A stretch of DNA of 64,000 nt from Oleomonas cavernae (GTDB taxonomy: Bacteria > Pseudomonadota > Alphaproteobacteria > Zavarziniales > Zavarziniaceae). Shown here in pieces: positions 1 through 64,000 of this stretch (positions are counted from its first letter, which is position 1; each line of letters begins with the position of its first letter). The stretch is taken from NCBI RefSeq assembly GCF_003590945.1, contig NZ_QYUK01000011.1:648001-712000 (forward strand), given 5' to 3'. Under the pieces are notes generated by a model. It did not search any database. It saw nothing but the letters and a program-made list of their open reading frames with translations, and was not told the origin of the DNA. A program made the position numbers and the translations under genes.

Positions 1-310
1 AGATCAGGCCGTCCTTGGCGATGCGCAGGAAATCCACGTGCAGCGCCTTGTCGCTGACGGGATGGAACTGCACGTCGCGGGGCAGCACGCGCTCGACCCG
101 GTCGCCGATCTGCAGGTCGTAAACGGTCGACAGGAACTTGCCCTTCGACAGTTCGCGGGCCAGCATCTTGTCTTCGACGGTGATGACTTCGGCGGCTTCC
201 TTGTTGCCGTAGATCACGGCGGGAACTCGACCGTCACGACGCGCAGCCCGGGCGGACCCCTTACCAGCCCGGTCGCGTGCCTCGACGGCGAGCGTAGAAA
301 TCTTGCTCAT
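1..310 (-). CDS. rplY: 50S ribosomal protein L25 (general stress protein Ctc family), C-terminus cut by window edge
   Basis: Binds 5S rRNA in the large ribosomal subunit. The visible 103 codons start with MSKISTLAVEARDRAGKGSA and contain the L25 features RRDGRVPAVIYG and, further on, VQFHPVSDKALHVDFLRI. The start at 310 is preceded by a good ribosome binding site (GGAGATTGAA on the minus strand). Alphaproteobacterial L25 is usually of the long Ctc type with a C-terminal beta-barrel domain; that part lies outside the window. In many alphaproteobacteria rplY follows prs directly; here two opposite-strand genes lie between them. Confidence 0.93.
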   Translation of the reverse strand, partial: MSKISTLAVEARDRAGKGSARAARRDGRVPAVIYGNKEAAEVITVEDKMLARELSKGKFLSTVYDLQIGDRVERVLPRDVQFHPVSDKALHVDFLRIAKDGLI

Positions 311-495
311 TTCAATCTCCAATGAAAACGCCCGCCTCCAGGGGTGCGGGCGCCGGTGAACGCGGGTGTTTAGCGCAATTGGGGGGGAAGGGCAAGCCTT
401 GCCCGCCGTGCAAAGCTCGGTTGCCCAGCTTGCCCTGGCGCCGGCCGTGGCGATATGGGATTGCCATGCCCCCGCGCCACGTCAGGATCCCAACC

Positions 496-1821
496 ATGAG
501 TGAAGCCTTGCCGAGCCCCCAGGCCGGCCGATTGACCCGCCGCGATGCTCGCACCTTGACCCTGGCGGCCCTGGGCGGGGCGCTCGAATTCTACGACTTC
601 ATCATCTTCGTCTTCTTCACGGTGGTTATCGGCCACCTGTTCTTCCCGCCCGACATGCCCGAATGGCTGCAGGTGGTGCAGACCTACGGCATCTTCGCCG
701 CCGGCTATCTGGCGCGGCCGCTGGGCGGCATCGTCATGGCGCATTTCGGCGACCTGGTGGGCCGCAAGCGCATGTTCACCTTCAGCGTCTTCCTGATGGC
801 CGTGCCCACGCTGCTGATCGGCCTGATGCCGACCTACGAGAGCATCGGCTATGCCGCGCCGATCCTGCTCCTGGTGATGCGCATGGCGCAGGGGGCCGCG
901 ATCGGGGGCGAGGCGCCCGGCGCCTGGGTCTTCGTGGCCGAGCATGTGCCGGCCAACCGGGTGGGCATCGCCTGTGGCATGCTCACCGGCGGGCTGACCG
1001 CCGGCATCCTGCTGGGCTCGCTGATGGCAACCGCCATCAATGTCATCTACCTGCCGGAACAGGTCGCCGCCTTTGCCTGGCGAATTCCCTTCCTGGTCGG
1101 CGGGGTATTCGGCCTGATCGCCATGTACCTGCGGCGCTGGTTGGACGAGACGCCGGTGTTCGAGGCCATGCGCAGCCAGGCCCGGATTGCCAGCGTCCTG
1201 CCGCTGAAGCAGGTGCTGCGCGGCCATGGCCGCGCGGTCGTGATGTCGATGATGGCGACCTGGATGCTGACCGCGGCCATCGTCGTGGTCATCCTGATGA
1301 CGCCCACCTTGATGCAGAAGCTGCACCAGATCGCCGCGGCCGATACGCTGATCGCCAATGTCGCGGCGACCGTCACGCTGACGATCTCGGCCGTCGTGAC
1401 CGGCGCGGCGCTCGATCGTTTCGGCCCGGTGCGCGTGACCCTGGTCGGGGGCCTTGCCCTGATCGCCGGCGTCTATGCCCTGTACCTGGGCACCGCGGCC
1501 GATCCGTCCAGGTTGCTGCCGCTCTATGCGGTGGTCGGTTTTTGCGTCGGCGTGGTCAGCATCGTGCCCTACCTGATGGTTCATGCCTTTCCGGCCGCCG
1601 TGCGCTTCACCGGGCTGTCATTCTCCTACAATGTCGCCTACGCGGTGTTCGGCGGCCTGACGCCGCTCGCGGTCTCGATGATGACCGCGGTCAACCCGCT
1701 GGCCCCGGCCCACTATGTCGCCGCGATCGTCGTCATCGGCATTGCCACCGTGCTGGTCAATGCCCTTGCCGTCCCCCGCCTGGCGATCGCCGAGGTTGCG
1801 GCAGGCCAGCCGGCCCGTTGA
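496..1821 (+). CDS. MFS transporter, metabolite:H+ symporter-like
   Basis: A 441-residue inner-membrane protein with about 12 hydrophobic segments. The N-terminal part (residues 25-40, ALGGALEFYDFIIFVFF) carries the Glu/Tyr/Asp signature of the MHS family (ProP, ShiA and citrate-type proton symporters). The loop between segments 2 and 3 has the MFS motif GDLVGRKRMF. The start at 496 is chosen because the frame upstream has no membrane-protein character. The substrate (an organic acid, betaine or similar) cannot be read from sequence. It sits on the opposite strand between prs and rplY, which are normally adjacent. Confidence 0.85.
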   Translation: MSEALPSPQAGRLTRRDARTLTLAALGGALEFYDFIIFVFFTVVIGHLFFPPDMPEWLQVVQTYGIFAAGYLARPLGGIVMAHFGDLVGRKRMFTFSVFLMAVPTLLIGLMPTYESIGYAAPILLLVMRMAQGAAIGGEAPGAWVFVAEHVPANRVGIACGMLTGGLTAGILLGSLMATAINVIYLPEQVAAFAWRIPFLVGGVFGLIAMYLRRWLDETPVFEAMRSQARIASVLPLKQVLRGHGRAVVMSMMATWMLTAAIVVVILMTPTLMQKLHQIAAADTLIANVAATVTLTISAVVTGAALDRFGPVRVTLVGGLALIAGVYALYLGTAADPSRLLPLYAVVGFCVGVVSIVPYLMVHAFPAAVRFTGLSFSYNVAYAVFGGLTPLAVSMMTAVNPLAPAHYVAAIVVIGIATVLVNALAVPRLAIAEVAAGQPAR

Positions 1822-1851
1822 GGGCCGGCTGCGGCCGCCCGCCGCCAATTC

Positions 1852-1893
1852 TTGACGATTGACCTAAAGTGGGGCTTTTGACGATTGACCTAA
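1852..1893. repeat. 16-bp direct repeat upstream of the receiver-like gene
   Basis: TTGACGATTGACCTAA occurs at 1852-1867 and again at 1878-1893, 26 bp apart. It lies between the MFS stop codon and the receiver-like gene. Two identical copies so close to a start suggest an activator or repressor site, or a small duplication. No good -10 element at normal spacing was seen. Confidence 0.6.
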
Positions 1894-1941
1894 CTTGCCC
1901 GCTGAACCGAACCTTGCTGTGCGGCCGCTGGCCGCGGGACG

Positions 1942-2370
1942 ATGCCGGGTGTGGCGATCGTGGTCGGCACGGGGGACATCTTGGCCTATGCTTCGCTGCT
2001 CGAGCGCCCCGGCAGCCCGACCGTCCTCATCATCGACGCCGACGCGGAACGCCGGAGGTTCCTGCAGGGCCTCCTGCTGTCGTGGCAGTATCAGGTGATC
2101 ACGGCCTATGACGGCTATTCCGGCCTGCGCCGCATCATGAACGACCGCCCGGAAATTCTGGTCGTGGACGCGGACCTGCAAGGCTGGTCACCGTCGACCG
2201 TCATCGACGGGGCGCTTCGCCTGGGCTCCCGCGCCATGGTCGTCACGCTCGGCAAGAAGACGCTCAGCAAGGCGTCACGGGTTTCGCGGCACCGTCTCGT
2301 CGGCCGCGAGGTGCTCGACCATCTGCGCTTGGTCATCACCGGTGCCCTGGAGGAGATGGGCCACCGCTGA
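1942..2370 (+). CDS. Stand-alone receiver-like (CheY-type) protein, divergent
   Basis: A 142-residue protein whose middle follows the response-regulator receiver fold: a hydrophobic strand ending in acidic residues (TVLIIDADAERRR, residues 27-39), then a second strand with an Asp at the usual phosphorylation position (EILVVDADL). The conserved Lys near the end of the domain may be in LGKKTLSK. No output domain follows, so it would act by protein-protein contact. The start is uncertain: 1942 (ATG) is the longest, and a TTG at 1981 is also in frame. It shares its intergenic space with a tandem direct repeat. No partner histidine kinase is nearby. Confidence 0.6.
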   Translation: MPGVAIVVGTGDILAYASLLERPGSPTVLIIDADAERRRFLQGLLLSWQYQVITAYDGYSGLRRIMNDRPEILVVDADLQGWSPSTVIDGALRLGSRAMVVTLGKKTLSKASRVSRHRLVGREVLDHLRLVITGALEEMGHR

Positions 2371-2405
2371 GACAGCGAACAGGCTTGGCTGCCCGGCGGG
2401 CTCGC

Positions 2406-3341
2406 TCAGTCGAACAGGCTGGAGACCGAGGTCTCGTCGTTGATGCGGCGCATCGCTTCGGCGATCAGGGGGGCGATCGTCAGGCGGCGGATGTTGCGGC
2501 TCAGGCGCACCGCCTCGGTCGCCTGGATGGAGTCCGAAATCACCAGCGATTCAAGCACCGAGGCCGAGACGCGGGCGACCGCCCCGCCCGACAGCACGCC
2601 GTGGCTGACATAGGCGGAAACGCTCTTGGCGCCGTGTTCCATCAAGGCCGCGCCGGCATTGCACAGGGTGCCGGCGGAATCGACGATATCGTCGACCAGG
2701 ATGCAGCGGCGGCCGGTCACCTCGCCGATGATGTTCATGACTTCCGATTCGCCGGCCCGCTCGCGCCGCTTGTCGACGATCGCCAGATCGGCATCGATGC
2801 GCTTGGCGATCGCCCGGGCGCGCACCACGCCGCCGACGTCGGGCGAGACGATCATCAGCCGTTCCTTGGTGCCGTAGGTCTCCTTGATGTCGTTGACCAT
2901 CACGGGGGCGGCGAACAGGTTGTCGGTCGGGATGTCGAAGAAGCCCTGGATCTGCCCGGCATGGAGATCGAGGGTGAGGACGCGGTTGGCACCGGCGGTG
3001 GTGATCAGGTTGGCCACCAGCTTGGCCGAGATCGGCGTGCGGGGCCCGGGCTTGCGGTCCTGGCGGGCATAGCCGAAGTAGGGGATCACCGCCGTGATGC
3101 GCTTGGCCGACGCGCGCCGCAGGGCGTCGATGCAGACCAGCAGTTCCATCAGGTTGTCGTTGGCCGGATAGGAGGTCGACTGGATGACGAACACGTCCTG
3201 GCCGCGCACGTTCTCCTGGATCTCGACGAAGACCTCCTGGTCGGAGAAGCGCCGGACGCTCGCCTTGGTCAGGGGAAGGTTGAGATAGGCGGCGACTGCT
3301 TCCGCCAGCGGTCGGTTGCTATTCCCGGCCAGCACCTTCAT
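2406..3341 (-). CDS. prs: Ribose-phosphate pyrophosphokinase (PRPP synthetase)
   Basis: Makes 5-phosphoribosyl 1-diphosphate from ribose 5-phosphate and ATP for nucleotide, histidine and tryptophan synthesis. The 311-residue length fits class I enzymes. Visible motifs are [16 protein letters not shown] near residue 35, the flexible-loop region [17 protein letters not shown] near residue 96, and the PRPP-binding loop [12 protein letters not shown] near residue 213. It is cytosolic. It is the downstream member of the minus-strand series lgt-midA-pgeF-lipoprotein-prs. Confidence 0.97.
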
Positions 3342-3480
3342 GCGCGCACCCGCTCGAATCGTAGGAGATCAGTTATTGCTGCGCTCGCGGCCCTGCGAAA
3401 CGCGCGGCCTTATTATCAAGCCGTCACGATGCTGTAAACGAGCCAGGGCCGATTTTGCCGATCTTCCGCGCAGATGTGGG

Positions 3481-4469
3481 TTACCGCCGTTGCAGCGCGG
3501 CAACCAATTGCAGGATGCCGTCGGCCCCGCCCTGAGCCGCGGCGCCGGCGATCGGCCCCCAGCTATTGTTCAGGCTGCCCGCCGGCACGTCGTTTTCCTG
3601 GGTGATGGTGGCGATCAGTCCCCGGCCGGGGAACGGACCTCCCAGGCCAGGGTGACATGGTCGACCTGCGGGGTCAGCGGCTTGATGGTGACCTTGCCGT
3701 GAACCGTCAGCGAATTGGCCAGCGGCTTGCCCAGCACGGCCAGGCCGCCCACCGCCAGGGCCCGGCCCAGGGCCGAGCGCAGCGCACTGTTGCCGTCGCC
3801 GGGCGCGCCCTTGACCTCGGCCACCACCACGCTGGGGGCCGGCGGGGCCGCCGCCACGGCGGCCGCGGCGGGGGCCGGCGCCGGGCCGGCAGTCTCGGCC
3901 TCGGCCCGGCCCAGCACCGCGGCGGCGACCCTTGAGGCCAGGGCTTCGATGCCGGCGCTGTCGAGATTGGCGGCCGGGCCGCCCAGCGGAACCCGCCAGG
4001 TGCCGACGGTAAGCCCGTCGGGCCGGGACAGCAGGACGGCCAAGGCATCGCCGTCGATCCGGCTGCCCAGGACATAGCTTTGCGAAGCGGCGTTGCGGGT
4101 GGTGGCCAGGATATCGGCCGTCACCAGGCGGGCGGCGATGGCATTGCTGAGCTGGCTCGCCCGACCGTCCGCCTGGGCGGACAGGCCGGCGGCGGGCGTG
4201 ACCAGGACGGGCACCCCGCTCTGGATCTTGCCGGCATCGGGGCTGCCCGGCGGCGGCAGGATCGATTGGGCCGGCTTGTAGCGGCCGATCAGCCGGTTGA
4301 AGCGATTCTTGCCGGCGGTCGAACAGCCGCTGGCCACCGCGCCGACCAGCACCAGGCAGAGGATGAGGGCGAGCGACCTAAAGGACGCAGCTCGCCAGTA
4401 GCCCCAAAAGGAGGAAGGCGAGGAAGATGAGCATGTGCGGCATGGCCGGCTGGGCTCCCGGGGGTGCAC
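3481..4469 (-). CDS. Putative lipoprotein of the pgeF-prs locus, with a one-base frameshift near its C-terminus and an unclear start
   Basis: A secreted, probably lipid-anchored protein of about 330 codons with a lipobox (LVGAVASGC) and a low-complexity Ala/Pro linker in the middle. The main frame stops at 3615. The reading clearly continues in another frame (LIATITQENDVPAGSL, then a Trp-Gly segment and ILQLVAALQRR) to a TAA at 3481. One extra base between 3618 and 3631, for example in the GGGG run at 3628-3631, would join them. At the 5' end the frame has no ATG. A GTG at 4469, five bases after the pgeF stop, is the best in-frame start but gives a long n-region before the signal peptide. The function is not recognised. 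Confidence 0.6.
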
Positions 4470-4473
4470 GGCG

Positions 4474-5246
4474 TCAATCGAGGGCGATTGCCGCGACTTC
4501 GCGGCCATAGTCCTGGGCACCGGCCAGGGTCGTGCGCCGGTAGGAGAAGAATTGGTCCTCATCGGCGGCGGTGTCGAGGTGCAGATTCTCGACCCGGCCG
4601 ATGCCGGCCCGTTCGAGCCGGGCGGCGACATAGCCGGCAAGGTCGAAATGGGGGCGGGCGCCGGGGCTGGGCCGGCGGAAGAAGAGGGCGGCCTGCGGGC
4701 CGTCCTCGGCCAGGAAGCGCGCCTCGAACTCCGGCCCGACCTGGTAGGAAGCCTGGCCGATGCACGGGCCGATCGCCGCCGCGATGCCGGCGCGCGTGGC
4801 GCCCAGGGCGATCATGGCCGCGATCGTCGCCTCGGCCACGCCGCCCAGGGCGCCCTTCCAGCCGGCATGGGCGGCGCCGATGACGCCGGCCCCGGCGTCG
4901 GCAAACAGGATCGGGGCGCAATCGGCGGTCAGGATGCCCAGCGCCAGGCCGCGCCTGTTGGTCACCATGGCGTCGGCCTGCGGCCCCTGGCCGGGGGCCA
5001 GGGCGCCTCGACCGTCACCGCCGTGCTGCTGTGGACCTGGTAGAGCGAGAGCAGGGGGCGGGCGCCGCCATCGATCCCGGCCGCCACCCGGGCGCGGTTT
5101 TCCAGCACCGCGTCGCGCGCGTCGTTCGAGCCCAGGCCGCAGTTGAGCGACGAATACAGGCCCGACGAGACCCCGCCCTGGCGGCCGAAGAAGCCGTGCG
5201 GCAGGCTGTCGAGCGCGCGAGCGCGATGGTGCGGCGGCGGAGTCAT
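4474..5246 (-). CDS. pgeF: Peptidoglycan editing factor / polyphenol oxidase (laccase-domain, DUF152), frameshifted
   Basis: Multicopper-like cytosolic protein of the YfiH/PgeF family, linked to peptidoglycan precursor fidelity. It reads in two pieces. The first, from 5246, carries GGVSSGLYSSLNCG and LLSLYQVHSST. The second, ending at 4474, carries LTADCAPILFADAGAG, GAAHAGWKGALGG and AAIGPCIGQASYQVG, with the metal-binding His and Cys residues in place. The pieces join perfectly if one base is added to the G5 run at 4993-4997, giving about 257 residues, the usual length. It starts one base after the midA stop. The break is more likely a base-calling error than a real mutation. Confidence 0.85.
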
Positions 5247-5247
5247 C

Positions 5248-6318
5248 TCAAGGGATCCCGAAAACAGGCGGCACCGGCACGGCCGGACCGGTCAGCGCCA
5301 AAACCTTGAACAGGCTGCCCATCTCCGCGGGGTGGGTCAACCGCCGCCGCGCGGCCGCGATCGCCTCGGCCTGGTCCGGCCGGGCGGCTGCCAGGCGGCC
5401 GGCCCGGGCTTCCAGCCCCAGGGCCTCCAGGAAGCCCCCCTGGGCAACCGGACCATAGGCGCGGGCCCCTTCCGCCGCCTGGGCCAGGTGGCCGAAGTTC
5501 ACATGGGCGGTCAGGTCGGCCTCGCCCAAGGTGGCCAGGACATCGGCGAAGCGATGCCGCGACACCGCCTGCAGCGTGTCGGCGAAACCGCGATGGGCGG
5601 TGCCATAGTCGATGATCAGTGCGGCACCGGACTGGCTGGCCAGCCGTTGCCCGAGCTGGCCGGCGATGGCGACGCCGGCGGGCGAATATTCCAGCACGTC
5701 GCCGGTCTTGGGCCCATCATGCGGGGGCAGGCCGTCACGCGCCGGCACCGGCGCCAGGCCAAAGCCCAGCGCGCCGCCGGCGGCCTCCAGCCCCACCACC
5801 CGCTCGTGCCAGGCCCGCCCGTTCCAGACGAACTGGCGGATCGGCAGGGCATCGAAGAATTCATTGGCGACCAGCAGCAGCGGCCCGTTGGCGGGCAGGC
5901 CGGCAATATCGTCGTGATGGATGACCGGGGCCGCGATGGCCGCGGCCTGGATCTCGCGCAGCCGCCGGCTGGTCTCGACCAGGTGGACGGGGTTTTCCAA
6001 GGGAAATCCCGGCACCTTGGCCAGGGCGCGGCGGGCGTCCGCCATCAAGGTGCCGCGCCCCGGGCCCAGTTCGGCCAGGACCACGCGCGCCGGCGCGCCC
6101 AGGCTCAGCCACACCACGCCCAGCCACAGCCCGATCAATTCGCCGAACATCTGGCTGATCTCGGGCGCGGTGACGAAGTCGCCGGCCGGCCCGAAGGGTT
6201 CGCGCGTCTTGTAATAGCCGTGCCGCGGGTGGCCCAGGGCCTCGGCCATCACGGTGGCGACGGACAGCGGCCCGTCGTGGGTGATGCGTTGCGCCAGCGC
6301 CAGGGCGAGCGGCGTCAT
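5248..6318 (-). CDS. SAM-dependent methyltransferase of the MidA / NDUFAF7 family
   Basis: A 356-residue protein of the family (DUF185) whose mitochondrial member NDUFAF7 dimethylates an arginine of complex I subunit NDUFS2. Visible: GPAGDFVTAPEISQMFGELI (residues about 44-63) and the SAM-binding glycine motif VLAELGPGRGTLMAD (about 80-94), then ANEFFDALPIRQFVW. Its start overlaps the lgt stop (ATGA), so the two are translationally coupled. Whether it acts on complex I here is inference from the family. Confidence 0.9.
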   Translation of the reverse strand: MTPLALALAQRITHDGPLSVATVMAEALGHPRHGYYKTREPFGPAGDFVTAPEISQMFGELIGLWLGVVWLSLGAPARVVLAELGPGRGTLMADARRALAKVPGFPLENPVHLVETSRRLREIQAAAIAAPVIHHDDIAGLPANGPLLLVANEFFDALPIRQFVWNGRAWHERVVGLEAAGGALGFGLAPVPARDGLPPHDGPKTGDVLEYSPAGVAIAGQLGQRLASQSGAALIIDYGTAHRGFADTLQAVSRHRFADVLATLGEADLTAHVNFGHLAQAAEGARAYGPVAQGGFLEALGLEARAGRLAAARPDQAEAIAAARRRLTHPAEMGSLFKVLALTGPAVPVPPVFGIP

Positions 6319-7232
6319 GCCGCCTTGGTGTCGGCGGCGGCCGGCCGGTCCAGGGCGCTGCGGTCGGGCGGGGCACCGCGCCGGCCGGCTGTCGCCACCA
6401 TCCAGATCCCGACCAGGGCCATGGGGACCGACAGGATCTGGCCCATGGTGGTGTCGATGCCGGGGATCAGGAAGCCGAGCTGTTCGTCGGGCTCGCGGAA
6501 GAACTCGCAGGTGATGCGCGCCACGGCATAGCCGATCAGGAACCAGCCGGTCAGCGCCCCCATGGCCCGCCTGCGTACCCCCAGGCGTTCCAGCACCATC
6601 AGGAAGATGAACAGGACGATGCCCTCCAAGAAAGCTTCATAAAGCTGGCTCGGGTGACGGGGAAAACTGTCGGCGGGACACTTCCCGTTATAGGCCGAGA
6701 GGATGCGTTCGTTGCAGAAGACCATGCCCCAGGTCCCGTCGGTCTTTCGGCCCCAAAGCTCGCCGTTCGCGAAATTCGCCACCCGCCCGAAGAACAGGCC
6801 GACGGGCACCACGATGGCGACAATATCGCCCAGGGCGAACAGCGGAATGTTGCGGTTGCGGGCGAACAGATAGACGGCGAGGATCACACCCAGCATGCCG
6901 CCGTGGAAGGACATGCCACCCTTCCAAATCTCCAGTGCCTGCAAAGGGTTATCGAGATAGACCGGGAAATTGTAAAAGAGGATATAGCCCAACCGGCCGC
7001 CCAGGATGATGCCTATGGTGATCCAGACGATCAGGTCGTCGATCTCGAGCGCGGTGACGGCCGATCCCGCCTTGCGGGTCAGCCGCACGGCAAGGCGCCA
7101 GCCCAGGACAATTCCGGCGACATAGGCCAGGGCATACCAGCGAATGGCGAGCGGCCCGATACCAAAGATCGGCCCAATCTCGAAGATCGCCGGGTCGATC
7201 GCGGGAAAATCGACAAGGGGCAGTGTGAACAT
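6315..7232 (-). CDS. lgt: Prolipoprotein diacylglyceryl transferase
   Basis: Transfers diacylglycerol from phosphatidylglycerol to the lipobox cysteine of prolipoproteins at the inner membrane. The 305 residues have about seven hydrophobic segments. The Lgt signature is seen as GRVANFANGELWG, with GGMSFHGGMLG before it. The start MFTLPLVDFP at 7232 is chosen over an upstream in-frame ATG because a GGAGAG ribosome binding site precedes it. It is the first gene of the minus-strand series and is divergent from ubiK. Confidence 0.96.
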   Translation of the reverse strand: MFTLPLVDFPAIDPAIFEIGPIFGIGPLAIRWYALAYVAGIVLGWRLAVRLTRKAGSAVTALEIDDLIVWITIGIILGGRLGYILFYNFPVYLDNPLQALEIWKGGMSFHGGMLGVILAVYLFARNRNIPLFALGDIVAIVVPVGLFFGRVANFANGELWGRKTDGTWGMVFCNERILSAYNGKCPADSFPRHPSQLYEAFLEGIVLFIFLMVLERLGVRRRAMGALTGWFLIGYAVARITCEFFREPDEQLGFLIPGIDTTMGQILSVPMALVGIWMVATAGRRGAPPDRSALDRPAAADTKAA

Positions 7233-7354
7233 GAAATCGCTCTCCGCTTGAACCGCGAGGCTGCTTGTCAGCCGGCCACCGCGCCTTGTCAAGCCGGGCC
7301 CTGGACGAATTGGCGCAGTTGCACCTGCGAAGAGGCCGAGGCACAGTGACGATC

Positions 7355-7618
7355 ATGCAAACAGAAAATCGCCTCCTCGACGATCTCGCCCGGCTCGCCA
7401 CCGGGGCCATGGGCGCGCTCCAAGGGGTGCGCCAGGAAGCGGACGGCGTCGTCCGCCAACTGGTCGAGCGTTTCGTCGCCGACATGCAGCTTGTCCCGCG
7501 CGAGGAATTCGAGGCGGTGAAGGCCATGGCCGCCAAGGCCCGGGCCGAGAACGAGGCCCTGGCCGAGCGTCTGGCGTCCCTCGAAGCCAAGCTGGCGGCC
7601 GCCAGCGGCGACAGCTAA
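7355..7618 (+). CDS. ubiK: Accessory factor UbiK / BMFP-domain protein
   Basis: An 87-residue helical protein with the pattern of the YqiC/UbiK (BMFP) family. An amphipathic N-terminal helix (ENRLLDDLARLATGAMGAL) is followed by LVPREEFEAVKAMAAKAR and a coiled-coil tail. E. coli UbiK helps the aerobic ubiquinone biosynthesis complex and binds membranes. The ATG at 7355 gives the usual family N-terminus. It is divergent from lgt and lies 15 bases before the ChaC-like gene. Confidence 0.82.
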   Translation: MQTENRLLDDLARLATGAMGALQGVRQEADGVVRQLVERFVADMQLVPREEFEAVKAMAAKARAENEALAERLASLEAKLAAASGDS

Positions 7619-7633
7619 GGCCCGCCGCCGCCG

Positions 7634-8299
7634 ATGGGCCTGTGCCGCGAAGATCTCGTCGCCGGCCATTTCGCGGAGCTTGTCCGCCAACTCACCCCCA
7701 GCGGCACGCTGACCTTCCTGAGCGAGGAGGAGCGTGAAGCCTCGCTGCAGACGACGCTGGCGGCGGCACCCCCGGGTGATGTCTGGCTGTTTGGCTATGG
7801 CTCGCTGATGTGGAGCCCGGCCTTCCTCTACGAAGACGCGCTGCCCGCCCTGCTGCGCGCCTGGCACCGCCGCTTCTGCCTGTGGACGCCGCTGGGTCGC
7901 GGCACCCCGGAGTGTCCGGGCCTGGTCCTGGGGCTGGAGCGGGGCGGCGCCTGCCGCGGCGTCGTCTTCCGCATCGCCCGCGACCGGGCGGAGGAGGAAC
8001 TCCGCCTGGTGTGGCGCCGCGAGATGCTGTCGGGCGCCTATGTCCCGCGCTGGGTGACGCTCGATTCACCGCAAGGGCCCCTGCGCGCCATCACCTTCAC
8101 CATCAACCGCACGCATGCCCGCTATGCAGGCCGCCTGGACGAGACCGAGGTGGCGCGCCACGTCGCCGTCGCCGAGGGGCACCTGGGTACCTGCCGCGAA
8201 TATCTGCATGAATCGGTAAACGCGCTGGAAGCCTTGGGAATCAGCGATTCATCGATGGCGCGGCTGGTGACGCTGGTCGCCCAGATCATCCATACCTAG
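7634..8299 (+). CDS. ChaC-like gamma-glutamylcyclotransferase
   Basis: A 221-residue protein of the ChaC family, which degrades glutathione to 5-oxoproline and Cys-Gly in the cytosol. The substrate-binding strand VWLFGYGSLMW is at residues 50-60. The catalytic acid region is likely RREMLSGAYVPRW (Glu), followed by FTINRTHARYAG and LGTCREYLHESVNALEALGI. It probably shares a transcript with ubiK. Confidence 0.88.
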   Translation: MGLCREDLVAGHFAELVRQLTPSGTLTFLSEEEREASLQTTLAAAPPGDVWLFGYGSLMWSPAFLYEDALPALLRAWHRRFCLWTPLGRGTPECPGLVLGLERGGACRGVVFRIARDRAEEELRLVWRREMLSGAYVPRWVTLDSPQGPLRAITFTINRTHARYAGRLDETEVARHVAVAEGHLGTCREYLHESVNALEALGISDSSMARLVTLVAQIIHT

Positions 8300-8385
8300 G
8301 CTTTCCGCGGGTATTATGGTAAACGGGTGAGGGCGGAATTGGTGCCGAAATCATGGGCAATCGCCCCATTTCGGCGCAACCCTGC

Positions 8386-8415
8386 TTGCGCAATTCCGGC
8401 GATGGGGCCTAGGCT
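8386..8415 (+). promoter_or_regulatory. Possible sigma70-type promoter of the candidate small RNA
   Basis: TTGCGC at 8386-8391 and TAGGCT at 8410-8415 are separated by 18 bp. This would start transcription near 8422, just before a foldable segment that ends in a strong terminator. It is a weak match taken alone. Confidence 0.35.
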
Positions 8416-8421
8416 CAAATC

Positions 8422-8549
8422 GTAGGCCGGTCACCCATAAGCGCTATCCGATGGTCCGGTGACGCGCCCCCGACCTACCGTTTCGACTAGGACATCATCC
8501 ACTCAAGCAACTAGGCCCGCCGAGCCGGCAATCTCGGCGGGCCTTTTTT
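8422..8549 (+). ncRNA. Candidate trans-acting small RNA
   Basis: A stretch of about 128 bases with no convincing ORF lies between a possible promoter and a strong intrinsic terminator. It can form two nested helices (GTAGG at 8422-8426 with CCTAC at 8474-8478, and GTCACC at 8430-8435 with GGTGAC at 8458-8463). A single-stranded stretch of about 30 bases and the terminator hairpin follow, the layout of many small RNAs. It does not look like SRP RNA, tmRNA or RNase P RNA, and I did not recognise a 6S pattern. It could also be an untranslated leader or the tail of the ChaC transcript. Confidence 0.4.
8513..8549 (+). terminator. Strong rho-independent terminator
   Basis: A perfect 12-bp stem (AGGCCCGCCGAG at 8513-8524 with CTCGGCGGGCCT at 8533-8544), an 8-base loop and a run of six T at 8544-8549. 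It ends the candidate small RNA or the upstream ubiK/chaC transcript. Confidence 0.9.
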
Positions 8550-8589
8550 GTGGCTGCCTGTGTCGGTATGCACGGCGATTTGTCGTACA

Positions 8590-8763
8590 TTGCGAGGCCG
8601 TGGAGGCCCGTGATGGCAACATCGACCCCTATTTTCTCCCGATGTGTTCGAGTTATTCCTGACAACGGGAATCTATCGCAACTATACCGGTCGCTTCCTG
8701 TCGGCCAGCCAGATCGACGAAGTTGACATCAACTCCTATCTGCGGACACGCCTTTCGGCGTGA
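8590..8763 (+). pseudogene. Possible broken small gene (C-terminal segment without a start)
   Basis: The frame ending with TGA at 8761-8763 reads as a protein-like tail: DVFELFLTTGIYRNYTGRF followed by LSASQIDEVDINSYLRTRLSA. It has no start codon of its own. A neighbouring frame just upstream reads EAVEARDGNIDPYFLP, and one added C in the CCC run near 8640 would join the two. Even then no start is evident, because the terminator lies immediately upstream. It may be a decayed gene or another base-call error. The product is unknown. Confidence 0.3.
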
Positions 8764-8777
8764 GCGGTGAGTAAATC

Positions 8778-9380
8778 ATGGCGTCCCTCCTTTTTTACGG
8801 GTCCTTGCTGGCCTCGATGGCGCTTGCCGGTTGCGCGACGCGCGGCGGCATAACGGACACGGTGCCCGAGGAAAGGATGTCGGGCGTGGGAGACCGGAAG
8901 GTAGTGGCCAAATGCGTCTTCAATCATCTGGTCGTGCAGACTTGTGACTATGAGGTAACGCTGCTGTTGCTGGACGACCCCGCCGCGGAAACGAGCGTCG
9001 TCATGTGTGATATGCGACGCTCCAGCGCGGTCGGTTCCGGCATGGCGGTCGGCAGCGCCGCCGGACCTGGCGGGTTCGGGATGGGCATGGCACTGGGCGG
9101 CATAATCGATGCCGTCAGCGCCGGTCGGACCGATCATCGGCCGATCTTCATGATGAGCATCCGGCAGACCGGCAGCACCGCCCTGGAGGCGACCAATTGG
9201 GTTCTGTGGCAGGCGTGGGTGGTCGAGGAGCGGCAGAAGCTGTTGCGCGACGCTTTCGCGGTCTGCGCCAGTGGTCAGCCGGTGCCGCCGCTGGAGGGGT
9301 ATTCGGTGATCGGCAAGCAGCCCGACCAACCCGCCGTGCCGTCCGGCGCCCCCGATCCGGCGACCAAGTCCGCACCCTAG
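8778..9380 (+). CDS. Putative lipoprotein, hypothetical
   Basis: A 200-residue protein with a signal peptide and lipobox (LASMALAGC, Cys at about residue 19). It has a central Gly/Met-rich segment (about residues 75-105) that could be membrane-inserting, and a Pro-rich C-terminal tail. Several cysteines remain in the mature part (AKCVFNHLVVQTCDYEV, VVMCDMRR). No family recognised. The start has only a weak ribosome binding site (GAGCGGTGAG). Confidence 0.65.
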   Translation: MASLLFYGSLLASMALAGCATRGGITDTVPEERMSGVGDRKVVAKCVFNHLVVQTCDYEVTLLLLDDPAAETSVVMCDMRRSSAVGSGMAVGSAAGPGGFGMGMALGGIIDAVSAGRTDHRPIFMMSIRQTGSTALEATNWVLWQAWVVEERQKLLRDAFAVCASGQPVPPLEGYSVIGKQPDQPAVPSGAPDPATKSAP

Positions 9381-9416
9381 GTGTGGCAGCTCAGCTTCGG
9401 CTTTCTGCGGTTGGGT

Positions 9417-9491
<75 letters not shown>

Positions 9492-9540
9492 GCAGGACCC
9501 CACATGAAGCCTGTCCGATCGTGATCGGGCGGCGCGGGGT

Positions 9541-9813
9541 CGCGGCGTGCGGCGGAACATAGGTATTCGCGGGCCGGCGCGCAAGCGCTCCAAGCACCCC
9601 TGTCACAGTTTCCGGCAGTGCACAGCGACAAGCGCTTGATACGAATCGAAGGCCCTGCCACCGTTCTTTACATGGTGGATGCGACGTCCCTTGCCTACAA
9701 CATGTGCCAAAAGTTTGGCACCTGTGGGCTATTTTCCGGTGATGGCCGCAGCCACGCACTCCCCCCATCTGGCGCAACAAGCCGCTCGACGGCCCAGCTC
9801 GAGGAGTACTGTC
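9541..9813. other. Gene-free stretch with an 18-bp palindrome upstream of the YbjN-like gene
   Basis: No gene is visible. The stretch contains a perfect inverted repeat, GTGCCAAA (9704-9711), AG, TTTGGCAC (9714-9721), about 90 bp before the next start. It is a plausible regulator site or a small hairpin. The last bases hold the ribosome binding site GAGGAG of the following gene. Confidence 0.5.
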
Positions 9814-10311
9814 ATGGGTATGCTGTTCGTTGAACGCGAAAACCCCGCCGGGGATCCGATCGATTTGATCGAACAGATCGTCGCCGCCAATGACTGGCCC
9901 TTCGATCGTGCCGGCGACGGCGAGCTGTCGGTCGCGGTGAACGGCAGCTGGTGCGACTACCATTTCGGCTTTTCCTGGCGCGAGCCCGAGCGTGCGCTGC
10001 AGCTCACCTGCGCCTTCGACATGCGGGTGCCGCCCGCGCGCCGGCAGGAGATCTATCACCTGCTGGGCCTGGTCAACGAGCAACTGTGGCTGGGCCATTT
10101 CGACCTGTGGTCGGAAGACGGCGTCATCCTGTTCCGCCACGCCAGCCTGATGGGCACCAGCACCTCGGTCACGGTGTGCGAGGAATTGATCGATATCGCC
10201 ATTTCCACCTGCGAGCGTTTCTACCCGGCCTTCCAATTCGTCCTGTGGGGCGGTAAGAGCGCGCAGGAAGCCCTGGCCGCGTCGCTCATCGAGACCGTCG
10301 GCGAGGCCTGA
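9814..10311 (+). CDS. YbjN-domain protein
   Basis: A 165-residue cytosolic protein of the YbjN family, common in alphaproteobacteria. Recognisable parts: the N-terminal DLIEQIVAANDWPFDR, the middle WREPERALQLTCAFDMRVP, RQEIYHLLGLVNEQLWLGHF, and ILFRHASLMG. The family has a fold like type III secretion chaperones, and its role is poorly defined. The start at 9814 is supported by GAGGAG eight bases upstream. It is followed by proC after a hairpin (GGCACC and GGTGCC near 10327-10347). Confidence 0.85.
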   Translation: MGMLFVERENPAGDPIDLIEQIVAANDWPFDRAGDGELSVAVNGSWCDYHFGFSWREPERALQLTCAFDMRVPPARRQEIYHLLGLVNEQLWLGHFDLWSEDGVILFRHASLMGTSTSVTVCEELIDIAISTCERFYPAFQFVLWGGKSAQEALAASLIETVGEA

Positions 10312-10368
10312 CGGATCTTTTCCGGCACCGGCACCCTTGGGGTGCCGGTCGCCCTGGGGAGCTGGGTG

Positions 10369-11223
10369 ATGACTGCTGATCATGCGACCACCGGCGGCAG
10401 CCTGGCGCTGGAGCGCCCGTTGCTGCTGATCGGTTGCGGCAAGATGGGCGGCGCCATGCTCGAAGGCTGGCTGGCCCGCGGCCTGGCCGCGTCGCTCGCC
10501 GTGGTGGTCGAGCCCTATGCCTCGCCGCTGACCGACGGCTTCAAAACTCGCGGCGTCACCGTGGTCGACACGCTCGATGCACTGCCCGCCGGGCTCGATC
10601 CCGCCGCCGTCGTCCTGGCGGTCAAGCCGCAGAAGATGGAGGAGGTGCTGGCCGCCGCCCCACGCCTGGTCGGCCCGCGCTGCCTGGTGCTGTCGATCGC
10701 GGCGGGCAAGCGGATCGGCCTGTTCGAAGCGGCTTTTGGCGCCGGCGTGCCGGTGATCCGGGCCATGCCCAACACCCCGGCCGCGGTCGGCCGCGGCATG
10801 ACCGTGCTGGTCGCCGGCCGCCATGCCGGGGCGGCCGAGCGCGACCTTGCCACCCACCTGTGCGCTGCGGTGGGCGCCGTCGGCTGGGTCGAGGACGAGG
10901 GCCTGATCGACGTGGTCACCGCCCTGTCGGGCGGCGGGCCGGCCTATGTCTTCCTGCTGATCGAGGTGCTGGCCAAGGCGGGCATTGCCCAGGGCCTGGC
11001 GCCGGATCTCGCCATGCGCCTGGCGCGCGAAACCGTCAGCGGCTCGGGCGAGCTGGCGCGCCTGTCGGACGAGCCGGCGGACCAGTTGCGCCGCAATGTG
11101 ACCAGCCCGGCCGGCACCACCGAACGGGCCCTGGCCGTGCTGATGGCCGACGACGGCCTGCAGCCCCTGTTCGACCGGGCCATCGCCGCGGCCACGGCAC
11201 GCTCGCGCGAACTGGCCGGCTGA
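10369..11223 (+). CDS. proC: Pyrroline-5-carboxylate reductase
   Basis: Last step of proline synthesis: NAD(P)H-dependent reduction of 1-pyrroline-5-carboxylate. The 284 residues show the Rossmann motif LIGCGKMGGAMLEGW (from residue 20), VIRAMPNTPAAVGRGMTVL, VTALSGGGPAYVFLLIE and the C-terminal family signature LRRNVTSPAGTTERAL. The ATG at 10369 is preferred over an upstream GTG because GGGGAG lies just before it. Confidence 0.96.
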   Translation: MTADHATTGGSLALERPLLLIGCGKMGGAMLEGWLARGLAASLAVVVEPYASPLTDGFKTRGVTVVDTLDALPAGLDPAAVVLAVKPQKMEEVLAAAPRLVGPRCLVLSIAAGKRIGLFEAAFGAGVPVIRAMPNTPAAVGRGMTVLVAGRHAGAAERDLATHLCAAVGAVGWVEDEGLIDVVTALSGGGPAYVFLLIEVLAKAGIAQGLAPDLAMRLARETVSGSGELARLSDEPADQLRRNVTSPAGTTERALAVLMADDGLQPLFDRAIAAATARSRELAG

Positions 11224-11270
11224 CAGCGCTGGCATCGGCGGCGGTTGCGCGCCATCTTCTATTCAAACCG

Positions 11271-11357
11271 CGTCATCCCGGCCCCGAGCCGGGATCTTGT
11301 GGGGGTCAGGCACCGAGAGCACTGGTCCTGAGATCCCGGCTCGAGGCCGGGATGACG
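11271..11357. repeat. Intergenic palindromic repeat, family A (CGTCATCCCGG type)
   Basis: The outer arms CGTCATCCCGGC (11271-11282) and GCCGGGATGACG (11346-11357) are perfect inverted repeats; the interior carries more GCCGGGATC-type arms. Relatives occur at 25038-25132, 27637-27665 and 34954-35063. It lies between proC and the TetR gene and touches the latter's start region. Confidence 0.85.
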
Positions 11358-11376
11358 AATGGAGTGGGATGACGGG

Positions 11377-11976
11377 ATGGCGGCGCGGGCAAAAGACAAG
11401 AACGAGGCCGGCGAGGTCGAGGCCAAGGTGATCGCCGCGGCCCTGGCCCTGGCCGCCGAAGGGCCGTGGGGGCGGGTCACCCTGGCAACGATCGCGGCGC
11501 GCGCCGGCGTGGCCCTGGCCGATCTCTATCCCCGCCTGGCGTCGAAGGGCGCAATTCTCGACCGCTTCGCCCGCGGCATCGACCGTGCGGTGCTGGCCGG
11601 CGACGACCCCAGCCTGGCGGCCGAGCCGGCGCGCGACCGCCTGTTCGATGTCCTGATGCGCCGTTTCGAGGCGCTGGCGCCTCATCGCGCCGCCCTGCGC
11701 TCGATCGCCGCGGCCGAGCGCCGCGATCCCTTAGGGTTGATCACCCGCATCCCGGGGTTCCTCGAATCCATGCGCTGGATGGTCGAGGCGGCAGGGCTGG
11801 ACGGCACCGGCTGGCGCGGGCTGCTGCGTCAGCGCGGGGCGGCGGCGGTGTTCCTGGCGGTGGTGCCGACGTTTCTGGAAGACGACAGCGAGGACCTGGC
11901 GCGCACCATGGCCGCCCTCGACAAGCAGATCGCGCGGGGTGATCGGTTGATGCGCCGCTTGGCGCGGGCGGGTTGA
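11377..11976 (+). CDS. TetR-family transcriptional regulator
   Basis: A 199-residue protein with a TetR-type N-terminal helix-turn-helix: VIAAALALAAEGPWGRVTLA, then TIAARAGVALADLYPRLASKG. The C-terminal part has no recognisable ligand pocket. It could also be grouped with COQ9-like TetR proteins of alphaproteobacteria. ATGs at 11359 and 11377 are both possible; the second gives the better N-terminus. It precedes the phasin genes, but control of them is not shown. Confidence 0.75.
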   Translation: MAARAKDKNEAGEVEAKVIAAALALAAEGPWGRVTLATIAARAGVALADLYPRLASKGAILDRFARGIDRAVLAGDDPSLAAEPARDRLFDVLMRRFEALAPHRAALRSIAAAERRDPLGLITRIPGFLESMRWMVEAAGLDGTGWRGLLRQRGAAAVFLAVVPTFLEDDSEDLARTMAALDKQIARGDRLMRRLARAG

Positions 11977-11994
11977 TGCGCCGCCTGGCGCGGG
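11947..11994 (+). repeat. 22-bp near-perfect tandem repeat at the end of the TetR gene
   Basis: TTGATGCGCCGCTTGGCGCG at 11947-11966 recurs at 11973-11992 with one change (CTT to CCT) and a 26-bp period. The duplication spans the TetR stop codon and probably reflects replication slippage. Confidence 0.7.
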
Positions 11995-12087
11995 CCTCGT
12001 GAACAGCACGTCGACGTGCAATCAGGCTTGGCTATAGTGTTCGCGTGGCTTTCAGAATCAAGCAATACGGCCCGAGGAGAGGCATCG

Positions 12088-12540
12088 ATGAGCGACGAAA
12101 AATCCAGCACCACCCTGCTCGGACTCGATCTTGGCAAGCTGCTGGGCAGCTTCAGGCTACCGACCGTCGACGTCGGCCAGTTGATCGAGACCAATCGCAA
12201 GAACATGGACGCCCTGGTCGCCGCCCAGCGCTCGGTGACCGACGGCTATACCTCGCTGGCCAGGCGCCAGGTCGAGATCTTCCAGAACACCATGGAAATG
12301 GCGCAGGGGGTGATCAAGGCCAAGCGCGAAGCCAAGAAGAGCGGCGAGGCCAGCAGCGGCGGCGGCGATGGCCCCTCCAGCACGGAGATGGCCAAGATGG
12401 CCTTCAACATGGCGATCCAGAACATGAAGGATCTGGCCGAAGCCGCCTCCAAGGCCAACGGCGAGGCGCTGGCGCTGATCAACGAGCGCATGAAAGCGAC
12501 CTTGACCGAACTCAAGGCAATGCGTGGCACCAAGGAGTAG
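12088..12540 (+). CDS. Phasin family protein (first of two)
   Basis: A 150-residue helical protein of the phasin type, which coats polyhydroxyalkanoate granules in the cytosol. Typical parts: VDVGQLIETNRKNMDALVAA, then VTDGYTSLARRQVEIFQNTM, and the C-terminal amphipathic AIQNMKDLAEAASKANGEAL. A Ser/Gly-rich linker lies at about residues 90-102. The start at 12088 has GAGGAGAGG upstream. It is followed after 83 bases by a paralogue with the same helical plan. Confidence 0.88.
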   Translation: MSDEKSSTTLLGLDLGKLLGSFRLPTVDVGQLIETNRKNMDALVAAQRSVTDGYTSLARRQVEIFQNTMEMAQGVIKAKREAKKSGEASSGGGDGPSSTEMAKMAFNMAIQNMKDLAEAASKANGEALALINERMKATLTELKAMRGTKE

Positions 12541-12623
12541 GTGTATTATGGTGCGGTGCGGCAGATCCTGCTGCACCGCGGGTATCGTCTCGTCTCCTGC
12601 CTCCATGGATAAGGACTTCCCTC

Positions 12624-13058
12624 ATGGCCTCCGACAAGCCTGAATTTCCGTTCTTCAATTTCGACGCCAAGAAGTTCGTCGGCGACCTGAAGATGCCCAG
12701 CGTCGATCTCGACTCCGTCGTCTCGTCGTCGCGCAAGAACATCGAAGCCCTGACCCAGGCCAACCGGGTCGCCTTCGAAGGCTTCCAGGCCGTGGCCAAG
12801 CGTCAGGTCGAGATCATGCGCGAGACCATGACCGAGGCGGCCAGCGTGCTGCGCGGCGTCATGTCCGGCAATGTGGGCGATGCCAAGGTAGCGCCCGAGG
12901 TGTTGAAGAAGGCGTTCGAGGGCGCGCTCGCCAACATGCGCGAACTGGCCGAGATGACCTCCAAGGCCAACTCCGAGGCCTTCGACCTGATCCAGAAGCG
13001 GGTCGCCGAGTCGATCGAGGAAATCAAGTCGCTGAAGCCCGGCAAGAAGGGCGAATAG
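12624..13058 (+). CDS. Phasin family protein (second of two)
   Basis: A 144-residue paralogue of the preceding gene: VDLDSVVSSSRKNIEALTQA, then EGFQAVAKRQVEIMRETM, and ANMRELAEMTSKANSEAFDL align with it segment by segment. It has a more aromatic N-terminus (FPFFNFDAKKF) that may bind the granule surface. The tandem arrangement suggests duplication. No PHA synthase lies in this window. Confidence 0.88.
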   Translation: MASDKPEFPFFNFDAKKFVGDLKMPSVDLDSVVSSSRKNIEALTQANRVAFEGFQAVAKRQVEIMRETMTEAASVLRGVMSGNVGDAKVAPEVLKKAFEGALANMRELAEMTSKANSEAFDLIQKRVAESIEEIKSLKPGKKGE

Positions 13059-13069
13059 TAAGCGAAGGC

Positions 13070-13164
13070 CCCTCCACCTCCTCACCCAACCCTCTCCTCC
13101 TGAGGAGGAGAGGGCTTCGATTCTCCCTCTCCTCTCGAGAGGAGAGGGCTGGGGTGAGGAGGGG
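13070..13164. repeat. Intergenic repeat, family B (CCCTCTCCTCC type)
   Basis: Two nested hairpins made of CCCTCTCCTC and GAGGAGAGGG arms, flanked by CTCCTCACCC and GGGTGAGGAG. Related copies at 17691-17828 and 31538-31678 share CCTCACCCAACCCTCTCCTC. Such dispersed elements occur between genes in many alphaproteobacteria. Confidence 0.85.
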
Positions 13165-13180
13165 AGCGCCGAACCGTCCC

Positions 13181-13534
13181 ATGTCTGATCCCGTCGCCCC
13201 CCAGATCACGTTCGACGATTTCCTGAAGGTCGATGTCCGCGTCGGCACCATCGTCGCGGTCGAGCCGTTTCCCGAGGCGCGCAAGCCCGCCTACAAGCTG
13301 ACCGTGGATTTCGGGCCCGAGCTTGGCCTGCGCCGCTCGTCGGCCCAGATCACCGTGCACTATACGCCCGATACCCTGATCGGCCGCCAGGTCGCCGCGG
13401 TGTTGAACTTCCCCACGCGCCAGATCGGCAAGTTCATGTCGCAGGTGCTGGTGCTGGGCTTCCCCGACGCCGACGGCGCCGTCGTGCTGATCTCGCCGAG
13501 CGTGCCGGTGCCCAACGGCGGGCGGCTGTTCTGA
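13181..13534 (+). CDS. csaA: CsaA-like tRNA-binding-domain protein
   Basis: A 117-residue protein made of a single tRNA-binding OB-fold (the EMAP-II / MetRS C-terminal type). Visible are FDDFLKVDVRVGTIVAVEPF, YKLTVDFGPELGLRRSSAQI and the C-terminal PNGGRLF. The family is described as a homodimeric secretion-related chaperone that binds tRNA. The length is right for CsaA. Confidence 0.9.
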   Translation: MSDPVAPQITFDDFLKVDVRVGTIVAVEPFPEARKPAYKLTVDFGPELGLRRSSAQITVHYTPDTLIGRQVAAVLNFPTRQIGKFMSQVLVLGFPDADGAVVLISPSVPVPNGGRLF

Positions 13535-13555
13535 CATCGTGAGAAGCGCTGGGGA

Positions 13556-13630
13556 TGGTGGGCGCGACAGGGATTGAACCTGTGACCCCCGCCGTGTGAA
13601 GGCGATGCTCTCCCGCTGAGCTACGCGCCC
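13556..13630 (-). tRNA. tRNA-Val (anticodon CAC)
   Basis: Minus-strand cloverleaf: acceptor GGGCGCG with CGCGCCC, D-arm GCTCAGCGGGAGAGC, anticodon arm TCGCCTTCACACGGCGG with CAC in the loop, T-arm ACAGGTTCAATCCCTGT. CCA is encoded. Confidence 0.95.
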
Positions 13631-13653
13631 ATCCCCGGTCGAGGGGCGCATGT

Positions 13654-14379
13654 TTAGGCGCGGGCGCGATGCCTGTCAAGCACTCGGGTCAGGGTGGCGG
13701 GCAGCTCGTTGAAATGGTCGATGACGGCCTCGGGATCCAGCTCGCGGGCGGGAATCGGGGTATAGCCGAAACTGACCAGAATCACCGGAATCCCGGCATC
13801 CCGGCCGGCATTGCTGTCGGCCGCGCTGTCGCCGACCATCACCGTGCGGTCGAGATCGCCGCCCAGCGCCTCGACCGTGGCGATGATGTGCCGGCCGTCG
13901 GGCTTCTTCACGGTCAGGGAGTCGCCCCCCAGAATCGCGAGCGGCGGAATGAACTGCCCAAGATCCAGGGCGGCAATCAGTTGCCTGGCCAGGGCCTCCG
14001 GCTTGTTGGTGCAGACCCCCAGCTTCACGCCCCGGGCGCTGAGCCAGCGCAGGGTGGCGACCACGCCCGGAAAGGGGCGGGAATGGTCGGCCACATGGGC
14101 GGCATAATAGTCGACGAAGACCGCGCTCAGGGCGTCGAGGCCGGCGCTGTTCATCGGCCGGGCGTGTGCCTCCAGGCCGCGCTCCAGCAGCTTGCGCACG
14201 CCCTGGCCCACCATGTGGCGCACCTCGTCCTCGGGGATCGGGGCGAGGCTGAGGGTGGCCAGGGTGGCATTCAGCGCGCCGGTCAGGTCCGGGGCACTGT
14301 CGACCAGGGTGCCGTCCAGGTCGAAAATGACCGTGTCGGGCAGGGTCGCCGAGAAGGGGAGAATTTCGCAAGATGACAT
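13654..14379 (-). CDS. gph: Phosphoglycolate phosphatase (HAD superfamily)
   Basis: Dephosphorylates 2-phosphoglycolate. The 241 residues show HAD motif I FDLDGTLVDSAPD (from residue 19), motif II VCTNKP, a Lys in LTVKKPDGRH, and motif IV MVGDSAADSNAGRDAG. It is divergent from glmU. The ATG at 14379 is the first that keeps motif I at the usual distance. A pyrophosphatase PpaX-like role is an alternative within the same family. Confidence 0.9.
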   Translation of the reverse strand: MSSCEILPFSATLPDTVIFDLDGTLVDSAPDLTGALNATLATLSLAPIPEDEVRHMVGQGVRKLLERGLEAHARPMNSAGLDALSAVFVDYYAAHVADHSRPFPGVVATLRWLSARGVKLGVCTNKPEALARQLIAALDLGQFIPPLAILGGDSLTVKKPDGRHIIATVEALGGDLDRTVMVGDSAADSNAGRDAGIPVILVSFGYTPIPARELDPEAVIDHFNELPATLTRVLDRHRARA

Positions 14380-14493
14380 GACGGCGAAGTTTGCCCCGCC
14401 GCCGCAAGACTTTGCAATAAAAGGTGACTGTGAGGACGGCCCGGGCCTGTGGCACCTTGTCGCCCGTGATTCCCGTCGACTGTCGAGTGTCCG

Positions 14494-15849
14494 ATGTCTG
14501 ATGCCGCCCCGCTGCCCACCGCTGCCGTCATTCTTGCCGCCGGCAAGGGTACGCGGATGAAATCGGACCTGCCTAAGGTGCTTCACCCGGTGGCGGGCCG
14601 GCCGATGATCCTGCACGTGGTCGAGGCTGCCCGGGCCCTGGGCGCGGCGCGGATGGTGGCGGTGCTCTCGCCGGGCCTGGCCGGCGTGGCCGAGGCGGTG
14701 AAGCCGGCCGCGATCGCGGTCCAGGACCCGCCGCTGGGCACCGGCCATGCCGTGTCCTGCGCGCTCGAGGCCCTGGGCGATTTCGAGGGCGGGGTGCTGG
14801 TCCTGTTCGGCGATACGCCGCTGATCCGGACCCGGACCCTGGTCGCCCTGCGCGCAGCCCTGGCGCCCGGCGTGGCGGTGGCCGTGCTGGGCTTCCGGCC
14901 GCCCGAGCCGGGCGCCTATGGCCGGCTGGTGCTGGGCGCCGACGGCAGTCTCGAGCGGATCGTCGAGGCCAAGGAGGCAGGCCCGGCCGAACTGGCGATC
15001 GGCCTGTGCAATGCCGGGGTCATGGCGATCGACGGCCGCCACCTGAAGAGCCTGGTTGGCGCCATCGCCAACACCAATGCCAAGGGCGAATATTACCTGA
15101 CCGACGTGGTGGCCATCGCCAGGGCGCGGGGCCTGGGCACCGTCGTCGTCGAGGGCGACGCCGACGAGGTGCTGGGCGTCAACAGCCGGGTCGAACTGGC
15201 CCAGGCCGAGGCGATCCTGCAGGCGCGCCTGAAGCAGGCTCACATGGAGGCGGGCGTGACCTTCGAGGATCCCGCCTCGGTGCGCCTGTCGATCGATACC
15301 CAACTGGGCCGCGACGTGACCATCGGGCCGCAGGTGGTGTTCGGGCCGAAGGTGAAGATTGCCGACGGCGTGCGCATCAACGCCTTCTGCCACCTGGAAG
15401 GGGCGAGCGTGGAGACCGGCGCCATCATCGGCCCCTTCGCCCGGCTGCGTCCCGGCACCGTGATCGCGCGCGATGCCCATGTCGGCAATTTCGTCGAGTT
15501 GAAGAATGCCGTGCTGGGCGAAGGCGCCAAGGCCAACCACCTGAGTTACATCGGCGATGCCGACGTAGGCGCGAAGGCCAATATCGGTGCCGGCACCATC
15601 ACCTGCAATTACGACGGCTTCGACAAGCACCGTACACAGATCGGTGCCGGGGCCTTCATCGGCTCGAACACCGCCCTGGTGGCGCCGGTCAGCGTCGGCG
15701 CCGGGGCCATCACCGGCGCCGGCTCGGTGGTGGTGGAAGCGGTCGAGGCCGATGCCCTTTATGTCGAGCGGGCGCCGCCGGTGCAAAAGCCCGGCTGGGC
15801 CGCCCGCTTCCGCGCCAAGAAGCTGGCCGCGCGCCAGCCCAAATCCTGA
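14494..15849 (+). CDS. glmU: Bifunctional GlmU: glucosamine-1-phosphate acetyltransferase / N-acetylglucosamine-1-phosphate uridyltransferase
   Basis: Makes UDP-GlcNAc for peptidoglycan and LPS. The N-terminal nucleotidyltransferase has VILAAGKGTRMKSDLPKVLH (from residue 10) and QDPPLGTGHAVSCALE. The C-terminal left-handed beta-helix has hexapeptide repeats and the acetyltransferase motif KANHLSYIGDADVGAKANIG, then AGTITCNYDGFDKH. The 451-residue length fits. It lies 10 bases upstream of glmS, so both steps share one transcript. Confidence 0.97.
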   Translation: MSDAAPLPTAAVILAAGKGTRMKSDLPKVLHPVAGRPMILHVVEAARALGAARMVAVLSPGLAGVAEAVKPAAIAVQDPPLGTGHAVSCALEALGDFEGGVLVLFGDTPLIRTRTLVALRAALAPGVAVAVLGFRPPEPGAYGRLVLGADGSLERIVEAKEAGPAELAIGLCNAGVMAIDGRHLKSLVGAIANTNAKGEYYLTDVVAIARARGLGTVVVEGDADEVLGVNSRVELAQAEAILQARLKQAHMEAGVTFEDPASVRLSIDTQLGRDVTIGPQVVFGPKVKIADGVRINAFCHLEGASVETGAIIGPFARLRPGTVIARDAHVGNFVELKNAVLGEGAKANHLSYIGDADVGAKANIGAGTITCNYDGFDKHRTQIGAGAFIGSNTALVAPVSVGAGAITGAGSVVVEAVEADALYVERAPPVQKPGWAARFRAKKLAARQPKS

Positions 15850-15859
15850 AGGCAAGATC

Positions 15860-17682
<1,823 letters not shown>

Positions 17683-17690
17683 GGGATAAA

Positions 17691-17828
17691 TCTCCTCTCC
17701 GCCGCTTGCGGGGGAGAGGAAGGGGCCCGTCGCGTCAGCGACGGGAAGGTGAGGTGGTCGCCGGGCAGCGCGCTTTCTCTCCCGGCATCCCTCCTCACCC
17801 AACCCTCTCCTCCCAGGAGGAGAGGGCT
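17691..17828. repeat. Intergenic repeat, family B (longer form)
   Basis: Starts CTCCTCTCCGCCGCTTGCGG, has an inner hairpin GTCGCGTCAGCGAC, and ends CCTCACCCAACCCTCTCCTC then AGGAGGAGAGGGCTT. The copy at 31538-31678 has the same layout over its whole length, including GCCGCTTGCGGGGGAGAG and GGTGAGGTGGTCGC. It sits between the convergent glmS and TetR genes. Confidence 0.9.
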
Positions 17829-17841
17829 TTTTCGGCTTCGC

Positions 17842-18414
17842 TTACGGCAAATCCACCACCTGCCGGATGGCGCGGATAACGGTGGCGCGGGCCTCGGCCG
17901 GTGGAACCCCCAGCGCATCGTAGTCGCCGTCGGCGACGGCGTCGCACAGGCGTTCGATGGTCAGCAGGGTGGCGCATTGTTCGGCAAACGTCCGGGCGGC
18001 GAATTTCTGGCTGCCCTGGGCCAGGGCCTGAATCTGCGCCTGGCGCGCCGCGGCACGGACGGCACCCACCGCCGGATCCTCCACTGTCAGGCTGCGCAGG
18101 GAGCGGCGGAACACCTTGTGTTTCGTGTGGTGGGCGATGATCGCCTCGGCAAAGGCGCGGGCGCTGGTGGCATTGGCCAGTTCGACCGCCTCCTGCTCGA
18201 CCCAGACGGCATAGACCTCGAGGAAGATCGCCAGCTTGTCCTTGAAGTGGCGGTAGAAGGTCTGCGGCGCGAAACCGGCGCGTTTGGCGATCACATTGCT
18301 GTTGGTGCCGTCGAAGCCCTGCTCCTCGAATTCCAGCCGGGCAGCTTCCAGCAGGGCGCGGCGGCCTTCGCCCCTTTTGGCAGGGGTTTCAGTCAGTTGA
18401 GCTGCATCTGGCAT
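17842..18414 (-). CDS. TetR-family regulator, divergent from an alpha/beta hydrolase
   Basis: 190 residues with a clear TetR DNA-binding domain: RRALLEAARLEFEEQGFDGT, then NSNVIAKRAGFAPQTFYRHF and KDKLAIFLEVYAVW. The effector domain is unassigned. The ATG at 18414 is preferred over the longer frame because the upstream part overlaps operator-like palindromes. It most likely represses itself and the divergent hydrolase through the two sites at 18443-18478. Confidence 0.85.
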   Translation of the reverse strand: MPDAAQLTETPAKRGEGRRALLEAARLEFEEQGFDGTNSNVIAKRAGFAPQTFYRHFKDKLAIFLEVYAVWVEQEAVELANATSARAFAEAIIAHHTKHKVFRRSLRSLTVEDPAVGAVRAAARQAQIQALAQGSQKFAARTFAEQCATLLTIERLCDAVADGDYDALGVPPAEARATVIRAIRQVVDLP

Positions 18415-18442
18415 CGAATCACCCGCTCTGCATTGACAAACC

Positions 18443-18478
18443 GTGATATCGCGATCACTTTGTGATATACAAATCACA
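18443..18478. promoter_or_regulatory. Twin operator for the TetR/hydrolase pair
   Basis: Two inverted repeats of the same form, GTGAT-N6-ATCAC, at 18443-18458 and 18462-18477. The second extends to TGTGAT-N6-ATCACA (18461-18478). They lie in the 80-bp gap between the divergent starts, next to a TTGACA at 18433-18438. The layout is typical for TetR autoregulation of a divergent gene. Confidence 0.75.
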
Positions 18479-18494
18479 TTGAGGCCAGATCAAG

Positions 18495-19358
18495 ATGCTT
18501 GCAGCGATCGGGGTTCAGGCGCCTTTCACCATGATCGACAGTGCCGGCACGGCGCTGGCGGTGTCCCGGCGGGGCCGGGGCCAGCCGGTCCTGTGCGTGC
18601 ATGCGACGGGCCACGGTGGGCGCGATTTTGAGGGCTTTGCCGAGCGCGTGGTGCCCCAGGGTTTTGAGGTGATCGCGGTCGATTGGCCGGGGCAGGGCAG
18701 CAGCCCGGCCGATGCCCGGGCGGCCAGCGCCGACCGCTATGCCGATCTGCTGGAAGCGCTGGTGCCGCAACTGTTCCCCGATGGCCGGCGGCCGATCCTG
18801 CTGGGCTGTTCGATCGGCGGCGCGGCGGCGATCGTCTTCGCGGCGCGCCGGCCCGATCTGGTCCAGGCCCTGGTCCTGGCCGATCCCGGCGGCCTTGCCC
18901 CGCTCGACCGGGTGGCCAGGCTGTTCGTCGGCGCGATGGTTCGCTTCTTCAAGGCCGGGACAAGGGGACGCTGGTGGTTCCCCAGGGCCTTCGCCGCCTA
19001 TTACCGCACGGTCCTGCCGGCACCGGCAGCGGCCGGGCAGCGCGCCCGTATCGTCGCGGCAGGCCCGCAGACGGCACCCGTGCTGGCCCAGGCCTGGCAG
19101 AGTTTCGGCGAGGCCGGGGCCGATATCCGCGGCCTGCTGCCCCGCCTGCCGATGCCGGTGTTCTTCGCCTGGGCCAGGCAGGACCGCATCGTCGCCTGGG
19201 GCCGCAGCCGCGCCGCCGTGGAAAGCGTGAAACACGCCCAGGTCCAGCACTTCACCGGCGGTCACGCTGCCTTCCTGGAAGACCCCGACGCCTTCGCCGG
19301 GGCCTTCGTGGCCTTCGCCAGGGGGACCGAGGCGGCGGCGGTCCAGCCCGCCGCCTGA
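18495..19358 (+). CDS. Alpha/beta hydrolase
   Basis: 287 residues with the alpha/beta-hydrolase fold. The oxyanion region is VLCVHATGHGGRDFEGF, the nucleophile elbow is GCSIGG (Ser at about residue 107), the acid is likely in WARQDRIVAWG, and the catalytic His is in FTGGHAAFLEDP near residue 260. The substrate is unknown; esters or C-C bonds are common in the family. Expression is probably controlled by the divergent TetR protein. Confidence 0.85.
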   Translation: MLAAIGVQAPFTMIDSAGTALAVSRRGRGQPVLCVHATGHGGRDFEGFAERVVPQGFEVIAVDWPGQGSSPADARAASADRYADLLEALVPQLFPDGRRPILLGCSIGGAAAIVFAARRPDLVQALVLADPGGLAPLDRVARLFVGAMVRFFKAGTRGRWWFPRAFAAYYRTVLPAPAAAGQRARIVAAGPQTAPVLAQAWQSFGEAGADIRGLLPRLPMPVFFAWARQDRIVAWGRSRAAVESVKHAQVQHFTGGHAAFLEDPDAFAGAFVAFARGTEAAAVQPAA

Positions 19359-20153
19359 TCAGGCGCGGTAGACGACGGGGAAATCCGGCCCGTCCAGCGG
19401 TTCGCCGGTCTTCAAGGTGAGATGGCGGAACGGGGGCGAACCCTTGCCGCCGCGATCGACGAAGACGGCGTCGTCGCCCACCCAGCGAGCGGAAAACACG
19501 CGCCGCCGCGTGCCCGCGGCGTTGCCGGCCGCGCCGTGAGCGGTGCCAAAATTGAAGGCGACAGCGTCGCCCGGTGCCACGTCCCAGGCCAGGATGTCGA
19601 AGGCGCTGCGGTCGGCGTCGATGTCGGGCATGGGGGTGGACGGATCGCCCTGGTAGAGCTCGGTCCCGTCAAAGCGCATCGGCTTGTAGTTGCGGCCCCA
19701 CAGGTGCGAACCGCCGACGCATTGCAGGCTGTTTGCCTGCGCCACCGGGTCCAGCGGAATCCACAGGCTGACCGTCTGGGTCCCGCCGACGCAGTAATAG
19801 GGCAGGTCCTGGTGCCAGGGGGTGACGATGGAGGTGCCCGGTTCCTTGACCAGGACATGGTCGTGGAAGAAGCGCGCCGCGCGCGACTTCATCAATTGCG
19901 CCGCGATCGCCGCTGCCGGCGACTGTTCGACGAAGGCGCGGAATTCATCGATGCGCTGCCAGTTGCACAGGTCCTGGAAGAAGGGGGCGGTGCCGTCCTT
20001 CGGCGTATAGGAGCGCTCCAGCGGGCTGGGATCGGCCATCAGCCGGGCGGTGCCGCCGCGCAGGGGCTCGACCCAATCCTTGAAGGCGCCGCGCAGCACG
20101 GTGGCGCCCTGGGTCGCGAACTGTTCAACTTCAGCGGTTCCGACGAGCGTCAT
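19359..20153 (-). CDS. Phytanoyl-CoA dioxygenase family (PhyH) 2-oxoglutarate/Fe(II) oxygenase
   Basis: 264 residues with the metal-binding His-Asp pair in TPWHQDLPYY, the second His in FNFGTAHGAAGN, and the 2-oxoglutarate-binding Arg in TRRRVFSARW. PhyH enzymes hydroxylate small molecules next to a carbonyl or amine. The gene is divergent from hutC, with a HutC-like palindrome between them. A role on a histidine-derived compound is therefore plausible, but inferred only from context. Confidence 0.85.
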   Translation of the reverse strand: MTLVGTAEVEQFATQGATVLRGAFKDWVEPLRGGTARLMADPSPLERSYTPKDGTAPFFQDLCNWQRIDEFRAFVEQSPAAAIAAQLMKSRAARFFHDHVLVKEPGTSIVTPWHQDLPYYCVGGTQTVSLWIPLDPVAQANSLQCVGGSHLWGRNYKPMRFDGTELYQGDPSTPMPDIDADRSAFDILAWDVAPGDAVAFNFGTAHGAAGNAAGTRRRVFSARWVGDDAVFVDRGGKGSPPFRHLTLKTGEPLDGPDFPVVYRA

Positions 20154-20188
20154 GGCGATCTCCTTGGCTCTTGCGCTGACGGGTTAAA

Positions 20189-20204
20189 ACATGTCTATAC
20201 ATGT
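20189..20204. promoter_or_regulatory. HutC-like operator between phyH and hutC
   Basis: ACATGTCTATACATGT is a near-perfect palindrome of the form ATGTNNNNACAT, matching the TTGTNNNNACAA sites at other promoters of the region. It would allow HutC to control itself and the divergent dioxygenase. Confidence 0.65.
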
Positions 20205-20230
20205 CATGTCAACTCACGGTGAGCGGCGCG

Positions 20231-20968
20231 ATGCCTGAACCCCTACCGCAGTACCAGCGCCTCAAGGCCTATATCACCGAGGCGATCTTGGCGGGTGAAC
20301 TCAAGCCCGGCCAGCGCATCCCCTCGGAACTCGACCTGGTGAAGCGCTTCGAGGTTTCGCGCATGACCGCGACCCGGGCGCTGAAGGAGTTGGAGCAGGA
20401 CGGCGTGATCAGCCGGATGCAGGGCGTGGGGTCCTTCGTCTCGGTCAAGAAGACGGAATCGGCCCTGTTCGAGATCAACAATATTTCCGACTCCGTGCGC
20501 CGGGGCGGCCAGGCCTATTTCTGCCAGGTGATCTCGCTGGGGCTGGGCAGCGATCCGGCAATCCAGGACATGATGGGCCTGCCCCGCCACCAGCCCTATG
20601 CCCGCTCGGGCCTGCTGCACCATGCCGACGGCGTGCCGGTGCAGTTCGAGGATCGCTATGCCAATCTGGCCTTCGCGCCCGACTACCTGGCCCAGGATTT
20701 CACCAAGGTGACACCCTACGACCACTTGATGTCGCTGGGTCCGCTGCAGGCGGCCGAACAGGTGTTCGAGGCCGCGCGCCCCGATGCCGAGATGGCCCGC
20801 CTCTTGCGCGTGAAAGTATCGGAACCCTGCATCCTGCTGCGCCGGCGCACCTGGTCCTTGAACCTGGTCGCCTCGGTCGCTCTGATCACCGCACCCAGCA
20901 GCCGCTACCGCTTCGGCGGCACCTCCGGCACCCCGCCCGATTGGGCGGCAGTATTGCCGCGGTTGTAA
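20231..20968 (+). CDS. hutC: Histidine utilization repressor HutC (GntR/UTRA)
   Basis: 245 residues. The N-terminal winged helix (PQYQRLKAYITEAILAGELK, then SRMTATRALKELEQDGVISR) is followed by a UTRA ligand domain. That domain carries family landmarks of HutC: ALFEINNISD, VPVQFEDRYANLAFAPDYL and SEPCILLRRRTWS. HutC represses hut genes and is relieved by urocanate. The start at 20231 leaves the operator outside the gene. A second GntR/UTRA regulator lies at 36758-37504. Confidence 0.88.
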   Translation: MPEPLPQYQRLKAYITEAILAGELKPGQRIPSELDLVKRFEVSRMTATRALKELEQDGVISRMQGVGSFVSVKKTESALFEINNISDSVRRGGQAYFCQVISLGLGSDPAIQDMMGLPRHQPYARSGLLHHADGVPVQFEDRYANLAFAPDYLAQDFTKVTPYDHLMSLGPLQAAEQVFEAARPDAEMARLLRVKVSEPCILLRRRTWSLNLVASVALITAPSSRYRFGGTSGTPPDWAAVLPRL

Positions 20969-21039
20969 TCGGGTAAGCCCCTGGCGAGAAAATACCGGAG
21001 CGCCCTGGGACGCTCCGGTAGCGGGCTGGAACCTGATGG

Positions 21040-21758
21040 TTACTTCGCGGTCGCGGCCTGCTCGATGAGGGCGGCGACGGCTTCCGGCCTGGAGACGTAG
21101 ACGGCGTGGCTGCCGGCCGTTTCCACCGTGGTCGCGCCGGCGCGCGCAGCCATCATCCGCTGGGCAGGCGGCGGGATCATGTGGTCGTCCGCCGCGACCA
21201 GATAGTAGCTCGGCTTGCTCTTCCAGGCCGGGGCGGTCACGGCGCCGGTCAGCGCCGCGACACCCCACGGCACCTGCGAGTCGGCCATGAATGACGCGGT
21301 GTCGGCATCGACATCCGCCGCGAAGGCCTCCGCGAATTTGGCCTTGTCCAGGAACAGGAAGCCATCCACGGGCGGCAGGATCGGGGGCACAGGGGCGCCG
21401 GCAGGCGGATTGGCGATCAGCGAGGAAACGGATTCGCCCTTGTCGGGTGCGAAGGCCGCGATGTAGACGACCGCCTTCACCTTCTCATCCGTGCCGGCCT
21501 CGCTGACGACGACGCCGCCATAGGAATGGCCGACAAGAACGACGGGGCCATCCTGCTGGGCGATCGCCCGCCTGGTGACGGCGACATCGTCGGCCAGCGA
21601 GGTGGTCGGGTTCTGCACGATGCTGACGTTGTAGCCGTCCTTCTTCAGGATCTCGTAGACGCCCTGCCAGCCGGAGCCATCGACGAAGCCGCCGTGGACC
21701 AGGACGATGTTCTTGGCACCGGCCGGCGCCGCGTGAGCGGGGGTGAGGGGGTAGCCAT
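21040..21758 (-). CDS. Alpha/beta hydrolase (salicylate-esterase-like), frameshifted near its N-terminus
   Basis: About 239 residues after repair. From the upstream frame: KNIVLVHGGFVDGSGWQGVY. From the open frame: VVLVGHSYGGVVVSEAG (nucleophile Ser), AAFAPDKGES, and the late His in ETAGSHAVYVSRPEAVAALI. The family includes plant methyl-salicylate esterases and many bacterial hydrolases. The ATG at 21758 has GGAGAAA upstream but is one base out of frame; adding one base in the G runs at 21739-21751 fixes it. It is divergent from the OhrR-type regulator and shares its operators. Confidence 0.8.
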
Positions 21759-21776
21759 TTGCGTTTCTCCAGTTTA

Positions 21777-21858
21777 TTAATCGCGACGATAATTATCGCG
21801 ATAAACAAACTGGTACAGCGAGGCGGCGGCCTTGTAAAGCGGTTTATTTATCGCGATA
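21777..21858. promoter_or_regulatory. Repeated TATCGCGATA palindromes between the hydrolase and the OhrR-type gene
   Basis: TTATCGCGATAA at 21793-21804 and TATCGCGATA at 21849-21858 are perfect palindromes. An incomplete copy (AATCGCGA) is at about 21779-21786. They lie in the 150-bp AT-rich gap between divergent genes, where a MarR/OhrR dimer would be expected to bind. Confidence 0.75.
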
Positions 21859-21895
21859 TTATTTTTTGTGGTAATTGATGTGGCATGCTTGAACG

Positions 21896-22348
21896 ATGGA
21901 GACGACGATGGTCGACGCCCCCCCGCTTCCCCTCGACAGCCAACTCTGCTTTTCGATCTACTCGGCGTCGATCGCCATTCACCGCGTCTACAAGCCGATG
22001 CTGGATGAGCTGGGCGTTACCTACACGCAGTACCTTGTCTTGAGTACCCTGTGGGAAAAGGACGGCCTGACGATCACGGCGATCGCCGACAGGCTGGCGC
22101 TCGAGCCCAGCACGATAACGCCGGCCGTGAAGCGGCTGGAAAGTGCCGGATTCCTAACCCGCCAACGTAGCGCCGCTGATGAACGTCAGGTCCAGGTCTA
22201 CCTGAGCCCGAAGGGAGCCGACCTTCATGCCAAGACGGGTTGCCTGACGGCTACGCTCCTGCGTCGTTCCGGTTTCACGGTGCCTGAGATGATCGATCTC
22301 AATCGCAAGGTGCAGGCGCTACGCGACGGTATGATCGGGCCCGGGTAG
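21896..22348 (+). CDS. MarR-family regulator of the OhrR type
   Basis: 150 residues (146 from the ATG at 21908). The OhrR signature with the peroxide-sensing Cys is present: LDSQLCFSIYSASIAIHRVY, followed by LGVTYTQYLVLSTLWEKDGL and the winged helix LALEPSTITPAVKRLESAGF. OhrR proteins release DNA when this Cys is oxidised by organic hydroperoxides. Here the divergent gene is a hydrolase rather than ohr, so the inducer is open. Confidence 0.88.
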   Translation: METTMVDAPPLPLDSQLCFSIYSASIAIHRVYKPMLDELGVTYTQYLVLSTLWEKDGLTITAIADRLALEPSTITPAVKRLESAGFLTRQRSAADERQVQVYLSPKGADLHAKTGCLTATLLRRSGFTVPEMIDLNRKVQALRDGMIGPG

Positions 22349-22358
22349 CGATGCGTGG

Positions 22359-23735
22359 TTACGCAGCGAGCAGGCTTTTCAGCACCCCGCGATAGCGTTT
22401 CTCCACCGCCTCGCGGGCGACATGGCGGCCGTCCTTCACTTTGTGACGCCCGGCAGCCCAGACGTCGCTGACCAGGCGGTCGTCGCCGGCGAAGATCCAG
22501 CCGTCCAGGATCCGGTCGCCCTGGCGGCCATCGAGGGCGAGTGCCGTCATATCCAGCGTGACCATGTCGGCATAGGCGCCGACCTTGAGCGCGCCGCTGT
22601 CGCGGCCGAGCGCCCGGGCGCCGCCTTTCAGGGATGCCTCGTACAAGGCGCGGCCGGTCGACTGGCCCTCGGTGAAGACGACATTGCGAGCCTGGTGGCC
22701 CAGGCGCTGGCCGTATTCGAGCAGGCGCAATTCCTCGGCCAGGGCGATGCGGACATTGGAATCGGATCCCACGCCGATATGGCCGCCGTCGCCCAGAAAC
22801 GCCTCGACCGGGAACAGGCCGTCGCCCAGGTTCGCCTCGGTGATCAGGCACAGGCCGGCGACGCCGCCCGAGCGGGCGAGGCGCGTGGTCTCGTCTGCCG
22901 TCATATGGGTGGCATGGACCAGGCACCAGCGCTCGTCCACGGGCAGGTTGTCGAGGGCCCAGGCCACTGGCCGGGCACCCAGCCAAGCCTCGATGTCGCG
23001 CACTTCCTGCTGCTGCTCGGCGATATGGATGTGGATCGGCCGGCCGGGGAAGTGGGCGACCGTCGCCTTCAGCAGGCCGGGCGAGGTGGCGCGCAGGGAA
23101 TGGGGTGCGATCCCCAGGCGGCAATCGGCAGGCAGGGCGGCGATGACCCGGTCGGCCGCGGCCATCAGCGCCTGGTAGCGTTCGCCATCACAGCCAAACC
23201 GCGCCTGGGCACCGCTCAGGGGCTTTTCTCCCGCGCCGCCGAAGGCGTAGAGCACGGGCAGGTGGGTGAGGCCGATGCCGGTCTCGCTGGCGGCGGCGGC
23301 AACCCGGGCCGACATTTCGGCGATATCGTCATAGGCGCCGCCACCCGGCCGGTGGTGCAGGTAATGGAATTCGGCGACGGCGGCATAGCCCGCCTCCATC
23401 ATCTCGACCTGGACCAGGGCGGCGATCGCCTCGACCTGGTCGGGGGTGAGGGCACCGACGAAGCGATACATCAGTTCGCGCCAGGTCCAGAAGCTGTCAC
23501 GCTGCTGGCCGCGATATTCGGTGAGGCCGGCCATGGCGCGCTGGAAGGCATGACTATGCAAATTGGCGAGCGCGGGGAGGAGGGTTTTCCCGGTCAGCAC
23601 CTGGTCGCCGGCCCGGGGTGTCGCATCGGTCTCGATCGAGGCAATCCGCCCGTCTGCGGCCACGGTGAGGCGCACCCGGTCGGCCCAGCCGTGGGCCAGC
23701 AGGGCCTGCTCGACAAAAACCGATTCCATCATCAC
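22359..23735 (-). CDS. hutF: Formimidoylglutamate deiminase
   Basis: Converts N-formimino-glutamate to N-formylglutamate and ammonia, step four of the five-step histidine pathway. The 458-residue amidohydrolase has the metal motif NLHSHAFQRAMAGL, then REFHYLHH-type residues in AVAEFHYLHHRPGG, IGIAPHSLRATSP, HIHIAEQQQEVRD, and the Asp in GVGSDSNVRIALAEELR. AAGGAGCG precedes the ATG pair at 23732/23735. It is divergent from hutI with a palindrome between them. Confidence 0.93.
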   Translation of the reverse strand: MMMESVFVEQALLAHGWADRVRLTVAADGRIASIETDATPRAGDQVLTGKTLLPALANLHSHAFQRAMAGLTEYRGQQRDSFWTWRELMYRFVGALTPDQVEAIAALVQVEMMEAGYAAVAEFHYLHHRPGGGAYDDIAEMSARVAAAASETGIGLTHLPVLYAFGGAGEKPLSGAQARFGCDGERYQALMAAADRVIAALPADCRLGIAPHSLRATSPGLLKATVAHFPGRPIHIHIAEQQQEVRDIEAWLGARPVAWALDNLPVDERWCLVHATHMTADETTRLARSGGVAGLCLITEANLGDGLFPVEAFLGDGGHIGVGSDSNVRIALAEELRLLEYGQRLGHQARNVVFTEGQSTGRALYEASLKGGARALGRDSGALKVGAYADMVTLDMTALALDGRQGDRILDGWIFAGDDRLVSDVWAAGRHKVKDGRHVAREAVEKRYRGVLKSLLAA

Positions 23736-23740
23736 GCTCC

Positions 23741-23758
23741 TTATTGACTAGACAATAA
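23741..23758. promoter_or_regulatory. HutC-like operator between hutF and hutI
   Basis: TTATTGACTAGACAATAA: arms TTATTG and CAATAA are perfect, and the core TTGACTAGACAA differs at one position from TTGTNNNNACAA. It lies 6 bp before the hutF start and 46 bp before hutI, a position for joint repression. Confidence 0.7.
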
Positions 23759-23803
23759 TGTTCCAGTTAAAGTCCAAATCAAGCGATTTCTAGAGGGTTC
23801 GCC

Positions 23804-25018
23804 GTGACGCAAGCCTCTTTTGTATTCATGAAAGCGAAACTCGCGACCATGGCCGCGGGCAGCGGCTATGGCCTGGTCGCCGACGGCGCCCTGGCGGTGG
23901 CCGACGGCCGCATCCGCTGGGTCGGCGCCGCTGCCGACCTGCCGGCGCAGTATGCCTCATGGCCGCGCGTCGATCTCGGGGGCCGTCTGGTCACCCCGGC
24001 ACTTGTCGATTGTCACACCCATCTGGTTCACGGCGGCAGCCGGGCGCGCGAATTCGAACTGCGCCTGGAAGGCGCCACTTACCAGGAAATCGCCGCTGCC
24101 GGCGGCGGCATCGTCTCCACCGTCAAGGCGACGCGCCTGGCCAGCGAGGACGAGTTGGTGGCGAGTGCGCTGCTGCGCCTCGACGCCCTGCTGGCCGAAG
24201 GCGCCGGCACGGTCGAGGTGAAGTCGGGCTATGGCCTCGACACCCAGAACGAGGCCAAGATGCTGCGCGCCGCCCGCCGCCTGGCCCAGGCCCGCAAAGT
24301 CCGCATCCGCACCACGTTCCTGGGCGCCCATGCCCTGCCGCCCGAATTCGCCGGGCGCCCCGATGATTACATCGATTACCTGTGTACCGACGCGCTGCCC
24401 GCCGCCCAGCGCGCCGGCCTGGTCGACGCGGTGGACGCCTTCTGCGAGGGCATCGCCTTCTCGACCGCGCAGGTCGCCAAGGTCTTCACCGCCGCCCGGG
24501 AACTGGGCCTGCCGGTGAAGCTGCATGCCGAGCAATTGTCGAACCTGGGCGGTTCCGCCCTGGCCGCCTCGTTCGGCGCCCTGTCGACCGATCACCTGGA
24601 ATATCTCGACGAGGCCGGCATTGCCGCCATGGCCAAGGCCGGCACGGTGGCCGTGCTGCTGCCCGGCGCCTTCTATTTCCTGCGCGAGACTAAGTATCCG
24701 CCCCTGGAGGGCTTGCGGGCGGCCGGCGTGGCCATCGCGCTGGCGACCGACTGCAACCCCGGCACCTCGCCGCTGACCTCGCTGCTGCTGACCCTGAACA
24801 TGGCCTGCACCCTCTTCCGCATGACGCCGGTCGAGGCGCTGGCCGGTGTGACCCTGAACGGCGCCAAGGCGCTGGGCCTGGGCCACGACCTGGGCAGCCT
24901 GGAAGCCGGCAAGCTGGCCGACCTCGCGGTCTGGGATGTCCAGGACCCGGCCGAGCTTTGCTACCGTATGGGGCTGAACCCGCTCCACGCCCGCTATTTC
25001 GAGGGGGAGGTGGTATGA
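23804..25018 (+). CDS. hutI: Imidazolonepropionase
   Basis: Hydrolyses 4-imidazolone-5-propionate to formimino-glutamate. The 404 residues carry the amidohydrolase motif [67 protein letters not shown] and [16 protein letters not shown]. The start is a GTG at 23804 preceded by AGAGGG; an ATG at 23828 is the alternative. It leads the hutI-hutG-hutU series. Confidence 0.95.
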
Positions 25019-25037
25019 GGCTGACCTTCCCTACCGC

Positions 25038-25132
25038 CGTCATCCCGGCGAAGGCCGGGATCCACTGTTGTGGAAGTACGGGTCGGGCCGGGCTTGCCCC
25101 CACCGTGGATCCCCGCCTTCGCGGGGATGACG
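25038..25132. repeat. Intergenic palindromic repeat, family A
   Basis: Arms CGTCATCCCGGCGAAGGCCG at the left and CCGCCTTCGCGGGGATGACG at the right, with inner GGATCCACTG / CACCGTGGATCC pairing. It separates hutI from hutG in an otherwise compact series. Confidence 0.85.
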
Positions 25133-25148
25133 AAAAGGCCAACGTGCC

Positions 25149-25940
25149 ATGACCCCCTTCGCGCTGATCGAGGGCGACAGCCCGGTCATCCTCGGCATGC
25201 CCCACGGCGGCAGCTTCGTGCCCGACGATGTGCGGGGGCAGCTCAACGATGTGGGCCGCGGCCTGACCGATACCGACTGGCACATCGATCGTCTCTATGA
25301 CGGCCTGCTGCCCGGCGCCACCGTGGTGCGGGCGACGTTTCATCGCTACGTGATCGACGCCAACCGCGATCCCAGCGGCGCCTCGCTCTATCCCGGCCAG
25401 AATACCACCGGCCTGGTGCCCGAAACCGATTTCGACGGCCGGCCGCTGTGGACCGTGGCACCCGACGCAGCCGAGATCGAACGCCGGCGCCTGGCCTTCC
25501 ACGCGCCCTATCATGCCGCGGTGGAAACGCAGATCGCCCGCCTGCGCGCCAGGCACAAGTCGGTGATCTTCTTCGATTGCCACTCGATCCGCTCGCACAT
25601 CCCCTTCCTGTTCGAGGGGGCGCTGCCGGTGTTCAACATCGGCACCAACAACGGTGCCACCTGTGCCCCGGCGGTACAGGACGCGGTGTGTGAGGTGGTG
25701 GCGGCGGCGGACGGTTATAGCCACGTGGTCAACGGCCGCTTCCGCGGCGGCTGGAGCACGCGGCACTACGGCCGGCCGGAACAGGGCGTCCATGCCATCC
25801 AGCTCGAGCTGGCCCAGCGTGCCTACATGGCGGAGAGCCCGCCCTGGACCTATGACGAGACCAAGGCGCAACAGCTTCGCCAAACCCTTCGCCGCATTCT
25901 GGGCCGCCTCGTCGAGGTCGCCCCGACCCTCAATCCCTAA
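25149..25940 (+). CDS. hutG: N-formylglutamate deformylase
   Basis: Final step: N-formylglutamate to glutamate and formate. The 263 residues follow the N-formylglutamate amidohydrolase (FGase) family: [69 protein letters not shown] and [20 protein letters not shown]. It lies 10 bases before hutU. Confidence 0.95.
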
Positions 25941-25950
25941 GGAGCCGCCC

Positions 25951-27624
25951 ATGAGCAATCCCCGCCTGAACCAGCGCGTCATCCAATCGCCGCGCGGTAC
26001 GGAACTGAACGCCAAGTCGTGGCTGACCGAGGCCCCCTTGCGCATGCTGATGAACAACCTGGACCCGGAAGTGGCCGAGAACCCCAACGAGCTGGTGGTC
26101 TATGGCGGCATCGGCCGGGCGGCGCGCACCTGGGGCGATTTCGACCGTATCGTCGCCACGCTGAAAGACCTCGAGGCCAATGAGACCTTGCTGGTCCAGT
26201 CGGGCAAGCCGGTGGCGGTGTTCCGCACCCATGCCGATGCGCCGCGCGTGCTGATCGCCAATTCCAACCTGGTGCCGCACTGGGCCAATTGGGATCACTT
26301 CAACGAACTCGATCGCAAGGGCCTGATGATGTACGGCCAGATGACGGCCGGCTCGTGGATCTATATCGGGACCCAGGGCATCGTCCAGGGCACCTACGAG
26401 ACCTTCGTCGAGGCCGGCCGCCAGCATTACGACGGCAAGCTGGCGGGCAAGTGGATCCTGACCGGCGGCCTGGGCGGCATGGGCGGCGCCCAGCCGCTGG
26501 CCGCGACCATGGCCGGTGCCTCGTGCATCGCCGTCGAATGCAACCCGGACTCGATCGATTTCCGCCTGCGCACCCGCTACCTCGACGCCAAGGCCAGTTC
26601 GATCGACGAGGCGCTGGCCATCGTCAACAAGGCCCACGCCGAGGGCAAGGCGATCTCGGTCGGCCTGCTGGGCAATGCGGCCGACGTGTTCCCCGAAATG
26701 GTCAAGCGCGGCATCCGCCCCGACATGGTGACCGATCAGACCTCGGCCCACGACCCGGTGAACGGCTACCTGCCCCTGGGCTGGACCATGGCGCAGTGGC
26801 GCGAGAAGCGCGAGAGCGATCCCAAGGCAGTGGAAGTCGCGGCGCGCGCCTCGATGAAGGTCCACGTCCAGGCCATGCTGGACTTCTGGAACATGGGCAT
26901 TCCCACGCTGGACTACGGCAACAACATCCGCCAGGTCGCCTTCGACCAGGGCCTGGAGAACGCCTTCGATTTCCCCGGCTTCGTGCCGGCCTATATCCGT
27001 CCGCTGTTCTGCCGCGGCATCGGCCCGTTCCGCTGGGCAGCGCTCAGCGGCGACCCGGAAGACATCTACAAGACCGACCAGAAGGTGAAGGAGCTGATCC
27101 CCGACGATGCCCACCTGCACAACTGGCTGGACATGGCGCGCGAGCGCATCGCCTTCCAGGGCCTGCCGGCGCGCATCTGCTGGGTGGGCCTGGGCCTGCG
27201 CGACAAGCTGGGCCTGGCCTTCAACGAGATGGTGCGCAATGGCGAGCTGAAGGCGCCGATCGTGATCGGCCGCGACCACCTGGATTCAGGCTCGGTCGCC
27301 AGCCCCAACCGCGAGACCGAGTCCATGAAGGACGGCTCCGATGCCGTTTCCGACTGGCCGCTGTTGAACGCGCTGCTCAACTGTGCCTCGGGCGCCACCT
27401 GGGTCTCGCTGCATCACGGCGGCGGCGTCGGCATGGGCTTCAGCCAGCATTCGGGCATGGTCATCTGCTGCGACGGCACCAAGGAGGCCGACGAGCGCAT
27501 CGCCCGCGTGCTGTGGAACGACCCGGCGACGGGCGTGATGCGTCACGCCGATGCGGGCTATGATATCGCCCTCGATTGTGCGAAGGAGAACGGTCTGCGG
27601 CTGCCCGGCATCCTGGGCAACTGA
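25951..27624 (+). CDS. hutU: Urocanate hydratase
   Basis: NAD+-dependent hydration of urocanate to imidazolonepropionate. 557 residues, the usual length. Landmarks: [20 protein letters not shown], the NAD-binding [48 protein letters not shown] and [20 protein letters not shown] with the active-site Cys region. AAGGAGCC lies just before the ATG. Confidence 0.97.
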
Positions 27625-27636
27625 CAGAGCACAATT

Positions 27637-27665
27637 CGTCATCCCGGACATGATCCGGGATGACG
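27637..27665 (+). terminator. Hairpin after hutU (family A short repeat acting as terminator)
   Basis: A 12-bp perfect stem CGTCATCCCGGA (27637-27648) and TCCGGGATGACG (27654-27665) with a 5-base loop, followed by GTTTTT. It is a short member of repeat family A placed where an intrinsic terminator or attenuator before hutD would sit. Confidence 0.7.
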
Positions 27666-27676
27666 GTTTTTGGGCG

Positions 27677-28315
27677 ATGGAGGTGAAGGCGGTGATCATC
27701 CTGCGGCGCGCCGAAAGCCACACCGTGATGTCCTGGGCCAATGGCGGGGGCAGGACGGCGGAAATCGTCGTCTACCCGCCGCAGGCCAGCGTCGCCGCGC
27801 GCGACTTCCTGTGGCGCATCAGCATGGCCGATGTCGCCACCGATGGCCCGTTCTCGGCCCTGCCCGGGTTCGACCGTAACCTCACCCTGATCGCCGGCAA
27901 GGGCATGACGCTCGACGCCGGCGAACACGGCACCATGACGGTCGCACAACCCTTCGAGCAGGCGGTCTTTCCCGGTGACTGGAAGATCGACGCCCGCCTG
28001 CACGACGGCCCGATCGAAGACCTCAACGTCATGACCAGGCGCGGTGCCGCGAGCGCCAGCGTCGACATCATCCTGGTTACCGGCCGGCACTACCTGCGCC
28101 AGCGCGATGCCGCCATGGTGGTGGTCGTGCTGGACGGCCGCGTCTCCGCCGATGCCCGCCACGAGGGCGGCGAGAACTTCGACCTGATCCGCCGCGATGC
28201 CCTGTTGATCGCGCCCGGCGTGTGTGGCGACCTGACCCTCGAGGGCGCCCCACAAGGCACCGTCGCGATCATTACCTTGCGGGACTTGGGCGCCGAAAAG
28301 CCGGCTATGTCTTAA
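27677..28315 (+). CDS. hutD: HutD family protein
   Basis: 212 residues of the HutD/Ves cupin-like family, commonly placed in hut operons and thought to modulate hut expression or metabolite level. Recognisable: SWANGGGRTAEIVVYPP, then FLWRISMADVATDGPFSALPG (residue block about 50-70), LTLIAGKGMTLDAGEHG and DGPIEDLNVMTRRG. The start at 27677 lies right after the hutU hairpin, with a weak ribosome binding site; a nearby GTG is possible. Confidence 0.85.
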   Translation: MEVKAVIILRRAESHTVMSWANGGGRTAEIVVYPPQASVAARDFLWRISMADVATDGPFSALPGFDRNLTLIAGKGMTLDAGEHGTMTVAQPFEQAVFPGDWKIDARLHDGPIEDLNVMTRRGAASASVDIILVTGRHYLRQRDAAMVVVVLDGRVSADARHEGGENFDLIRRDALLIAPGVCGDLTLEGAPQGTVAIITLRDLGAEKPAMS

Positions 28316-28545
28316 CAATAACCGCTGCTGGGCAAGCCTCGCAAAGGTCGCGGATTCTGACGTATATCGGCCGCAATGGCTGCCGATTGGGCAAGTAGTG
28401 GCCAAAAAAACGGCAAAGCCGCCGAGCCGTCGAATGCCTTGCCGATGATTTGTTCAAAGCCATCTCTTTTTGTATTTACAAATCGTCGAAATCTGTGACG
28501 ATTTCGCCATGGTCGAAGACCGGGGCGATCGACAAGGAGGCTGAC
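28316..28545. other. Intergenic leader of the substrate-binding protein gene
   Basis: No gene. It contains the HutC-like site TTTGTATTTACAAA at 28469-28482. The flanking sequence CAAAGCCATCTCTTTTTGTA (from 28456) is nearly identical to that before hutH at about 35104, so the two promoters are related. GACAAGGAGG at 28532-28541 is the ribosome binding site. Confidence 0.7.
28469..28482. promoter_or_regulatory. HutC-like operator before the ABC substrate-binding gene
   Basis: TTTGTATTTACAAA, an almost perfect palindrome of the TTGTNNNNACAA type, 63 bp before the ATG. Confidence 0.7.
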
Positions 28546-30099
28546 ATGGCATTGGATCTTGGTATCGGGCGGCGGGAGTTTCTGATCGGCTCGGCCGCGG
28601 CGGCCGGCATGATCGGGCTGATGCCCCGCAGCCTGCGCGCGGCGACCCCTAAGAAGGGCGGCAACTTCCGCATCGGCGTAGGCGATTTCGCGGTGACCGA
28701 CACGCTCGATCCGGCGCTGTACGAGACCTACTTCCAGCTCTTCCTGTTCCGCCAGTTGCGCAACAACCTGATCGAATTCGGCCCCGGCGGCGTGCTGGTG
28801 CCGGAACTGGCCGAGAGCTGGGAAGGCTCGGCCGATGCCAAGACCTGGGTCTTCAAGCTGCGCTCGGGCGTCACCTTCCACGACGGCCGGCCCTTCACGG
28901 CCGAGGATGCGGCCTATTCCCTGAACCGCCACCGCATCGAAGGCACGACCTCGTCGGCGGCGCCGATCCTCAAGCCGGTGTCCGACATCAAGGCGACGGG
29001 CAAGTACGAACTGACCGTGAGCCTGAGCGAGGGCAACGTCGGCTTCCCCGACATCATGACCCTCGAGACCTTAGGGATGGTGCCGAACGGCGAAACCGAT
29101 TTCGCCAAGGGCATCGGCACCGGCGGCTACATGCTGGTGAGCTTCGAGCCCGGTGTTAAGTCGGTGGTGAAGCGCAATCCCAACTACTGGAAGGCCGACC
29201 GCGCCCATTTCGACTCGGTCGAGATGATCGCCATCAAGGACGCCGCCGCCCGCACCAGCGCGCTGGTCTCCGGCAGCATCGACGCCTGTAATTTCGTCGA
29301 TCTCAAGACCGCCGGCCTCCTGAAGCGCAAGCCCGAGATCGAATTGCTCAGCGTCGCGGGCAAGGCCCACTATACCTTCCCGATGCTGATGGACGCCGAC
29401 CCGTTCAAGAACAACGATGTCCGCACTGCGATGAAATACGCGGTCAACCGCGAGGAAATGGTCAAGGTCATCGCCGGCGGCTTTGCCTCGGTCGGCAACG
29501 ACCAGCCGATCACCTCGAGCTACAAGTTCCACAACCCGGACCTCAAGCCCAAGGCCTATGACCCGGACAAGGCCAAGTTCCACCTGAAGCAGGCGGGCCT
29601 GGACAAGCTCTCGGTCGAGCTCTTCGTCTCCGAGACGCCGTTCGCCGGCGCGACCGACGCGGCCGTGCTCTACCGCGAGCATGCCGCCAAGGCCGGCATC
29701 GACATCAAGGTGACCAAGACGCCGGAAGACGGCTACTGGAACGACATCTGGTTCAAGAAGCCGTTCTGCGCCGCCCGCTGGTCGGGCCGCGCCAACGAGG
29801 ATGCCATGCTGGCGCTCGCCTATTCGACCGACGGCATCGCGGCGGGCTGGAACGAGACCCACATGAGCGACCCCAAGCTGGACCAGATGCTGGTGGCCGC
29901 CCGGATCGAGTTCGACGAGGCCAAGCGCCGCCAGATCTATTACGACATTCAGGCCCTGATCAGCGAGACCGGCGGCGCCGTCTGCCCGGTGGTGGCGAAC
30001 TTCGTCGATGCCTGCACCACCAAGGTCGGCCACGGCGAACTCGCCTCCGACTTCTCGATGGACGGCGGCCGCTTCGCGGAACGCTGGTGGTTCGTCTGA
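28546..30099 (+). CDS. ABC transporter substrate-binding protein, dipeptide/oligopeptide (DppA/OppA) class, Tat-exported
   Basis: 517 residues of SBP family 5. The N-terminus has a twin-arginine signal (GIGRREFLIGSAAAAGMIGL). The mature part shows DTLDPALYETYFQLFLFRQL, LVPELAESWEGSADAKTWVF, GVTFHDGRPFTAEDAAYSLN and FKNNDVRTAMKYAVNREEMV, all typical. Its likely partners are the permeases and ATPase at 41414-44885, 11 kb away. Ligands of this class range from peptides to opines and amino acid derivatives. The shared HutC-like promoter element points to a histidine-containing ligand. Confidence 0.9.
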   Translation: MALDLGIGRREFLIGSAAAAGMIGLMPRSLRAATPKKGGNFRIGVGDFAVTDTLDPALYETYFQLFLFRQLRNNLIEFGPGGVLVPELAESWEGSADAKTWVFKLRSGVTFHDGRPFTAEDAAYSLNRHRIEGTTSSAAPILKPVSDIKATGKYELTVSLSEGNVGFPDIMTLETLGMVPNGETDFAKGIGTGGYMLVSFEPGVKSVVKRNPNYWKADRAHFDSVEMIAIKDAAARTSALVSGSIDACNFVDLKTAGLLKRKPEIELLSVAGKAHYTFPMLMDADPFKNNDVRTAMKYAVNREEMVKVIAGGFASVGNDQPITSSYKFHNPDLKPKAYDPDKAKFHLKQAGLDKLSVELFVSETPFAGATDAAVLYREHAAKAGIDIKVTKTPEDGYWNDIWFKKPFCAARWSGRANEDAMLALAYSTDGIAAGWNETHMSDPKLDQMLVAARIEFDEAKRRQIYYDIQALISETGGAVCPVVANFVDACTTKVGHGELASDFSMDGGRFAERWWFV

Positions 30100-30113
30100 T
30101 CCAATAGATCAGG

Positions 30114-30139
30114 CAGGGGGAGGCGAAAGCCTCCCCCTG
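30114..30139 (+). terminator. Intrinsic terminator after the substrate-binding gene
   Basis: An 11-bp perfect stem (CAGGGGGAGGC with GCCTCCCCCTG) closed by a GAAA tetraloop and followed by TTGTCTTT. It would stop or attenuate transcription before the LLM monooxygenase gene. Confidence 0.8.
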
Positions 30140-30184
30140 TTGTCTTTGTGGGCATGCGTGCGTAACCGTGGAAGGGTCGAGAAA

Positions 30185-31537
30185 ATGGTTTCTTCCAGCA
30201 AGATGGCGCTGGCGCTGCTGGCCCAGGGCAACGGCTTGCATCCGGCGGGCTGGATCAAGACCGGCGGGCGGGCCGACATCGCCAACGACGTCGGCTATTT
30301 CGCCGACATGGCCCGACTGGCCGAACAGGGCCGTTTCGATCTGTTCTTCGTTGCCGATACGCCGGCGGCGCGCACCGATAACCTCGATGCGTGGAGCCGC
30401 CATCCCATGTACATGAACACCTTCGAGCCGATCGTGCTGCTGACCGCCATGGCGGCCGTGACGAACCATATCGGCCTGGGCGGCACGGCCTCGGCCAGCT
30501 TCTACGAACCCTATAACATCGCGCGTCTCTATGCTTCGCTCGACCACGCCAGCGGTGGTCGAGCGGCCTGGAACGTCGTCACCTCCTCCAATGATTACGC
30601 AGCGCGCAATTTCGGCCTCCAGGCCCTGCCACCCCATGCCAGGCGCTATGACCGGGCACGGGAATTCGTGCAGGTGGTGAAGGCGCTGTGGGACAGCTAT
30701 GACGACGATGCCATCATCTGCGACAAGCAGTCGGGCGTCTATTTCGATCCCGCGCGCTTCCATGTCATCGATCACCAGGGTGAGTTCTTCAAGGTGAACG
30801 GCGCCCTGAACATCGCCCGCACGCCCCAGGGGCATCCGGTGATCATCCAGGCGGGCTCGTCCAGCGCCGGGCGCGAACTCGCCGCCGAAACCGCCGAGGT
30901 GGTGTTCACCTCCGACGACAATCTCGATGCGGCGAAGGCCTTCTACACCGACCTGAAAGGCCGTATGGCCAGGTTCGGCCGTCGCCCCGATCAGTTGAAG
31001 ATCCTGGCCGGCCTGTCGCCCGTCATCGGCGAAAGCGCGCAGGAAGCCGAAGACAAGTACCAGGCGCTTCAGGAACTGCTCCACCCCGCGGTGGGCCTGA
31101 CCCGGCTGGCCCAGGATCTCGAGGCCGATCTCTCGGATCTGCCGCTGGACGAGCCCATCCCGCTCGACCGGATTCCAAAATCGGCGAACCTGACCAAGCT
31201 TTATTTCGACCAGATCACCCGCCTGATCCGCGAGGAGAACCTGACCCTGCGCCAGCTCTATCAGCGTTACGAGCGCGGCAACAAGGCGATCCGGGGTACG
31301 CCCGCGCAGGTGGCCGACCTGATGGAGGAATGGTTCACCGCCGGCGCCTGTGACGGTTACATGCTGATCTTCCCCGTCCTGCCCGACGACATGCGTCCCT
31401 TTGTCGAGAAGGTCGTGCCCGAGCTTCAACGCCGCGGCCTGTTCCGCAAGGAATACGAAGGCCGCACCCTGCGCGATCACTTAGGGCTAGACCGCCCCGC
31501 CAGCCGCTATGCCACGACGCTGGCGCAGGCGGGTTAA
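30185..31537 (+). CDS. LLM-class flavin-dependent monooxygenase (NtaA/SnaA/DszA group)
   Basis: 450 residues, the length of the nitrilotriacetate/dibenzothiophene-sulfone monooxygenase group. Visible parts: QGNGLHPAGWI, FADMARLAEQGRFDLFFVAD, TFEPIVLLTAMAAVTNHIGL, ARLYASLDHASGGRAAWNVV, HPVIIQAGSSSAGRELAAE. Group members need FMNH2 from a separate reductase and cut C-N or C-S bonds in many substrates. No FMN reductase gene is in the window. Its place between the transporter and the Rieske genes suggests an accessory oxidation of the imported compound. Confidence 0.88.
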   Translation: MVSSSKMALALLAQGNGLHPAGWIKTGGRADIANDVGYFADMARLAEQGRFDLFFVADTPAARTDNLDAWSRHPMYMNTFEPIVLLTAMAAVTNHIGLGGTASASFYEPYNIARLYASLDHASGGRAAWNVVTSSNDYAARNFGLQALPPHARRYDRAREFVQVVKALWDSYDDDAIICDKQSGVYFDPARFHVIDHQGEFFKVNGALNIARTPQGHPVIIQAGSSSAGRELAAETAEVVFTSDDNLDAAKAFYTDLKGRMARFGRRPDQLKILAGLSPVIGESAQEAEDKYQALQELLHPAVGLTRLAQDLEADLSDLPLDEPIPLDRIPKSANLTKLYFDQITRLIREENLTLRQLYQRYERGNKAIRGTPAQVADLMEEWFTAGACDGYMLIFPVLPDDMRPFVEKVVPELQRRGLFRKEYEGRTLRDHLGLDRPASRYATTLAQAG

Positions 31538-31678
31538 CTCCCTCTCCGCCGCTTGCGGGGGAGAGGGAAGGGGCCCATTGCGCCAGCAATGGGAAGGGTG
31601 AGGTGGTCGCTGGGAAGGATCGCGCCCTATGCCGCCATCCCTCCTCACCCAACCCTCTCCTCCCAGGAGGAGAGGGCT
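31538..31678. repeat. Intergenic repeat, family B (longer form)
   Basis: Same layout as 17691-17828: CTCCCTCTCCGCCGCTTGCG, an inner hairpin CCATTGCGCCAGCAATGG, GGTGAGGTGGTCGC, then CCTCACCCAACCCTCTCCTC and AGGAGGAGAGGGC. The inner hairpin sequences differ while pairing is kept (CGTCGC/GCGACG there, CATTGC/GCAATG here), which suggests selection for structure. Confidence 0.9.
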
Positions 31679-31680
31679 CT

Positions 31681-32802
31681 CTAGCTTCGCCCCACCCGGT
31701 CGGCCATGAACTGGTAGAAGTCCCAGATCGTGCCTTCGAAATCCTCCGGCCCCAGGCGGCCCGGCGTGTAGTGGCGCGAACGCAGGCCCTGCATCAGGGT
31801 CTCCAGCTTCTCGCGGTCCTCGGCATTGAAGGCATTACACAGCTCGACGTAAGGAGCGACTTCCGGCGCATGGCGATCAGGCACATAGCCGGCCACGCCC
31901 CAATGGATCGCCACCTCGTCGACCGCGGCCCCCGGGCGCAGGCACATATAGAGCGTGAAGTGCGAGGCATAGGAGACGACGAAGCTGGGGAAGACGCAGA
32001 ACAGCGTGCTGTGGCGGCGATATTCCACCGGCAGGTTGGGGTGATACGGCGTGCGTTCCGGCGTCTCGGGCGAGTAGTGCGAGCGATAGGCGGTGAAATG
32101 CGCGTTGCCCTCGATCTTGGCACACAAATTGGTCGGCGTGATCGGGTGCAGGGTTTTGAGATGGGTGGCGGAGAGGTGATATCCCTCCATGAAATTTTCG
32201 GTCAGGCACTTCCAGTTGGTCTTCCAGACATCGTCCGCGGTGAAGACGCTGATCCGGTCCTGGTGCTGGAACGGGTCGATATGGGGCAGCAGGTCGGTCA
32301 GGCGCGGCGCCAGGGGGGTGGCCTTGCCGTCCAGGTTGACGAAGATGAAGTTCTGCCAGATCTCGGTCGTGAAGGCGGGCAGGGCGCAGTTGGCCTTGTC
32401 GAAGCCTTCCACCCTGTCCATGTAGGGGGCGGCCTGCAATTGCCCGTCGGTGCGATAGCTCCAGGCATGATAGGCGCAGGAGAACAGCCGGGCCGTGCCG
32501 GCTCCCCTGGCCACCACATTGCCCCGGTGGCGGCAGACGTTGGAGAGGACGCGCACGGTGCCATCCTCGCCGCGCACCACCAGCAGGGGCTCGCCCACCA
32601 GTTCGGTGGTGAAATAGTCGCCGGGCCCGGCAATCTCGCCCGCGTGACCCAGGCAGACCCATTCCCGGCGGAAAATCGCGTCCTTCTCGAATTCGAGGAA
32701 TTCGGTCGAGGTGTAGAAGTCGGGGATCATCGCCCGCGCCTGCGCTCTGGGCACCTCGTGCAAGCTGGCGAGGTGCTGGCGAATGTCGGCAACGCTTAGC
32801 AT
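31681..32802 (-). CDS. Rieske non-heme iron oxygenase, alpha subunit (quaternary-ammonium / betaine demethylase-like)
   Basis: 373 residues. The Rieske cluster ligands are in NVCRHRGNVVARG and LFSCAYHAWSYRTDG. The catalytic iron site is in NWKCLTENFMEGYHLSATHL (Asn/Glu/His/His). The layout is that of CntA, GbcA and Stc2, which oxidise trimethylated amines such as carnitine, glycine betaine and stachydrine. It starts at 32802 after AAGGGGGACA. It lies 59 bases downstream of a second Rieske gene. No ferredoxin reductase is nearby. The substrate is inferred from context only. Confidence 0.85.
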   Translation of the reverse strand: MLSVADIRQHLASLHEVPRAQARAMIPDFYTSTEFLEFEKDAIFRREWVCLGHAGEIAGPGDYFTTELVGEPLLVVRGEDGTVRVLSNVCRHRGNVVARGAGTARLFSCAYHAWSYRTDGQLQAAPYMDRVEGFDKANCALPAFTTEIWQNFIFVNLDGKATPLAPRLTDLLPHIDPFQHQDRISVFTADDVWKTNWKCLTENFMEGYHLSATHLKTLHPITPTNLCAKIEGNAHFTAYRSHYSPETPERTPYHPNLPVEYRRHSTLFCVFPSFVVSYASHFTLYMCLRPGAAVDEVAIHWGVAGYVPDRHAPEVAPYVELCNAFNAEDREKLETLMQGLRSRHYTPGRLGPEDFEGTIWDFYQFMADRVGRS

Positions 32803-32861
32803 TACTGTCCCCCTTGTGTTGACGAACCGGTGTCTGGCACGCCCCGTTCGACCGGGATGCC

Positions 32862-33905
32862 TCACTCCGCCGCTTGAGCGGATGCCGCCGCCTCGGCCGC
32901 GATCTTGCGCTCCAGGGTGCGGCGGAAGCGTAGGGGCCCGCCGTCGATGGCCAGGTCGATATTGGCCGTGCGCTTGGTCTCCTGGCCGATCTGCACGGCG
33001 TTCAGGATCGCCCGGTCCTCCTCGAATGCGGCCTGCACGCCCTTGGTCATGAAGGCCGAGGTCTCGGCGCTGTCGGGGCGGACATTGCGCATCTGGAACC
33101 AGTAGTAGCGGGTCTGGCGCTCGTTCACCGGGGTCATGAAATTATAGGAATCCATGATGAAGGTGTCGGGCGGCAGTTCCTTGTCGGGTCCGCCCTGGCC
33201 GGCCGGCGTGAACACGGCCTTGATCAGGGCAAGGCTGGGGTAACGCACCTCGTACTGCTGCAGCCGGTCGGCCCGGCCCTCGAACGTCACCAGCGGCTGA
33301 TAGAGCGGCGCCACGGTGCGGTCGTACATCCAGCGCGAGACAGTGACGCCACCCTCGCTCAAGTCGACCTTCAGGGGTGTGTCCTCGCAGGCCGCCTCGC
33401 CGAACGAGCCCAGATGGACCCAGGAGACATGGCCGGGATCGAGCAGGTTGTCGGTGATCAGCATGTAGTTGCAGTCGAACAGCATCATCGGCCCAGTGTT
33501 GCGGCCCCAGGCGGGATCGTCGTAGTGCTCGACATGGAAGATCTTGTCCGGGTCGGCCAAGGCCGGGTCGCCCATCCAGATCCAGGTCAGGCCCCATTTG
33601 TCGGCGACGGGATAGCTGCGCACCTTGGCGCGGGCCGGGATATTGTCCTGCCCCGGCACCTTCACGCAGGCACCCGAGCAATCGAAGGTCAAGCCGTGAT
33701 AGCCGCATTCCAGCGTATCGCCGCGCAGGCGCCCCATGGACAGCGGCAGCTTGCGATGGGGACAGGCATCCTCCAGGGCGACGGGATCGCCGCCCTCGGT
33801 GCGATAGAGGACGATCCTGTCGCCCAGGATCTGCGTCGCATGCAGCTCCCGGGTGATCTCATGACCCCAGGCCGCGACATACCAGGCGGCGTTGCGCAGA
33901 TACAT
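32862..33905 (-). CDS. Rieske oxygenase of the vanillate O-demethylase / N-demethylase (VanA/NdmA) type
   Basis: 347 residues. The N-terminus MYLRNAAWYVAAWGHEI is typical for VanA-like proteins. The Rieske ligands are in LEDACPHRKLPLSMG and LECGYHGLTFDCSG. The mononuclear iron ligands probably lie in DNLLDPGHVSWVHLGSFG (Asp/His/His). VanA-group enzymes remove O- or N-methyl groups, including methyls on caffeine nitrogens. The reductase partner is missing here. It is divergent from a LysR gene. Confidence 0.87.
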   Translation of the reverse strand: MYLRNAAWYVAAWGHEITRELHATQILGDRIVLYRTEGGDPVALEDACPHRKLPLSMGRLRGDTLECGYHGLTFDCSGACVKVPGQDNIPARAKVRSYPVADKWGLTWIWMGDPALADPDKIFHVEHYDDPAWGRNTGPMMLFDCNYMLITDNLLDPGHVSWVHLGSFGEAACEDTPLKVDLSEGGVTVSRWMYDRTVAPLYQPLVTFEGRADRLQQYEVRYPSLALIKAVFTPAGQGGPDKELPPDTFIMDSYNFMTPVNERQTRYYWFQMRNVRPDSAETSAFMTKGVQAAFEEDRAILNAVQIGQETKRTANIDLAIDGGPLRFRRTLERKIAAEAAASAQAAE

Positions 33906-33959
33906 GGGAAGCCCTCTCAAGCAATGGGTGATCGATTTTCAAGATTGATGATGGCTAAC

Positions 33960-33993
33960 ATCGCAATCACAAAAAATGCAGAAATCATGCGAT
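33960..33993. promoter_or_regulatory. Probable LysR-type binding region
   Basis: Inverted ATCGCA (33960-33965) and TGCGAT (33988-33993) flank an A-rich 22 bp in the AT-rich gap between the divergent Rieske and LysR genes. The position suits control of both directions. Confidence 0.55.
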
Positions 33994-34015
33994 ATTGTTT
34001 TAGAATAACTAAATT

Positions 34016-34927
34016 ATGGGAACGATGCGCCGCCTGCCGCCCCTGCGTGCCCTCGAGGTTTTCGAGGCCGTCTGCCGTTTTGGCGGCGTCGCCCGGGCGG
34101 GGGAGGAACTGGGCGTCTCGCCCGGGGCGGTCAGCCAGCAATTGCGCATCCTGGAAGATCACCTGGGCCAGGCGCTGTTCAATCGCGATGGCCGGCGCCT
34201 GGAACTGACCGAGCCCGCGCGGGCCTATTTCGAACTGGTGTTCGAGGGTTTCGAGCGTCTGCGCGATGCCCACAAGGTGCTGGACCGCAACCGCGATTTC
34301 GAAGGCCTGGCGATCAGCGCTCTGCCCTCGCTGCTGCTGAAATGGCTGGCGCCGCGGGTCTATGCCTGGCAGCAGACGCGGCCCTATATCGACCTGCGCC
34401 TGGAGAGTACCCACCGCGAAGGCGTCCTGTCGGACGGCAGCGTCGACTTCCGCCTGACCTATGGCCATGGTGCCGACCTGCACCGCCATACCGCCGAACT
34501 GTTCACCGACTCGGTGGTGCCGGTCGCCAGCCCGGCCCTGGCCGTGGCGGCAACGCCGGCCCAGATCGCCGCCCTGCCGCTGATCCACATCGACTGGCGG
34601 CCCGACCATGCCAACGGCCCGGCCTGGGCCGACTGGTTCGCCCGCGCCGGCGTGGCCTACGTCGAAGAGGCACCGCCGCGCGGCTATTCCCTGTCCAGCG
34701 TGGCGCTGGACGCCGCCATCGCCGGCCAGGGGGTGGCGCTGGGCCAGCGCAGCTTCGTCGCCCAGGACCTGCGGGCCGGCCGCCTGGTCGCCCTGTCCGA
34801 CCTGGCCCTGACCATGCCCGCGCCCTACCTCGTCGCCTGGTCGGAAACCACCATGCGCAAGCCCGGCGCCCGAGACTTCCTCGACTGGCTGATCGCGGAA
34901 GCGGCGCCCTTCCGCACCGCGGCGTGA
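34016..34927 (+). CDS. LysR-family transcriptional regulator (GcvA-like)
   Basis: 303 residues. N-terminal winged helix: LPPLRALEVFEAVCRFGGVA, then AGEELGVSPGAVSQQLRILE and LGQALFNRDGRRLELTEPAR. The effector domain shows ALPSLLLKWLAPRV and a GQGVALGQRSFVAQDL segment, as in GcvA-like members. ATGs at 34016 and 34025 are both possible. Being divergent from the Rieske pair, it is their likely regulator. Confidence 0.88.
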   Translation: MGTMRRLPPLRALEVFEAVCRFGGVARAGEELGVSPGAVSQQLRILEDHLGQALFNRDGRRLELTEPARAYFELVFEGFERLRDAHKVLDRNRDFEGLAISALPSLLLKWLAPRVYAWQQTRPYIDLRLESTHREGVLSDGSVDFRLTYGHGADLHRHTAELFTDSVVPVASPALAVAATPAQIAALPLIHIDWRPDHANGPAWADWFARAGVAYVEEAPPRGYSLSSVALDAAIAGQGVALGQRSFVAQDLRAGRLVALSDLALTMPAPYLVAWSETTMRKPGARDFLDWLIAEAAPFRTAA

Positions 34928-34953
34928 TATTGAGCGGACAATACTCCCTTCCG

Positions 34954-35063
34954 CGTCATCCCGGCCGAAGCGCAGCGTAGAGCCGGGATCTCGGGACGCC
35001 CAGGCACCGAGAACACTGGTCGCAAGATCCCGGATAATCGCTGGCGCGATTTCCGGGATGACG
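34954..35063. repeat. Intergenic palindromic repeat, family A
   Basis: Begins CGTCATCCCGGCC and ends CCGGGATGACG. The interior CAGGCACCGAGAACACTGGT matches the copy at 11271-11357 (CAGGCACCGAGAGCACTGGT) with one change, so these two are close copies. Confidence 0.88.
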
Positions 35064-35116
35064 CTTTAATGGGGTTTGGCGCTGGGTGTGCCGACAAATT
35101 TCCAAAGCCATTTCTT

Positions 35117-35130
35117 TTTGTCTATACAAA
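35117..35130. promoter_or_regulatory. HutC-like operator before hutH
   Basis: TTTGTCTATACAAA (extendable to TTTTGTCTATACAAAA), 49 bp before the hutH start. The upstream CAAAGCCATTTCTTTTTGT matches the promoter at 28456 almost base for base. Confidence 0.75.
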
Positions 35131-35179
35131 ACGCGGCGATCTCGGTAATGCTGGTGGCGCGTCACGACGGAGGCACATC

Positions 35180-36721
35180 ATGGCAGGGTTCACGCTTCAA
35201 CCGGGGTCTGTAACCCTTGCCGATCTGCGGCGGATCTATCACGAGCAACTGGCGGTGCAGATCGACCGTGCCGCCAAGCCGGCCGTGGAAGCTGCCGCGG
35301 CGCTGGTCCGGGCCGCGGCCCAGGGTGACGCCGGGGTCTACGGCGTCAACACCGGCTTCGGCAAGCTGGCGCATACGCGCATCGCCCCGGCGCAGACCGA
35401 GACCTTGCAACGCAACCTGATCCTGTCCCATTCCTGCGGCGTCGGCACGCCCCTGCCAGCGCCCATCGTGCGCCTGATGATGGCGCTGAAGCTGCTCTCG
35501 CTGGGCCGGGGTGCCTCGGGCGTGCGCTGGGCGATCATCACCCTGCTGGAAGACATGCTGGCCCATGACGTGCTGCCGGTGGTGCCGGGCCAGGGTTCGG
35601 TCGGCGCCAGCGGCGACTTGGCCCCGCTGGCCCATATGACCGCGGTCATGATCGGCGAAGGCGAGGCGATCTACCAGGGCAAGCGCCTGCCCGGGCGCGA
35701 GGCCCTGGCCGCCGCCGGCCTCTCGCCCGTGACGCTAGGCCCCAAGGAGGGCCTGGCCATGATCAATGGCACCCAGGTCTCCACCGCCATGGCCCTGGCT
35801 GGCCTGTTCGACGCCTGGGATCTGGGCGTTACGGCGCTGGCCAGCGGTGCGCTCAGCGTCGATGCCGCCATGGCTTCGATCGCGCCGTTCCGGCCCGAAA
35901 TCCATACCTTGCGCGGCCATAAAGGCCAGATCGATGCCGGCGCCACCCTGCTGGCCCTGGTCCAGGGTTCGCAGATCTGCGAATCCCACCGCTTCGACGA
36001 TACCCGCGTGCAGGATCCCTATTGCCTGCGCTGCCAGCCCCAGGTGACCGGCGCCTGCCTCGACCTGCTGCGCAGCGTCGGCCGCACGCTCGAGGTCGAG
36101 GCCAATGCGGTGACCGACAACCCGCTGGTGCTGGTGGCCGACGGCAGCATCGTCTCGGGCGGTAATTTCCATGCCGAGCCGGTGGCCTTCGCCGCCGACC
36201 AGACGGCACTGGCCATCGCCGAGATCGGTTCGATCGCCCAGCGCCGCATCGCGACCCTGGTCGACCCCTCGCTGAACTACGGCCTGCCGGCTTTCTTGAG
36301 CCCGGCCGCCGGCGTCAATTCCGGCTTCATGATCGCGGAAGTCACGACCGCCGCCTTGATGTCGGAAAACAAGCAGCGCGCCAACCCGTGCAGCACCGAC
36401 TCGACGCCGACCAGCGCCAACCAGGAAGACCACGTCTCCATGGCCGCCCATGGCGCGCGCCGCCTGATCGACATGAATGCCAACCTCGCCGTGATCATCG
36501 GCGTCGAACTGCTGACCGGTGCCCAGGGCATCGAACTGCGTGCGCCGCTGAAGACCAGCGCCCGCTTGCAGGCGATCGTCGATACGGTGCGCGCACGAGT
36601 GCCGGCGCTGGCGGGCGATCGCTACATGGCGCCCGACCTGGAAGCCGCCGCCGCCCTGGCCCGCTCGGGCGCGATTGCGGCAGCCGTGGGGGCGGATCTG
36701 TTTCCACGGTTGAGCGCCTGA
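35180..36721 (+). CDS. hutH: Histidine ammonia-lyase
   Basis: Converts histidine to urocanate and ammonia. 513 residues. The MIO prosthetic group forms from Ala-Ser-Gly in [14 protein letters not shown] (near residue 145). Other landmarks: [37 protein letters not shown], and [18 protein letters not shown] near the C-terminus. GGAGGCACATC lies before the ATG at 35180. It stands apart from hutU/I/G, 7.5 kb downstream, under its own HutC-like site. Confidence 0.97.
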
Positions 36722-36724
36722 GAT

Positions 36725-36751
36725 CACCGCCCCGGGGTGCCGACGGCGGTG
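36725..36751. terminator. Weak hairpin between convergent hutH and GntR genes
   Basis: CACCGCC (36725-36731) pairs with GGCGGTG (36745-36751) across a 13-base loop. There is no T run. It may slow polymerase from either side, but is not a classic terminator. Confidence 0.35.
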
Positions 36752-36757
36752 GGGGTG

Positions 36758-37504
36758 TCACTCCTCGCCGTTGGCCAGGCTGAACTTGCCTTTGATCGAG
36801 AAGCGGTCGCCGGGATAGATCAGGTGCACGAAGGTGATGGGCTTGCCGCGATGGAACGTCTGGCGATCGACCACCAGGCAGGCGGCGCCGACCTTGACGC
36901 CCAGCTTGTTGGCCAGTTCCGCGCTGGCGTTGGTGGCGCGCACGGTGTGATCGACCTCCGACCAGGGGATGTTTTCCAGCAGCCATTTGCTGGGCGACCG
37001 TTCGGCGAAGGTCTCGTGCTCGACCTCGGGAAAGGCATCGAAATTGATGTAGCGGGTCTCGAGCTGCACCGGCAGCCCGTCGGCCAGGTGGATCGTCTCG
37101 AGATACAGGAGGTTGGCGCCCGCGGGCAGGGCGCCCCAGGTGATGCCGCCCTTGCCGTTGGTGATGACCTTGCGCTCGATGATGCGGTACTCATAGATCT
37201 GGTTGTTCTGCTCCAGCTCGTCCGAGACGTCGCGCAGCGGCAGGATGAAGCGTTCCTGGAACTGCCAGGATACCACCGTGCCGGCGCGCCGGTTGCGCTC
37301 CACCAGGCCATGCTTGGCCAGCTCGCTGATCGCCTTGTTCACGGTCTGGCGCGAGGTGTCGAAAATCGTCGTCAGCTCCGCTTCCGAGGGCAGCCGTTCG
37401 CCCTGCTTGTAGCGGCCCTTCAGGATCTGTTCGGTCACGGCCCGGCCGATCTGCTTGAACAGCGGCCCCTGACCGTCCAGGACGAAACTCGGCGGTTTTT
37501 GCAT
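36758..37504 (-). CDS. Second GntR/UTRA (HutC-subfamily) regulator
   Basis: 248 residues. N-terminal winged helix: GPLFKQIGRAVTEQILKGRY, then LPSEAELTTIFDTSRQTVNK and AISELAKHGLVERN. The UTRA domain has GLPVQLETRYINFDAFPEVE and ACLVVDRQTFHRGKPITFVH. It is clearly a paralogue rather than a copy of HutC at 20231. It is divergent from the deacylase gene, so it may sense a different compound, for example the modified histidine itself. The start at 37504 is preferred over a further ATG at 37528. Confidence 0.85.
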   Translation of the reverse strand: MQKPPSFVLDGQGPLFKQIGRAVTEQILKGRYKQGERLPSEAELTTIFDTSRQTVNKAISELAKHGLVERNRRAGTVVSWQFQERFILPLRDVSDELEQNNQIYEYRIIERKVITNGKGGITWGALPAGANLLYLETIHLADGLPVQLETRYINFDAFPEVEHETFAERSPSKWLLENIPWSEVDHTVRATNASAELANKLGVKVGAACLVVDRQTFHRGKPITFVHLIYPGDRFSIKGKFSLANGEE

Positions 37505-37593
37505 CGTGCACTTCTTCACTAAAGACATGGCTAGGATTGGTTGCTTTTCGCGCAGGATCAAGTGCGCCGCAATTCAGGGTGAGGGCAAGAATA

Positions 37594-38616
37594 ATGAAGG
37601 CATACGGACCGGTCAGTTGCAGCCTGGATCTGGAAAGCGACGGCTTCCGCTCGGGCAATATCCGCCTGGACCATTCCAGCAACGAGCATGCGGCGGCCTT
37701 GATCCCGATTCCGATCCATGTCCTGAAAAACGGCGAGGGGCCTACCGTCATGCTCAGCGCCGGGGTCCATGGCGACGAGTACGAGGGCCAGATCGCCCTG
37801 CGTGCCCTGGCCCATCGCATCCCCCTGGGCGAGGTGACCGGGCGCATCATCCTGCTGCCGGCCTTCAACACGCCCGCCGTGCGCGCCGCCACCCGGGTCT
37901 CGCCGCTGGACGGCGTCAACCTCAACCGCGCCTTTCCCGGCGCGGCCGACCAGGGGCCGACCAGGGCGATCGCCGGCTTCGTGCTGCAGCACCTGATACC
38001 CTTGTGCGATTTCGCGCTGGACCTGCATTCGGGCGGCACCACCGGCCTCTACGAGGATATCGGCTACCTGACCCTGGCACCCGATCCCGCCTTGCGGGCG
38101 CGCTGTGTCGAGGCGGCGGACTGGCTGGGCGCGCCCCTGACCTACGCCACGGCCATGGGCGACACCGCCGGCGACTACGACCAGGCCGCGCTCAAGGCGC
38201 AGGTCGCGTTCCTGTCGACGGAATATGGCGGCGGCGCGGTCTTGAGTCTCAATTCCCTGGCGGCGGCACGCGGCGGCATCCGCAACATCCTGCACTGGAC
38301 CGGGGTGTGGAAGCAGGCCGGGGCCGTCTCGCCCCCTGGCACCACCTATGTTACGGGCGTGGCCGGCGGCCTGGTCCTGGCGCCCGAGGCCGGGCTGTTC
38401 GAGCCGGCCTTCGAGGTCGGCGCCGCGGTCGAGGCGGGCCAGACGGCCGGCTGGATCCACGACCTCGACGAGCCGGCGCGGCCGCCCCGGCCCCTGGCCT
38501 TCGAGGCCTCGGGCCGGATCTACATGCGTCGCGCGCCGGTCATCTGTCATGCGGGCTCGATCCTTGTCGCCGTGGCGCGCCCCATTTCCCGGGACGAGGC
38601 GCTAGCCCTGGGGTGA
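37594..38616 (+). CDS. Succinylglutamate desuccinylase / aspartoacylase family deacylase (DoeB/EutE-like)
   Basis: 340 residues of the zinc carboxypeptidase-like AstE/AspA family. Zinc-binding and catalytic features: MLSAGVHGDEYEGQIALRAL (His-x-x-Glu), the basic NTPAVRAATRVSPLDGVNLN, and DFALDLHSGGTTGLY (third His). Its closest known type is the N-acetyl-diaminobutyrate deacetylase of ectoine breakdown, but no other ectoine genes are present. In this context an N-acyl-histidine or a histidine-containing amide is a reasonable guess. GAGGGCAAG precedes the ATG. Confidence 0.82.
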   Translation: MKAYGPVSCSLDLESDGFRSGNIRLDHSSNEHAAALIPIPIHVLKNGEGPTVMLSAGVHGDEYEGQIALRALAHRIPLGEVTGRIILLPAFNTPAVRAATRVSPLDGVNLNRAFPGAADQGPTRAIAGFVLQHLIPLCDFALDLHSGGTTGLYEDIGYLTLAPDPALRARCVEAADWLGAPLTYATAMGDTAGDYDQAALKAQVAFLSTEYGGGAVLSLNSLAAARGGIRNILHWTGVWKQAGAVSPPGTTYVTGVAGGLVLAPEAGLFEPAFEVGAAVEAGQTAGWIHDLDEPARPPRPLAFEASGRIYMRRAPVICHAGSILVAVARPISRDEALALG

Positions 38617-38620
38617 GTGA

Positions 38621-39745
38621 TCAAGACGCGGCGGCGAGCGTGGGCGCCACCTCGCCCAGGGCGGCGAGGAATTCCTCGCCCTCCGCGCGGGTGCCGATGG
38701 TGACGCGGATGAAGCTTGTGTAGCCGGGCTCGAGCCACGGCTTCACCAATACGCCCTTGCCGCGCAGGGCAGCGGCCACGGCAGCGCCGTCCCGGCCGCT
38801 GTCGACGAACAGGAAATTGGCCTGCGACGGGGCCAGGGCATAGTCCTGCGCCGCCAGGGCCGCCGCCAGCACCTGGCGGTTCTCGCGGATGGTGCCTGTC
38901 ACCTTGGCCAGATGCGCCTCGTCGGCAAAGGCCGCCTGGGCCGCCGCCAGGGCGGCGGCATTGACCGAGAAGGGCGAACGCACCTTGTAGAGGTTCTCGA
39001 TGAAATCGACCGAGTGGGCGACGCCGTAGCCGATGCGCAAGGCGGCCAGGCCGTAAGCCTTCGAGAAGGTGCGCAGCACCACCCAGGGGCCTGAATAGGT
39101 CTTCAGCCTGGCCAGAACATCGACCCGCACGGCGGGGTCGACATATTCGACATAGGCCTCGTCGAAGATCAGCAGGGTCTCGGGAGGCGTGGCGGCGATG
39201 ATGCGGTCGACATCGCGCTCGCTCATCGCCACGCCCACCGGATTGGACGGGCTGGACAGGATCAGGATGCGCGGCCGCCGGGCCAGGGCCGCCACGATCG
39301 CCTCGACCGGGAACTGCCAGTCGGCAGTGAAGGGCAGGGTCACCGCCTTGGCGCCCAGCACCTGGGCGCAGATCTGGTGCAGGCCGAAACTGGGCACCGT
39401 GGTCACCACGGTCTCGCCCGGGCGCACCACCATGCGGTAGATGATGGCGATCAGGTCTTCCGAGCCGTTGCCGAAGGCCAGCCGCGCGCCTGGCACGCCC
39501 AGGTGCGCAGCAATCGCGGCACGCAGGTTGGTCTCGTCCCGGTCGGGATAGCGGAACAGGCCGGCGGCCACGTCGCGCACCGCCTCGATGGCGCGGGGCG
39601 AGGGGCCGAAGGGATTTTCGTTGCTGTCCAGCTTCACGATATGGGCCAGGCCCAGCCGGCGCTTCAGGGTCTCGGGGTGCAGCCCGGCGTTATAGATCGG
39701 CAACGAGGTCACCTCGTCGCGGATCAGGGCCTTGGTCGATTCCAT
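38621..39745 (-). CDS. HisC-like aminotransferase (histidinol-phosphate / aromatic aminotransferase family)
   Basis: 374-residue PLP enzyme of fold type I. It carries KLDSNENPFGPSPRAIEAV near residue 40, GNGSEDLIAIIYR, ILSSPSNPVGVAM, IFDEAYVEYVD, the PLP-Lys in LRTFSKAYGLAALRIGYG, and the Arg site FIRVTIGTRAE. It could be the biosynthetic HisC. However, it stands alone among catabolic genes and a TTGTNNNNACAT site lies 39 bp upstream. Transamination of histidine to imidazolepyruvate, or the reverse, is an alternative role. Confidence 0.8.
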   Translation of the reverse strand: MESTKALIRDEVTSLPIYNAGLHPETLKRRLGLAHIVKLDSNENPFGPSPRAIEAVRDVAAGLFRYPDRDETNLRAAIAAHLGVPGARLAFGNGSEDLIAIIYRMVVRPGETVVTTVPSFGLHQICAQVLGAKAVTLPFTADWQFPVEAIVAALARRPRILILSSPSNPVGVAMSERDVDRIIAATPPETLLIFDEAYVEYVDPAVRVDVLARLKTYSGPWVVLRTFSKAYGLAALRIGYGVAHSVDFIENLYKVRSPFSVNAAALAAAQAAFADEAHLAKVTGTIRENRQVLAAALAAQDYALAPSQANFLFVDSGRDGAAVAAALRGKGVLVKPWLEPGYTSFIRVTIGTRAEGEEFLAALGEVAPTLAAAS

Positions 39746-39784
39746 TTATTTGCACCCCGCGTCCGAATGGCAGTCGGCGTTGAT

Positions 39785-39796
39785 TGTACGGACATT
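39785..39796. promoter_or_regulatory. Possible HutC-like site before the aminotransferase gene
   Basis: TTGTACGGACAT fits TTGTNNNNACAA with one mismatch. It is the weakest of the set. Confidence 0.35.
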
Positions 39797-39926
39797 AATG
39801 GCCTTGTCGATATTCTCGTTGCGCTGATCTGGCTCGGCCTTTCCGTGGGATCAGGTGGGACTGGGCTGATATCCGCAGAAAGGCTTGGCTCCAGCTTAGG
39901 CAGAGAATATGCAAAGGGCAGGGATT

Positions 39927-39940
39927 TATGTATTTACAAA
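39927..39940. promoter_or_regulatory. HutC-like operator before the FAD-linked dehydrogenase operon
   Basis: TATGTATTTACAAA, followed by TC as in the site at 28469 (GTATTTACAAATC is identical in both). It lies 103 bp before the ATG of the dehydrogenase that leads the permease operon. Confidence 0.65.
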
Positions 39941-40043
39941 TCAAGGGGTATCGCTAAGGTTTTCTGATCTGTCGGCGCTGGGGCATGGCCCGGCCGCCGG
40001 TCGCGGCATTGAATGCAGGAAGGCGAAGGTGCGAAGATCCGTC

Positions 40044-41417
40044 ATGACGAAACGCGCCCCTACCATCGAGGCCCTGACCGCCCTGTTCGGCGACCGGATC
40101 TCCACCGCCGCCGCCATCCGCGACCAGCACGGCCACGGCGAATCCTGGCACCCCACCGCCCTGCCCGATGCCGTCTTCTTCGCCTTGAGCGAGGACGAGG
40201 TGGCGCGGGCCGTGCGCATCTGCGCCGACCATGCCACGCCGATCGTTCCCTTCGGCGCCGGCACCTCGGTCGAGGGCCAGGTCCAGGCGGTGAACGGCGG
40301 CATCTCGATCGATGTCAGCCGCATGAAGCGCATCATCGCCGTGCGCGCCGAAGACATGGACTGCACGGTGGAGCCGGGCGTCACCCGTGTCGAACTCAAC
40401 GACTATATTCGCGACTTGGGCCTGTTCTTCCCGGTCGACCCGGCGGGCGAGGCGACCTTCGGCGGCATGGCTTCCACTCGGGCCTCGGGCACCAATGCCG
40501 TGCGCTACGGCACCATGAAGGACATGGTGCTGTCGCTGCGCGCCGTGCTGCCCGACGGCTCGGTCCTGCGCACCGGCCAGCGGGCCAAGAAATCCTCCGC
40601 CGGCTATGACCTGACGCGGCTGATGATCGGTGCGGAAGGCACGCTGGGCATCATCACCGAGCTGAACCTGAAACTGGCGGGCATCCCGCAGCAGGTCTCG
40701 GCCGCCACCTGCAGCTTCCCGGACCTCAGAAGCGCCGTGCGCACGGTGGTCGAGACCCTGCAATGCGGCGTCGCCATGTCGCGCATCGAGGTGGCGGACG
40801 AGGTTCAGGTCAAGGCCTTCAACCTCTATAACAAGACCAGCTTCCCCGAGCAGCCGATGCTGTTCCTGGAATTCGCCGGCAACCCCAAGGGTGTCGCGGC
40901 CGAGATCGAGATCGTCCATGACCTGGCGCTGGGCAACGGCGGCGGCGACTTCCAGTGGGCCAATACGGAAGAAGAGCGCCGCGCCCTGTGGCGCGCCCGC
41001 TATTCGGCGGTGGCCTCGAACAAGATGCTGAAGCCCGGCGCCATGGGCATGTCGACCGATGTCTGCGTGCCCATTTCACGCCTGGTCGAATGTATCGAGG
41101 CGACCAAGCAGGATCTGCTGCGCTCATCCCTGCCGGCGCCGCTGGTGGGCCATGTCGGCGACGGCAATTTCCACCTCTACATCCTCTTCGACCCCAATGA
41201 TCCCGCCGAAATGCGCGAGGCCGAGCGGATCAGCGAGGAGCTGGCCGAACGCGCCATCGCCATGGAAGGCACCTGTACCGGCGAACACGGCATCGGCCTG
41301 GGCAAGCGCAAGTTCATGAACCGCGAGCTGGGCAACCCGGCGATCGCCGCCATGCGCGCGATCAAGGCGGCGCTCGACCCGCAGAACATCATGAACCCGG
41401 GGAAAATGCTGCCGTGA
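40044..41417 (+). CDS. FAD-linked 2-hydroxyacid dehydrogenase (GlcD / D-lactate dehydrogenase family)
   Basis: 457 residues. PCMH-type FAD-binding domain: IVPFGAGTSVEGQVQAVNGG, TVEPGVTRVELNDYIRDLGL, FPVDPAGEATFGGMASTRAS and MIGAEGTLGIITELNLKL. The C-terminal domain ends HVGDGNFHLYILFDPNDP, GTCTGEHGIGLGKRKF and DPQNIMNPGKMLP, with the substrate and metal histidines. It oxidises D-2-hydroxy acids and passes electrons to quinone or cytochrome. Imidazole-lactate is a candidate substrate here, by context. Its stop overlaps the permease start (GTGA). Confidence 0.88.
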   Translation: MTKRAPTIEALTALFGDRISTAAAIRDQHGHGESWHPTALPDAVFFALSEDEVARAVRICADHATPIVPFGAGTSVEGQVQAVNGGISIDVSRMKRIIAVRAEDMDCTVEPGVTRVELNDYIRDLGLFFPVDPAGEATFGGMASTRASGTNAVRYGTMKDMVLSLRAVLPDGSVLRTGQRAKKSSAGYDLTRLMIGAEGTLGIITELNLKLAGIPQQVSAATCSFPDLRSAVRTVVETLQCGVAMSRIEVADEVQVKAFNLYNKTSFPEQPMLFLEFAGNPKGVAAEIEIVHDLALGNGGGDFQWANTEEERRALWRARYSAVASNKMLKPGAMGMSTDVCVPISRLVECIEATKQDLLRSSLPAPLVGHVGDGNFHLYILFDPNDPAEMREAERISEELAERAIAMEGTCTGEHGIGLGKRKFMNRELGNPAIAAMRAIKAALDPQNIMNPGKMLP

Positions 41418-42427
41418 GCGCACCCGAGCTCGTCCAGATCGGCCCGCTCGAAGGGCGCAAGGGCTATACCGTCCACCCCATCATCCGCATGGTGGCGCGG
41501 CGCTTGGGGCTAGGCCTGCTGACCCTGGTCCTGGTCTCGCTGATCATCTTCTTCGGCGTGAACCTGCTGCCGGGCGATTTTGCCCAGGCCATCCTGGGCC
41601 AGTCGGCGACGCCCGACTCCGTGGCGGCGCTGCGCAAGCAACTGGGCCTCGATGTGCCGGGCTATATCCGCTATTTCCAGTGGCTGGGCGGCATGTTCCA
41701 GGGTGACCTGGGGCATTCCCTGTCGGGCGACCGCGACATCGCCACCATGATCGGCCCGCGCTTCGGCAACACCATGTTCCTGGCGGTCTATGCCGCGGTG
41801 ATCGCGGTGCCGCTGTCGGTCGTGCTGGGTATCCTCGCGGCGCTCTATCGCGGCAGCATCTTCGACCGGGTGGTGAATGTCGCGACCTTGAGCGCGATCT
41901 CGTTTCCCGAATTCTTCGTGGCCTATGTCCTGATCCTGTTCTTCGCGGTCCAGGCCGGCCTGTTTCCCAGCCTGGCGGAAGTCTCGCCCGGCATGGCGCT
42001 GATCGACCGGCTCTATGTCTGCTTCATGCCGGCGGTGACGCTCACCCTGGTCACCACCGCGCACATGATGCGCATGACCCGCGCCGCCATCATCAACCTG
42101 ATGAGCAGCCCCTATATCGAGATGGCGCGCCTCAAAGGCATCAGCCCGGCGCGCATCATCGTCCAGCACGCCCTGCCCAATGCGCTGGCCCCGATCATCA
42201 ATGTGATCGTGGTCAATATCGCTTACCTCATCGTCGGCGTGGTCCTGGTCGAGGTGGTGTTCGTCTATCCGGGCCTGGGGCAGTTGCTGGTCGACTCCGT
42301 CTCCAAGCGCGACCTGCCGGTGGTCCAGGCGGCCAGCCTCATCTTCGCCGCGACCTATATCCTGCTCAACCTGCTGGCCGACGTGCTGGCGATCCTGAGC
42401 AACCCCCGCCTGCTGCATCCGCGCTGA
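41414..42427 (+). CDS. ABC transporter permease, DppB class
   Basis: 337 residues with six hydrophobic segments. The N-terminal MVARRLGLGLLTLVLVSLII and FFGVNLLPGDFAQAILGQSA are typical DppB. The EAA-like loop reads YIEMARLKGISPARIIVQHA, then LPNALAPIINVIVVN. The GTG start at 41414 overlaps the upstream stop; an ATG at 41489 would give the more usual N-terminus. It is the membrane part of the peptide-class importer whose binding protein is probably at 28546. Confidence 0.92.
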   Translation: MSAPELVQIGPLEGRKGYTVHPIIRMVARRLGLGLLTLVLVSLIIFFGVNLLPGDFAQAILGQSATPDSVAALRKQLGLDVPGYIRYFQWLGGMFQGDLGHSLSGDRDIATMIGPRFGNTMFLAVYAAVIAVPLSVVLGILAALYRGSIFDRVVNVATLSAISFPEFFVAYVLILFFAVQAGLFPSLAEVSPGMALIDRLYVCFMPAVTLTLVTTAHMMRMTRAAIINLMSSPYIEMARLKGISPARIIVQHALPNALAPIINVIVVNIAYLIVGVVLVEVVFVYPGLGQLLVDSVSKRDLPVVQAASLIFAATYILLNLLADVLAILSNPRLLHPR

Positions 42428-42438
42428 GGGGGACAGGC

Positions 42439-43257
42439 ATGCTCAAGCTCCTCCGCCAGGCCCCGCCCACCGCGCTGTTCGGGCTGTTCGTCATCACCGT
42501 CTATCTGGTCGTGGCGATCTTCGCGCCGCTGATCGCGCCTTACGGCGAATCCCAGATCGTCAGCAGCCAGTACGATCCCTGGGGCGGCGACTTCTGGCTG
42601 GGTACCGACAATGTCGGCCGTGACATGTTCAGTCGCATCATCTACGGCGCGCGCAACACCATTGGCCTGGCCTTCTCGATCACCCTGCTGTCCTTCACCG
42701 TCGGCGGCCTGCTGGGCATGCTGGCGGCGGTCTATGGCCGCTGGGTCGACACGGTGTTGAGCTGGGTGGTCGATATCCTGATGGCGATCCCGCAGCTCAT
42801 CTTCGCGCTGCTCCTGCTCACCATTCTGGGCACCTCGGTGCCGGTGCTGATCGGGATCATCGCGCTCTTGGACTCGACGCGGGTCTATCGCTTGACACGC
42901 TCTGTCGCCATGAATGTGGTGGTGCTCGATTTCGTCGAGGCGGCGCGCCTGCGGGGCGAGGGCCTGTGGTGGATCATCAGGCGGGAGGTACTGCCCAATG
43001 TCCTGCCGCCCCTGATCGCCGAATTCGGCATCCGTTTCTGCTTCGTCTTCCTGTTCATCTCCGCCCTGTCGTTCCTGGGGCTGGGGATTCAGCCGCCCTC
43101 GGCCGACTGGGGCTCCATGGTGCGTGACAACTCGACCCTGATCACCTTCGGCGACATCACCCCGGTGCTGCCCGGCATGGCCATCGCCCTGCTGACCATC
43201 GCGGTGAATTTCGTGGTCGACTGGATGCTGCACAAGGCCAGCGGGGCACGGGCATGA
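42439..43257 (+). CDS. ABC transporter permease, DppC class
   Basis: 272 residues with hydrophobic segments typical of DppC. Landmarks: FWLGTDNVGRDMFSRIIYGA, the coupling loop DFVEAARLRGEGLWWIIRRE then VLPNVLPPLIAEFGIRF, and SALSFLGLGIQPPSADWGSM. GAGGGGGACAGG is the ribosome binding site. Its stop overlaps the ATPase start (ATGA). Confidence 0.94.
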   Translation: MLKLLRQAPPTALFGLFVITVYLVVAIFAPLIAPYGESQIVSSQYDPWGGDFWLGTDNVGRDMFSRIIYGARNTIGLAFSITLLSFTVGGLLGMLAAVYGRWVDTVLSWVVDILMAIPQLIFALLLLTILGTSVPVLIGIIALLDSTRVYRLTRSVAMNVVVLDFVEAARLRGEGLWWIIRREVLPNVLPPLIAEFGIRFCFVFLFISALSFLGLGIQPPSADWGSMVRDNSTLITFGDITPVLPGMAIALLTIAVNFVVDWMLHKASGARA

Positions 43258-44885
43258 GCAAGCCGGTGGCCAAGCGGGGCGATACCCTTCTCACCATCCG
43301 CGGCCTGCATATCGAGGCGCGCACCAGCGAGGGTGCCTGGACCGAGATCGTCCATGGCGTCGACCTGGATCTGCGCCGGGGCGAGGTGCTGGGCCTGATC
43401 GGCGAATCCGGGGCCGGCAAGTCGACCATCGGCCTCGCCGCCATGGGCTTTGCCCGTGACGGCTGCCGTATCACAAGGGGCAGCATCGTCTTCGACGGTA
43501 CCGACCTTGCCACCGCCGGCGAGAAGCAGAAGCGCGGCATTCGCGGCGCCCGCATCGCCTATGTCGCGCAATCGGCCGCGGCCGCCTTCAACCCGGCCCA
43601 CCGCCTGATCGACCAGTTCGCCGAGGGCCCGGTGCGCCACGGCGTGAAGTCGCGCGCGCAATCCTACGCCGATGCCATCGACCTCTATCGCCGCATGCAG
43701 TTGCCGGAGCCGGAGACCATCGGCTTCCGCTATCCCCACCAGGTCTCCGGCGGGCAGTTGCAGCGGGCGATGACGGCGATGGCCATGGCCTGCCGGCCCG
43801 ACCTGATCATTTTCGACGAACCCACGACCGCGCTGGACGTCACCACCCAGATCGAGGTGCTGGCCTCGATCAAGGATATTGTGCGCCAGTTCCACACCGC
43901 CGCCATCTACATCACCCACGACCTCGCCGTGGTGGCCCAGATGGCCGACCGGATCAAGGTGCTGCAATACGGCCGCGAGGTGGAAGAGGCCGAGGCGGCC
44001 ACCATGCTGGCGGCGCCCAGGGAGACCTATACCCGGTCGCTGTGGGCGGTGCGCGGAATCGAGAAGGATGTGGCGCCCCAGCCTGTCACCGCCCCGGTCC
44101 TGTCGGTCCAGAATGTCACCGCCAGCTATGGCAAGGGGTTCAGGGTCCTGGAGGAGGTCTCGCTCGACGTTCACCTGGGCCGTACCGTCGCGGTGGTGGG
44201 CGAGTCCGGCTCGGGCAAGTCCACCATGGCCCGCGTCGTCTCCGGCCTGCTGCCGCCGTCGAGCGGGCAGGTGCTGCTGGACGGCAACCCCCTGCCGCCT
44301 GCCTTGCGCCAGCGCAGCCGGGCCCAGCGCCAGCGCATCCAGATGATCTACCAGATGGCCGACACGGCGCTGAACCCGCGCCAGCGGATCAAGGAAATCA
44401 TCGGCCGGCCGGTGCAGTTCTATCTGGGCCTGGGCAGGGACGAGGTGACGCGGCGCGTCGCCGACCTGCTCGAGATGATCGAACTGCCCAAGGCCTATGC
44501 CGATCGCTATCCCGGCGAATTGTCGGGCGGGCAGAAGCAGCGCATCGGCATCGCCCGGGCCCTGGCCGCCAATCCCGAGATCGTCATCTGCGACGAGGTG
44601 ACCTCCGCCCTCGACCAGTTGGTCGCCGAGGGCATTCTCAAGCTGCTGATGCGCCTGCAGCGGGAGTTGAAGCTCTCCTACGTCTTCATCACCCACGAAC
44701 TCTCGACCGTCCGGGCGATCGCCGACGATATCGTGGTGATGCACCGGGGCCGGGTGGTCGACGCCGGTTCCAAGCAGGCGGTGCTGTCGCCGCCGTTCCA
44801 CGACTATACCGCCAGGCTGCTGGCCTCCGTCCCTGAGATGGATACCCACTGGCTCGACAAGCTGCTGGCCGCGCGGGCGTCATGA
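43254..44885 (+). CDS. Fused double ABC ATPase (DppD-DppF type)
   Basis: 543 residues holding two nucleotide-binding domains. First: Walker [15 protein letters not shown], signature [12 protein letters not shown], Walker [13 protein letters not shown]. Second: Walker [15 protein letters not shown], signature [20 protein letters not shown], and [11 protein letters not shown]. The second Walker B has Cys-Asp-Glu as is common in DppF. A separate DppD and DppF are the norm; the fusion gives a single-chain ATPase for the importer. Confidence 0.94.
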
Positions 44886-45340
44886 CCATCGAGATCCTGG
44901 TCGACGCCGATGCTTGTCCCGTGAAGGCCGAGGTCTACAAGGTCGCCGAGCGTTACGGGGTCAAGGTGATCGTGGTCGCCAACAGCTTCATCAACCTGCC
45001 GCGCAATCCCCTGTTCGAACGGGTGACCGTGGGCGACGGCTTCGATGCGGCCGACGACTGGATCGCCGAACACGCGACACCCCGGTCCATCGTCATCACC
45101 GCCGACGTGCCGCTGGCCGACCGGGCCGTGAAGGCGGGCGCCCAGGTCATCGGCCCCACCGGCAAGACCTTCACGGAAAGCTCGATCGGCATGGCGCTGG
45201 CGACCCGCAACCTGATGACCGAATTGCGCGCCGCGGGCGAGCAGACCAGCGGCCCGCGGCCGTTTTCCCCCAAGGACCGTTCGGCCTTCCTTTCGGCACT
45301 CGATCAGGCGATAAACCGGCTCAAGCGCAGCAAGGGGTGA
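44882..45340 (+). CDS. YaiI/YqxD family (DUF188) protein
   Basis: 152 residues: [54 protein letters not shown] and a C-terminal [20 protein letters not shown]. The fold is PIN/NYN-like with conserved Asp residues, so a nuclease role has been proposed for the family. It overlaps the ATPase gene by ATGA; its link to transport is not obvious. Confidence 0.9.
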
Positions 45341-45345
45341 ATGCC

Positions 45346-45729
45346 ATGACACGGCGCCTGATCTCGTCTGGTTCGACTTTCGAGGCCCAGATCGGCTATT
45401 CCCGCGCGGTGGTCCAGGGCGACTGGGTCTTCGTCTCCGGCACCACCGGCTTCGACTATGCGACCATGACCATCGGTGACGATGTCGCCATCCAGTGCGA
45501 ACAGGTGATGCGCAACATCGATGCCGCGCTGAAGGAGGCGGGGGCCACTATGGCCGATGTGGTCCGCGTCCACTACTACTTGCCCGACCCGCAGGATTTT
45601 CCCGCCTGCTGGCCGATCCTGCAACGCTGGTTCGGCACCGTCCGCCCCGCCGCGACCATGCTGGCCACCGGCCTCGCCGATCCCCGCATGAAGATCGAGA
45701 TCGAGGTTACGGCCCTGAAGGCGAGCTGA
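45346..45729 (+). CDS. RidA/YjgF family protein
   Basis: 127 residues of the RidA superfamily, which hydrolyses reactive enamines/imines formed by amino acid enzymes. Visible: YSRAVVQGDWVFVSGTTGFD, QCEQVMRNIDAALKEAGATM, and the C-terminal PAATMLATGLADPRMKIEIE. It follows the transporter operon by 5 bases. Imine clearance would fit an oxidative or deaminating pathway upstream, but the subfamily is not certain. Its 3' end overlaps the convergent MerR gene by 23 bp. Confidence 0.87.
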   Translation: MTRRLISSGSTFEAQIGYSRAVVQGDWVFVSGTTGFDYATMTIGDDVAIQCEQVMRNIDAALKEAGATMADVVRVHYYLPDPQDFPACWPILQRWFGTVRPAATMLATGLADPRMKIEIEVTALKAS

Positions 45730-46123
45730 TCCCCGCCGGCAACGCCGCCAGGGCTACGCCGCCGCCTGCGCGCGCGACCCTCTCGGGATGGAGATTGTCC
45801 AGCATGTCCGCCAGTTTCGCGCGCAAGGCGGTCACCTGGGCCAGATGGGCGTCGACCTCGGCCAGCTTCTGGCGCAGCAGGGCCCTGGCGTCGGTGCAAC
45901 TGGGCAAGGCGCTGCCACCCCGGCCGCTGGCCTTGATCTCGGCCAACGAAAAGCCCAGCGCCTGAGCCTGGGTCAGGAACAGAAGCAACTCGACCATCGA
46001 CTCCGGGTAGTCGCGATAGCCGTTGGCCGCGCGGGCGGCCGGCGCGATCACGCCGTGGGCCTCGTAGAAGCGGATGCGCGAGGTGGAAAGCCCCGTCGCC
46101 TTGGCTAGGTCGCCGATCTTCAT
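45707..46123 (-). CDS. MerR-family transcriptional regulator
   Basis: 138 residues. MKIGDLAKATGLSTSRIRFY and EAHGVIAPAARAANGYRDYP form the MerR winged helix; a coiled-coil region follows (LLRQKLAEVDAHLAQVTALR). One Cys (SCTDAR) could sense a ligand. Divergent from an old yellow enzyme homologue, as in many xenobiotic or reactive-electrophile responses. Confidence 0.88.
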   Translation of the reverse strand: MKIGDLAKATGLSTSRIRFYEAHGVIAPAARAANGYRDYPESMVELLLFLTQAQALGFSLAEIKASGRGGSALPSCTDARALLRQKLAEVDAHLAQVTALRAKLADMLDNLHPERVARAGGGVALAALPAGISSPSGP

Positions 46124-46129
46124 TACCGC

Positions 46130-46161
46130 TTGACCTTAAACTTAGGTTGAAGGTGTAGAAG
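46130..46161 (+). promoter_or_regulatory. MerR-type promoter with a long spacer
   Basis: TTGACC (46130-46135) and TAGAAG (46156-46161) are 20 bp apart, the over-long spacing typical of MerR-activated promoters. The spacer holds the dyad ACCT-N7-AGGT (46133-46147). It would drive the oxidoreductase gene. Confidence 0.65.
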
Positions 46162-46194
46162 CATCCATCGATCGGTTCCCGAGGTCAATCGCCA

Positions 46195-47457
46195 ATGTCC
46201 GCCACCGCTGCTCCCGACCTGTTTTCACCCCTTGCCCTGCCCAATGGCGCCGTCATTCCCAATCGCCTGTGCAAGGCGGCGATGGAGGAAAACATGGCCG
46301 ACGAAGGCCAGGTGCCCGGTCCCGCCCTGGTCCGTCTCTACGAGCGGTGGGCGCGGGGCGGGGCGGGCCTGATCCTGACCGGCAATGTCATGATCGATGC
46401 CCGCGCCTTGACCGGCCCGGGCGGCCTGGTGCTGGAGGACGACCATGCGATCGGCCAGTTCCAGACCTGGGCCCGGGCCGCGCGACTGGGCGGCGCGCAG
46501 GTCTGGATGCAGATCAATCATCCCGGCCGGCAACTGGCCGTCGCCATGGGCCAGGAGGCGGTGGCGCCCTCGGCCGTGCCCGTCGATCTGGGCCGTTTCT
46601 CCAAGATGTTCGCCCAGCCGCGGGCCCTGACCCCGGCCGAGATCGCCGAGGTGGTCGAACGCTTCGCCAACACGGCCGCCCTGGCCGAGCGTGCGGGCTT
46701 CACCGGCGTGCAGATCCATGCCGCCCACGGCTATCTGGTCAGCCAGTTCCTCTCGCCGCTGACCAACCGGCGCAGCGACCTGTGGGGCGGCAGCCTGGAG
46801 AATCGGGCGCGGCTGCTGCTGGATATCGTGCGGGCGGTGCGGGCGCGGGTCGCGCCCGGCTTCTGCGTCTCGGTGAAATTGAACTCCGCCGATTTCCAGC
46901 GTGGCGGCTTCGAGGCGGCGGATGCGGCGCAGGTGGTCGAATGGCTGAACGGCATGGCCGTCGATCTGGTCGAACTGTCGGGCGGCTCCTACGAAAGCCC
47001 GGCCATGCAGGGCGCGCCCCAGCACGGCAGCACCGGCGCCCGCGAGGCCTATTTCATCGATTTCGCCCGCGACATCGCCGCGATCGCGGCCATGCCGATC
47101 ATGGTCACCGGCGGCGTGCGCCGCCGTTCGGTGGCACAGGAAGCTCTGTCCACCAAAGGCAACCTGGCCGGCGTCGCCATGCTGGGCCTGGCCCGGGCCA
47201 TGGCCTTCGAACCCGACCTGCCCAACAAGTGGCGCGACGGCGCGGCGCTCGATGTCACCCTGCCGGAGGTCGGCTGGCGCAACAAGTCGTTGAGCGGCCT
47301 GGCAGTCATGGCGATCGCCAAGGCGCAATTGTATCGCCTGGGCCGTGGCCGCGCGCCCAGCACCCGCCTCTCGCCCCTGCTGACCCTGATCGGGGATCAA
47401 TGGCGCACCCGCAAGCGCGCCGCCCGCTATCGCGCCTGGATGCAGGCACGGGCCTGA
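46195..47457 (+). CDS. NADH:flavin oxidoreductase, old yellow enzyme family
   Basis: 420-residue FMN-dependent TIM-barrel protein. Landmarks: LPNGAVIPNRLCKAAMEENM, MQINHPGRQLAVAMGQEAVA, GFTGVQIHAAHGYLVSQFLS, PLTNRRSDLWGGSLENRARL and MPIMVTGGVRRRSVAQEAL. It reduces activated C=C bonds or nitro compounds. The divergent MerR gene is its probable activator. Confidence 0.92.
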   Translation: MSATAAPDLFSPLALPNGAVIPNRLCKAAMEENMADEGQVPGPALVRLYERWARGGAGLILTGNVMIDARALTGPGGLVLEDDHAIGQFQTWARAARLGGAQVWMQINHPGRQLAVAMGQEAVAPSAVPVDLGRFSKMFAQPRALTPAEIAEVVERFANTAALAERAGFTGVQIHAAHGYLVSQFLSPLTNRRSDLWGGSLENRARLLLDIVRAVRARVAPGFCVSVKLNSADFQRGGFEAADAAQVVEWLNGMAVDLVELSGGSYESPAMQGAPQHGSTGAREAYFIDFARDIAAIAAMPIMVTGGVRRRSVAQEALSTKGNLAGVAMLGLARAMAFEPDLPNKWRDGAALDVTLPEVGWRNKSLSGLAVMAIAKAQLYRLGRGRAPSTRLSPLLTLIGDQWRTRKRAARYRAWMQARA

Positions 47458-47511
47458 AAACCCCGGCCATTCCTTGAACCGGACCCCGCCCTCGTGTATG
47501 GGAGGGGGCTT

Positions 47512-47588
47512 CGGGGCGTAGCTCAGCCTGGTAGAGCGCTTGCTTTGGGAGCAAGAAGTCGCAAGTTCGAATCTTGTCGCCCCGACCA
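47512..47588 (+). tRNA. tRNA-Pro (anticodon TGG)
   Basis: Acceptor CGGGGCG with CGCCCCG, D-arm GCTCAGCCTGGTAGAGC, anticodon arm CTTGCTTTGGGAGCAAG with TGG in the loop, T-arm GCAAGTTCGAATCTTGT, encoded CCA. Confidence 0.97.
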
Positions 47589-47706
47589 ATTAACCTGGAA
47601 GCCTCTCTCCCGATCCTCACCCCGTCACGGGGAGCCCGGCAGGAACTCTTGCGCTAAGGGGGCATGGGAGGGCACCTTTCCAATCACCGGCCTGGTATCG
47701 GGAAGG

Positions 47707-48285
47707 TCAGTCTGGTCGGGAGGTGTGCCGGCGAAGTAGGGCCGAGAATGCCTTCAAACCCTGGCGGTCGAGAGCATCCACGAACGCTTCAACCGATGGC
47801 GTGGTCTTGCGTAAATTGTGTCGGGCATTGCCGACGCTGGAAATCAGTGCGTCGGGAGAGGTGGCATAGAGACCGCTCAGGAAGCTGTCCGGCGACACGC
47901 TGGTTATGCCGTAAGGGAGGAGGTCTTTGGCCGGGAGATCCTTGAGGTTCAGCGTAACGATGACGGAGGCCTTTCCTGCGATGGCCGCCGCAAGCACATG
48001 CCGATCGTCTGGATCGGGCAGGTGGAGGTCCGCGATCAGGGGCCGATAGTCCGCTACATCGGCCTCGGGCAGGGCCGCTTTCATCCGGTCGCGGGTCGCT
48101 TCCAGGCGGGCGATGGGCGTTGCAGGCGCATTGGCGGCGAGGTTGCGAATCCATTCGGCATGAATGTCGTCAGTCCACCGGGCGGCGACCAAACCGTCGA
48201 AGGCGCATTGAATGAGGACGTTTCGCAGATGGAACGGGTAGAGCACGCAGGCATCATAGACCGCGACGGGCGGTTCATAGGCCAT
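47707..48285 (-). CDS. PIN-domain ribonuclease toxin
   Basis: 192 residues. Acidic PIN-site residues: VAVYDACVLYPFHLRNVLIQ (first Asp), LPDPDDRHVLAAAIAGKASV (Asp cluster), and VTLNLKDLPAKDL. This PIN group is usually paired with an excisionase-type antitoxin encoded just upstream. That is the case here, with an 11-bp overlap (48275-48285). It would cleave RNA when the partner is lost. Confidence 0.85.
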   Translation of the reverse strand: MAYEPPVAVYDACVLYPFHLRNVLIQCAFDGLVAARWTDDIHAEWIRNLAANAPATPIARLEATRDRMKAALPEADVADYRPLIADLHLPDPDDRHVLAAAIAGKASVIVTLNLKDLPAKDLLPYGITSVSPDSFLSGLYATSPDALISSVGNARHNLRKTTPSVEAFVDALDRQGLKAFSALLRRHTSRPD

Positions 48286-48721
48286 GGTGCTGAATGAGAT
48301 CCTCTGTGTCCTCGGCCAGCGCGTCGATCGCCACCTGCCGGGTGTCGAGCTCGGCCTTCAGCGCCAGCACGTCCCGGAGGAGGGAGCGGCGGTGCTTGCC
48401 GACATAGCGGAACGGCAGGTCGCCTCGATCCATGCGCAAGACAACGAGCGGCCGCGAGATGCCCAGAATGGCGGATGCTTCGGTCGGGCTGAGTTCCTGA
48501 TCCTCGGCCAGCACGGCGACGCGCTCGCCGCGCAGCATATGGGCCAGGAGCGCCTCGACCGCTGCGGTGGCGGAAGGCGGAATCAAGAGCGTCTGTTCCT
48601 TGCCGCCTTCGCCTCGGACATGCAGTTCCAGCCGGTCCCCGGCCGCCAGTTTCGGCAGTGGGGAGGCGGCCTTGCGGTCACGATCCGACAATCCGGCGAA
48701 GTGGATGATCTGGCTGGCCAT
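48275..48721 (-). CDS. Antitoxin with excisionase-type helix-turn-helix, partner of the PIN toxin
   Basis: 148 residues. The DNA-binding part reads LSPTEASAILGISRPLVVLR, then MDRGDLPFRYVGKHRRSLLR. A toxin-binding tail follows. The N-terminal half (GDRLELHVRGEGGKEQTLLI and a helical VEALLAHMLRGERVAVLA) is common in this antitoxin group. The ATG at 48721 has GGAGGC upstream. Confidence 0.82.
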   Translation of the reverse strand: MASQIIHFAGLSDRDRKAASPLPKLAAGDRLELHVRGEGGKEQTLLIPPSATAAVEALLAHMLRGERVAVLAEDQELSPTEASAILGISRPLVVLRMDRGDLPFRYVGKHRRSLLRDVLALKAELDTRQVAIDALAEDTEDLIQHHGL

Positions 48722-48882
48722 GGCGATGCCTCCTTGGTCAGCAAGCTTAGTGTGAGTGGCCCACAACTGCAATAACTGAAAATCCACAGCCCGTAGCGAA
48801 TGATATGTTCGGCTTATGTAGCAGACGATTTGTCTGGTTTTTTGGAGCGGTTTGGCGCCATCGGCGCGCCCAGGCCTACCGC

Positions 48883-49197
48883 TCATGGAGCAGTGCTGTC
48901 CTCATGGCGCAGGAGGGTTTCGTAATCCTGTCCGCCGTAGAAAACGCGGGTGATGACGATCGCCTCCTCCGTCACCCGGTAGGCAACCACCACCCGGCCG
49001 AACATGGGATAGGTGCGAATGCCGGCGCTGAGATCGTTACGGGCGGGACCCAGATGCGGATGGGTGCACAGGGTGCGGCAGCGCTGCCGGATATCCTGGA
49101 CGAAGCTCAGGGCCCGCCGCGGGTTGTCCGGTTCGATAAGGTCGTAGATGCCATCGAGATCACCAAGCGCGGCCGATCGGTAGACAAGCCTACGCAT
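48883..49197 (-). CDS. ParE/RelE-family toxin
   Basis: 104 residues of the ParE/RelE fold: RRLVYRSAALGDLDGIYDLI at the N-terminus, HPHLGPARNDLSAGIRTYPM in the middle, and VVVAYRVTEEAIVITRVFYG, then QDYETLL at the C-terminus. ParE proteins poison gyrase. It overlaps the upstream ParD-like antitoxin by 8 bp. Confidence 0.9.
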   Translation of the reverse strand: MRRLVYRSAALGDLDGIYDLIEPDNPRRALSFVQDIRQRCRTLCTHPHLGPARNDLSAGIRTYPMFGRVVVAYRVTEEAIVITRVFYGGQDYETLLRHEDSTAP

Positions 49198-49477
49198 GCT
49201 TCCCTTGTGCGCTCAGCGATTGGGCGAGCCGTTCCTCGAAATGGCGGTCAACCTCTTCCTCCGTCAATGACGGGCGGGGGTCGGCGTCCGCCTCGGCGAT
49301 TTTCGCGCGAATGGCAGCCAGGCGCTGCACCCGGGTTTGCTCCTGTTCCTGCCAGGCCCGCATGGCCTCGCGGATGACCTCGCTGTTCGAGGCATACCGG
49401 CCCTCTTCGACCTGCGTGCGGATCAAGCGCGCCATCTCGGCCGGCAGGGTGATGCTCAATCGTTCGACATGCCGCAT
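49190..49477 (-). CDS. ParD-family antitoxin
   Basis: 95 residues. A ribbon-helix-helix N-terminus (VERLSITLPAEMARLIRTQV, then EGRYASNSEVIREAMRAWQE) and a charged, toxin-binding tail (PSLTEEEVDRHFEERLAQSL). Antitoxin-first order with an overlapping toxin is standard. Confidence 0.9.
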   Translation of the reverse strand: MRHVERLSITLPAEMARLIRTQVEEGRYASNSEVIREAMRAWQEQEQTRVQRLAAIRAKIAEADADPRPSLTEEEVDRHFEERLAQSLSAQGKHA

Positions 49478-49517
49478 GGGGAACCTCCAGGGCCACACAA
49501 TAGCATTAAGTATTACT

Positions 49518-50276
49518 TCATGCCATCGGGGGGATGCGGAGCCGGCTTAAAGCCCCTTTGTCGCGCAGCCAGGCGGTGATCAGCGCGCGGTGGCGTTCGC
49601 CGCCGTAGCTGGCGAAATGGCCGCCGTGAACCAGGCGCACGGGCAGTTCCAGCAGGCGGCGCATGCTGGCGATGTAATCACCTGGGTTCGCATGATAGGT
49701 GTCTTCGACCAGCGGGCCGTCATAGACGATATCGCCTGAAAACAGGATGCCGCTCGCGGCCTCGAACAGGGCGATGCCGCCCGGCGAATGGCCGGGCGTG
49801 TGAATCACCGTGAAGTGGCGGTCGCCCAGGTCGATCACGTCGCCGTCCTCGATCAGGCGCGGGGCGACGACGCCGGTGACGCGGTATTCCCGGCTCTCGT
49901 AAGGGGCGGGCGGCAGCCTGGTGAAGATGTCGTCGGTCACGTAGAGGTCGGCCAGCGTGCCGGCGCGGCTGGGCCGCATCAGCAGCTCGGCTTCGGCGGC
50001 GTGGACCAGGCAGCAGTCGAATTCGTGATGGGCGCCGATATGGTCGAAATGGGTGTGGCTGGCCACCGCCAGGCACGGCTTCTCGCTGACCAGGGGGACA
50101 TGGGCGCGCAGGCTGACCACGCCCATGCCGGAATCGACCAGCAGGTCGCGGTCGCGGCCGCGCACATGCCAGATGTTGCAACGGTAGAATTCCTTGATGA
50201 ACGGCTCGCCGATATGGGTGACGTCGTCGCCCATGCGCCGTGTCTCGTACCATTGTCCGGCCGCTACCCGTTCCAT
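49518..50276 (-). CDS. MBL-fold metallo-hydrolase
   Basis: 252 residues. Metal motif SHTHFDHIGAHHEF (HxHxDH), then FTVIHTPGHSPGGIALFEA, LFSGDIVYDG and LVHGGHFASYGGERH. The glyoxalase II-like group acts on thioesters or lactones; the substrate is not defined. No operon partner. Confidence 0.88.
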   Translation of the reverse strand: MERVAAGQWYETRRMGDDVTHIGEPFIKEFYRCNIWHVRGRDRDLLVDSGMGVVSLRAHVPLVSEKPCLAVASHTHFDHIGAHHEFDCCLVHAAEAELLMRPSRAGTLADLYVTDDIFTRLPPAPYESREYRVTGVVAPRLIEDGDVIDLGDRHFTVIHTPGHSPGGIALFEAASGILFSGDIVYDGPLVEDTYHANPGDYIASMRRLLELPVRLVHGGHFASYGGERHRALITAWLRDKGALSRLRIPPMA

Positions 50277-50397
50277 GCCGTCCTCTGCGCCCCGGGCAAT
50301 GCCGGTCCTTCGGCATCCGGGCGAGATCGCCCCGCCGGGAACCTGCCCGCGGACTTCTTCGTTTATACAGCATGTCCTCTATTCGAGGAGAAGGACG

Positions 50398-50646
50398 ATG
50401 AGAAACCTTATCGGCATTTGCGCGGCCGGCCTTCTGGCCGTGAGCGTGGCCGGCTGCGGCTCGTCGCCAACCGATCGTGCGATCAGCGGCGGCCTCATTG
50501 GCGCCGGCCTCGGCGCGGGCACGGCAGCGGTGACCGGCGGCAGCATCGGCACGGGTGTCTTGATCGGCGGCCTCGGCGGCGCCGTTATTGGTGGTGTTAC
50601 CTCCGACCGCGATATCGACGCGGGCCGGCCGGTCTGGAAGCGCTAG
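50398..50646 (+). CDS. Small glycine-zipper lipoprotein
   Basis: 82 residues. Signal with lipobox LLAVSVAGC, then a glycine-zipper stretch of GxxxG repeats (GGLIGAGLGAGTAAVTGG, then GVLIGGLGGAVIGG). Outer-membrane-associated glycine-zipper lipoproteins are common in proteobacteria. GAGGAGAAGG precedes the ATG. Confidence 0.85.
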   Translation: MRNLIGICAAGLLAVSVAGCGSSPTDRAISGGLIGAGLGAGTAAVTGGSIGTGVLIGGLGGAVIGGVTSDRDIDAGRPVWKR

Positions 50647-50722
50647 GCGCAGCCGCTCGGGCGCCGGAAGGGCGCGACGATGGCCGCGTCTTGCGACAAC
50701 CCTGGCGGCTGCCTTCATCTGG

Positions 50723-51910
50723 TCATGAGGCGGCCGCCTTGGCAGCCTGCTCGTCGGCGTGGCGCTGGATCATGGCGCCGGCCGCCATCATGGCCTTACC
50801 GATGAATTCGTTGGCGTTGCTCATGGTCCAGTCGTAGGACGCCTGGCGGCTCGCATTGGCGTGCTTGAAGACGGGGGCCACATGCTCGGCCCACAGCGCG
50901 TAGGATTTGATCGTGTGGTCGAAGCTCGCCCAGTTGTGGGCCAGTTGCAGGAAGGCGCCGAAATGGCCCTGCTTGGCCTGGAGGCGATGGATCTGGGCGA
51001 TGGCATCGTCGGGCGTGCCGATCACCGCCTGGCCGGTGGCGATCATGGCATCGATCGGGTCCATGCCCTCGGGCGTGCGGGGGCTGAGCGGGTTCAGCCG
51101 GGCGAAATATTCCAGCCACTTGTGCAGGCCCCATTGAACATTCGCCCGTGCCTGTTCGCGCGTCGGGGCAATATGGACCGGGCCGACCAGGCGCAGGCCG
51201 TTGCGGTCCATGGTGCGGCCATCCTCCTGCGCGATCTGGCAGGCGATCTGCCAGTTGGTCGCCAGGGCGTCGAAGCCGTCGGCCGCGGTCGCTGCCACGC
51301 ATAGCATCCCAAAGCCGTATTTGCCGGCGGCCCGCCCGCCCGACGGGCTGACCGCGCTGGCCACCGCCATTTCCGGGTGCGGCCTGGTATAGGGCAGCAG
51401 GTGGGTGCGGGCGTTGACCAGGTTGAACCAGTCGCTCTGCTCGGTCACCACCTCGCCCCTGAACAGGCGCAGGATGACGGCAAGCCCTTCCATCATCCGG
51501 TCGCGCTGGGTCATGGGATCGATGCCCAGCATCATGGCATCCGACGGCAGCAGGCCCGGCCCGACGCCGAACATGACCCGGCCCCGGGTCATGTGGTCGA
51601 GCTGGATGATGCGGTTCGCGGTCATCAGCGGGTTGTGATAGGGCAGGGAGACCACCCCGGTGCCAAGGCGGATGCGCCTGGTGCGCTCGGCCGCGGCGGC
51701 GATGAACAGTTCGGGGCTGGCGATGATCTCGAAGCCGGCCGAATGATGCTCGCCGATCCAGGCCTCTTCATAGCCCAGGCGGTCCAGGTGCTCGATCAGT
51801 TCAAGGTCGCGGTGCAGGGCCTCGGTCGGATCCTGGTCCAGCGCGTGGAACGGGGCCAGGAAGATGCCGTTGCGCATCGGGGGCAAAGGCTGCTCGGCAG
51901 GCGCGCTCAT
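50723..51910 (-). CDS. LLM-class flavin-dependent oxidoreductase (limonene monooxygenase-like)
   Basis: 395-residue luciferase-like TIM-barrel protein: MRNGIFLAPFHALDQDPTEA, LGYEEAWIGEHHSAGFEIIA, LGTGVVSLPYHNPLMTANRI and QLDHMTRGRVMFGVGPGLLP. A different LLM group from the protein at 30185. Needs reduced flavin. A perfect 6-bp-arm palindrome lies just upstream. Confidence 0.88.
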   Translation of the reverse strand: MSAPAEQPLPPMRNGIFLAPFHALDQDPTEALHRDLELIEHLDRLGYEEAWIGEHHSAGFEIIASPELFIAAAAERTRRIRLGTGVVSLPYHNPLMTANRIIQLDHMTRGRVMFGVGPGLLPSDAMMLGIDPMTQRDRMMEGLAVILRLFRGEVVTEQSDWFNLVNARTHLLPYTRPHPEMAVASAVSPSGGRAAGKYGFGMLCVAATAADGFDALATNWQIACQIAQEDGRTMDRNGLRLVGPVHIAPTREQARANVQWGLHKWLEYFARLNPLSPRTPEGMDPIDAMIATGQAVIGTPDDAIAQIHRLQAKQGHFGAFLQLAHNWASFDHTIKSYALWAEHVAPVFKHANASRQASYDWTMSNANEFIGKAMMAAGAMIQRHADEQAAKAAAS

Positions 51911-51940
51911 TTCTTTTCCTTCTTATGATCGGCGGCGGCC

Positions 51941-51955
51941 CAGTCTGACAGACTG
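51941..51955. promoter_or_regulatory. Palindrome before the LLM oxidoreductase gene
   Basis: CAGTCTGACAGACTG: arms CAGTCT and AGACTG around GAC, 31 bp before the start. A simple operator candidate for an unknown regulator. Confidence 0.5.
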
Positions 51956-51979
51956 TCATTTTGAAGGAAAGGTTTCGCT

Positions 51980-52207
51980 TTACCCCTGGGTAGGAGATTT
52001 GATCAGGAAGCCGATCACGATCAGCGCCACCAGGATGCCGATGCCGGTCCACAGGCCGCTGTCGCCGGCCTTCCGGGCCAGGACGACGGGCAGGCGGCGC
52101 GACGGGCCTTCGAGGCGGCCCTGGCGCTTGGCGATCCAGGCGCCGACGGCGGCTGCGCCGAGGACGCCTAAGGAAACCAGCGCGGCGATGATGACGATGC
52201 GTCCCAT
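51980..52207 (-). CDS. Small membrane protein, hypothetical
   Basis: 75 residues with two hydrophobic segments (IVIIAALVSLGVLGAAAVGA and GIGILVALIVIGFLI) linked by a basic loop. It lies 3 bases after the rmuC stop, so co-transcription is likely. No family recognised. Confidence 0.7.
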   Translation of the reverse strand: MGRIVIIAALVSLGVLGAAAVGAWIAKRQGRLEGPSRRLPVVLARKAGDSGLWTGIGILVALIVIGFLIKSPTQG

Positions 52208-52210
52208 GGC

Positions 52211-53437
52211 TCAGCCCTCCTCGTCGTCGGCCTCGACGGCTTCCCCCACCTCGATCAGCCGGGCGGTTTCGACCGCGTCGAGACCCTGGACCTGCCGCAG
52301 CCGCCGGTCGATGGCGCGCTTGCGCACGGCGACCTTGTCGATCTGCTCGCTGGCCTCGTTCAGTTTGCGCTGAACCTTGTCCAGGACCTCGCCGTATTTG
52401 GCGAATTCCGTCTTCACCGCGCCCAGCAGCAGCCAGACCTCGCTCGAGCGTTTTTCGATCGCCAGCGTCCGGAAACCCATCTGCAGGCTGTTGAGCAGGG
52501 CGGCCAGGGTGGTCGGCCCGGCCGGCACCACCCGGTATTCCCGCTGCAGCACGTCGATCAGGCCCGGCCGGCGCAGCGCCTCGGCATAAAGGCCTTCGGT
52601 CGGCAGGAACATCACCGCGAAATCGGTCGTGCGCGGCGGGTTCAGGTATTTGTCGCGGATATCCCTGGCAAAGCCCTTGAGGCGGATCTCCAGCGCCTTG
52701 CCTGCGGCCTCCACGCCTTCGACATCGGCGCGGTCGGCGGCCTCCACCAGGCGCTCGTAATCCTCGCGCGGGAACTTGGCGTCGATCGGCAGCCAGACTT
52801 CCTCGCCCACGTCGTGGCCGGGCAGGCGGATGACGAATTCCACCCGCTCGGCGCGGCCCTCGATGGTGGCGACATTGGCCAGGTACTGGTCGGCGGTCAT
52901 GATCTGGGCCAGCAGGGCGTCCAGTTGCATTTCGCCCCAGGTGCCGCGGGATTTGACGTTGGTCAGCACGCGCTTCAGGTCGCCCACCCCGGCCGCCAGG
53001 TTCTGCATCTCGCCCAGGCCGCGATGGACCTGTTCCAGCCGGTCGGACACCAGCTTGAAGGATTCGCCCAGGCGCTGTTCCAGGGTGCCTTGCAGGCGCT
53101 CGTCCACGGTGCGGCGCATCTCTTCCAGTTTCACCGCGGAATCGGCGGCAAGCTGCGCAAAGCGGCTGTCCAGCCCTTGCGCCAGGCCGTCCAGCCGGGC
53201 CGACAGGGTATCGCCGAAGCCCTTGAACCCGGCGCTGCCCTCCTGGCGGTTCAGCGACAGTTCCTCGCGCAGGGTGCGTTCCAGGCGCTCCTGCGCCCGT
53301 TCCATGCCCTCCAGCCGGGCGGCCAGGGCGGGGTCGGCGGCGTTACGCGGGCGCACCAGGGCGAAGACCCCGACAACGAGCGCGATCAGGGCGATGGCAA
53401 TGATGAGGAGGTCGGTTGGCGACAGGGTAATCGGCAT
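52211..53437 (-). CDS. rmuC: DNA recombination protein RmuC
   Basis: 408 residues. An N-terminal membrane anchor (LLIIAIALIALVVGVFALV), a long coiled coil, then the RmuC nuclease-like domain: RGTWGEMQLDALLAQIM, LPIDAKFPREDYERLVEA, IRDKYLNPPRTTDFAVMFLP and YAEALRRPGLIDVLQREYRV. It limits DNA inversions in E. coli. The ATG at 53437 gives the anchor at the very start. Divergent from the FkbM gene. Confidence 0.95.
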   Translation of the reverse strand: MPITLSPTDLLIIAIALIALVVGVFALVRPRNAADPALAARLEGMERAQERLERTLREELSLNRQEGSAGFKGFGDTLSARLDGLAQGLDSRFAQLAADSAVKLEEMRRTVDERLQGTLEQRLGESFKLVSDRLEQVHRGLGEMQNLAAGVGDLKRVLTNVKSRGTWGEMQLDALLAQIMTADQYLANVATIEGRAERVEFVIRLPGHDVGEEVWLPIDAKFPREDYERLVEAADRADVEGVEAAGKALEIRLKGFARDIRDKYLNPPRTTDFAVMFLPTEGLYAEALRRPGLIDVLQREYRVVPAGPTTLAALLNSLQMGFRTLAIEKRSSEVWLLLGAVKTEFAKYGEVLDKVQRKLNEASEQIDKVAVRKRAIDRRLRQVQGLDAVETARLIEVGEAVEADDEEG

Positions 53438-53480
53438 GCGACGATTGGCTACACGAGTTGAGCGGTCCCGGCAATCGACC

Positions 53481-54308
53481 ATGCGCCCCATCAAATTGAT
53501 CACCGGCAGCGAGATCCGGGCCCGGCCGCCACGGCAGGCCATGGCGATGCACCTGCAGGTCCTGCACTATTTCAGCCACGGCATCGCCGTCCATCCGGGC
53601 GACGTCGTCGTCGATGTGGGGGCCAATATCGGCATGTTCGCGCTGGAGGTCCTGCTGCGCACACAGGGCCGGGCCTCGCTCGTTTGCTGCGAACCCGCCC
53701 CGCCCTTGTTCAGGCGACTCGCCGACAACCTCAGGCGGAATTTCCCCGACGCGTCGGCAAAATGCCTGAAGGCCGCGATGGGGGACCGGGAGGGGGAGGT
53801 CGACTTCTTCTACCGGCCCCACAGCCCGTCGATGTCGTCCCTTGAGGTCATGCAGTTCAAGCCGGCGCAGATCAGGGGCACGCTGGACATCCTGTACGAC
53901 CCTCAGGACAAGGGGGAGTTGACATATCTGGTGCCGCGGTGGGTTCGCTGGATTCCCCGGAAATTCATGCGCGCGATGCTCAGGGGCGCCGTCGGCCGCG
54001 AATATCTCAGGGGACGGAAGCTGCGCAGCCCCTTGACGACGCTGTCCGCCGTCATCGAACGCGAGGGGCTGCCCACCATCGATCTGCTGAAGATCGATGT
54101 CGAGGGGGCGGAGTGGCTGGTCCTGGCAGGGATCGAGGATCGCCATTGGCCGCTGATCCGCTCCGTCGTGGTCGAGGTTCATGATGTCGACGGCAGGCTG
54201 GGGCGGGTGCGCGAGGCCTTGGCCAACCGGGGCTTCTCGCGCATCACCGTCGACCAGGAAGAATTGCAGCGGCCCTTCGACGTCCACAATGTCTATGCCC
54301 TGCGCTGA
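53481..54308 (+). CDS. FkbM-family methyltransferase
   Basis: 275 residues. SAM motif VVVDVGANIGMFALEVLLR, CCEPAPPLFRRLADNLRRNF, then the late FkbM signature LLKIDVEGAEWLVLAGIEDR and VVVEVHDVDGRLG. Substrates of the family are often hydroxyls on glycans or secondary metabolites. Confidence 0.88.
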   Translation: MRPIKLITGSEIRARPPRQAMAMHLQVLHYFSHGIAVHPGDVVVDVGANIGMFALEVLLRTQGRASLVCCEPAPPLFRRLADNLRRNFPDASAKCLKAAMGDREGEVDFFYRPHSPSMSSLEVMQFKPAQIRGTLDILYDPQDKGELTYLVPRWVRWIPRKFMRAMLRGAVGREYLRGRKLRSPLTTLSAVIEREGLPTIDLLKIDVEGAEWLVLAGIEDRHWPLIRSVVVEVHDVDGRLGRVREALANRGFSRITVDQEELQRPFDVHNVYALR

Positions 54309-54451
54309 CGGGCCGCGTGTTGCCCGGTGGCCCGCATGAGGCGATCGGCTGCACCGCGCGGCGAGGGCGGGTGTTGACGCCGACGGGGGGTTCGGATCAT
54401 GTTTCCGCACAAGGCGAAATGCGTTGCGGCGCGTCGAGGAGTGAGCGAGAG

Positions 54452-54745
54452 ATGTTGGCCCGGATCTATCTGCCGACCAGGAACGCGATGCAGTCGGGCC
54501 GGGCGAACAGCCGCCGCTGGGTTCTGGAGTTCGAGCCGGCGGCGATCCGCCGGGTCGACCCGCTGATGGGCTGGACCGGCACCACCGACATGAACGGCGA
54601 AGTGGTGATGCGCTTCGAGGACAAGGAAGCGGCCATCGCCTATTGCGACCGCAACCGCATCCCCTTCGAGGTGCAGGAGCCCAAGGCCGTCACCCCGAAG
54701 ATCAAGACCTACGCCGACAATTTCAGCTTCACGCGCATTCGCTGA
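54452..54745 (+). CDS. NADH dehydrogenase accessory subunit, NDUFS4 / ETC complex I type
   Basis: 97 residues: MLARIYLPTRNAMQSGRANS at the N-terminus, WVLEFEPAAIRRVDPLMGWT, then MRFEDKEAAIAYCDRNRIPF and TYADNFSFTRIR at the C-terminus. This short homologue of mitochondrial NDUFS4 is found in alphaproteobacteria and stabilises the complex I matrix arm. It is a good taxonomic marker. Confidence 0.93.
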   Translation: MLARIYLPTRNAMQSGRANSRRWVLEFEPAAIRRVDPLMGWTGTTDMNGEVVMRFEDKEAAIAYCDRNRIPFEVQEPKAVTPKIKTYADNFSFTRIR

Positions 54746-54752
54746 CCGCCAC

Positions 54753-54829
54753 GGCCCCGTAGCTCAGCCGGATAGAGCACCCGCCTTCTAAGCGGGATGT
54801 CGCAGGTTCGAGTCCTGCCGGGGTCGCCA
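54753..54829 (+). tRNA. tRNA-Arg (anticodon TCT), integration site of the element
   Basis: Acceptor GGCCCCG with CGGGGTC (one G-T pair), D-arm GCTCAGCCGGATAGAGC, anticodon arm CCCGCCTTCTAAGCGGG with TCT, T-arm GCAGGTTCGAGTCCTGC, encoded CCA. Its last 45 bases are repeated at 63816-63860, so the tRNA was kept intact when the element inserted. Confidence 0.97.
54785..54829 (+). repeat. attL: 45-bp direct repeat inside tRNA-Arg
   Basis: Begins CTTCTAAGCGGGATGTCGCA and ends at the CCA. Identical over 45 bp to 63816-63860. It runs from the anticodon loop to the 3' end, the usual crossover segment for tyrosine integrases. Confidence 0.95.
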
Positions 54830-54875
54830 TGTTTTCAACGGGTTAGGGAAGCGGGCGAGGGGCGGGAAAGCGGAA

Positions 54876-54894
54876 ATCTACGGTATATCTACGG
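54876..54894 (+). promoter_or_regulatory. Arm-type integrase site, left end
   Basis: ATCTACGG twice (54876-54883 and 54887-54894), about 50 bp inside attL. A matching pair lies at 63665-63684 by the right end. Confidence 0.6.
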
Positions 54895-55311
54895 AAACTA
54901 GAGTTGCTTGCCGCGATGCAGGCCACCGGCGAGTTTGCCCCCGAGACCGCGGCCGCCTGGGCACGCTCGTTTGATTTCCCTTTGAATTTCACTTGGCGAA
55001 ATCAACGTTTGATCGGGCCGGATCGTCGAAATTGACGCCAGCGAGGCGGGCGCGGATATTCTCACGGCGGGGGCCGGCGACGGGCCGGGTTGTGCCAACG
55101 GATCGTCCGTGGCGGTCTGCGCCTTCCCATTTCGGGCGTCGCCGGCCTCTTCGATTTCTGCCCGGCCTTGAGATCATCCCACTTCAGCCGCCGGATCGCG
55201 CTTGGCGCCATGGCCGAACCGCCAGCCGTCAGCCGTCGAGGGCATCGACCCAGCATTGACGCCACTAGCCGGCAGGGGGAACAATCCTGGCGGGCAATGA
55301 TGGGGGCGGTA
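54895..55311. other. Gene-free left end of the element
   Basis: No convincing gene. Short ORFs here are Arg/Pro-rich and have no ribosome binding site. Confidence 0.5.
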
Positions 55312-55641
55312 ATGAGGTTTGGTTTTGTGGCCGTGATGGTGGCCGGATTGGCTGGCTGCGCCGGCTCAGAAATGCACGCAACCGTCATGGAGCGATCCGG
55401 CGACGTCCATGTTTTCGAGGCGGACCGCCCTGACCACGACTACAAGTTCTACATCAAGAACGTCGCGGACATAGGATTCGACGGCGACAATGCTGCGGAC
55501 CGCAAGGTGCTGATCGACAAATATCTGGCGGGTGAATGCCGCTCGACGAAGATCGTGCAGGAAACCTACCTTTCTCTTGGAAAATGGGCGACCGAATCAC
55601 CTAAGGGGCAGTGGATCGTTCGTGTCAGGTGCGAGCGGTGA
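55312..55641 (+). CDS. Small putative lipoprotein in the element
   Basis: 109 residues: signal and lipobox MRFGFVAVMVAGLAGC, then a mature part with VHVFEADRPDHDYKFYIKNV and two further Cys (ECRSTKIVQE, RVRCER). No family recognised. Upstream in-frame ATGs at 55297 and 55300 exist; the one at 55312 gives the best signal peptide and has GGGGGCGG before it. It is one of few plus-strand genes of the element, so it may be cargo. Confidence 0.65.
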   Translation: MRFGFVAVMVAGLAGCAGSEMHATVMERSGDVHVFEADRPDHDYKFYIKNVADIGFDGDNAADRKVLIDKYLAGECRSTKIVQETYLSLGKWATESPKGQWIVRVRCER

Positions 55642-55798
55642 TCATGGTGAGATGGCCATCCCGATCCGGCTCGCATGGCCGTCGCCTTGGATCACACCCT
55701 TGGCAGGCAGAACCGCACACCCGATCGGCGCCGCGTGGAAGGCCGTCACTGCCGCGAACTGCAATCGGTTGCAAACAAAAAGGACGCCTGGAAGCGGC

Positions 55799-56278
55799 CT
55801 ATTGAACGACTTGAGTAGTAGGTGAATGTCGCTCGAAGAAGTCCCGGATGTTCGGGTTCGAGTATGCCAGGACGTATATCACGACCACCGCAAGGCCGAT
55901 CACCGCGCCGGCCATGGCATTGACGCCTACGGTACGCCAGAAGCCACCTTGACGCTTCACCTCTTGAACAATGGCCTCGCCGCGGGCTTCTTGCTTGATA
56001 CTCTCGGTATTCTGCTCAAGCAATCGGTCCGCAAACTGGAATAGAGTCTCACGGGCTCGGTCCCGAAACATTGAAATCTGCATGTCCGTGTAGCTCTGAA
56101 CATGCTCATCGACTTGCTGCGGAGAGGGATATAAGGAATTTCGCTCGAGCCGGTCCGTAATCCAGGCGCGCTTGTTTTGCTTGTAAAGGGCGTAAGCAAC
56201 GAGCCCGGTTAAGTCTGTATCATCGCCATCGGTCAACCGTTCGTACATTCGGTTGTATGGGGGATCGGTATCCCCCAT
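55799..56278 (-). CDS. Tail-anchored membrane protein, hypothetical
   Basis: 159 residues: a charged helical N-terminal part (DLTGLVAYALYKQNKRAWIT, then DEHVQSYTDMQISMFRDRAR) and one hydrophobic segment near the end (AMAGAVIGLAVVVIYVLAYS). Its base composition is less GC-rich than the surroundings. It starts right after the stop of the next upstream gene (TAAATG), so the two are coupled. Function unknown. Confidence 0.72.
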   Translation of the reverse strand: MGDTDPPYNRMYERLTDGDDTDLTGLVAYALYKQNKRAWITDRLERNSLYPSPQQVDEHVQSYTDMQISMFRDRARETLFQFADRLLEQNTESIKQEARGEAIVQEVKRQGGFWRTVGVNAMAGAVIGLAVVVIYVLAYSNPNIRDFFERHSPTTQVVQ

Positions 56279-56485
56279 TTATTTTCTCGACGAGGCCAGC
56301 ACTTCGCCCGCACTCTTAACCGCTGCGTCGAAGTGCTCCCTGTTTACAATTACGTAGCGCGAACCGTCAGGCATCCGCCGCTCAACGACCGTCGGCTGCG
56401 ACTTAGCCGAAGTCACGACCGTGGTTTCCTTGTGGCGCGTTGACACGGTGCCGTGGGTAACGGTGGTGGTTGGCTTCGTGGTCAT
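56279..56485 (-). CDS. Small protein coupled to the tail-anchored protein
   Basis: 68 residues, Thr/Val-rich N-terminus (TTTVTHGTVSTRHKETTVVT) and a C-terminal RYVIVNREHFDAAVKSAGEV. Its stop codon abuts the next start. The pair size and coupling recall toxin-antitoxin or anti-phage pairs, but nothing in the sequence proves this. Confidence 0.6.
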   Translation of the reverse strand: MTTKPTTTVTHGTVSTRHKETTVVTSAKSQPTVVERRMPDGSRYVIVNREHFDAAVKSAGEVLASSRK

Positions 56486-57270
56486 GTTGAGTCTTTCTGT
56501 CTAAGCATATGTTGTGGCAACCACACGCTAAGTCCAGCGCTTAGTGTATAGCACAGTGATATACGTTGTATGTCAGGTGCGAACGCATCGCTGACGCATA
56601 CCGTCAACGCGTTGACGACATCATGAACGCAGCGGATCGCGTCCTCAGAAGGACCGACCGGCTCAGCCGAGGTTTGCGCGAGAATCTGTGATCCGCGGCT
56701 GCTGTTGCTCTGCCCACTCTCTAGGCGGCGAGAATGTTCCGGACTTAGGTGTTGGCGCCAGCCAACCCATCCAGATAATCCCCCCAAGCCTGCATCACCT
56801 TCCCGCGCTGGTCACTGCCGACCCTTTGATTTTCACGAAATCAAACGGCATCCCATTGTGACACTTTCAGGCACGAGCCCCCGAAGCGTCGCGAGTGTCG
56901 CAGCCCCGCTTCCTTCACCCCGGCAGTTCGCACCCCATTGCGAAATCGATCGCCGGTGGTCATGCCCAGCCAGGGGGCGGCTTGCGCGTCGGTTCGCACC
57001 AGGTTCGCAGGCGGTTCGGCTGCGGCCCTTGGTTTTTCCACCGTTCGGGCTTTCTGGTCGAAATTTCCTACCGCAGAAAAAAATGTGTGGATGCTGGAGA
57101 CGCGGGTTCAGATGCCGATCGCGAAATTGAGACCGATCCGCCCCCCCGGGGTGCTGGCCCCGTTGCCGGCACGATAGTTCGGGGCGCGAACCTTTTTGTA
57201 CGGGTTATGCGCAAGTCGGTTGGGACGCGGGTACGTAGGCAAAGCCGATCTTGGGCCTACCTGCCCCCCG
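56486..57270. other. Gene-free stretch of the element
   Basis: About 785 bp without a convincing gene on either strand. The part near 56500-56580 is AT-rich and may hold the promoter for the minus-strand pair. A short hairpin GTTCG-N5-CGAAC followed by CTTTTT lies at about 57176-57196 on the plus strand. Confidence 0.55.
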
Positions 57271-57627
57271 TCATCCTACGCGGTACCAGGCGGCGGGATC
57301 GGGCACCGAGTCAAGCATCGGGACATGCTGGGTGTAGGTCTCGCCGGCCGGGCCGTAGCCGAACAGCAGCGCCCCGTTTCCATCGTCATCCGGCACTCGT
57401 TCGATTTGTTCGATCACCGGCCCATGAAGCCCGGCGTCGCTTGGTGCTGCAAGGCCTACGCGCATCGAGGCCAGCGCCTCGACCAGCACCGCATCGAAAT
57501 GGTCCACCACGGTGACGCGATCGGCTTCCGAGGCGCCGTCACGCTTGAGCCTGGCGACGAGCGAAGCCAGGGCATCGCGCGCGGTTCGGGCGATGCGGTC
57601 AGCCGCGAATTTCGATTTCGGGCTCAT
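57271..57627 (-). CDS. Hypothetical protein at the end of the capsid gene series
   Basis: 118 residues: FAADRIARTARDALASLVAR and VTVVDHFDAVLVEALASMRV form amphipathic helices; the C-terminal half has GNGALLFGYGPAGETYTQHV. Its start overlaps the upstream stop (ATGA). Probably a virion or assembly accessory protein by position only. Confidence 0.62.
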   Translation of the reverse strand: MSPKSKFAADRIARTARDALASLVARLKRDGASEADRVTVVDHFDAVLVEALASMRVGLAAPSDAGLHGPVIEQIERVPDDDGNGALLFGYGPAGETYTQHVPMLDSVPDPAAWYRVG

Positions 57628-57923
57628 GCCTTCCCGCCCTTCGCGGAGAGGTGCCACAGCGAGGCGGACATGCCGGGCACGACGCCCTCGGGAACGTCAG
57701 CCAACGCGGTCCACATGCTGCCCTGGTGCGTGACTACGCTGCCCCGCTTGTAGGGTGAGGCGCGTTGGTAGGTCCCGAGATATTTTACGCCGCCTTGTTC
57801 GACGAGATCGAGCCTGGCCCGGATCGCGTCGATCTGCTTGGCGAAGCCGTCGAATGACCGATCGACGTAGCCCTTGATCGCGTCAAAGCCCTGGTCGAAT
57901 GCCTCTTGCAGGTCCATCGTCAT
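57624..57923 (-). CDS. Small phage-type protein with a carbohydrate-binding-like tail
   Basis: 99 residues. An N-terminal helical part (AFDQGFDAIKGYVDRSFDGF) and a C-terminal module YLGTYQRASPYKRGSVVTHQ, GSMWTALADVPEGVVPG, then LWHLSAKGGKA. That pattern (Y..G..Y..G..V...G..W.A) is the chitin/carbohydrate-binding-like repeat common in phage structural proteins. Overlaps the neighbours on both sides. Confidence 0.7.
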   Translation of the reverse strand: MTMDLQEAFDQGFDAIKGYVDRSFDGFAKQIDAIRARLDLVEQGGVKYLGTYQRASPYKRGSVVTHQGSMWTALADVPEGVVPGMSASLWHLSAKGGKA

Positions 57924-58120
57924 CGCGTTGCCCCTTCATGCTTGCCGGCGAGCTTCTCTGCCACGCGGGTCGGCGATATGTCTTCCAGGGCAGCCAACCG
58001 CGCCCGGATCGCGGTCAGCGCGGCCCCGATCTGGTCGGCCGTGTCCGACAGGATGCCCAGGTCCACCGGCAGCCTCGCTGCCTCCGCGCCGATCTTGGAT
58101 CGTGTAGTTTCGGTCGTCAT
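57920..58120 (-). CDS. Small hypothetical protein between capsid and decoration-like genes
   Basis: 66 residues, predicted helical: LPVDLGILSDTADQIGAALT and AIRARLAALEDISPTRVAEK. It starts 12 bases after the capsid-like gene. Possibly a scaffold or decoration factor; no family recognised. Confidence 0.6.
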   Translation of the reverse strand: MTTETTRSKIGAEAARLPVDLGILSDTADQIGAALTAIRARLAALEDISPTRVAEKLAGKHEGATR

Positions 58121-58132
58121 CGTCCTGCCCCC

Positions 58133-59125
58133 TCAGCTCACCAGCTCGTCGCCCCAGGCGACGGCGGTCAGTTCGGCGATGGCGTTCGATCGCGTCCGGG
58201 CGGCGCAGAAGGGCAGCAGGGCGCGCACGGCAACCGAATTGGTCTGGAACATCGAGACCATGGCCGCGGCACCGACCACGGGGTTGTCGGCCATTTGGAC
58301 GTCGGCGTTTCGGCTGGAGTCGATTTCGACGGGCAGGATCGAGCCGGCGATAGCCTTGGCGTCGACCAGGCGCAGGATGCCCGGGGGAACAGCGACGCTC
58401 GAAACCAGGGGGCAGTTCAGCAACTCGCCACCGTCCGGCGCGACGTTGAGGCCGATTTCGGACAGCGTCGAAATCCTGCGCACCACGTCCGGCGCGCCGA
58501 CCCAGATCGGGCTTGAGCCGCCGGCGATGCCTACCTGGTCCAGCAGCCAGCGGAGTTCACGCCGCCAGCCGGGTTCGTCGATCGCGGTCGAGGGGGTCGA
58601 GGGGGTCGCGCTGTCGATCGTCAGGCCGAAAAAGGCATCATCCGCAGCGAGAGCGACAGCCGCCTTCAATTCGCTGGAAAGCAAGTTCGAGGCGCCGGCG
58701 GAAATATCGAGGGCCAATTCCTCGGAAACGACCAGGATCACGCCGGCAGTCGTCGGCACCAGGGCATTTCGATCGATCCCCAGTTTCGAGACGGGGATCG
58801 GCAAGCCGTTGCCTGCGATGCCGGCCGTGAGGGTCGACGCCACGATGCCGACCGCCTGGCGGGGCGCGACTTTGTGCATCCCGGATCCGGCGATACGGGC
58901 CAGGGCGCTTTGTTCCTGAATCGATCCGATCCAGGCGGCGCTGGCCAAGTGCCATTCGGCGTCATCGGCGAGCTGCGCCCCAACGGCCGACTTGGCGAGG
59001 ATGCGGCCGGCGCGGGGAGATACGCGGGTGCCTTCTGCAAGCGCGTGCGCTGTGGTGAACGATGCGGCGCCGGCCGCGATCATCTTGACGATTTGGCCGA
59101 AATCACCGGCTGGGGATTGTTCCAT
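58133..59125 (-). CDS. HK97-type major capsid-like protein
   Basis: 330 residues. The middle and end follow the HK97 capsid pattern: GLPIPVSKLGIDRNALVPTT, VSEELALDISAGASNLLSSE, the LVSSVAVPPG strand, and the ending MFQTNSVAVRALLPFCAART, then AIAELTAVAWG. There is no N-terminal protease or long delta domain. No portal, protease or terminase gene is adjacent, which is unusual for a capsid gene. Confidence 0.72.
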   Translation of the reverse strand: MEQSPAGDFGQIVKMIAAGAASFTTAHALAEGTRVSPRAGRILAKSAVGAQLADDAEWHLASAAWIGSIQEQSALARIAGSGMHKVAPRQAVGIVASTLTAGIAGNGLPIPVSKLGIDRNALVPTTAGVILVVSEELALDISAGASNLLSSELKAAVALAADDAFFGLTIDSATPSTPSTAIDEPGWRRELRWLLDQVGIAGGSSPIWVGAPDVVRRISTLSEIGLNVAPDGGELLNCPLVSSVAVPPGILRLVDAKAIAGSILPVEIDSSRNADVQMADNPVVGAAAMVSMFQTNSVAVRALLPFCAARTRSNAIAELTAVAWGDELVS

Positions 59126-59162
59126 AGTGCTGGTCTCCTGTTGCGGGTCGACATTGCCCGGC

Positions 59163-59198
59163 GAAACGCGAGTGAGAAATTACCACCTCTCGCGTTTC
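59163..59198. promoter_or_regulatory. Inverted repeat before the capsid-like gene
   Basis: GAAACGCGAG (59163-59172) and CTCGCGTTTC (59189-59198) are perfect 10-bp arms around 16 bp. The right arm sits in CTCTCGCGT (59187-59195), the same nine bases as in the palindrome before the AlpA-like gene. Likely an operator or regulatory hairpin for the capsid genes. Confidence 0.6.
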
Positions 59199-59490
59199 AC
59201 TCGCGGCGTGCGCGACGGGAGAGGTAATGGCGCAGGGCGGCGGTGTCGATTTCCCATCGGCCTCGGTTCCGTCGGCCTAGCGATTTGTTTCTTGCCAACC
59301 AGCGAACGGTGTCGGCCGGCAGGTCGAACCTTTCAGCGGCGGCGCGCGCGTCGATCCAGATTGCGGCGGCGCCTTCCTCGGTGTCGCGCGGCTCGCCACA
59401 GGGCAGCCCGTCCACCGGCAAGGCCAGGACCAGCCGGCGCAGCTCGTCCAGCGCGGCGAGAAGATCGGCACGAGTGACAGGCAGGGTCAT
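59197..59490 (-). CDS. Small protein with an excisionase-type helix-turn-helix
   Basis: 97 residues. The C-terminal half reads WIDARAAAERFDLPADTVRW, then LARNKSLGRRNRGRWEIDTA, a winged-helix DNA-binding pattern of the Xis/MerR kind. It overlaps the replication gene upstream by ATGA. Confidence 0.68.
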   Translation of the reverse strand: MTLPVTRADLLAALDELRRLVLALPVDGLPCGEPRDTEEGAAAIWIDARAAAERFDLPADTVRWLARNKSLGRRNRGRWEIDTAALRHYLSRRARRE

Positions 59491-60482
59491 CGCCCGGGCC
59501 GCGCAAACTCTCCGGCGCCGGCATCCGGTCCGACACCACCGGCCGCGCCGCCACATGCCTCTGAGGACACTGCATAAGCCATGGCCTGGCCCCAATTGGC
59601 CGGCTTCGTGCCGTCCTCGGTTCCAAGGCCCGGGGGCAGATGATCAAGCGCTCCCGACCGCACCGCGACGACGGCCGCGGGCAGATCGCGTTCAGACAGA
59701 TGGATCACCGCCAGCCTTTGCGCATCGGTGACCCCTTCAAGCGCCACCAGGCGGGCAAACACCGCGGCGCGCCGACATGCCAGTGCTGCCCAGGGCTCCA
59801 GCGCTTCGAGGTTTCTGACAAGATCTAAAGCCTGCGAAAAGCCGATGTGCCGCGAATGGTAGACGAAGGCCTTGCAGGTCTCGACCTCTTCCAGGGTCGG
59901 CGCCTTCTCCCCCAAAGCCTCGACAAGCTGCCGCTGCAAGTCTCGGATCCGATCGCGCTCTTGCGCCTCGGCCAATAGGCGCTGCCGTTCGCGGTCGGCT
60001 TGCGCATTGATCGCATCTCGGATTTTCCGCAGCTCGTACCAGTCGGTGAGCCGGCGGGCGCTCAAGCGATCGGCAACCTCGACCACCTCGGCTATTGAGG
60101 GAGGAAACTTCACGGTTCGGCGGATCTCGTGAACGGTGTCGTAGACGACACGCGATGGATACCGCTCGAATTCCTCGGCCAGGGCCGCCAGGTAACCTTT
60201 GACGTTTTCAGGGCCGCGCTGCGGATAGGCCGCAAGCAGGTGTGTGGCCGCCACCAGGGCATATTTCGGGTGGCAGACCTTTCTTGCTTCGTCGACCTCG
60301 GCCAGCGCCGCCTCGACCATCTCTTGGGGTGGCAGCGTGGTCTCATTGTCGAGGTAGCGACCGAAGATCCGGCGCAGCTTGTCGGTCGTCGGTGTCGGCA
60401 CTATCGGCGGCGCCGGTAGCCGGCCGCTGCCTTCCCGCCGGGCGTCAAGATTGGCCACAACGGCCGGGGCCTGTCGAGTCAT
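59487..60482 (-). CDS. Replication accessory protein (helicase-loader-like), putative
   Basis: 331 residues. Parts: LRRIFGRYLDNETTLPPQEM, KYALVAATHLLAAYPQRGPE, then GYLAALAEEFERYPSRVVYD and RRTVKFPPSIAEVVEVADRL, followed by a coiled coil (ADRERQRLLAEAQERDRIRD). Such proteins follow lambda O-like genes in prophages and are thought to load the host helicase. Start at 60482 overlaps the O-like stop. Confidence 0.6.
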   Translation of the reverse strand: MTRQAPAVVANLDARREGSGRLPAPPIVPTPTTDKLRRIFGRYLDNETTLPPQEMVEAALAEVDEARKVCHPKYALVAATHLLAAYPQRGPENVKGYLAALAEEFERYPSRVVYDTVHEIRRTVKFPPSIAEVVEVADRLSARRLTDWYELRKIRDAINAQADRERQRLLAEAQERDRIRDLQRQLVEALGEKAPTLEEVETCKAFVYHSRHIGFSQALDLVRNLEALEPWAALACRRAAVFARLVALEGVTDAQRLAVIHLSERDLPAAVVAVRSGALDHLPPGLGTEDGTKPANWGQAMAYAVSSEACGGAAGGVGPDAGAGEFARPGR

Positions 60483-61357
60483 GAACCATTCCTTTCGCGG
60501 TCGTCGAGATCGGCAAAGAGCTCGCGGGCGGCGTCCATGACGCGGCTGCCGGTGGCATGGGCGAGGCGGGCTGGGGAAGAGGGGGGCATGTTTTGATCGC
60601 GCCAATGGCCGTCGCGGAGCCAATTTGCCGGGGCTTTGATAAATTGCGGTTCGCGGTCGGCCACCGCCTGGCCATAGGCCTTGGCGGCATCGATCAGGAT
60701 AGGGACAGTCGCCGCCTTGGACCGGATCAATTTCCAGAATTCGCGCTTGGCCCCTTCCTCGCCCGATTGGTTCGGGTAGGAGCTCCAGAATGCCAGGAAG
60801 GCATCATCAGACTTCGAGGGTGACGGCTCGATGATTTCAGCAGCCGGTTCGTAGATATCTCTACTAGGGGATTTAGATAGGTGACTTTGGGTGGCGCCAG
60901 CGCCACCTTTGAAGGTGGCGTGTACGCCACCTTTGGCACCTTCAAAGGTGGTCTGTACGTCACCTTTGGACCCCTCAAAGGTGGCGCTGGCGCCACTATT
61001 GGGATCGTCCAAAGGTGGCGCTGGCGCCACTATTGAGACGGCTTCGTCCGCACCGTAAAAGTCGGTTTTGTCGCCGCCCTTTTTCCAGTTTGGGTGGTAT
61101 TGCGTTCCACCCCCATGGCCTCTTTTAGTGACCTTGGCGAACCACTGCCCTGCTTCGAGGGAATTGACCGATCGGATGACGTTTCGGCGGTTTGCGCCAG
61201 TCCAGGTGGCGAGTTGATCGAGACTAGGCCAGGCATAGCCGCGGGTCTCATTGACGTGGTCGACAATGGCGAACGCCACCCTGCGATCGAGGGCGCTCAA
61301 GGACCGATCGCACATGATGGCCCGCACATAGCGCAGCACGTCGACCAGGGTGGCCAT
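60479..61357 (-). CDS. Lambda O-like replication initiator with internal repeats
   Basis: 292 residues. N-terminal winged helix: LSALDRRVAFAIVDHVNETR, GYAWPSLDQLATWTGANRRN and VIRSVNSLEAGQW. A repetitive linker (ATFEGSKGDV, TTFEGAKGGV, ATFKGGAGA) is encoded by an iteron-like DNA array. The C-terminal part (DDAFLAFWSSYPNQSGEEGA, AAKAYGQAVADREPQFIKAP and LRDGHWRDQ) is the usual helicase-contact domain. The origin is probably inside the gene, as in lambda. Confidence 0.78.
   Translation of the reverse strand: MATLVDVLRYVRAIMCDRSLSALDRRVAFAIVDHVNETRGYAWPSLDQLATWTGANRRNVIRSVNSLEAGQWFAKVTKRGHGGGTQYHPNWKKGGDKTDFYGADEAVSIVAPAPPLDDPNSGASATFEGSKGDVQTTFEGAKGGVHATFKGGAGATQSHLSKSPSRDIYEPAAEIIEPSPSKSDDAFLAFWSSYPNQSGEEGAKREFWKLIRSKAATVPILIDAAKAYGQAVADREPQFIKAPANWLRDGHWRDQNMPPSSPARLAHATGSRVMDAARELFADLDDRERNGS
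60891..61035. repeat. Iteron-like array, candidate replication origin of the element
   Basis: CAAAGGTGGCGCTGGCGCCA, continuing CTATTG, occurs at 60976-61001 and 61010-61035. An inverted copy of its first 21 bases is at 60891-60911. Between them lie more CACCTTTG and CAAAGGTGG units (60902-60984). All are inside the O-like gene. Confidence 0.75.
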
Positions 61358-61539
61358 CAGTCGTGGCCCCCGTGCCGGCTGGCCCCTTCCATTGCCAAGC
61401 CTTCTGCGACGGTCGAGGTTCGACCTTGATTGCCGCGCGGGTGGCGCTTATTCTTCGGGTCGATCTGCCAGCCAGCGCGATCAGCATCCCGAAACCCGCT
61501 CACCTTGCCCGAGGTGGCGGGTTTCTCATTGAGCGCCAT
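61357..61539 (-). CDS. Small hypothetical protein
   Basis: 60 residues, basic (KVSGFRDADRAGWQIDPKNK). It overlaps the O-like start by ATGA and follows the AlpA-like gene by 3 bases. No family recognised. Confidence 0.5.
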   Translation of the reverse strand: MALNEKPATSGKVSGFRDADRAGWQIDPKNKRHPRGNQGRTSTVAEGLAMEGASRHGGHD

Positions 61540-61542
61540 GCG

Positions 61543-61746
61543 TTACGCGGCCTTGCCGTTACGGGCGGCGGCGGCACCATCGATGAAGGCGATCAGGTCG
61601 GCCACCCGCCAGCGGTTTGTGGCGGGGCCGATCTTCAGCGGGCGGGGCAGGCGGCCGGCATTGATGCCGCGCCACAGGCTCGACCGGTGGATGCCCCCCA
61701 GGATCTGGCAGGCGCCGGCTTCGTCGGTCAATTCAGGATGGATCAT
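61543..61746 (-). CDS. AlpA-family phage regulator / excisionase-like protein
   Basis: 67 residues: LTDEAGACQILGGIHRSSLW, then RGINAGRLPRPLKIGPATNR and WRVADLIAFID. This is the AlpA helix-turn-helix, which switches integrase or early gene expression in satellites and prophages such as P4-like elements. A perfect palindrome lies just upstream. Confidence 0.85.
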   Translation of the reverse strand: MIHPELTDEAGACQILGGIHRSSLWRGINAGRLPRPLKIGPATNRWRVADLIAFIDGAAAARNGKAA

Positions 61747-61753
61747 TATTGCC

Positions 61754-61778
61754 TCTCGCGTCGATTGGTGACGCGAGA
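61754..61778. promoter_or_regulatory. Perfect palindrome before the AlpA-like gene
   Basis: TCTCGCGTC (61754-61762) and GACGCGAGA (61770-61778) with a 7-bp spacer, only 8 bp before the start codon. The nine bases CTCTCGCGT are shared with the inverted repeat before the capsid-like gene. Confidence 0.7.
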
Positions 61779-61834
61779 AGGTTCAGGCAATCCGTCGACG
61801 ATTTATTTCCGGCAGTTTCGGGAATTTGGCGGAA

Positions 61835-62365
61835 TTATCTAAGTAGTTGATTTTTAACGCTATAATATAATTCTTTCGCGACGGAAGGTGACACGCAGCA
61901 TACTTTCCCAACCAGCTCGAACAGGCTTTGGTCGACCGGTGGCGGTGGATCGGCCCGGAGTGCCAATTTCACCGCGCGATAGACCTCGATCCGCTTGCGG
62001 CGGCGTTCACGAAGTCTCCCCACGTGAGTCCCCTTCGCGACGGGCTTCCCAAAGATGTCATCCCACGAACCGGCCTCAAATCGGCGCGCCACCGAGTCAT
62101 AGGCTTCAATGAACGCGACAGCTAGCCACTCTGGTGTTACAAGCCGCGCGCCTGCGCAGATGCGCATCGCCCGCAGCAATTCGGCTTTGTCCCCCTCGCG
62201 GATTTTGTTTTTCAGTTCCTCAAGCTCGTGTAGCCATACATCAAGCATCAGCCATTGATCCCGCACCGCATCGCTCGCCGGTTCAGTGTTCGACTGGTTC
62301 ACCCACCAATCGTCAACCGCTCGCCGGGCCTCTGCCACAGTCAAAAACCGCGCCGGCCCGATCAT
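61835..62365 (-). CDS. Hypothetical protein of the integrase operon
   Basis: 176 residues: FLTVAEARRAVDDWWVNQSN, then EGDKAELLRAMRICAGARLV, WLAVAFIEAYDSVARRFEAG and a basic GRLRERRRKRIEVYRAVKLA. The 3' end is strikingly AT-rich. Its start overlaps the integrase stop by ATGA. No family recognised. Confidence 0.65.
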   Translation of the reverse strand: MIGPARFLTVAEARRAVDDWWVNQSNTEPASDAVRDQWLMLDVWLHELEELKNKIREGDKAELLRAMRICAGARLVTPEWLAVAFIEAYDSVARRFEAGSWDDIFGKPVAKGTHVGRLRERRRKRIEVYRAVKLALRADPPPPVDQSLFELVGKVCCVSPSVAKELYYSVKNQLLR

Positions 62366-63635
62366 GCCGCGGTTCCCCGCCCAATCGGCACCACCTCGCC
62401 GGCGCCGGCTATGATTCCGGCCAGCCTCTCCGCCCAAAGGTCCAGCGCCTCGCGCTTTTCCCGGTCGTAGGTGTAACGTGCGTATACCCGCGACGTGATT
62501 GTCGCCTTGGTCGCGCTGACGTGATTCAGCACATGGCCGATCACAAACGGGCTGATGCCAGCCTCTTCCATGAGCGTCGCGGCGGTCCGGCGCAGGTCGT
62601 GGGCCGTCCAGTGGGGAATGCCCAGCACCGTTGTCACCTTGCCGCTGGTAACGGCTGCCCGCCAGATTGCGACGGTGGCCCCATGCCGGGCCATCGCGGA
62701 TTCACCGCCCGGCGCCGGGAATACCCACGGCCCGTCTTCGCGTCCCTTCCGTGCAGCCAGGGCCTTCACGTCGGCGAGCTGCGCCTGGATGATCTCGACG
62801 GCCATCGCGGACAGGGGCACCGTATGGTCGCGCCCGTTCTTCGTCCGGGGGCCGGCAAGGCCCAAAGCGCCCGGTCAAAGTCGATTTCCTCGACCGTCAT
62901 GCCGGCGACTTCCCCCACCCGCTGCGCCGTGATCAGGCATAGGCGGACTACGCGCCGGGTCGATTCCCGCATGTTCGCATCGGGCAGGGCCTTCCACATG
63001 GTGCGAATCTCGTCGGCGGTCAGCACGCGCTCGCGCTCGACGGCTTCGGTGGGCATCCGCATGCCCTCCGCTATGTTCGCATCCAGGTCGCCCCGGCCGC
63101 GCGCCCACCTGACCATGGCCTTCACGTCCTTCAAAACGTGGTTGGCCTCGATCCCGGCGCCACGATCCTTCACATCGTCGACGCAGCGGGTGATGTCTCG
63201 CCGATGGAAGTCGGCAAGCTTCACCGTGCCGATCAGGGCCACGACGTTCTTGCGCAAGCGGCGGGCAATCTCGTCGCTCGACCGCTTGGTCGCGGCATGG
63301 CGGGCAAGATAATTCTCGACCAGATCCGCGACCGTTTGCGAGGCCGCCAGAGCCTTCTTTTCCGCAATGGGGTCCGCACCCTCGCCGATCTCGCCGCGGG
63401 CCTCCCGTGCCCTCTTACGAGCGGCGGCGAGCGTCATTTCGGGATATCGACCGAGCTTCAGCCAGGCGCGTTTGCCATCCCCTGGTTTCGTGTAGACCTG
63501 GAAAAAAGTCTTGGTCCCACCAGGCGAAATGCGAAGGCACAACCCGGCCACCAGGGTGTCAAAATGGTCAACCTGTTTCCCAACCGCGGGCTTCACCGTC
63601 TGGCAAAACCGATCCGTCAATTCAGCCTTTGGCAT
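62362..63635 (-). CDS. Tyrosine-type integrase, frameshifted
   Basis: Site-specific recombinase of about 425 residues after repair. N-terminal DUF4102 arm-binding domain (LVAGLCLRISPGGTKTFFQV, LGRYPEMTLAAARKRAREAR), core-binding domain, and catalytic residues in LITAQRVGEVAGM (Arg), TAHDLRRTAATLMEEAG (His, Arg), VIGHVLNH (His) and a Tyr in ARYTYDREKREAL. The frame breaks at the G5 run 62847-62851; one added base joins WALPAP to RTKNGRDHTVPLS. GGGAGGCGCG before 63635 sets the start. It recombines at tRNA-Arg. Confidence 0.9.
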
Positions 63636-63664
63636 CGCGCCTCCCGACATCCCGCCTAAAGAAA

Positions 63665-63684
63665 ATCTACGGAAATATCTACGC
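63665..63684 (+). promoter_or_regulatory. Arm-type integrase site, right end
   Basis: ATCTACGG (63665-63672) and ATCTACGC (63677-63684), in the same orientation as the pair at 54876-54894, between the integrase gene and attR. Confidence 0.6.
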
Positions 63685-63815
63685 CAGTACGCGCGCTTTG
63701 TCGATATGCCTTGCGACGTGTGGAAACGCCACGGGACAAATTATTCAGCTATTACAGCAGCTTGTGCTGTATCGCTGTGTCGCACGCAGTCGCGCCAAAT
63801 ATCGATGAAAACAGA

Positions 63816-63860
63816 CTTCTAAGCGGGATGTCGCAGGTTCGAGTCCTGCCGGGGTCGCCA
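63816..63860 (+). repeat. attR: 45-bp copy of the tRNA-Arg 3' end
   Basis: Identical to 54785-54829. It is a partial tRNA without the 5' half, so it is not a functional tRNA gene. Confidence 0.95.
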
Positions 63861-64000
63861 ACGTTTCCGCCGGTCTCCGGGATATCGCCGTCCTGTCAGT
63901 CAGCTCGGCGGCACGCGTTGGCACGCAACGGGCGCGGGCGTGATCGCCTTTGTCGCCGACTATGGGGCCAGGGACAATACTTGTGGCCAGAAATCGGACT
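63861..64000. other. Chromosomal DNA right of the element
   Basis: No complete gene is visible in the last 140 bp. Confidence 0.5.

Follow-up and report, generated by a model that had tools for sequence, protein, structure and literature searches.

A PICI-like element of Oleomonas cavernae carrying a trimmed HK97-fold capsid gene

The 64,000-nucleotide stretch of the Oleomonas cavernae genome analyzed here (the window) carries an element that is probably an integrated, PICI-like phage satellite, whose capsid homologue would remodel the head of a helper phage as Ccm of SaPIbov5 does. Its late cassette combines a shortened capsid protein of HK97 fold with a small helix-turn-helix (HTH) protein and three other small proteins. 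An earlier note on this DNA had suggested a minimal satellite whose own shell protein works together with helper functions and proposed a search for the gene set in other genomes; that search recovered nine further elements and two more that we examined less closely, in support of the suggestion.

Extent and integration site

The element spans positions 54785 to 63860 (~9 kb) and is delimited by a 45-bp perfect repeat of the 3′ end of a tRNA-Arg gene. The earlier note had placed the gene set at 57271 to 63635; the genes are as described there, but the repeat makes the element larger. The left 2.4 kb (54830 to 57270) is poorly coding in appearance, and promoter and terminator scans gave results near chance. 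The features are as follows.

54753..54829, + strand: tRNA-Arg (TCT), the integration target; its last 45 bases (54785-54829) are attL
55799..56278, - strand: p159, cargo protein with a hydrophobic stretch
56279..56485, - strand: p68, cargo protein
57271..57627, - strand: p128 (118 aa from the preferred start codon), weak small-terminase PHROG signal (0.01)
57624..57923, - strand: p99, a short helix and a CBM_5/12-like domain
57920..58120, - strand: p66, small, coiled-coil-like by eye, without a family
58133..59125, - strand: HK97-fold capsid protein without the protease and without ~108 residues that phage homologues have at the N terminus
59197..59484, - strand: p95, small HTH_17-like protein encoded immediately before the capsid gene (3.4e-4, below cut-off)
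59487..60482, - strand: p331, overlapping the initiator stop with its start; non-significant Pfam G39P loader/inhibitor match (0.22)
60479..61357, - strand: O-like replication initiator (HTH_36)
60891..61035, no strand: five palindromic iteron-like repeats within the initiator gene, candidate origin
61543..61746, - strand: AlpA/excisionase-like HTH protein (phrog_66 9.1e-5; Phage_AlpA 0.0058)
61835..62365, - strand: p176, overlapping the integrase end, without a significant family
62362..62865, - strand: C-terminal catalytic part of the integrase, in another frame
62766..63650, - strand: N-terminal part of the integrase (arm-binding, core-binding, and start of the catalytic domain), ending at a frame break
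63816..63860, + strand: attR, at the far end of the element, repeating the last 45 bp of the tRNA-Arg gene without a mismatch

The tRNA-Arg gene lies beside the same left-hand gene in all five same-genus genomes compared. No element was seen beyond it in these genomes, three of which gave scattered short tblastx matches; one of the compared stretches stops ~550 bases past the tRNA, and the right flank has no clear synteny.

Integration, regulation, and replication genes

The integrase, AlpA, and O-like replication calls of the earlier note all held. The tyrosine integrase matched Arm-DNA-bind_3 (9.3e-21) and Phage_integrase, the AlpA/excisionase-like protein matched phrog_66 (Pfam HTH_17, at 0.0029, and Phage_AlpA were both below cut-off), and the initiator matched phrog_270 (1.8e-19). 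The integrase lies in two overlapping frames, 62766-63650 and 62362-62865, which is the one sign of decay in this copy. Because of this split, the copy may no longer be able to excise by itself, unless the frame break is a sequencing error.

For the initiator repeats, the pattern, which was derived from the repeats themselves, matched nine times (five sites, both strands), with 0.48 matches expected. The adjoining p331 is possibly a helicase loader; five stretches resembling it were seen in viral contigs, none of them confirmed, and 191 related genomes yielded its own copy only. No primase family was detected among the window proteins scanned.

In its general plan, the element resembles Gram-negative PICIs: it is discrete, with an inward-pointing integrase and att repeats, alpA near int (61543-61746, with a Phage_AlpA match short of the Pfam cut-off), and a late zone of captured phage late genes that includes a capsid gene, as is often the case there. 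Where those islands have a primase gene with a downstream origin, the window element carries an O-like initiator that contains repeats; for this reason we term it PICI-like and do not file it as a PICI. Primase or D5/DUF5906 signals are present in some of the related elements.

A trimmed capsid protein

The HK97-like capsid call was confirmed by profile (phrog_617, 2.8e-9; Pfam Phage_capsid only 0.088, below cut-off) and by structure. The AlphaFold2 model (pLDDT 81.2, pTM 0.79) supported the HK97 fold in Foldseek (1.4e-11) and matched HK97 with a Z score of 13.7 across 223 residues, and the structure matches also included encapsulins (Z up to ~13). SaPIbov5 Ccm was absent among the 50 matches listed in each of two structure comparisons, which proves nothing.

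Judged by alignment, the protein is a trimmed version of a phage protein, with a scaffold domain shorter than in phage homologues and no protease. A profile built from nine satellite capsid proteins, leaving out the distant L188 protein, starts at residues 93 to 133 (median 109) in 21 of 21 phage proteins under 520 aa (the ~480-aa type) and at a median of residue 289 in 50 of 50 fusions of 600 to 720 aa (the ~650-aa protease-capsid type). The N-terminal part is missing from all twelve capsid genes, i.e., the window copy and its relatives. The start codons of the satellite genes are our own choice, and the open frame upstream of them would add at most 51 codons in any of the 12 elements (18 in the window).

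A single-sequence search with the capsid protein in 191 related genomes returned its own copy only; a three-row profile found further copies in larger, partly different genome samples. Identity reached 46% over ~94 residues near the end of the protein in viral contigs and 40% in Rhizobium phage RHph_X2_26.

Packaging and tail genes

The earlier note saw no terminase, portal, protease, or tail genes, and our searches agree. In Pfam and PHROG scans of window proteins, large terminase (TerL), portal, protease, and tail families gave no significant call (p66 against PHROGs only; p159 and a plus-strand 183-aa frame scanned apart from the others; a 60-aa frame and p68 in neither library), and BLAST searches that used TerL, protease, and portal sequences of related phages as queries had no match in the element. 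The same BLAST approach found TerL, protease, or portal in 155 of 159 capsid loci, the four exceptions being two pieces of this element, L085, and L094. Neither the terminase, portal, protease, and tail genes of a prophage nor the portal, protease, connectors, TerL, and TerS that cfPICIs encode beside the capsid gene were found in the element.

The remaining signals were weak. The p99 protein matched PHROGs annotated "portal" and "tail fibre" in their C-terminal CBM parts (0.0065 and 0.0069); it is similar to the end of a fibre-like protein encoded after the portal in related phages. The p331 protein gave a tail-chaperone PHROG signal of 0.35. Folded alone, p128 is predicted to form a helical hairpin with a low-confidence tail (pLDDT 60).

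Related elements in other genomes

The same make-up was found in nine further elements (L085, L094, L181 to L185, L187, and L188), with L203 and L204 as the two similar elements looked at less closely. Common to them is a trimmed capsid gene, with no large terminase, portal, or protease gene found beside it and with replication modules that vary. With strict TerL, protease, and portal queries at 1e-2, none of the 11 related elements matched; a single 52-aa packaging-query match (0.001) at L182 lies outside its element. An integrase is present except in L185, which is on a short contig, and L204, as far as its genes were recognized. Related elements with both ends placeable measure 9 to 11 kb and are not larger prophages. 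The att-repeat search, which took in the nine minus L094 and L185, found tRNA-derived repeats of 24 to 48 bp in L085, L182, L184, and L188 (4/9), 14 nt only in L181 and L187, and nothing convincing in L183 (15 nt at the tRNA 5′ end).

A small gene directly precedes the capsid gene in 10 of 10 cases, seven of them with a Pfam HTH/MerR signal at E ≤ 0.01. Other late genes vary: a small terminase without the large subunit occurs in L085, L094, and L181, and tape-measure proteins occur in L185 and L188. The capsid genes of relatives close enough for comparison are under purifying selection, with dN/dS values of 0.24, 0.22, 0.21, and 0.15 in four pairs; these values cover the relatives, the window copy having no close relative. 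In a tree of satellite capsid proteins that left out the distant L188, eight of nine fell on one side of a supported branch, while L183 fell among phages; given the many long branches, the number of origins of these genes is unsure. When the capsid proteins of L184 and L185 were used as queries against viral sequences, the outcome was two phage-like contigs and nothing, respectively.

Four other candidates were set aside. Three of them had resembled stand-alone capsid genes: L035 proved to be a phage that has TerL, protease, and portal; in L004 a portal follows downstream and a protease match lies on the opposite strand; and in L024 a capsid fragment with an integrase abutting it lies beside a portal. 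The fourth, L186, has two integrases and a 452-aa capsid protein that retains its N-terminal domain.

Proposed role and alternatives

As a satellite, the element would excise upon helper phage infection or induction and replicate with its own initiator and the host helicase, with the capsid protein made late. This protein would co-assemble with the helper capsid protein, perhaps in pentamers as with Ccm, and shift assembly toward a head small enough for a genome of ~9 kb. The helper would provide a capsid protein with its scaffold domain, the protease, portal, large terminase, and tail. Packaging specificity could come from the small terminase in some relatives and, here, from p95, p128, or a shared cos/pac site as candidates. 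The O. cavernae genome itself holds a GTA-like cluster and a region reading like a Mu-like prophage, and no PF03354 TerL was found in it, which counts against this model. Capsid remodeling is possibly not general, since the capsid genes of PICIs were dispensable for transfer in one model (PMC10111431).

It is also conceivable, if unlikely, that the shortened protein is a complete shell that forms a small capsid alone, with neither scaffold domain nor protease, and then attaches to the portal, terminase, and tail of the helper. In the model, no part of the core HK97 fold is missing, and encapsulins, which assemble without a scaffold, are among the structure matches mentioned above. In none of the seven satellite-bearing genomes did a fused phage capsid gene of this family turn up (up to five candidates scored per genome); this counts against the main explanation and would fit a shell independent of such a partner. 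Against this, HK97-type capsids normally require a scaffold domain. The nearest studied precedent, Ccm, is reported to be incapable of forming capsids alone (PMC5052747, PMC8569155).

A role in anti-phage defense, in which the capsid protein (with the tape-measure protein in two relatives) would poison the assembly of invading phages and protect the host, with transfer secondary, seems quite improbable as the main explanation, yet it is compatible with the satellite explanation and does not exclude it. Expression of Ccm alone is reported to have lowered helper titre 1000- to 10000-fold (PMC5052747), and the tape-measure proteins of L185 and L188 would suit such a role. The cassette, however, sits in elements with replication genes and, except for L185 and L204, an integrase, and PADLOC found no known defense family in the four window proteins scanned.

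The decayed prophage that the earlier note had offered as an alternative, in which a deletion removed the packaging and tail genes and left the early genes and the capsid gene, could account for the frame break in the integrase and the poorly coding left end but is very improbable: a trimmed capsid gene set recurs in nine plus two elements with different replication modules, 9 to 11 kb where measurable, all twelve capsid genes lack the same part, those of relatives are under purifying selection, and the integrase points inward, unlike in prophages (PMC10111431).

More broadly, the satellite explanation could be extended to a class that keeps only virion-geometry proteins, i.e., a shell protein trimmed in its scaffold domain and preceded by an HTH gene of its own, plus a tape-measure protein in L185 and L188, joined to interchangeable replication modules, and that would reprogram helper head size and sometimes tail length; this is a tentative and rather doubtful generalization.

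Relation to known satellites

The earlier note reasoned that capsid-bearing satellites usually carry packaging genes, a premise that does not stand. A capsid gene is listed for 21 of 29 reference Gram-negative PICIs (PMC10111431), and SaPIbov5 encodes Ccm (PMC5052747, PMC8569155). The element is therefore a variation on a known theme, capsid genes in PICIs being already known. Like EcCICFT073, PmCI172, and HE-PICI 11capE, it has an inward integrase, AlpA, a replication zone, and a late zone; Gram-negative PICIs are described as 10 to 20 kb long, their late zone most often with a capsid gene and in some with a decoration protein or small terminase (PMC6092414, PMC10111431). It differs in its initiator and in its capsid gene, which is trimmed and comes from the protease-fused phrog_617 family, and no close sequence relatives of it were found.

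Ccm, like the element protein, is an HK97-fold phage capsid homologue with a shorter scaffold domain and no protease found, and it makes the pentamers of small capsids (PMC5052747, PMC8569155). SaPIbov5 is a Gram-positive PICI studied by experiment, whereas the window element is known here from sequence. Trimming appears to go further in the element, since the Ccm scaffold domain is shortened and not almost absent; 87 residues precede the cleavage site in Ccm and ~40, extrapolated from HK97, in the window protein. The cfPICI and MulchRoom/MiniFlayer satellites are likewise small and have a capsid gene, but they also have genes for a portal, a protease or scaffold, and the large and small terminase (PMC10690885), none of which was found in the element. 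Phages with protease-capsid fusions (phrog_617) have a homologous capsid domain, but their gene also codes for the protease and an N-terminal domain (656 aa by coordinates in RHph_X2_26) and, unlike in the element, stands beside terminase, portal, and tail genes. A search of the open-access literature, by titles and abstract starts, listed no paper that deals with satellites carrying capsid genes of this family in scaffold-trimmed form.

Many Gram-negative PICIs have a capsid gene whose role is for the most part unsettled; in Pasteurella and Enterococcus PICIs, which gene or mechanism makes the capsids small is described as unknown (PMC12409344). The twelve elements without the capsid N-terminal part and protease offer a natural series for relating scaffold-domain length to head size and for asking whether such proteins act in pentamers only. 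The tape-measure genes of two relatives raise the question of whether tails, too, are changed by satellites; the presence of a tail gene is no novelty as such, since elongated PICIs have captured up to 17 late genes (PMC10111431).

Extent and gene content of the element

The integrated element sits close to the window's right end and is bounded by a perfect 45-bp repeat of a tRNA gene end, the two copies being separated by 9,031 bp. This repeat gives a span of 54785-63860; the span in the earlier note (57271-63635) lies inside it and was too small. Genes read inward from the right end.

Features of the element, in window coordinates
54753-54829: tRNA-Arg(TCT) gene, last 45 bases repeated at the far end
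63816-63860: second copy of the tRNA-Arg end
62766-63650 and 62362-62865, minus: integrase, two overlapping frames
following the integrase, minus: p176
61543-61746, minus: AlpA-like protein
following AlpA, minus: 60-aa frame
60479-61357, minus: O-like initiator
59487-60482, minus: p331
59197-59484, minus: p95, small HTH protein
58133-59125, minus: capsid protein
past the capsid gene, minus: p66, p99, and p128

By their coordinates, initiator/p331, p66/p99, and p99/p128 (with 57627 chosen by us as the p128 start codon) overlap by four bases, consistent with an operon. Within the left 2.4 kb are p159, p68, and a possible plus-strand lipoprotein; the remainder looks poorly coding. The plus-strand frame (55303-55641) has a lipoprotein-like signal peptide by eye and may be cargo; it matched no family in PHROGs or PADLOC.

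The integrase, AlpA, and O-like replication genes previously read from the sequence all matched families. The integrase matched Arm-DNA-bind_3 (9.3e-21), with Phage_integrase at 1.3e-6 and 2.2e-11 for its two pieces, the AlpA-like protein matched phrog_66 (9.1e-5), and the initiator matched HTH_36 (4.8e-8) and phrog_270 (1.8e-19). By tblastn, the initiator matched 38 phage records (21 Arthrobacter and 11 Gordonia), with 24 to 27% identity among the 15 phage matches listed. Signals were weak for p331 (Pfam G39P, 0.22; phrog_9804, 5e-5) and under the Pfam cutoff for p95 (HTH_17, 3.4e-4) and p99 (CBM_5/12, 7.8e-4). Five palindromic repeats lie within the initiator gene (60891-61035); a pattern derived from the repeats themselves had nine matches on both strands versus 0.48 expected. 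Repeats placed in this way are a feature of lambda-type origins.

A trimmed capsid protein

Pfam gave only 0.088 for the capsid protein, insufficient alone for a call, and PHROGs assigned it to phrog_617, major head protein (2.8e-9). A structure model from a 20-sequence alignment (pLDDT 81.2, pTM 0.79) had tailed-phage capsid proteins as its top Foldseek matches (Bxb1, 1.4e-11; HK97, 3.1e-9). Alignment with VIA-align gave Z 13.7 to HK97 (rmsd 3.9 over 223 residues) and Z 12.6 to the capsid-forming PICI EcCI2, confirming in the predicted structure the HK97-like call made earlier for this gene. Since encapsulins share the fold (Z up to about 13), it is sequence kin, not fold, that tells a virus shell protein from an encapsulin.

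Most capsid relatives, 9 from the genome scan and the best 80 of 182 from the viral-contig scan, are fusions of 640 to 700 aa or proteins of about 480 aa. A profile of nine satellite capsid proteins (L188 left out) starts at residue 93 to 133 (median, 109) in all 21 phage proteins shorter than 520 aa; for all 50 proteins of 600 to 720 aa, the median start is residue 289. Upstream of the satellite start codons, which were our choice, the open frame extends by 5 to 51 codons in 12 elements (18 in the window), so the missing N-terminal part cannot be hidden there. Structural alignment pairs model residue 64 with HK97 residue 126; by extrapolation from this pairing, the window protein would have about 40 residues ahead of an HK97-like cleavage site, versus about 150 in phage relatives.

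Recurrence in other genomes and viral contigs

BLAST queries for large terminase (TerL), protease, and portal, taken from related phages and able to detect only such phages, matched 155 of 159 partly overlapping loci, a count unchanged after dropping a CBM-type query. The four unmatched loci were L085, L094, and the window's element in two pieces. L085, from Rhodanobacter sp. C01 (Gammaproteobacteria), is flanked by a 37-bp tRNA-Pro repeat and contains an integrase, a D5/DUF5906 helicase, a small terminase (Terminase_4, 6.3e-6), and a small protein before a 332-aa capsid protein. L094, a 9.3-kb viral contig, carries an integrase, an AlpA-like gene, a pair of replication proteins that we interpret as a primase and an AAA helicase, a small gene, and a capsid gene; its capsid protein and small terminase are 72% and 75% identical to those of L085.

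A three-row profile had matches in 7 genomes out of 385 from the host's class and in 10 out of 398 from its phylum, overlapping samples that both include the host's own genome. A permuted tmRNA in a same-genus genome and the host's GTA-like cluster point to Alphaproteobacteria as that class. Eight shorter-frame matches were followed, and L181 to L185, L187, and L188 each had a stand-alone capsid gene. L186 was set aside, as its 452-aa capsid protein keeps the N-terminal domain; its element (L186:8492-19058) has a 46-bp tRNA-Thr repeat, with another integrase immediately beyond it. Searching viral contigs with the L187 capsid brought in L203 (80%) and L204 (79%), whose proteins were left out of profile searches. 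Counting these two, 11 further elements carry a trimmed stand-alone capsid gene with no TerL, protease, or portal found. With strict queries for these three, BLAST matched 0 of 11 at 1e-2; the one 52-aa match on L182 (0.001) falls beyond that element's limits. L183 and L185 also matched "X26_portalB", which were rejected as portal calls, the target being a CBM-type protein beside a phage portal. The capsid closest to the window's is that of L187 (33% over 305 residues), whose initiator is weakly similar (2e-5, single comparison), as is its p95 counterpart (0.003). One genome, G419, carries both L184 and L187.

Conserved and interchangeable parts

In 10 of 10 elements (the window, L085, L094, L181 to L185, L187, and L188), the capsid gene has a small gene directly 5' of it; seven of these small genes give a Pfam HTH or MerR signal (E ≤ 0.01), which exceeds the curated cutoff in L184 and L188. 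Those of L085, L094, and L185 are linked mutually by BLAST; L203 also has one (61% to L187's), and none was recognized in L204. L184 and L185 encode kin of p99 3' of the capsid gene, and L187 encodes a weak one. Replication is O-like in the window and L187, and L182 has a 123-aa protein resembling part of an O-like protein; L085 has the D5/DUF5906 type, and L181 and L184 show DNA primase signals. Small terminases occur in L085, L094, and L181 (phrog_83, 3.3e-7); L183 has a weak signal (0.014) plus an HNH endonuclease (5.5e-22), and L188's small HTH gene a Nu1-like signal below cutoff (2e-5).

Among 102 proteins of ten elements (integrases, capsid, and tape-measure proteins left out), the 25 families listed of 29 matched in Pfam included no TerL, portal, protease, or tail family; they included RepB_primase and AAA_25, listed without owner protein. 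Two trypsin-like peptidase matches are presumably cargo. Tape-measure proteins are encoded by L185 (5811-8300; phrog_2854, 6.3e-285) and L188 (10736-12790; phrog_9483, 5.8e-54), so these two do have a tail gene; their only other recognized virion genes are the trimmed capsid and, in L185, a CBM fiber-like gene. L204 cargo (6449-7855 and 8783-9406) is 95.6% identical to L187's and 93.3% to L184's, with capsid genes at least 20% different, a pattern read as recent cargo exchange between elements.

Selection and history of the capsid genes

For the three L187-L203-L204 capsid pairs, dN/dS (NG86) was 0.156/0.644, 0.195/0.871, and 0.200/0.964 (ratios of 0.24, 0.22, and 0.21); for L085-L094 it was 0.222/1.524 (ratio of 0.15), where dS is high. 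YN00 returned no value for two of the four pairs. In the tree, eight of nine satellite capsid proteins share one side of a supported branch and the ninth, L183, is placed with phages; trimming therefore probably occurred two or more times, but the tree has long branches and the tool warns of false joins.

Proposed role and helper

Two studies of SaPIbov5 describe Ccm as a capsid homologue whose scaffold domain is 44 residues shorter and which cannot replace the phage protein, and T=4 capsids with Ccm in pentamers and the phage protein in hexamers (PMC5052747, PMC8569155). As far as sequence tells, the window protein is like Ccm in fold, shortening, and the lack of a protease. We lean somewhat toward a Ccm-like action, in which it would coassemble with the capsid protein of a helper; that the element is a satellite we consider more probable than this. 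Alternatively, the protein may build a shell alone, or may mainly poison phage assembly.

The PICI literature reports a capsid gene in 21 of 29 reference Gram-negative PICIs (GN-PICIs) and an ability of these elements to take up extended series of late genes (PMC10111431), small capsids and a capsid homologue in PmCI172 (PMC6092414), and a complete head and packaging gene set in capsid-forming PICIs (PMC10690885). The element is laid out like a PICI and would work like one; it is filed as PICI-like, since a primase, a given feature of GN-PICIs, was not found among the window proteins scanned. In the literature searched, what appears new is that a protease-fused capsid family is uniformly trimmed, that a small HTH gene and capsid gene form a pair combined with interchangeable replication modules, and that two relatives join this pair to a tape-measure gene.

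No PF03354 TerL was found in the host's own genome, where phrog_2 matched three places: a GTA-like cluster (L159, G000:C8 near 311420-313732) with TerL, protease, and the genome's only PF04860 portal; L189 (G000:C8 near 600228), whose frames read like a Mu-like prophage by eye; and a weak match (2.8e-4) with no recognizable phage genes around. Among up to five candidates scored per genome, the seven satellite-bearing genomes yielded no phage capsid gene of this family in fused form. The helper may therefore be an infecting phage. One 79-kb viral contig (L024:8550-10771) has an integrase gene directly against part of a capsid gene, with a portal gene alongside, which looks like insertion of an element into that capsid gene in the manner of helper-embedded PICIs.
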